Shown one piece after another: positions 1-20,048 of a stretch of 20,048 nt of DNA. Where the stretch lies: positions 1 through 20,048 of IMG/VR virus record IMGVR_UViG_3300025617_000144. The stretch is one strand, 5' to 3'. The DNA is from a virus. The stretch's first letter is position 1. Each line of letters opens with the position of its first letter. The notes under the pieces are model-generated. The model ran no database searches. It saw only the letters and a program-made list of their open reading frames with translations, and was not told the DNA's origin. The translations under genes and the position numbers were made by a program.

Positions 1-102
1 GATGATTACTTGGTAATTCTCAGGCGAGTATTCGGTGAGAATGGCTGGGTTTGTGGTCTTCGCTACTAAGACCCGTGTCAAGCGATGGTAGATGAAGTAC
101 AT
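1..102 (-). CDS. Partial leftward gene, N-terminal 34 codons, unknown function
   Basis: An open frame begins at an ATG read leftward from 102 and runs off the left edge. The visible protein starts MYFIYHRLTRVLVAKTTNPA. A strong Shine-Dalgarno sequence (GGAGGA, 111-116) lies 8 nt before the ATG, inside the 3' end of the upstream gene, whose stop codon ends one base away (104-106). The tight spacing says it is the next gene of the leftward operon. Too little is visible to assign a family. Confidence 0.6.
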   Translation of the reverse strand, partial: MYFIYHRLTRVLVAKTTNPAILTEYSPENYQVII

Positions 103-103
103 C

Positions 104-430
104 TTAGTTATCCTCCATTGGAATTACACCGATAAAGTAGTTATCTGCTGACCATTTGTTACCGTTGTAGGTAGCAGCAGCAAACACTACAGTAGTTCCT
201 ACACGACTATGCAGCTTATTGTAGATAGTATCCACGGTAAGTGCTGGATTACCTAACACATTCTGTGCTGTTTTAAGAACACAGGTACGCATACGACCAT
301 CAGAACAGATAGCTCGAACACGGTCTACTTCTTTGTAAACAGCTTCAATAGTTACCGGATCCGAGTAACTGTTAGCGATATTAGCTAATGTGCGGATTGC
401 CTTGGCGTTGTTCAGGGTGAGTGTTGTCAT
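104..430 (-). CDS. Small protein of unknown function, normal-composition paralog of the 1048-1527 gene
   Basis: This 108-residue protein has no signal peptide or membrane segment and I do not recognise its family. The ATG at 430 follows AAGGAG and is preceded by a repeated leader. Its central part (about residues 24-104) aligns with the protein at 1048-1527. Shared landmarks in order are a PV[TS][IV]xAV segment, a CSDGR motif near residue 42, a VD[TL] pair, an RVG[TS][TS]V segment and an F[IV]GVxP ending. Base use is ordinary for the phage, with many Asn, Lys and Thr codons, unlike the paralog. The alternating Val/Ile pattern suggests a compact beta-rich fold, which is inference. It lies in a leftward operon opposite to the structural genes, so it may be an early or accessory protein. 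Confidence 0.85.
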   Translation of the reverse strand: MTTLTLNNAKAIRTLANIANSYSDPVTIEAVYKEVDRVRAICSDGRMRTCVLKTAQNVLGNPALTVDTIYNKLHSRVGTTVVFAAATYNGNKWSADNYFIGVIPMEDN

Positions 431-491
431 TTTAGTCTCCTTAGTAATGACGGTTTAGAGCAAGATCGCTCTCCAAGAACCTCAATAGAGG
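431..491 (-). promoter_or_regulatory. Repeated two-hairpin leader, copy 1
   Basis: This lies between the genes at 508-738 and 104-430. It has two hairpins: AGAGC/GCTCT (457-461 with 468-472, 6-nt loop) and CCTC/GAGG (480-483 with 488-491). The segment 425-452, holding the AAGGAG and the start codon, is identical over 28 nt to 733-760. There is no U-run on either side as expected of an intrinsic terminator, so an RNA processing or stability element is more likely. That role is inferred. Confidence 0.6.
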
Positions 492-507
492 CTCATGGGC
501 AGAGATC

Positions 508-738
508 TTAGTTATCCCAGTTAGCATCGTCCTCTAGGTAGCGTTGCTCTCTACGTTGTTGCACACTCTCGTATGCTCCAGGAGCAGGACGGAAGTCCAC
601 AAGCTCACCAAGCTCATCCGCAACGATGTTACACTCGGTGGCAACCAACTCTGCGTCAGCTTCAGACAAGCCCGAAGCGTACAGCTCATCCTCACGACCA
701 TTGGCACAAGACCACACACACCAGTTTTTGTTTGTCAT
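508..738 (-). CDS. Small acidic protein of unknown function
   Basis: This 76-residue protein starts MTNKNWCVWSCANGREDELY and ends in an acidic tail (LEDDANWDN). The ATG at 738 is chosen over an upstream in-frame start at 837 because AAGGAG sits 7 nt before it, and the whole segment is duplicated before the start of the 104-430 gene. The upstream extension would also run through the hairpin leader. The middle is probably helical, with alternating Glu, Asp, Ala and Leu. There is no membrane segment or recognised motif. Base composition is normal, unlike the two genes upstream in the same operon. Confidence 0.75.
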   Translation of the reverse strand: MTNKNWCVWSCANGREDELYASGLSEADAELVATECNIVADELGELVDFRPAPGAYESVQQRREQRYLEDDANWDN

Positions 739-797
739 TTTAGTCTCCTTAGTAATGACGTTGTAGAGCACAGCGCTCTTGGATAACCTCAACGAGG
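739..797 (-). promoter_or_regulatory. Repeated two-hairpin leader, copy 2
   Basis: This has the same plan as copies 1 and 3. It contains AGAGC/GCTCT (765-769 with 775-779) and CCTC/GAGG (787-790 with 794-797), in the gap between the gene at 818-979 and the gene at 508-738. The Shine-Dalgarno segment 733-760 is identical to 425-452. Confidence 0.6.
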
Positions 798-817
798 TCA
801 CCCAGCAATGCTGTAGG

Positions 818-979
818 CTAAAGGCTCTCAAGAGCAAGCATAGACACGAAGGACATCAACCCACCACAGACGAGGAGCAACAAGCACTCCACAGGCGGGA
901 ACATGAACAACGCACCAAGGAAAGCAAGCCCAATGAAGAGCAAGCCAAGAACGCCAAAGAAGCGAAAAAGCAAAGACAT
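818..979 (-). CDS. Small hydrophobic, probably membrane-spanning protein, adenine-poor
   Basis: This 53-residue protein begins MSLLFRFFGVLGLLFIGLAF and contains two hydrophobic stretches (about residues 2-28 and 33-50), separated by PPVEC. It looks like a small hairpin-type inner-membrane protein. ATG at 979 is chosen because GGAG lies 6 nt upstream. A longer version from TTG at 1051 would have to be translated through the hairpin leader. Between 842 and 978 the sense strand has only four A residues in 137 nt, and they lie in two Met codons, one Glu and one Ile. It shares this adenine depletion with the next gene upstream. The function is unknown. Membrane disruption or a superinfection role are guesses only. 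Confidence 0.6.
   Translation of the reverse strand: MSLLFRFFGVLGLLFIGLAFLGALFMFPPVECLLLLVCGGLMSFVSMLALESL
842..978 (-). other. Adenine-depleted block 2 (minus strand)
   Basis: By direct count, the plus strand has 4 T in 137 nt, at 856, 888, 904 and 934. In the 818-979 frame these fall in codons for Met, Glu, Met and Ile. The flanking leaders (1008-1050 and 739-800) have ordinary composition. Confidence 0.75.
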
Positions 980-1031
980 AACAATCTCCAGAAAACAGAG
1001 CAACAGCGCTCTCGGAAGACCCCACAAGGGG
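980..1031 (-). promoter_or_regulatory. Repeated two-hairpin leader, copy 3
   Basis: It contains AGAGC/GCTCT (997-1001 with 1008-1012) and CCCC/GGGG (1020-1023 with 1028-1031, ACAA loop) upstream of the ATG at 979. The order and spacing match the other two copies, but the second stem has different bases (CCCC/GGGG in place of CCTC/GAGG). That is what conservation of structure rather than sequence would look like. Confidence 0.6.
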
Positions 1032-1047
1032 CCAACCGGCAGAGCTG

Positions 1048-1527
1048 TCAAGCACCAAAGTACTCGTTAGCACGCTCTAGGGTCCACATCTCTTCACCCC
1101 GGACACCAACACCAAGCAGGCAATAGCGCTCGCCATCGTGGTACACACCGACAACACGGTCCGAAGCAGGAACCGACTCAGGCTCAACACCAACAAACCA
1201 CGAGTCAGGCGAGTACCCGAACGCAGCACAGAACCGAACAGACGACCCAACACGAGCCGACAGACGGGAGAACACGAGGTCCACCGAGACCGAACGACCC
1301 AGCGCACGAGACGCAAAGGAAGGACGACAGACACGGACACGCCCGTCAGAGCAGACCACGGAGACCGAGTCCACACCAGACACCGAAACCGCCACAACCG
1401 ACACGGGAGCAGACCACCGAGCACGAGGCACAGAAGCCAGCAACGAAGGCCGAGGCGCAGCAGGAGCGGCGAGAGGAGAGGAAGAACCGAGGACGGGCAA
1501 AGAGGAAACAAAAGAAGCAAAGGACAC
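1048..1527 (-). CDS. Adenine-depleted paralog of the 104-430 protein, unknown function
   Basis: The GTG at 1527 is proposed as the start because the only A on this strand between 1371 and 1655 lies in a GGAG (1534-1537) six bases before it. That gives about 159 residues. An open frame continues up to a TTG at 1704, but this means little because A-free DNA cannot contain stop codons. Residues about 29-107 align with the 104-430 protein: CSDGR, a VD pair, RVGSS and F[IV]GV are shared, with Ile replaced by Val, Lys by Arg, and Thr by Ser or Val. The N-terminal about 28 residues are Ser/Ala/Pro-rich and look like a composition artefact. The C-terminal part (VYHDGERYCLLGV to the end) has normal base use. 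The product has no recognised family. The frame is well supported by the paralog, but the start is not certain. Confidence 0.65.
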   Translation of the reverse strand: MSFASFVSSLPVLGSSSPLAAPAAPRPSLLASVPRARWSAPVSVVAVSVSGVDSVSVVCSDGRVRVCRPSFASRALGRSVSVDLVFSRLSARVGSSVRFCAAFGYSPDSWFVGVEPESVPASDRVVGVYHDGERYCLLGVGVRGEEMWTLERANEYFGA

Positions 1528-1655
1528 AACGAACTCCAGAAGCCACAGGGAAGAAGAAGCGCGGGACCGCAGGGCAAGACGGCAACGCACAGGAAGGCAA
1601 CCCACCAGAACGGGGGGACACCGAAACAGGAAGGGGCGAACCCAAACCAACACCC
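1161..1655 (-). other. Adenine-depleted block 1 (minus strand; thymine-depleted plus strand)
   Basis: Counted directly, positions 1201-1655 contain only six T on the plus strand in 455 nt (1205, 1214, 1280, 1346, 1370, 1535). The stretch 1371-1655 contains one. The remaining three bases are in near-equal thirds: in 1381-1500 the plus strand has 41 A, 36 C, 43 G and 0 T. All six reading frames are open across the block, because every stop codon contains both T and A. The part above 1527 is probably untranslated leader, so the depletion is not purely a coding effect. Confidence 0.85.
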
Positions 1656-1856
1656 TGATTCTTTGACACACAGAGAGAGGTACCCGCCAAATATTCCCCC
1701 ACAAACCTCCCCCAATAAAAAGCAGGGGTATACCAAAAACCTAATACAAAATATTACCTTTATAAATGTAATAGGAGTTATTAGTCGGTTCCTAATAGGA
1801 AATATATATTTTATATAAAAGTGCGGTCGCAGCTGCGCCCACATAGGACATAAGTA
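1656..1856. promoter_or_regulatory. AT-rich divergent intergenic region
   Basis: This gap separates the leftward operon from the rightward structural genes and should hold promoters for both. It contains GTAAT/ATTAC arms around TATAAA (about 1754-1773), repeated CCTAATA words near 1740 and 1792, and an alternating AT tract at 1800-1820. A TTGACA at 1663 has no well-placed -10 partner. I cannot assign an exact promoter, and a phage-encoded polymerase would use sites I cannot recognise. Confidence 0.5.
1825..1840. promoter_or_regulatory. GC-rich palindrome upstream of terminase gene
   Basis: CGCAGCTGCG (1828-1837) is a perfect palindrome and is extended by GG/CC arms with one mismatch. It directly follows the AT tract and precedes the TerL ribosome-binding site. 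It could be a protein-binding operator or a packaging recognition site. Confidence 0.4.
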
Positions 1857-3488
1857 ATGAATAATAAAGAGAAGCTAGAAGCGCTGAGAGAACTCAAGAG
1901 AAGAGAAAAGCTAGCTGAATATAAAGATGACTTTGAGTTATTTGCTAAAGAACAAGTGAAGATATTACCTAAAGATTCTTCGCAGGGCTTTCAGCCATTT
2001 ATGTTTAATAGTGCTCAGAGTATTGTTAATGAACAGATTGAGAAACAGTTGAAAGAAACTGGTAGAGTTAGAGCGATTATATTGAAGGCACGGCAGATGG
2101 GTTTAAGTACCTATGCTACTGGTAGAGTCTTCTGGAAGAGTTATTTTAATGCCTATAACAAGTCAGTTGTTATGGCTCATGATACAGCTACCTCGGATGC
2201 TTTGTTTAGCATGTCGAGGAATACTATCGATAATATGCCTGAGCAGTTTAAACCTAAGTTCAAAAAGTCTAATGCTAAGGAGATCATGTTTGAACACAAC
2301 GATTCAGGTTACAGATTATATACAGCAGGCTCGCCGGAGGCAGGCCGAGGAACTACACCGACTATTGCGCATCTTTCTGAGGTGGCTTTCTGGACTCACG
2401 ATGAGAAAATTCTCGCGGGTATGTTCCAAGGTATTTCACAAGCTAAAGGTACAGAAGTAATTCTAGAGAGTACTGCTAATGGAGTAGGGAATGCCTTTCA
2501 TAGATTATGGCAGGGTGCCGTTAAAGGAGAGAATGAGTATATTCCTATTTTTGTTCCTTGGTTTCTTATGGAAGAATACCGTAGAGAAGCCCCAGAGGAC
2601 TTTGAAAGAACCGATAAAGAAGAGATATTAGTTACTAGGTTTAAGTTAGATGATGATCAACTTTACTGGAGGAGACTAAAGATAGCTGAAGGTGGTGAGG
2701 ATAAGTTCCGTCAGGAGTATCCTGCTACAGCTGATGAAGCATTTATTGTTTCAGGGGCTAACGTATTTAATATTGAGAAGTTAGCTGCTCTAGTACCTCA
2801 ACCTATATTAGCTTCTAAGGAGTTTAACTTCGAGTCTAATATGATGGAGGATAAGGATAGAGGATCAATAGAGATCTTTAAGTATCCTATGTTTGGAGAC
2901 TCCTTTACTATTGGTGCTGATGTATCTTTAGGAGTAGGTAAAGATTCTTCTGCTGCAGTTGTTATGAATGCAGATAGAGAAGTATGTGCTGTATACAGAA
3001 ACAATATGATAGATCCCTCTAAGTTTGGTGATCTTTTGTTTTACTTAGGTAGGTACTATAATAATGCTCTTTTAGCTGTAGAGTCTAACTCTATGGGTAT
3101 TGCTACATTAAATAGGCTTACACAGATGCAGTACGTTAATATGTACTACCAGACTAAGTTAGCTAATGTATCTAAAGAGGAAGGTAATAGGATTGGATGG
3201 AGGACTACCTCAGCATCTAAACCTGCTATTATTGGATTCTTAAAGAATGCTATTGATAATGAAGATATCTGGATTCCTTCTAGACTAGTTATTGGGGAGC
3301 TAATGAATTATGTGGCAGATGACTCAGGAAAAACTAATGCTATCGTTGGTCATAATGACGATACTGTTATTGCTCTAGCTATTGCCCTTGAAGTTATTAG
3401 AACACATGGCGATAGATTAAAGAATAACAACGTTCCCTTCACACAGAAGATGGGTAACTTTCAACAAATAGAGACCAACTGGTTATAA
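1857..3488 (+). CDS. terL: Terminase large subunit (packaging ATPase-nuclease)
   Basis: This 543-residue protein is the DNA-packaging motor that docks on the portal, pumps DNA into the prohead and cuts it. The N-terminal ATPase shows a variant Walker A (ARQMGLST, residues 78-85), a Walker B-like strand with SEVAFW (174-179, catalytic Glu about 175) and the coupling motif ESTANG (204-209). The C-terminal RNase H-like nuclease shows TIGADVSLGVGKDSS (Asp355), AVESNS (Glu409) and GHNDDTVIA (Asp501/502), the expected three acidic clusters. Length is normal for the family. The ATG at 1857 has AGGA about 8 nt upstream. No small terminase subunit is recognisable in the window. Confidence 0.97.
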   Translation: MNNKEKLEALRELKRREKLAEYKDDFELFAKEQVKILPKDSSQGFQPFMFNSAQSIVNEQIEKQLKETGRVRAIILKARQMGLSTYATGRVFWKSYFNAYNKSVVMAHDTATSDALFSMSRNTIDNMPEQFKPKFKKSNAKEIMFEHNDSGYRLYTAGSPEAGRGTTPTIAHLSEVAFWTHDEKILAGMFQGISQAKGTEVILESTANGVGNAFHRLWQGAVKGENEYIPIFVPWFLMEEYRREAPEDFERTDKEEILVTRFKLDDDQLYWRRLKIAEGGEDKFRQEYPATADEAFIVSGANVFNIEKLAALVPQPILASKEFNFESNMMEDKDRGSIEIFKYPMFGDSFTIGADVSLGVGKDSSAAVVMNADREVCAVYRNNMIDPSKFGDLLFYLGRYYNNALLAVESNSMGIATLNRLTQMQYVNMYYQTKLANVSKEEGNRIGWRTTSASKPAIIGFLKNAIDNEDIWIPSRLVIGELMNYVADDSGKTNAIVGHNDDTVIALAIALEVIRTHGDRLKNNNVPFTQKMGNFQQIETNWL

Positions 3489-3490
3489 AG

Positions 3491-3502
3491 AGGAGAACTC
3501 CT
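3491..3502 (+). promoter_or_regulatory. Self-complementary ribosome-binding site
   Basis: The Shine-Dalgarno AGGAG (3491-3495) is followed, after two bases, by its exact complement CTCCT, which abuts the ATG at 3503. A hairpin, or pairing between two transcripts, could limit translation of the small basic protein downstream. Confidence 0.4.
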
Positions 3503-3655
3503 ATGTCAAGCAAAAAAGGATTATACGATAATATCCATGCTAAACGTAAACGTATAGCTGAAGGTTCTAAGGAACAAATGCGTAAACCTGGAACTAAGGG
3601 TGCTCCAACCGCTAAAAGTTTTAAAGAGTCTAAAAAGACTGCTAAGAAGGGGTAA
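3503..3655 (+). CDS. Short Lys/Arg-rich protein next to terminase
   Basis: This 50-residue, strongly basic protein begins MSSKKGLYDNIHAKRKRIAE and continues with KPGTKGAPT and a Lys-rich tail. It starts 14 nt after the TerL stop with a strong GAGGAG site. Short proteins with a KKGLYxNIHAKRKRI start are, as I recall, frequent near terminase and portal genes of aquatic phages, with no established role. The charge suggests DNA or RNA binding, possibly inside the capsid, but that is inference. Confidence 0.85.
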   Translation: MSSKKGLYDNIHAKRKRIAEGSKEQMRKPGTKGAPTAKSFKESKKTAKKG

Positions 3656-3660
3656 GTAAT

Positions 3661-3945
3661 ATGTCTGAAAAAGATTCTAGATTAAAAAGAGCTGGTGTAT
3701 CTGGCTACAATAAACCTAAAAGAACCCCTAGCCATCCTACTAAGAGTCATGTTGTTGTTGCCAAGAGTGGTGACACAGTAAAGACAATTAGATTTGGTGA
3801 GCAAGGTACTTCTGGATCTCCTAAGAGTTCAGGAGAGTCAGACTCAGATAGAAAGCGTAGAGAGTCCTTTAAGGCACGACACGCTAAGAATATTGCTAAA
3901 GGTCCCTTATCAGCAGCATATTGGGCTGACAAAGTTAAATGGTGA
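3661..3945 (+). CDS. Conserved basic phage protein of unknown function
   Basis: This 94-residue basic protein has a GYNKPKRTPSHPTKSH motif (residues 15-30), a short beta-like stretch (VVVAKSGDTVKTIRFGEQG), a Ser-rich linker and a C-terminal segment FKARHAKNI...SAAYWADKVKW. From memory, this C-terminal motif recurs in many phage proteins encoded beside terminase. No enzymatic motif is visible. It starts 5 nt after the preceding stop and runs directly into the next gene, so the three small genes form one block. Binding to DNA or packaging components is possible but unproven. Confidence 0.85.
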   Translation: MSEKDSRLKRAGVSGYNKPKRTPSHPTKSHVVVAKSGDTVKTIRFGEQGTSGSPKSSGESDSDRKRRESFKARHAKNIAKGPLSAAYWADKVKW

Positions 3946-3949
3946 ATAT

Positions 3950-4102
3950 ATGGCACAAATGAATGTACCCCTAACGGGTAAAGAAAAAGAACAATTTAAG
4001 AGCGCACTTAAGCAACAGAGTGTTCCTAAACTTTTTGATTCTAAAGACGCAAAGATTAAAACGAATAAAGAGAAGTCTCTTCCTATTCGAGGACAGGGAT
4101 AA
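3950..4102 (+). CDS. Short charged protein of unknown function
   Basis: This 50-residue protein begins MAQMNVPLTGKEKEQFKSAL and ends KSLPIRGQG. The ATG at 3950 lies 4 nt after the previous stop, with GGTGA just upstream, and is preferred over an in-frame start at 3794, which would overlap the preceding gene. The composition is Lys/Gln-rich, and one amphipathic helix is likely around residues 9-30. It is the last of the small block between TerL and portal. Confidence 0.7.
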   Translation: MAQMNVPLTGKEKEQFKSALKQQSVPKLFDSKDAKIKTNKEKSLPIRGQG

Positions 4103-4130
4103 ATAATAGTCCCTTGTGTCCTACCTGTTG

Positions 4131-4159
4131 GTCACTAGCAGTTGGACGAAACTAGTGAC
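4131..4159 (+). promoter_or_regulatory. Stem-loop in the portal gene leader
   Basis: GTCACTAG (4131-4138) and CTAGTGAC (4152-4159) form a perfect 8-bp stem with a 13-nt loop in the 92-nt gap before the portal gene. There is no U-run, so this is not a canonical terminator. An mRNA-processing or translational element is more likely. Confidence 0.55.
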
Positions 4160-4218
4160 ACCTAATAAATATAAGCCGTTGTAGGCTTGATTGAATGAAT
4201 GACCATGAAAGGTTTACA

Positions 4219-6438
4219 ATGGCTACTAATACTATCGGATATAAAGAATCCGTTGACGATGAAGAACTAAAGTCGATGATTGAACAGGGTATCATGAACT
4301 CTGTTGGTGACTTTCTTAATAGTTCTGATTTGGCTAGAGAAAGGCAAAAGTCTACATACGAATATGGTATGATGCCTTTTGCACACTTAACTCCTCAAGG
4401 GGTATCTCAAATTGTTTCTTCAGATACTGTAGAAGCAGTTGAGGGTTATACAGCTATTTTAGCTGAGTTAATGTTTAATAATAATAAGCTAGCTAGGTTT
4501 ATTCCTGCTGGTACAAAGCCCACAGATTTTCATAACGCTAAGGTTGCTTCTGAGCTAGTTAACTATACTATCTTTAAACAGAACTCTGGCTGGGAAATCC
4601 TAAATACATGGGTTAAATCTTCTTTGTTATGGAAGAACAGTATTGTTCGTTGGGATTTTGTTGAAGATTACGAATATACTTTTGAAGAATATGATTCAAT
4701 TAGTCAAGAGAATTTAGATATTCTTTTGTCTGACACTGACACCGAAATTATCGGTACCCTAAAGTACGATCAAGAACTAGGTACTGATGAAGAAGGAAAT
4801 GCTGTATACAATATGGTATACAAAGATGTTCGCCTTAAGAAGCAACATGATAAAACAAGAATCAAGATCGAGAACGTTCACCCTGAAGCGTTCCGTATTA
4901 CTAGGGACGCTAAGTCTTTGGATGATGCTGGTTTTGTAGGTATTCAGATCGATATGACTCGTTCTGAGATCAGAAAGTTTTACCCCGATATTGCAGAGAA
5001 CATTGACTGGGACGATATTGGAGACGGTAGCACTGATTGGGCTACCAAGTACACCGAAGAGCAAGCAGCTCGGAAACGCCTAGCAGGTGAAGAGTACTGG
5101 ATTGGGGGTAATTCAAATGAACTTTTTCCAACAGAGGCTAATAGACAGGTAACTGTTATTGAATGTTGGTTAAGAGTTGACCGTGATGGTGATGGTATTG
5201 CAGAATTAAAACACATTATTATTGCTGGTGGAACAATCCTTCTTGAAGAAGATTGTGACTATGTACCATTAGCTACGCTGTGCCCATTCGAAATTCCTCA
5301 TGAATTTTTTGGTTTGTCTGTAGCAGACATGATTCGTCCTTCTACATTAGCAACTACCGCTATTATGCGGGGCTTTGTAGAGAACGTATACCTAACTAAC
5401 TATGCACCTAAGTTAGCAGATCCTAACGTAGTAGACTTTTCTGCGCTTCAAAACATGAAGCCTAAACAGATTGTGGCTACTAACGGGAATCCTAACGGTG
5501 CTGTAGCATCTATGACACCTGATACTATCAGTACAGGTACTGTACCTCTTTTAGAAATGTTGCAGGTACATAAGGAGCAAGCTACAGGCTTGTCAAAAGC
5601 GGCTCAAGGCCTCAATGACACTCTTTATGTTTCCGGCAACTCCGAAGAAAAGATGCAGAGAGCTATGTCAGCAGCTCAGGTACGTATCCAATTTATGGCA
5701 CGTAGATTTGCTGAGACAGGCTTTAAGCGTCTAGTAGAAGGTGTATACAAGACACTTCGCACTAAGCTTCGGGGTAAGGAAGTAAAGTTCTTTGATCAAA
5801 ACGATATGTTTAAGTCAGTTGACCCAGGTATGTTACCTGACAATATGTTGATGTATGTTGATATTGATGTTGGTGAAAACAGCAATAATAATATTATTAA
5901 GAAGATGAGTATGGTTGGTCAACAATTAATCCCTGCACTTCAACAGGCTGGCGCTGGTTCAGTAGTAGCACCTGAAGCTGCCGCTAAGATTGCTTGTAAG
6001 ACTCTAGAGGCTATGGATCTTGATCCACTGGACTTCTTGATTGATTACACAGACCCTAAGTTCTTAGAACAAGCTGTTCAGGCTCGTCAACAAGAGCAAC
6101 AAGCAGGCGACGCCGCTCGTAAGCTTGAAGAGAAGATTAAAGAGTTGGATGCTATCCAGAGAGAAGCTACGGTTGAACTTACTAAAGTACAATCTAGAAA
6201 TGCTATGCAGGATAACACCAAACAACTTATGGTTGCTCTCGATAAGAGCTATCAAGAGTGGGCAAAGCTTTCTATGCAAGCTGCTGAGAAGGGTGTTAAT
6301 CTTGATCCGCATCCAGGTGGAGAAGCTCTGTTAGTAATCGCTAAGAAAATAATTGAGGCTGACCTTGCTAAGGGTGATGAACAAGCACCTGCTCAAGAAG
6401 CAGATCCTATGACTCAACAGCAACAACCAATGATGTAA
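4219..6438 (+). CDS. Portal protein (head-tail connector)
   Basis: This protein of about 739 residues forms the dodecameric ring at one capsid vertex through which DNA passes and on which TerL docks. Portal-like features are the helical N-terminus, the SGWEILNTWVKSSLLWKNS segment (about residue 120), long mixed alpha/beta wing regions, the helical stem/crown part with EKMQRAMSAAQ and RRFAETGFKRLVEGVYKTL, and a Gln-rich C-terminal coiled coil ending TQQQQPMM. The large size suits P22/podovirus-type portals. I place the start at 4219, where GAAAGG lies 6 nt upstream. An ATG at 4195 would add eight residues but has a poor ribosome site. The position between TerL and scaffold fits. Confidence 0.92.
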   Translation: MATNTIGYKESVDDEELKSMIEQGIMNSVGDFLNSSDLARERQKSTYEYGMMPFAHLTPQGVSQIVSSDTVEAVEGYTAILAELMFNNNKLARFIPAGTKPTDFHNAKVASELVNYTIFKQNSGWEILNTWVKSSLLWKNSIVRWDFVEDYEYTFEEYDSISQENLDILLSDTDTEIIGTLKYDQELGTDEEGNAVYNMVYKDVRLKKQHDKTRIKIENVHPEAFRITRDAKSLDDAGFVGIQIDMTRSEIRKFYPDIAENIDWDDIGDGSTDWATKYTEEQAARKRLAGEEYWIGGNSNELFPTEANRQVTVIECWLRVDRDGDGIAELKHIIIAGGTILLEEDCDYVPLATLCPFEIPHEFFGLSVADMIRPSTLATTAIMRGFVENVYLTNYAPKLADPNVVDFSALQNMKPKQIVATNGNPNGAVASMTPDTISTGTVPLLEMLQVHKEQATGLSKAAQGLNDTLYVSGNSEEKMQRAMSAAQVRIQFMARRFAETGFKRLVEGVYKTLRTKLRGKEVKFFDQNDMFKSVDPGMLPDNMLMYVDIDVGENSNNNIIKKMSMVGQQLIPALQQAGAGSVVAPEAAAKIACKTLEAMDLDPLDFLIDYTDPKFLEQAVQARQQEQQAGDAARKLEEKIKELDAIQREATVELTKVQSRNAMQDNTKQLMVALDKSYQEWAKLSMQAAEKGVNLDPHPGGEALLVIAKKIIEADLAKGDEQAPAQEADPMTQQQQPMM

Positions 6439-6493
6439 TGACAACACTCACCCCTCTGCCTTAAGGTACGGGTGGGTATATTAAAGTAAATAA
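6439..6493 (+). promoter_or_regulatory. Short inverted repeat after the portal gene
   Basis: CACCC (about 6451) and GGGTG (about 6470) flank a CCTTAAGG palindrome in the 55-nt gap after the portal stop. A weak hairpin is possible. There is no T-run to make it an intrinsic terminator, so an attenuator or processing site is the most that can be said. Confidence 0.3.
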
Positions 6494-6847
6494 ATGAATC
6501 AATATAAAGAAGGCTTTCAGAAGAGAACAAAGCCTAGAATGAATCATGAGACTGGAGAATATAAGGTAGAACCTTTCCGTGATGCTCAATCAGCATTAGG
6601 TAAATCCCAGTTTGCAAATAAAGAACGTGAAGAGTTCTTTGGTGAAGCATACTCAGAGATCTTAGCTGATCTTTTTGTTACTTGGCTAAAGACAGAGCCT
6701 CATTGCAATAAAGAGCGTGAGTACCTATACCATACTGCTATGGCATTAGGTAGCGTAAAAGAGAAGTTAATCGGCATCGAGATGTACGGTAACAATATGC
6801 AGTATATTAACAAATCCCAAGAAGGGGAAGAAGACAATAATGAGTAA
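6494..6847 (+). CDS. Small conserved protein between portal and scaffold, unknown function
   Basis: This 117-residue protein starts MNQYKEGFQKRTKPRMNHET and is mainly helical, with EEFFGEAYSEILADLFVTWL (about 54-73) and KEREYLYHTAMALGSVKEKLIG. There is no membrane segment or catalytic motif. The ribosome site is weak. It sits between portal and scaffold, where head-assembly factors occur. A small terminase role cannot be excluded because no other candidate is visible, but nothing in the sequence such as a clear helix-turn-helix supports it. Confidence 0.8.
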   Translation: MNQYKEGFQKRTKPRMNHETGEYKVEPFRDAQSALGKSQFANKEREEFFGEAYSEILADLFVTWLKTEPHCNKEREYLYHTAMALGSVKEKLIGIEMYGNNMQYINKSQEGEEDNNE

Positions 6848-7076
6848 TTATGACTTAGCAAAGACTGTGCTAGAGAGAGCACAGGAAGAAATCATCCGCG
6901 AGTTAGCTTTATGTGGGCAGAACGGTGGAGTAGGGCGTGCGCAAAATTATGCACCAATCCTTGTTACATTAAACAATGCAATTGGTGTGGTAGAGTCTTT
7001 TAAGAAAAAAGACCCTAAAGAATTTGTAGAACGCATGGCTAAAGCAAAGGCTACTAAAGCCGCTAAAGCCGAATAA
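6840..7076 (+). CDS. Small helical protein upstream of scaffold, unknown function
   Basis: This 78-residue protein begins MSNYDLAKTVLERAQEEIIR and ends in an Ala/Lys-rich tail (AKAKATKAAKAE). It overlaps the previous gene by 8 nt and has a GGGGAAG site upstream, so the two are probably translationally coupled. Two helices separated by a Gly-rich GQNGGVG turn are predicted by eye. It may be a head-assembly accessory protein, judged only by position. Confidence 0.75.
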   Translation: MSNYDLAKTVLERAQEEIIRELALCGQNGGVGRAQNYAPILVTLNNAIGVVESFKKKDPKEFVERMAKAKATKAAKAE

Positions 7077-7099
7077 TTGGACACAAAGGTAAAATAATT

Positions 7100-8251
7100 A
7101 TGAACCTAGAACAACTCTCTACCAACACTCCTGCCTCGGAAATTTCGAGCAAGAGTTTCGATGACGGAAGTAATAGTGCAGACTTGGAAGCAAAGAGTCT
7201 TGATGACATTCTTCGTAACTCACCAGCAGCAGACCTGCTAGGGTTACCTGAACAAGAAGAATCTCTACCAGAAGAAGATGACAGCGTCCCGAGTCCAGAA
7301 GATTCATCGGAAGAAGAAGAAGAAGTCCCGGAAGAGACCGATGATGATGCTGAAAATGACCTAGATGAAGAGGAAGAATCAAAAGATTCTGAGGAAGAGA
7401 ATGCAGATGAGGATGATACGTCTACCCAAGATGCTGACTTACCGACTGAAGATGATATTGATTGGGAATATAAGGTACCTGTAACCGTTGACGGTAACAC
7501 AGAGTACGTTACCTTAGAAGAAATCCGTAAGGGCTATTCTACTGATAAACATCTATCTCAAAAAGGGCGCGAACTTGGCGAACTGAGAAAACAGATTGAA
7601 CAAGAAAAGACAGAAAAACTTAAAGAAGTTATTGAATTAGGGCAGATAATCCAACAGGAATTAACTGCCACTGAAACATCTCTTGCCGAAGAGTATCACA
7701 AACTAAGTAAGGACATTGAACAAGCTCGTGATGAGGGTGACTCATATTCAGCTCGTGAACTTAAAGAACAACGTGAAGCGGTGCAAGAGAAGTACTGGAA
7801 ATCTCGTAATAAACGAGAAGAACAAGCAAAGGCAATTGCCTCTCAATTCGAAGCTCAAGTAGAGAATGAACGACAAGAGTTACTGAAGTCATATAACGAA
7901 CGTATTGTTACGCTAGTTCCTGACTATTCAGAAAAAGTCGCTAAGTCTATTAGAGAATTCGCAATTCAAGAGGGTATCTCGGAAGACCTACTAGGGTCTA
8001 TCTATGATCCACAAATTGTTAAGTTCATCAATGATTACCGTAAGTTAAAAACAGCTAAAGATACTGGTGCAGTTAAACGTAAAGCAGCTCCTATGGTGAA
8101 GTCGGTACCCTCTAAGAAGGGAACTCCGAAGGCACAAAAAGAGAAGCAAGCAGCTACCGCATCTAGATCTAAAGTACTGTCTGGCGAAGGTTCAAGACAA
8201 GACGAATTAGATTTTCTAAAACGTATTTCCTCAGTGAGCAAGAAACTTTGA
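7100..8251 (+). CDS. Scaffolding protein
   Basis: This 383-residue protein guides capsid assembly and is normally lost before DNA fills the head. The first 120 residues are strongly acidic, with long Glu/Asp/Ser runs. A conserved segment WEYKVPVTVDGNTEYVTLEE (about 121-140) and GYSTDKHLSQKGRELGELRK precede a long Gln/Glu/Lys coiled coil (about 165-275). The C-terminus is basic (KRKAAPMVKSVPSKKG), as expected for scaffold-capsid contact. It is immediately upstream of the capsid gene, the usual place. No protease motif is seen, so the shell either matures without one or uses a protease outside this window. Confidence 0.87.
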   Translation: MNLEQLSTNTPASEISSKSFDDGSNSADLEAKSLDDILRNSPAADLLGLPEQEESLPEEDDSVPSPEDSSEEEEEVPEETDDDAENDLDEEEESKDSEEENADEDDTSTQDADLPTEDDIDWEYKVPVTVDGNTEYVTLEEIRKGYSTDKHLSQKGRELGELRKQIEQEKTEKLKEVIELGQIIQQELTATETSLAEEYHKLSKDIEQARDEGDSYSARELKEQREAVQEKYWKSRNKREEQAKAIASQFEAQVENERQELLKSYNERIVTLVPDYSEKVAKSIREFAIQEGISEDLLGSIYDPQIVKFINDYRKLKTAKDTGAVKRKAAPMVKSVPSKKGTPKAQKEKQAATASRSKVLSGEGSRQDELDFLKRISSVSKKL

Positions 8252-8260
8252 TTTAAAATT

Positions 8261-8274
8261 CTCACTATAAGGAG
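8261..8274 (+). promoter_or_regulatory. T7-promoter-like core before the capsid gene
   Basis: The 14-nt CTCACTATAAGGAG matches the T7 promoter core CTCACTATAGGGAG at 13 of 14 positions, but the upstream recognition half does not match well. The AAGGAG also serves as the capsid gene Shine-Dalgarno site, so the match may be chance. No similar site was found at the other gene gaps. Confidence 0.2.
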
Positions 8275-8282
8275 TCATTAAA

Positions 8283-9380
8283 ATGGCTGGCAATAATTTT
8301 GCAACAGGCGGTCCTAAGGCCGCAGCACGTAGCGCATCTGCTACAGGTAATTCCGTAAACGCTGGCGAGCGTGAAGACCTCGCTAATTTTATTTCTATGA
8401 TTAGCCGTGACGAGACACCATTCATGTCCTCAATCGGCAAGACCAAGGCTACCGCAGTTTTCCACGAATGGCAAACTGACGAGCTGGCTGCTCCCGCATC
8501 TTCTGCAGTTGCTGAAGGCGTATCTTACGCTACCCAGAACTCTGCACAAGGTGCCGAGCCTTTCCGTACCCGTCTGGGTAACTACACGCAGATCAACTCT
8601 AAGACCGTTACGGTTACTGGTACCAAGCGTGCCGTTGATCAAGCTGGTGTTGCTGACGAGTATGCGTATCAGCTGAAGAAGCGTGGTACCGAACTGCGTC
8701 GTGACGTTGAGTTCGACATGGTTAACAGCTGGAACAGCTCTAACGGTTCAGGCGTCCGTAAAATGGGCGGCTATCAGGCATGGATTAACGATGCATCTAC
8801 TGCATTGAACGTGCTTGCTACCCCTGGCGAATATACCGCTCCTACTAATGCCGGTGCTGGTATTGCAGGTACCTTTGCAACCGTTACTGACGCTGACAAG
8901 GTAAGCTTGCAGTTGTCACACATCGATACCGTGATGCAAGCCATCTACGAAAACGGTGGTAAGGCTACTAAGCTAATGGTCTCTCCCGCTAACCGTCGTG
9001 TATTCTCTGCTAAGGCACAGGCTGCAGGTTCATCTAGCTCTAACGCTGGTGACGGTAACGTTCGTCGTAACATCGATGCTGACGGTAAGCTCCGTCAGTC
9101 AGTTGAAGTCTATATGTCTGACTTTGGCGACATCATGGTTGTTCCTAACTATGTCATGGGTATTGCCAATACGACAATCTCTGGCTTGGACGACGCTGCT
9201 AACTTCTCAGCATTTGTGTACGATCCTTCATGGTTCAGCTACGCATCACTGCGTCCCATGCAAGAAGTTGACCTTGGTCAGCTGGGTGATTCTATCATCG
9301 GTCAAATTGTTGAAGAAGGTACAATCGAGTGCCGTAATCCTAAGGGTTGCGGTTTGATCTTCGGTTTGTCTGGTCAGTAA
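8283..9380 (+). CDS. Major capsid protein, SU10/DUF5309-like
   Basis: This 365-residue protein is the HK97-fold shell subunit. Family-like segments are LANFISMISRDETPFMSSIG (32-51), TRLGNYTQINSKTVTVTGTK (about 95-114), the long helix AYQLKKRGTELRRDVEFDMV, the AIYENGGKATKLMVSP segment and EVYMSDFGDIMVVPNYVM. It resembles the capsid family known from the SU10/phiEco32 group and many aquatic phages. The ATG at 8283 follows AAGGAG. Base use differs from the neighbours, with many C- or G-ending codons (AAC, GAC, AAG, CGT), as is typical for the most expressed phage gene. A terminator-like hairpin follows. Confidence 0.95.
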   Translation: MAGNNFATGGPKAAARSASATGNSVNAGEREDLANFISMISRDETPFMSSIGKTKATAVFHEWQTDELAAPASSAVAEGVSYATQNSAQGAEPFRTRLGNYTQINSKTVTVTGTKRAVDQAGVADEYAYQLKKRGTELRRDVEFDMVNSWNSSNGSGVRKMGGYQAWINDASTALNVLATPGEYTAPTNAGAGIAGTFATVTDADKVSLQLSHIDTVMQAIYENGGKATKLMVSPANRRVFSAKAQAAGSSSSNAGDGNVRRNIDADGKLRQSVEVYMSDFGDIMVVPNYVMGIANTTISGLDDAANFSAFVYDPSWFSYASLRPMQEVDLGQLGDSIIGQIVEEGTIECRNPKGCGLIFGLSGQ

Positions 9381-9389
9381 TTAACCTAT

Positions 9390-9418
9390 AAAGGGGTGAG
9401 GGCAACCTTGCCCCTTTT
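9390..9418 (+). terminator. Probable intrinsic terminator after the capsid gene
   Basis: AAAGGGG (9390-9396) pairs with CCCCTTT (9411-9417). An alternative inner stem GGGCA/TGCCC (9400-9404 with 9409-9413) is also possible. A TTTT run and AT-rich sequence follow. It lies 9 nt after the capsid stop, a common place for a terminator that boosts capsid mRNA relative to downstream genes. Confidence 0.7.
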
Positions 9419-9434
9419 AAATTAGAGGAAGAAA

Positions 9435-9701
9435 ATGCAATATATTAAAATTACACAGACTAACGGTACAGCAACTTACTATCCTGGTAATACTTCTTCT
9501 GTTACAATTTCTGCACCAACAGTAAATGGCAATGTTGTAGTTAACAGAGGTAGAATTACCTCAGTATCTTATGAAAAGATTGTTGGTACTTCACAAACAT
9601 ATGTAACAGATACTGTAGCAGCATACAACGGTGCCAACGCACTATATGAGTTTGGTCAATTAGGCCATGATGGTATCTTTACGGTAGCACACTCTAACTA
9701 A
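9435..9701 (+). CDS. Small beta-rich protein after capsid, decoration-protein candidate
   Basis: This 88-residue protein begins MQYIKITQTNGTATYYPGNT and is rich in Thr, Val, Ser and Asn with alternating beta-like character. A good AGAGGAAG site precedes the ATG. Its C-terminal half (RITSVSYE...DTVAAYNGANALYEFG...GIFTVAHSN) resembles that of the next gene, suggesting tandem duplication. Small beta proteins directly after the capsid gene are often head-decoration or head-fibre proteins, and that is the only basis for the suggested role. Confidence 0.75.
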   Translation: MQYIKITQTNGTATYYPGNTSSVTISAPTVNGNVVVNRGRITSVSYEKIVGTSQTYVTDTVAAYNGANALYEFGQLGHDGIFTVAHSN

Positions 9702-9709
9702 GGAAAATT

Positions 9710-9955
9710 ATGATTAAAGCTATGAAGGTTACCCTTCCAAATAATAGCTCCAGCATTATTGCGTTTCAGCACATTTATGAAGTAAAAGTATCTGCAGCGG
9801 GTCTAATTACGGAGTTTACGTATGATTTACATGGCAACAACCATACAACGGTTACAGTTGCGGAGTATGATGGAACTAATAATAAATATGAAATAGGTTT
9901 GTTAACTGACGGTTATATTTTCAGCGCATATGTAGCAAACTATAAGACAAAATAA
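9710..9955 (+). CDS. Small beta-rich protein, apparent paralog of preceding gene
   Basis: This 81-residue protein begins MIKAMKVTLPNNSSSIIAFQ. The region GLITEFTYDLHGNNHTTVTV-AEYDGTNNKYEIG-GYIFSAYVAN lines up with the preceding protein's RITSVSYE-TVAAYNGANALYEFG-GIFTVAHSN. The identity is low, but order and spacing are kept. It starts 8 nt after the previous stop with AAGGA upstream. Decoration or capsid-associated function is inferred from position. Confidence 0.7.
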   Translation: MIKAMKVTLPNNSSSIIAFQHIYEVKVSAAGLITEFTYDLHGNNHTTVTVAEYDGTNNKYEIGLLTDGYIFSAYVANYKTK

Positions 9956-9967
9956 TAAAGAGGACAC

Positions 9968-10291
9968 ATGGGCTTTCTATCACAAGATAATAATAAAAGT
10001 AGCTTTAAAGTAGCTACTGATGAAAAAGATTTTAAACTAGAACAAGACGTTCAAGCATACAAAGACTATGCTGCACAACAACGGGAATTAGATTCTGCTG
10101 CAAGTGGTAGTAGAACATACAGATCCTTTGCGATCATTCCTGATATTGTTGCTATCGATATCCTAACTAAATACGGCATTGATGTACACTCTCCAGACTT
10201 TATGAGTGATCCTGTCAGTATGAGAAAATTAAAACAGATTATTGATAGCGAATATCCAGCACTTAAAACAAGTAATGTAAGATCGCTATAA
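9968..10291 (+). CDS. Conserved phage protein between capsid and adaptor, unknown function
   Basis: This 107-residue protein starts MGFLSQDNNKSSFKVATDEK. Residues 50-105 contain RSFAIIPDIVAIDILTKYGI, DVHSPDFMSDP and a helical MRKLKQIIDSEYPALKTS end. As I recall, this IPDIVA...YGID pattern recurs in small proteins near head genes of marine phages, without an assigned function. The N-terminal half is charged and probably flexible. Its place before the adaptor suggests a head or connector component. Confidence 0.8.
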   Translation: MGFLSQDNNKSSFKVATDEKDFKLEQDVQAYKDYAAQQRELDSAASGSRTYRSFAIIPDIVAIDILTKYGIDVHSPDFMSDPVSMRKLKQIIDSEYPALKTSNVRSL

Positions 10292-10303
10292 GGAGAATTA
10301 AAT

Positions 10304-11173
10304 ATGGCAACACCTAAATATGACGCTCTAGTGGCGAAGGTAAGAGATTGGAGTAATAAACCTGAAGTAAATACTATCCCAGACAGCGTCATCCAGGATT
10401 GCCTAAGATATTCTGCTGATGAATCATACAGACTCCTTCGCATACCTCCGTTGGAAGAGATAGTAACCTACACTATTACCGCTGCAGATAATCAAGGGGA
10501 AGAGAATAGCGCACTAGCATATACTAGCTTTGCAATACCCGAAGACTTAACTCAATTTATCTACATTAGAACATTAGATAGCGCTACCAATCAAACTAAA
10601 GTATTTAACGAAATAACAGACAAAAGAACCTTCTTTGATCCATATGCTGAGACATATAGTAGCTATCGTTGGATGTGGCAGGAAAATAATATTAATATTA
10701 GACCTCAGTTAAGTGTAGGTGACGTTGTAGAGATTCATTACTACAAAAGATTACCAGCACTCTATGCTGTATACAATGTGGTACCTTTAAATTATTTGAT
10801 TGATTTGTCAGATGCAAATCAACCTTACTTAGATTTAGTAGTTAGCGGGGGTACTAACCTTTACTTTTCAACTTCAGCAGGGGTTACTAAGGCCTTTACC
10901 ACACTAGCAGAAGCTACCAATTATGACCCCACTGTAACAACTAAAATGTATACAGGTAAAGAAGTTTCTAACTGGTTAAGAGATCAAAATGAAAGACTAG
11001 TTATTTGGGGTGCATTATATAACCTAGGTGCCTACTTATTTGATGATACTATGGAAAAGCGTTATCAAGTTAAGTTTATGAATAATATAGAATCTCTGAA
11101 TAGAGAAGAAAAATGGAGACGTAGCCTTGGTGGTAACGTTCAAACTAACGTTAATACCAACGGATTGATCTAA
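10304..11173 (+). CDS. Head-tail adaptor (connector) candidate
   Basis: This 289-residue protein follows the plan of phage adaptor proteins: an N-terminal helical part with YDALVAKVRDWSNKPEVNTI and CLRYSADESYRLLRIPPLEE (about 4-50), a central beta part with FAIPEDLTQFIYIRTL and VGDVVEIHYYKRLP (about 145), and a C-terminal helical part with LRDQNERLVIWGALYNLGAY and NNIESLNREEKWRRS (about 220-275). Such proteins form a ring beneath the portal. The start has AAGGAG 9 nt upstream. A tail-tube or gatekeeper role is an alternative. It is the last head-type gene before the fibres. Confidence 0.6.
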   Translation: MATPKYDALVAKVRDWSNKPEVNTIPDSVIQDCLRYSADESYRLLRIPPLEEIVTYTITAADNQGEENSALAYTSFAIPEDLTQFIYIRTLDSATNQTKVFNEITDKRTFFDPYAETYSSYRWMWQENNINIRPQLSVGDVVEIHYYKRLPALYAVYNVVPLNYLIDLSDANQPYLDLVVSGGTNLYFSTSAGVTKAFTTLAEATNYDPTVTTKMYTGKEVSNWLRDQNERLVIWGALYNLGAYLFDDTMEKRYQVKFMNNIESLNREEKWRRSLGGNVQTNVNTNGLI

Positions 11174-11182
11174 GGAGGTAAT

Positions 11183-12595
11183 ATGGCTTATAATCAACGG
11201 CCTGGAGTAACAGGTACTATTGCTGGTGGAGGTCAATACGACGATTTAGATACAGTAAACTCTTTACAATATGATAATGTTGCAGCTACTAAAGCTGCGG
11301 AGGCTGCTGCCAGTGCTGCTGCTGCCAGTGTTAGTGAATCTAATGCCGCAAGTTCTGCAAGTAGCGCTGAAACATCTGCAAATAACGCTGCAACCTCAGA
11401 GACTAATGCTGCGACTTCTGAGTCTAATGCAGCCACTTCTGAATCTGCTGCAGCTGTTTCCGAGGCAAATGCACTCCTTTACTCAAATAACGCATCTACG
11501 TCAGCAACAAATTCTGCAACATCTGCCTCTGAAGCTGCTACTAGTGAAACTAATGCGGCTAACAGTGCTTCTGTTGCTGCTACTTCTGCCGCTAACTCTG
11601 CTAGTAGTGCATCAGCATCCGCTACATCAGCGGCTAACTCTGAAGCATCAGCTACGGCAAGTGCTAACAGTGCCTCTGCCTCCGCAACATCTGCTAGTCA
11701 AGCCTCTATTTCTGAATCTAATGCTTTAGCAAGTGCTACGGCTGCTGCTCTCTCAGAATCTAATGCGGCTACCTCAGAAACTAATGCTGCAACTTCCGAA
11801 ACAAATGCTGCCACTAGCGAAACAAATGCTGCAGCAAGCGCTGCAACGGCAACTAATCAAGCGTCTAATGCTGCAACAAGCGCATCAAACGCTTCTGCTA
11901 GCGAGTTAGCTGCTCAAACTGCACAGGCTGCTGCAGAGGCTGCTCAGGTTGCTGCTGAAACAATCTATGATGCCTTTGATGATAGATACTTAGGTAGTAG
12001 GGCGGTAGCCCCAACATTAGATAATGATGGAAACCCTTTAGCAGACGGTGCTATTTACTTTAACACTACTTACAATACACTTTGGGTGTATGACTTAGGT
12101 AATACTACTTGGTTAGAGATTCCTCAGTTAACTATTGCATCACTAACTGATGTAACACTCTCTTCAGTCACTACTGGTGAATTGTTGGTATGGACAGGTA
12201 CTGAGTGGATTAATAAAACACTAGAAGAAGCAGGTATTGTTGTTGATGGTGATATAGGCGTTACTGTACAGCCTTATAATTCAAATACAGTTATTGATAG
12301 TGCTTATGTACACACAGATAGCAATTATACACTAGCAGAAAAGAATCTAGTAGCCTCTGCTATACAGCCAGGGGATAATGTATCTACCTTAACTAATGAT
12401 GTAGGGTATTTAACAAGTTATACAGAGACAGATCCTGTTTATACAGCATCATCTTGGTATACTACTACAAATAATTCTATTAATTGGGATAGTGCTTATA
12501 CCACAACACAAGGTTTAGGCACAGCGTCAACTAATAATACAGAAGATTTTGATCCAGCAGGTACTGCTGTAGCTTTGTCTATTGCTTTAGGATAA
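11183..12595 (+). CDS. Tail fibre with Ala/Ser heptad repeats
   Basis: In this 470-residue protein, residues about 35-260 are an Ala/Ser/Asn/Thr repeat built from seven-residue units such as SETNAAT and SESNAAT. This is the phage tail-fibre repeat type (as in lambda Stf) that forms a trimeric coiled rod. After it comes YDAFDDRYLGSRAVAPTLDN (about 262-281) with AIYFNTTYNTLWVYD, a junction module common in phage fibres, and then a beta-rich end with TDVTLSSVTTGELLVWTGTEW and repeats containing TDPVYTASSW. The ribosome site AAGGAGG is strong. Repeats make the gene prone to length variation. The end binds either the host or another fibre subunit. Confidence 0.85.
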   Translation: MAYNQRPGVTGTIAGGGQYDDLDTVNSLQYDNVAATKAAEAAASAAAASVSESNAASSASSAETSANNAATSETNAATSESNAATSESAAAVSEANALLYSNNASTSATNSATSASEAATSETNAANSASVAATSAANSASSASASATSAANSEASATASANSASASATSASQASISESNALASATAAALSESNAATSETNAATSETNAATSETNAAASAATATNQASNAATSASNASASELAAQTAQAAAEAAQVAAETIYDAFDDRYLGSRAVAPTLDNDGNPLADGAIYFNTTYNTLWVYDLGNTTWLEIPQLTIASLTDVTLSSVTTGELLVWTGTEWINKTLEEAGIVVDGDIGVTVQPYNSNTVIDSAYVHTDSNYTLAEKNLVASAIQPGDNVSTLTNDVGYLTSYTETDPVYTASSWYTTTNNSINWDSAYTTTQGLGTASTNNTEDFDPAGTAVALSIALG

Positions 12596-12604
12596 GGAAA
12601 ATAA

Positions 12605-12931
12605 ATGGCAAACACTTTTAAAAGTTACCCAGTTAAAGACGTAGGCACTACAGCATCCACGGTTTATACCTGTCCTGCTAGTACTCAAACGACCTTAATT
12701 GGTTTATCCGTAGCTAATACTACTACGGGAAATATTACAACTGACGCATACATTACGCGTAGTGCAGTAAATTATTATTTGATTAAGGGTGCCATTGTAC
12801 CAGTAGGTGGTGCATTGGTTATTGTAGGTGGTGATCAGAAGGTAGTGTTACAGCCGAGTGACGAACTTAAGGTTGTCAACAGTGCAGATACTTCTGGTGA
12901 CGTTATGGCATCGCTATTGGAGATTTCATGA
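12605..12931 (+). CDS. Small beta-rich virion protein, tail or baseplate-like
   Basis: This 108-residue protein begins MANTFKSYPVKDVGTTASTV and has alternating hydrophobic and polar strands, with LIGLSVANTTTGNITTDAYI, KGAIVPVGGALVIVGGDQKV and LQPSDELKVVNSADTSGDVM. I recall this family recurring beside fibre genes in many phages, where it is called a virion structural protein. There is no catalytic motif. Its TGA overlaps the ATG of the next fibre gene (ATGA), implying coupled translation. Confidence 0.75.
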   Translation: MANTFKSYPVKDVGTTASTVYTCPASTQTTLIGLSVANTTTGNITTDAYITRSAVNYYLIKGAIVPVGGALVIVGGDQKVVLQPSDELKVVNSADTSGDVMASLLEIS

Positions 12932-13902
12932 GTTATATTGGAGGTTCAGGCGGTATTGTACCCGTCTCATTCTCTACTACAAATTCTCAGTCATTTAATG
13001 GCGATGGGTCTACGGTAGCTTTTACGCTGAACCGTCCTGTGGCTAACGTAAAGGATATTGAGGTTGTAGTAAATAACGTACAACAGTCACCTTATGATTC
13101 TTCATATACGGTATCAGACAACACTTTAACATTTTCATCTGCACCCTCAACAGGCACAGGTAACATTTACATAACTTACCGTGATTTTCCTATTGGTAGT
13201 TTAACAGACCCTAATGCTTACACAAAGTCTCAGACGGATGCGTTGATTGCTGGAGTAGACTTGACCAGTCGGGTTGCCAAGACCGGCGATACGATGACGG
13301 GGGCTTTAAGTGTTACGAACTCTAGCTCTACTACCCCCACTGGTTACTTTCAAAATACATCAGGTTCTGGAGATTCGCCAGCTTTGATTGTTCGTGGTGG
13401 GGCGAATAACACTAACACCGTGGGCACTTTTGAGGTGCAGTCTTACGGGGGAAATAAACATCTAAAGGTAGACGGCAACGGTCGTGTCACGATGCCGTAT
13501 CAGCCGTTATTTCAAGGTTATTTTAATTCCATTTTTGAAGTTGCATCAGGTTCGTCTACAAAAATAACGTCAAGTATTGGTGTTAATTATAATGTAGGTG
13601 GGCATTGGTCGAACTATCGATTTACTTGTCCGGTTTCAGGCGTATACGAAGTACACGCTGGCTTTATGAAACGAACAGGTACAACTCAAGCTATTCATTT
13701 GGATGTATCAATTAACGGGCAAGGCGGTAACGCACTCCGAAGACTTAGGTCATGGGAGGGTACTGGATATTTTTATCTTAGTAACACTTGGTTAGTTAAT
13801 CTTTCTGCAAATGATTACATTGAATTTTTTGCGTATGCAGGTTCTACTGGTCAAGAAATTTATTCAGAACACAGTAGTCTCTACATTAAATTAATAGGGT
13901 AA
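12928..13902 (+). CDS. Tail fibre with C1q-like C-terminal domain
   Basis: This 324-residue protein has an N-terminal beta domain (FNGDGSTVAFTLNRPVANVK..., residues about 24-95), then the fibre motif VAKTGDTMTGALSV (about 115-128), then a middle segment ending at GRVTMPYQP. The C-terminal about 130 residues (FTCPVSGVYEVHAGFMKRTG ... LSANDYIEFFAYAGSTGQEI) look like a C1q/TNF jelly-roll, a trimeric head often used for receptor binding. The middle segment carries a 26-nt repeat shared with the fibre at 14189. Host recognition is inferred. Confidence 0.8.
   Translation: MSYIGGSGGIVPVSFSTTNSQSFNGDGSTVAFTLNRPVANVKDIEVVVNNVQQSPYDSSYTVSDNTLTFSSAPSTGTGNIYITYRDFPIGSLTDPNAYTKSQTDALIAGVDLTSRVAKTGDTMTGALSVTNSSSTTPTGYFQNTSGSGDSPALIVRGGANNTNTVGTFEVQSYGGNKHLKVDGNGRVTMPYQPLFQGYFNSIFEVASGSSTKITSSIGVNYNVGGHWSNYRFTCPVSGVYEVHAGFMKRTGTTQAIHLDVSINGQGGNALRRLRSWEGTGYFYLSNTWLVNLSANDYIEFFAYAGSTGQEIYSEHSSLYIKLIG
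13480..13505 (+). repeat. 26-nt direct repeat, copy 1 (fibre module junction)
   Basis: It is identical to 14498-14523 and encodes the GRVTMPYQP linker just before the C1q-like domain. It is a possible recombination point for exchanging fibre tips. Confidence 0.8.
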
Positions 13903-13905
13903 AAC

Positions 13906-14187
13906 ATGACAACATACACAATCACATTATCAGACGCAGAAGACAAAGCTCTGCACGTAGTAGCAATGTCCGCACAGGACTGGATCGATAACGCCGTTCA
14001 CGAGCGTTGCCGTATTGCTATTGAAGAAATCGTAGCTGCAGAGGTTCAGCGTAAGCTCGCAGCAGGTGAATCTATTACAGGTTCAAAAGAAGACATTGTA
14101 ATCGCTGCTAATATTGAGTCAGCTGCAGAACGTCAAGCAAGAATGGAAGCAGAGCAGGCAGCATTGTTAGCGCAACAAGGAGCCTAA
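13906..14187 (+). CDS. Small fibre-associated protein, possible assembly factor
   Basis: This 93-residue protein begins MTTYTITLSDAEDKALHVVA and continues with the helical SAQDWIDNAVHERCRIAIEE and IVAAEVQRKLAAGE segments. It sits between two C1q-type fibres and starts 4 nt after the preceding stop. Proteins of this look are frequent beside fibre genes in marine and freshwater phages (from memory). An assembly or chaperone role is inferred from position only. The first nine codons reappear as a vestige at 14957. Confidence 0.75.
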   Translation: MTTYTITLSDAEDKALHVVAMSAQDWIDNAVHERCRIAIEEIVAAEVQRKLAAGESITGSKEDIVIAANIESAAERQARMEAEQAALLAQQGA

Positions 14188-14188
14188 T

Positions 14189-14923
14189 ATGGCACTAAGT
14201 AAAATCGGTTCCGAGGGTCTTGATACCCTGTCGGGGGACCTGATCGTTAATACCAGCATTGGTATGGGCGACCGTGTTATGTATGACGGAGACAGTAGTG
14301 GAACCGTCAAGCATTTTGCAATGCCCAAGACAACCTCTAGACTTTCTTGGGGAACTCCGGGAAGTGATAACTATAGGTTAAATCTGTCAGGCGGTGGTGC
14401 GCTTTTGTTTGGCGTTGATGGTGACAGCGAATATTTTGCAGTTGAGACGCATCAATCAGGTGTCGGTCATAATGAAAAATTTAGAATTGATTCATTTGGT
14501 CGTGTCACGATGCCGTATCAGCCAGCTTTTCATTGTAATTACACAAACGGGGCTTACAACGTCAATAGCACAATTGTTATTTTTCCGGAAGCAAGCCTCA
14601 ATCGTGGAAATCACTACAACACCTCTACAGGTAGGTTTACTGCCCCAGTTAGCGGCGCTTACCACTTTTGGTGTGCCCTAATGGTTTCCAGTTCTGGAAA
14701 TACCCCTGATTTTAGATGGTTTAAAAACGGCGTTAGTACAGGCGTTGCTGGGTATGTGTCTGGTTCTTTTGGTGGCGGTAGTTGGTTAAAAGCACATAGC
14801 AGTATTTCTATTTATCTTAACGTTAATGACACAATAGAAGTCCGCACAGTATCTAACGTAAATATGCACATTGATATCGCCGCAAATAACCACAACCAAC
14901 TTGGTGGCTTTTTATTAGGCTAA
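14189..14923 (+). CDS. Second tail fibre with C1q-like C-terminal domain
   Basis: This 244-residue protein begins MALSKIGSEGLDTLSGDLIV and contains a linker SFGRVTMPYQPAF shared with the fibre at 12928, then a C-terminal jelly-roll of about 130 residues (GRFTAPVSGAYHFWCALMVS ... LNVNDTIEVRTVSN ... NHNQLGGFLLG). The N-terminal part differs from the other fibre. The ATG follows AAGGAG, two bases after the previous stop codon. A role as an alternative receptor-binding tip is inferred. Confidence 0.75.
   Translation: MALSKIGSEGLDTLSGDLIVNTSIGMGDRVMYDGDSSGTVKHFAMPKTTSRLSWGTPGSDNYRLNLSGGGALLFGVDGDSEYFAVETHQSGVGHNEKFRIDSFGRVTMPYQPAFHCNYTNGAYNVNSTIVIFPEASLNRGNHYNTSTGRFTAPVSGAYHFWCALMVSSSGNTPDFRWFKNGVSTGVAGYVSGSFGGGSWLKAHSSISIYLNVNDTIEVRTVSNVNMHIDIAANNHNQLGGFLLG
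14498..14523 (+). repeat. 26-nt direct repeat, copy 2 (fibre module junction)
   Basis: It is identical to 13480-13505 and encodes the GRVTMPYQP linker of the second C1q-like fibre. Confidence 0.8.
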
Positions 14924-14956
14924 CTGAAAGACTCACTTCGTTCACAAGGAAAATTT

Positions 14957-14992
14957 ATGACAACATACACAATTACTTTGTCAACAAGTTAA
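14957..14992 (+). pseudogene. Vestigial copy of the 13906 gene (11 codons)
   Basis: An ATG with AAGGA upstream encodes MTTYTITLSTS and then stops. The first nine residues match the 93-residue protein at 13906 exactly (MTTYTITLS), and the first 17 nt are identical. It lies after another C1q fibre, where a second fibre-associated gene would be expected. It may be a deletion remnant or, less likely, a functional leader peptide. Confidence 0.65.
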
Positions 14993-15007
14993 TTTAAAGG
15001 ATAAACA

Positions 15008-15478
15008 ATGGCATATATAGGTGTACCACCATTTGGAAAGACTGTAAGAACAGTAACAGAGATCACAGCAACAGCTGGACAAACAACATTCAGTCCTACT
15101 GGTGGTTATCCTCTCGGTTATGTTGACGTTTATCTTAATGGTGTAATATTAAACAACAGTGACTTTACAGCTGTTGATGGAGCCTCAGTAGTATTGCAGT
15201 CAGCTGCAACTGAGGGAGATGAATTTAAGTCTGTTTCTTATTGGCCAGTATCATTAGCTAATACTTATTTAAAAGCAGAAATAGATAATCTATTATTAGG
15301 TACTGGTGGTGGAGCTACTGGTGGCGGTAATGATGAAGTATTCGTAGAGAATGATCAGGTAGTGACTACCGATTATACGATTACAGCAGGTAAAAACGCA
15401 TCTACTGCTGGGCCAATTACAATTGACTCAGGCGTGACGGTTACAGTACCCACTGGCTCACGTTGGGTAATCATCTAA
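15008..15478 (+). CDS. Short tail-fibre-like protein
   Basis: This 156-residue protein begins MAYIGVPPFGKTVRTVTEIT. Its first half has a fibre attachment-type domain with TATAGQTTFS, YPLGYVDVYLNGVILNNSDF and VSYWPVSLANTYLKAEIDN. A Gly-rich hinge (GTGGGATGGGND, about 98-109) leads to a C-terminal beta segment, VVTTDYTITAGKNASTAGPI with SGVTVTVPTGSRWVII, seen in many phage fibre ends. It may be a truncated fibre or an adaptor carrying another fibre. Confidence 0.75.
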   Translation: MAYIGVPPFGKTVRTVTEITATAGQTTFSPTGGYPLGYVDVYLNGVILNNSDFTAVDGASVVLQSAATEGDEFKSVSYWPVSLANTYLKAEIDNLLLGTGGGATGGGNDEVFVENDQVVTTDYTITAGKNASTAGPITIDSGVTVTVPTGSRWVII

Positions 15479-15487
15479 GGAACAGAT

Positions 15488-16057
15488 ATGGCTATTATTT
15501 TAGACGGGACTATAGGCATCACAGCGCCCGACATTACGTCAGCGGCGGGTTTGGATGCCAGTGACATTAACGATAACGCAATCACTGCGGCAAAACTACA
15601 CACGACAGCGGTAACTGACAAACTTGGTTACACGCCTGCAAACCTATCCGGAGACACATTTACTGGTGCAACTTATTTGCATAGTCTTAACGTTTCTGGG
15701 GGTTCACAGCGACGAATCAGAACGTATGAGCACGTATATCAGCATCCTCAGAACACAGGGATTAACCTGATCTACAACTCAAGTGCGTACACTGACGTAC
15801 ATTTTATGCTTACGTTAGAGGGGTTTCACAGTGGGCGAAGCTACCAAATGTGGCAAGGAGTCTTCGGAGGGTATGGAGGACAATTTATTACCATTGGTGG
15901 AGGCGGTGGGTTCACCCTACAAAATGCAACCTTAGACACTGGACGTGCGTATTTACGAATTTCTGCTGGGGGATTGACACAAACCTCAACAAACTATGTA
16001 GCAATGACTATATTTGGGGATGCTGGTATAACTATTGTAAATGGGAGTCTGTACTGA
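15488..16057 (+). CDS. Tail-fibre-like protein
   Basis: This 189-residue protein begins MAIILDGTIGITAPDITSAA and uses the fibre motifs DASDINDNAITAAKLHT and GYTPANLSGDTFTGA (about residues 26-65). The remaining residues are Gly-rich beta sequence with FGGYGGQFITIGGGGGF and a TIVNGSLY end. The stop overlaps the next ATG by one base (TGATG), indicating coupled translation with a small protein, probably its partner. Receptor binding is inferred. Confidence 0.75.
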   Translation: MAIILDGTIGITAPDITSAAGLDASDINDNAITAAKLHTTAVTDKLGYTPANLSGDTFTGATYLHSLNVSGGSQRRIRTYEHVYQHPQNTGINLIYNSSAYTDVHFMLTLEGFHSGRSYQMWQGVFGGYGGQFITIGGGGGFTLQNATLDTGRAYLRISAGGLTQTSTNYVAMTIFGDAGITIVNGSLY

Positions 16058-16293
16058 TGAAACATCCTAACGACACCAACGAACTTTTAGCAACTGACGG
16101 AGTACCTTTTACGCCCGAGCAACGGTTTGCCCATTTTGACTTTCTTACTTGGAAATATAAAGTTGATCGTGTCCAAGAATACCCCCCAATCGGAGATCAA
16201 TTAGACGCTTTATTCAAAGCTGGTGTATTCCCTGATGACATGGCGGCGGCTATTCAGGCAGTCAAAGATAAATATCCGAAAGGAACAGCATGA
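16057..16293 (+). CDS. Small fibre-partner protein with YPxxxDQLD...VKxxYPK motif
   Basis: This 78-residue protein has ATG at 16057, sharing one base with the preceding stop. The C-terminal half, YPPIGDQLDALFKAGVF followed by AIQAVKDKYPKG, matches the C-termini of two other small proteins here (16847-17107 and 18986-19348). The motif recurs next to fibre genes in many aquatic phages in my recollection. The ORF extends upstream in frame, but that part overlaps the fibre gene. A chaperone or fibre-binding role is inferred. Confidence 0.75.
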   Translation: MKHPNDTNELLATDGVPFTPEQRFAHFDFLTWKYKVDRVQEYPPIGDQLDALFKAGVFPDDMAAAIQAVKDKYPKGTA

Positions 16294-16850
16294 GTAATAT
16301 AGCAATCAAAGGCGCTACGACAGGCACAGGGGTTTTTACCCTTGAGTCTCCAGCGACCAATACCGACCGAACATTGGTGTTGCCTGATGAGGCGGGGACG
16401 GTGTTGACGAGTGCTGGAGTGCCAGCGTCTGCGATGCCAGCGGGTAGTGTGATTCAGGTTGTAGAGCAAAGAAGCTCAACCGATGTGTCAACAACTTCAG
16501 GAAGCCCACAGACAATTGTTTCGGCATCCATTACACCAAGTTCAGCAAGTAATAAAATTGTTATTTATGCGGTTGTTGGAGAACCTGACCAAGGTGATGG
16601 GCGGATTCTAACTAGGGTTTTTAGGAACACTACATCAACAGAAGTATTCCGTATAACCAGTGAAGTTGGTCGAGGTTTGCCATCAGGGACAGAAATTCAT
16701 TTACCCAATCTTGTCTCATTTGGTAGTGATTTACCAAACACCACCTCAGCAACTACATATTTCATTGGGATTAACTCACAAACTGGTGGCGCTGTTAGAG
16801 TTGGTAACGGAGCCGACCATGTTTTAATTCTAATGGAGATTGCAGGATGA
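16290..16850 (+). CDS. Tail-fibre-like protein
   Basis: This 186-residue protein begins MSNIAIKGATTGTGVFTLES, where the ATGTGVFTLESPATNTxRTL type of start is common in fibre end proteins. LPDEAGTVLTSAG and PAGSVIQVVEQ follow (about residues 32-60), and then a beta-rich domain with SITPSSASNKIVIYAVVGE and ending ADHVLILMEIAG. It overlaps both neighbours by ATGA, so three genes are coupled. A jelly-roll tip is possible. Confidence 0.75.
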   Translation: MSNIAIKGATTGTGVFTLESPATNTDRTLVLPDEAGTVLTSAGVPASAMPAGSVIQVVEQRSSTDVSTTSGSPQTIVSASITPSSASNKIVIYAVVGEPDQGDGRILTRVFRNTTSTEVFRITSEVGRGLPSGTEIHLPNLVSFGSDLPNTTSATTYFIGINSQTGGAVRVGNGADHVLILMEIAG

Positions 16851-17107
16851 ACTTAACTGAAGCAATTTTTAAACTAAACCCATCGGTTGTAACCATCCGT
16901 GGTGACGTTGCCTACGATGCCAACGAGCAAGTGGTGTCCTATGACCTTGCCGCCGCTGAAGCCTTGGTAGCCGCTAACGCTTACAAAGAACAACGTGCAT
17001 CCGCATATCCAAGCATCGCTGACCAGCTAGACACAATCTACCACTCCGGCATTGACGCTTGGAAGGCTCAGATTGCCGCAGTGAAACAGGAGTATCCAAA
17101 GCCATGA
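16847..17107 (+). CDS. Small fibre-partner protein with YPxxxDQLD motif
   Basis: This 86-residue protein begins MNLTEAIFKLNPSVVTIRGD, has a YDANEQVVSYDLAAAEALVA segment and ends ASAYPSIADQLDTIYHSGID...[10 protein letters not shown]. The C-terminal motif matches those at 16057 and 18986. Overlaps of ATGA with both neighbours suggest that its amount is tied to the fibres. From similar phage genes I infer a tail-fibre assembly role. Confidence 0.75.
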   Translation: MNLTEAIFKLNPSVVTIRGDVAYDANEQVVSYDLAAAEALVAANAYKEQRASAYPSIADQLDTIYHSGIDAWKAQIAAVKQEYPKP

Positions 17108-18222
17108 GCAGTATTAGCGTAAACACAATTACAGATGCCTCTGGCGGCACGACCACAAGCATCAACGGCTACACCCCTACCGTGTCTAACATGGCTGGCA
17201 GGAACCGCATCATCAACGGTGCGATGGTAATTGACCAGAGGAACGCTGGAGCGAGTGTGACTCCGTCTGGTGGTAATTACACATTAGACAGGTGGATGTT
17301 TGAATTGTCCCAAACATCAAAACTTACTGTCCAACAAAATGCCGCATCAGTCACGCCCCCTGCTGGATTTTCTAATTACATGGGCATCACAAGTTCGTCA
17401 TCGTATTCATCAACTGCAACAGATTACTTTTGGGTAAATCAAAGAATTGAAGGTTTTAATACCGCAGACTTGGCATGGGGAACTGCTAATGCTTCTGCTG
17501 TAACTTTGTCGTTTTGGGTTCGTAGTTCTTTGACTGGGACATTTAGTGGTGCTCTATCAAACTCATCACAAAGTCGTTCTTACCCATTTCCATTTGTAAT
17601 TAACTCTGCAAATACATGGGAAAAGAAAGAAATTACTGTTGCTGGAGACACAACTGGAACTTGGGCAACTGATAATAGTGCAGGTATTAAACTGCATATA
17701 AATTTAGGAACTGGTTCAAATCGTCAAGGTGCTGCTAATACATGGGCCGCAACTGACTATCGTGGTGGAGTAACGGGTTCTGTTAGTTTAGTCGGCACAA
17801 GCGGAGCCACCTTATACATCACAGGCGTACAGCTAGAAGCCGGAAGCGTAGCGACACCTTTTGAGCATCGGCAGTATGGGCAGGAGTTGGCGCTGTGTCA
17901 GCGGTATTTCCAAAATGCAAAGTACGGTATTAATGCAGTGGCTTTTGGAGTTTCAAACTCTTATAGTGGTGGAGACAGGGTATTTTTGTGTGGTGGTTCA
18001 GAGTTCAAAGTAGATATGAGGACACAACCAACTATAACTCTTTATTCTGCACAAACAAGAACCCTTGGGCAAGTCTCTGGGTATTCTTCAGGCACAAATT
18101 ATGTGGTGAGTTCTATATCAAGCCCAGATAACAGACGTATTGGGTTGTATCTTCAGTTAGCTAGTTCTCCGCCTGTTTTCGATACCTTATCTTTCTATTT
18201 TGATGCTAGTGCGGAGCTTTAA
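17104..18222 (+). CDS. Large tail-fibre/receptor-binding-like protein
   Basis: This 372-residue protein uses the ATG at 17104 (overlapping the previous stop) rather than the in-frame upstream ATG at 17059, because the extra residues there overlap the previous gene. The order is a [20 protein letters not shown] start, a conserved segment [19 protein letters not shown] (about 35-53), a long beta-rich middle resembling a carbohydrate-binding sandwich, and [20 protein letters not shown] (about 250-270) with [12 protein letters not shown]. This family is common in environmental phages. The tip is probably after residue 285. Confidence 0.8.
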
Positions 18223-18224
18223 TC

Positions 18225-18395
18225 ATGTACAAACTATTACCAAACGATTCGCTCACAAGTATGGCGGCTACATCAGTCAAACGCCTGTCCGACAACGCCT
18301 TCATCCCCTTCGACCCCGCCAACACAGACTACCAAGAGTATTTGAAGTGGCTGGCTGAAGGGAATACACCAGAACCAGCAGAGGAGATATTATGA
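18225..18395 (+). CDS. Short fibre-associated protein
   Basis: This 56-residue protein begins [20 protein letters not shown] and continues with [20 protein letters not shown] and [16 protein letters not shown] [20 protein letters not shown] tail is, in my recollection, common in phage proteins next to fibre genes. GGAG precedes the start, and the stop overlaps the next ATG (ATGA). A fibre-assembly role is inferred. Confidence 0.8.
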
Positions 18396-18976
18396 GTAAC
18401 GCAAGAAACCTTGCCCGTCTTATTGTTGACTCAGGCGGTGACTTAGACGCAGGGAACTTAGGTAACGCACCTAACCCAATTAACGCTGGAACCATTGCTT
18501 ACCTAGGTATGTCCACGGCTCCAACAGGCTGGCTAAAAGCTAACGGTGCGGCACTAGCAGAAGCCGCTTACCCTGAGTTGTATGCCGCAATTGGCTCACA
18601 ATTTAATATTGGGGGAGAACCTGCTGGGACGTTCAGGCTTCCTGACTTGCGTGGCGAGTTTCCACGGGGTTGGGATGATGGGCGTGGTGCAGATAGTGGG
18701 CGTGGTTTTGGGTCGGCTCAAAGTGACGCAACACAGCGTGTTACAGGTGCAATAGGGATGTCCCACGCTTCTGGAATGGGGGGCGCTAATGAGTGGACAC
18801 CGAGTGGAACTAATGCGTTTTACGGCGTAAATGGGGGAAACCCGTGGCGTGACCAAATTGAAAGTTTTGGTGGTACAAACACCAGAAACGTAGCTTTCGA
18901 TAATTCACGGTCAGTCAGGACTTCTTCCGAGGAAAGACCTCGAAACGTAGCCTTACTTGCTTGCATCAAATACTAA
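18392..18976 (+). CDS. Tail collar domain protein
   Basis: This 194-residue protein starts [20 protein letters not shown], an N-terminal attachment motif repeated in other fibres. Residues about 29-100 form a phage tail-collar domain, with [36 protein letters not shown] and [20 protein letters not shown] (the LPDLRGxFxRGxD signature). The end, [13 protein letters not shown], is the usual terminus. Such domains sit at fibre tips or at fibre-baseplate joints. It is followed by a probable assembly protein. Confidence 0.9.
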
Positions 18977-18985
18977 GGAGCAACA

Positions 18986-19348
18986 ATGAAACAAGTAATT
19001 CAATTAGATGCTCAAGGGTATTTTGTAGGCACAACAACGGCTGATGAGTCTCCACTTGAGCAAGGTGTATATCTGATGCCAGCAGATACTATTGATGTAG
19101 ATGCTCCTACTATTCCTGATGGGTATAAAGCCAAGTGGAATAACGGTTGGGTGTTTGAAGCTATCCCAGAGCCTACATTACAGCCTGAAACAGACCCAAA
19201 AGCAGACTGGACTTACGTTGAATACCGTATGTCTGAATATCCTAAAATGTCCGACTACCTAGACGGTATTGTAAAGGGTGACCAAGCGCAGATTGATGCG
19301 TACATTGCGGCTTGCCAAGCGGTTAAAGCTAAGTATCCAAAGGGGTGA
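18986..19348 (+). CDS. Probable tail fibre assembly-like protein
   Basis: This 120-residue protein starts MKQVIQLDAQGYFVGTTTAD and contains an LMPADTIDVDAPTIPDGYKA segment, the KWNNGWVFEAIPEP segment typical of fibre assembly proteins and a C-terminal VEYRMSEYPKMSDYLDGIVK ... AVKAKYPKG. The last part shares the YPxxxDxLD...VKxxYPK motif with 16057 and 16847. The collar gene directly upstream is the natural substrate. Function by analogy: a chaperone for fibre trimerisation. Confidence 0.75.
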   Translation: MKQVIQLDAQGYFVGTTTADESPLEQGVYLMPADTIDVDAPTIPDGYKAKWNNGWVFEAIPEPTLQPETDPKADWTYVEYRMSEYPKMSDYLDGIVKGDQAQIDAYIAACQAVKAKYPKG

Positions 19349-19351
19349 TGA

Positions 19352-19573
19352 ATGGAAGAAGTTACCCACAAAGAAATATATGACAGGTTAGTAGCAGTAG
19401 AATCAAAAGTAGATAAACTTAACGAAGAGACAACGGAAGTTGTTAAAGCATTTAGTGCTGCTCAGGGTGCCTTCACGGTACTAGAGTGGATTGCTAAAGC
19501 AGCTAAACCTATCCTTTGGATTGCTGGCGTTATCACTGCCTTTTCATTTCTAATATCAGAGTATAAAAAATAA
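19352..19573 (+). CDS. Small membrane protein, holin candidate
   Basis: This 73-residue protein has a charged N-terminal coiled-coil-like region (EEVTHKEIYDRLVAVESKVD, residues 2-21, continuing to about 40) and one hydrophobic C-terminal segment, PILWIAGVITAFSFLIS (about 53-69), ending in EYKK. A single-span protein of this size next to another membrane protein at the end of the late operon fits a holin or holin-like function. No endolysin is seen in the window to confirm it. The gene begins 4 nt after the previous stop. Confidence 0.6.
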   Translation: MEEVTHKEIYDRLVAVESKVDKLNEETTEVVKAFSAAQGAFTVLEWIAKAAKPILWIAGVITAFSFLISEYKK

Positions 19574-19589
19574 AGAATGGAGAATAAAT

Positions 19590-20033
19590 ATGCTTGCTGA
19601 ACTTGCAATAGCCAATGCTGCCTTTGGTGTTATTAAAGAAACTGTAGCTAATGGCGGCGACATCATGGCTGCAGGTCAGCACATTTTTAAATTTTTCGAT
19701 TCTAAATCAGAGCTTTCAAAGAAGGCTAACAAATCAGGATCAGACTCAGAGGCTTTCTTTGCTCTTGAACAAATTAAACAGCATGAAAAAGCTTTACAAG
19801 AACTATTTATTTATCAAGGACGGGCTGGTCTTTGGGATGACTGGTTAGCCTTTCAAGCAGAAGCTAAACGTAAACGTGACGCAGAAGCTAGACAAATTGC
19901 GCTTGCTAAAATTAAGCGTAAGGAACTTATTTGGTCTTGGATTAATGGTGCATTAATTATTATATCTGTATTAACAGGTGTTATACTTATTGCAGGACTT
20001 ATCTGGTTAATCGTAACTAAAGGAAATATATAA
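19590..20033 (+). CDS. Phage membrane protein with C-terminal span, unknown function
   Basis: This 147-residue protein has an N-terminal helical region (MLAELAIANAAFGVIKETVA), a charged middle with HEKALQELFIYQGRAGLWDD, a basic coiled region AEAKRKRDAEARQIALAKIK (about 88-108) and one long hydrophobic span, INGALIIISVLTGVILIAGL (about 118-137). I recall similar proteins in marine and freshwater phages near lysis genes, without an established role. A spanin- or holin-linked function is possible. GGAG precedes the ATG. Confidence 0.7.
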   Translation: MLAELAIANAAFGVIKETVANGGDIMAAGQHIFKFFDSKSELSKKANKSGSDSEAFFALEQIKQHEKALQELFIYQGRAGLWDDWLAFQAEAKRKRDAEARQIALAKIKRKELIWSWINGALIIISVLTGVILIAGLIWLIVTKGNI

Positions 20034-20048
20034 TGCTCCCTTTAATTG
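20033..20048 (+). CDS. Start of another gene, truncated by window end
   Basis: ATG overlaps the preceding TAA by one base (TAATG) and encodes MLPLI before the window ends. It is a coupled next gene, and its function cannot be judged. Confidence 0.35.

Follow-up and report, generated by a model that had tools for sequence, protein, structure and literature searches.

Near-absence of adenine from one strand beside the terminase gene in a marine and freshwater family of CRP-7-like podoviruses

During infection by phage T7, the entry of restriction sites is delayed until Ocr has been made. There are also phages with uracil-containing DNA that encode an early inhibitor of Ung (PMC3794593, PMC10303552). 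The locus that we describe here lies in a window comprising the whole of a 20,048-base virus fragment record, whose closest DNA record among named phages is Roseobacter phage CRP-7. Terminase identity (Table 1), a DNA match in the portal gene, and divergent early and late clusters place the window among the CRP-7-like podoviruses. Over almost 500 nt beside its terminase gene, one strand is nearly devoid of adenine. The first-pass annotation of this DNA had offered no described phage mechanism that fits, and we can add little to that verdict: our literature search found no paper on adenine-free phage transcripts, none of the known families accounts for the block, and the diversity-generating retroelement fails for want of a reverse transcriptase. 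To our knowledge, there is no description of a strand that has lost a single base almost completely, over hundreds of nucleotides both coding and noncoding, while the protein was kept.

The depletion is extreme by any count. Scoring minus-strand A as plus-strand T, we recovered the figures given earlier of six A in 455 nt (positions 1201-1655; binomial P 2e-50) and one A in 285 nt (1371-1655; P 2e-36), and the block as a whole (Table 1) has a P of 9e-53, the expectation in each case being the window's own composition. The longest T-free runs on the plus strand reach 164 nt (1371-1534) and 120 nt (1536-1655); no other base is absent from more than 39 nt in a row anywhere in the window. A pattern of 158 non-A bases finds matches in the block and in none of 100 dinucleotide shuffles. 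The remaining bases, C, G, and T, each make up about one third of the block, as had been claimed. Its right edge at 1655 is sharp. On the left, the depletion fades gradually, with a second A-poor zone at about 815-1050 and, inside the fading side, a patch of nearly normal A content at about 1048-1185. Because depletion is strongest in the noncoding leader and extends to all three codon positions, neither chance nor ordinary codon bias can account for the pattern, in agreement with the first-pass annotation. Nor is the block an assembly artefact, a concern that had been raised at that stage, since it recurs in 65/65 relatives with at least 600 nt upstream of terminase, drawn from many metagenomes, and in the sequenced cultured isolate CRP-7.

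The block sits between two gene sets of opposite orientation (Table 1). To its right, the plus strand carries terminase, portal, capsid, and tail genes, among them a putative tail protein (11183-12595, plus strand) with a long low-complexity stretch rich in Ala, Ser, Thr, and Asn; to its left, small genes lie on the minus strand. The motif at the sharp edge is kept there in relatives and is related to TTTGTGTGTGAAAAAGAATCA, of which most genomes scanned have one strong copy. This single strong copy led us to reject the idea that the edge motif is a repeated phage promoter; the candidate promoter that does occur in multiple copies is a different motif, TTAGTCGGTWCCTAATAGRRAAW, which is found just before the terminase gene in the orientation opposite to the block. 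In most genomes TTAGTCGGTWCCTAATAGRRAAW is present several times, on both strands (copies in G001, G002, G004, and G009, with up to seven matches in G002), and the same motif search found no copy in G010 or G011. The candidate promoter TTAGTCGGTTCCTAATAGGAAAT would drive the terminase and late genes, that is, away from the block. A single-subunit RNA polymerase, the gene for which is not on the window itself, stands at 32% between relative G004 and CRP-7. A scan with the sigma-70 consensus found no site at the block, and an Rfam search gave no match. Judged by eye, the GGGTTCGCCC hairpin and the C-run of the leader are conserved in relatives. Hairpins of the form GAGAGCG...GCTCT recur between the early genes (about 460-480, 765-780, and 995-1015) and are possible processing sites. 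Five relatives (L037, L075, L077, L081, and L083) have G-rich, iteron-like repeats such as GGGGAAAGTCT, spaced about 12-15 nt apart, just before the edge motif. The contig ends scatter, so a fixed genome end at the edge was rejected.

Table 1. Positions of the adenine-poor block and neighboring features in the 20,048-base window
Feature	Positions	Strand	Remarks
Adenine-poor block	1161-1655	minus	8 A in 495 nt
Edge motif TCTCTGTGTGTCAAAGAATCA	1656-1676	minus	A loss starts directly after the motif, in the minus direction
Leader, 128 nt, one A (1535, in Shine-Dalgarno GGAG)	1528-1655	minus	Has GGGTTCGCCC hairpin and CCCCCC run
Gene 1, 159 aa, GTG start, CSDGR/WFVG small-protein family	1048-1527	minus	Homologous to paralogue at 104-430
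Gene 1 C-terminal extension, 20 A in 138 nt	1048-1185	minus	Missing in L017, L005, and L008
Gene 2, 53-aa hydrophobic protein, A-poor	818-979	minus	A by codon position 0.11/0.04/0.00
Gene 3, 76 aa, A much nearer normal	508-738	minus	A by codon position 0.17/0.39/0.14
Gene 1 paralogue, normal composition (28% A)	104-430	minus	About 1.3 kb from edge
TTAGTCGGTTCCTAATAGGAAAT, candidate phage single-subunit RNA polymerase promoter	1781-1803	plus	Multicopy motif in relatives
Terminase large subunit	1857-3488	plus	phrog_2, E 1e-29; 58.6% identical to CRP-7

The block is a property of the lineage. With terminase as the anchor we retrieved 80 relatives, and we scored a block where an 80-nt stretch with no more than 3 A occurred on the same strand within about 900 nt, at loci with at least 600 nt upstream of terminase. 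All 65 non-duplicate loci carried a block so defined; in a control stretch at 1500-2400 nt, the criterion picked out 0 of 46. Composition profiles along 13 long records (the window, CRP-7, and 11 relatives), a survey that the first-pass annotation had recommended, place the deep, long depletions in the block only: a few weak 150-nt minima lie elsewhere, none forming a second block of comparable depth or length, and in two of the records (G002 and G012) the profile threshold picks up nothing poor in A or T at the block. The phages with the block form a marine and freshwater family. In CRP-7 itself, every 100 nt between record positions 57400 and 57899 contain 0-2 A. Within its clade, L130, L141, L159, L162, and L166 show the block where the early and late genes meet; L134 and L171 are without it. 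The accessible text of the CRP-7 isolation paper (PMC6918029) gives no description of the block. Inside it (MK613349, 57609-57995, plus strand; our L084) is an unannotated 128-aa open reading frame with an ATG start and a TAA stop. The GenBank coding sequence at this place, CRP7_gp72, runs along the other strand, where the absence of T is all that keeps the frame open. At the corresponding junction of a distant relative, the contig end L177 (1-80) carries an A-free tandem repeat of 22-25 nt, GTTGGTTTTGCTGTTGTGTTTT.

The depletion is also polar. The A-poor strand is always that of the genes running away from terminase, and the proximal edge is sharp. Across 48 non-redundant relatives, mean A drops from 65% over the final 10 nt of the motif to 6.1%, 0.8%, 4.7%, 5.3%, and 7.8% in successive 50-nt bins, climbing to 31% at about 1050 nt from the edge; the minimum of 0.8%, at 50-100 nt, falls in the noncoding leader. 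Fitted block lengths range from 115 to 980 nt and take in the leader and one or two small genes. The 3' untranslated hairpins are A-poor as well, and the next gene starts with normal A in most relatives (it is partly depleted in L005 and L042), which would be expected were the unit affected an RNA. What A survives is found mainly in the Shine-Dalgarno site (GGAG) and in conserved Asp codons; codons 1-113 of gene 1 in the window contain A in only four GAC (Asp) codons and one TAC (Tyr) codon. In the early-strand leader of L017, an A-poor segment of about 80 nt is tandemly repeated, adding more than 200 nt.

Despite the loss of A, the genes of the block are functional, with their encoded proteins maintained. 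Among related A-free copies, dN/dS of gene 1 is mostly 0.1-0.4, and its AlphaFold2 model contains a small confident domain (pLDDT > 90 over most of the last 90 residues). Compared with known structures, the model gave weak matches of OB-fold type, none with an E-value below 0.001; searches with the gene-1 family returned weak and inconsistent matches in Pfam and, for a sequence profile search of the PDB, no match. The position of gene 1 would fit a first-expressed, Ocr-like anti-defence protein. By eye, its C-terminal extension resembles the first gene of L022 (VVPVWYDGSTYYRL...). Judging from homologous genes, A content follows position, not gene identity. Members of the gene-1 family have 2-8% A near the edge versus 24-33% further along, and in the CRP-7 clade, where one family holds the first position, A is about 1% in CRP-7, L141, L159, and L162, intermediate in L166, and normal in L130. 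A 52-aa hydrophobic orthologue, equally distant from the edge in both phages, contains 0% A in L030 and, depending on codon position, 2-12% in L032; when the leader and this gene are aligned, A is kept at 15-24% of sites and C, G, and T at about 70-80%. No single protected product is evident, because the first genes differ between phages. For distant pairs, dS of the block gene is lower than that of terminase, and the gene has been exchanged among lineages. Such genes show that a functional protein can be written with hardly any A, with no need of an ATG start and with no Lys, Asn, Ile, or Met, as a natural lipogram.

Substitution spectra between close relatives, which had been proposed as a check, show that new A almost never appears. 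In parsimony counts with the conserved terminase gene as the control, the rate of new A is 0.35 (from C), 0.23 (from G), and 0.13 (from T) times that of the control; substitutions that interconvert C, G, and T exceed the control by a factor of 1.4 to 6, with C-T exchanges, G to T, and T to G each as fast as or faster than it. Loss of A is not above the control rate, the A that can be counted being mostly constrained. Differences involving A account for 2-3% of those in the block versus 57-60% when early genes further downstream in these phages are compared, and the figure is still only 6% at 3-8% divergence. The first-pass annotation had suggested replacement of A by any base. Other bases do replace it, but A to G is the commonest change where orthologues can be compared, at half or more of replacements (about 55-60%), a share that resembles ordinary mutation in terminase. 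The depletion is independent of context (0.10-0.30 in all nine non-A contexts), and the block does not behave as a hypermutated region: there is no context preference, and dS is not consistently higher for the block gene than for terminase. Under a selection model, we estimate that scaled coefficients of about 3-5 per A yield the level of A as well as the scarcity of new A. These comparisons favor selection against A in early RNA, or against T in its template, over an A-directed mutator, because new A is rare, context has no effect, mutation at the other bases is not accelerated, and the search for a reverse transcriptase was negative.

At the level of sequence, then, we can establish the position, polarity, and strand of the depletion, its conservation across the lineage, coding function, and the near-absence of new A. 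In this CRP-7-like podovirus, the block most likely represents the first early transcription unit, and we infer that host RNA polymerase transcribes it first after entry. We give an even chance to the proposition that the early gene cluster begins with the block and that selection keeps A out of its RNA-like strand (and T out of the template). The weakest part of our account is why A should be costly, and here we infer a hazard. Until the first small protein or proteins had been made, every A in the transcript, or every T in the template, would be a liability. The hazard would be universal to these infections and could act at RNA adenines, as an A-directed endonuclease, an A-directed modification, or a shortage of ATP; alternatively, it could act at template thymines, where a modified or excised T would stop RNA polymerase. 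A unit written in three letters could be made and survive, and later genes would be free to use A. We propose tentatively, at somewhat less than an even chance, that selection bars adenosine from the first early RNA so that this RNA can be made or can survive under such a hazard, which its product then lifts. Avoidance of an A- or T-directed hazard was the best supported of the causes listed in the first-pass annotation, and the A-poor 3' untranslated part appears to fit a target in RNA slightly better than a template-thymine hazard. Counting against the proposal are the lack of a sigma-70 consensus match at the block, the normal-A gene 1 of L130, the intermediate L166, and the absence of the block from L134 and L171; in addition, we identified no gene or host factor that would supply the hazard.

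Similar substitution counts would be produced by a very fast A-specific mutator or by gene conversion biased against A. A mutator acting at the edge, whether like a reverse transcriptase, linked to R-loops or primers, or a repair polymerase, would convert A on the exposed strand to any other base, with the strongest effect close to the start, and leave essential A in place. The loss is indeed polar, strand-specific, and free of context, essential A is retained, and block length varies between phages. However, this candidate of the first-pass annotation is disfavored by the lack of RVT_1 in 16 related records, the same lack of context, the ordinary spectrum, the rarity of new A, and the persistence of normal-A DNA within the zone (L130, L166, and 1048-1185 of the window), and no mutator gene was recognized among the early proteins scanned. 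Since hardly any new A is seen even at 3-8% divergence, a mutator would have to be very fast, changing A, by our estimate, hundreds of times faster than other sites. We consider it unlikely. Biased conversion or repair at a recombination or replication hotspot, removing the mismatched A on one strand, would mimic selection in the substitution counts and would accord with the exchange of the block gene among lineages (dS below terminase dS in distant pairs), but it requires a strand-asymmetric heteroduplex and has no candidate enzyme, and we judge it very improbable.

Two further alternatives place the cost in the DNA. If uracil or a modified base stood at T, the template T could be attacked by host glycosylases or could stall host RNA polymerase, with the first gene encoding an inhibitor. 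Strand and single-base specificity would be accounted for, as only template T matters, and the uracil-DNA phages with their early Ung inhibitor provide a precedent. One relative has a dCMP deaminase, a MazG-like protein (below the Pfam cut-off), and a deoxyribosyltransferase, and no dUTPase was found in 12 records. Yet the ThyA and ThyX families were likewise absent from these 12 records, no thymidylate-synthase-like base-modifying enzyme or known Ung inhibitor was found, and low A extends across the 3' untranslated region. As far as we know, moreover, Ung inhibitors are acidic and hence have A-rich coding sequences, and this reading strikes us as rather unlikely. Avoidance of restriction at the leading end supposes that the first-entering DNA, having no A on one strand, has no sites methylated at A on both strands. 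Such DNA would be free of all type I sites and of all palindromes with A:T, and the first-gene position and the length of the block (115-980 nt) resemble the first-entering segment of T7. It leaves the constant choice of the A-losing strand unexplained, the depletion is not focused in particular contexts, and genome ends could not be located among the scattered contig ends; it is, in our view, quite improbable.

Several other readings were rejected. An unstructured three-letter RNA, suggested earlier, is not borne out, as the RNA of the block folds slightly better than shuffles (z = -1.76). Avoidance of T7-like primase sites (GTC in the template) predicts the opposite of what is found, the retained A being largely in GAC, that is, template GTC. 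Avoidance of UV dipyrimidines and sigma -10-like pausing would each be context-dependent, and CAC, TAT, and GAG contexts are equally depleted; codon or tRNA effects do not fit a region whose most depleted part is the untranslated leader. For a diversity-generating retroelement, the RVT_1 search that was negative in the 16 related records was positive in 3 of 14 control genomes, the best local DNA alignment between the paralogue region and the block spans only about 49 nt, and no template repeat was seen near the block. The feature points to some constraint on a particular nucleotide when infection begins, be it an antiviral mechanism directed at adenine or a peculiarity of the DNA or transcription of these phages. 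The question is directly testable, because a cultured host-phage pair exists, namely, CRP-7 with RCA strain FZCC0042.

Known systems each share part of this pattern. Diversity-generating retroelements also replace adenine specifically, without regard to context, by other bases within coding sequence, but the block has neither a reverse transcriptase nor a nearby template repeat matching at non-A bases, covers a leader and whole genes, has nearly exhausted its A, and changes between relatives in ways that rarely involve A. Somatic hypermutation and other gradients anchored at transcription starts have a comparable sharp start, decay over hundreds of nucleotides, and strand asymmetry; the block, in contrast, has no context motif and no raised divergence at other bases. 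In the uracil-DNA phages PBS1 and AR9, a hazard at thymine positions is neutralized by an early protein, whereas no ugi-like gene was found in the phages with the block. The early region of T7, with Ocr first and restriction sites delayed, offers an analogy, in which the first genes precede the hazard and the first segment is insensitive to it, although T7 avoids specific motifs and not one base on one strand, and gene 1 showed no anti-restriction homology. The CRP-7 group belongs to the same lineage (terminase 58.6% identical) and has the same kind of A-free block.
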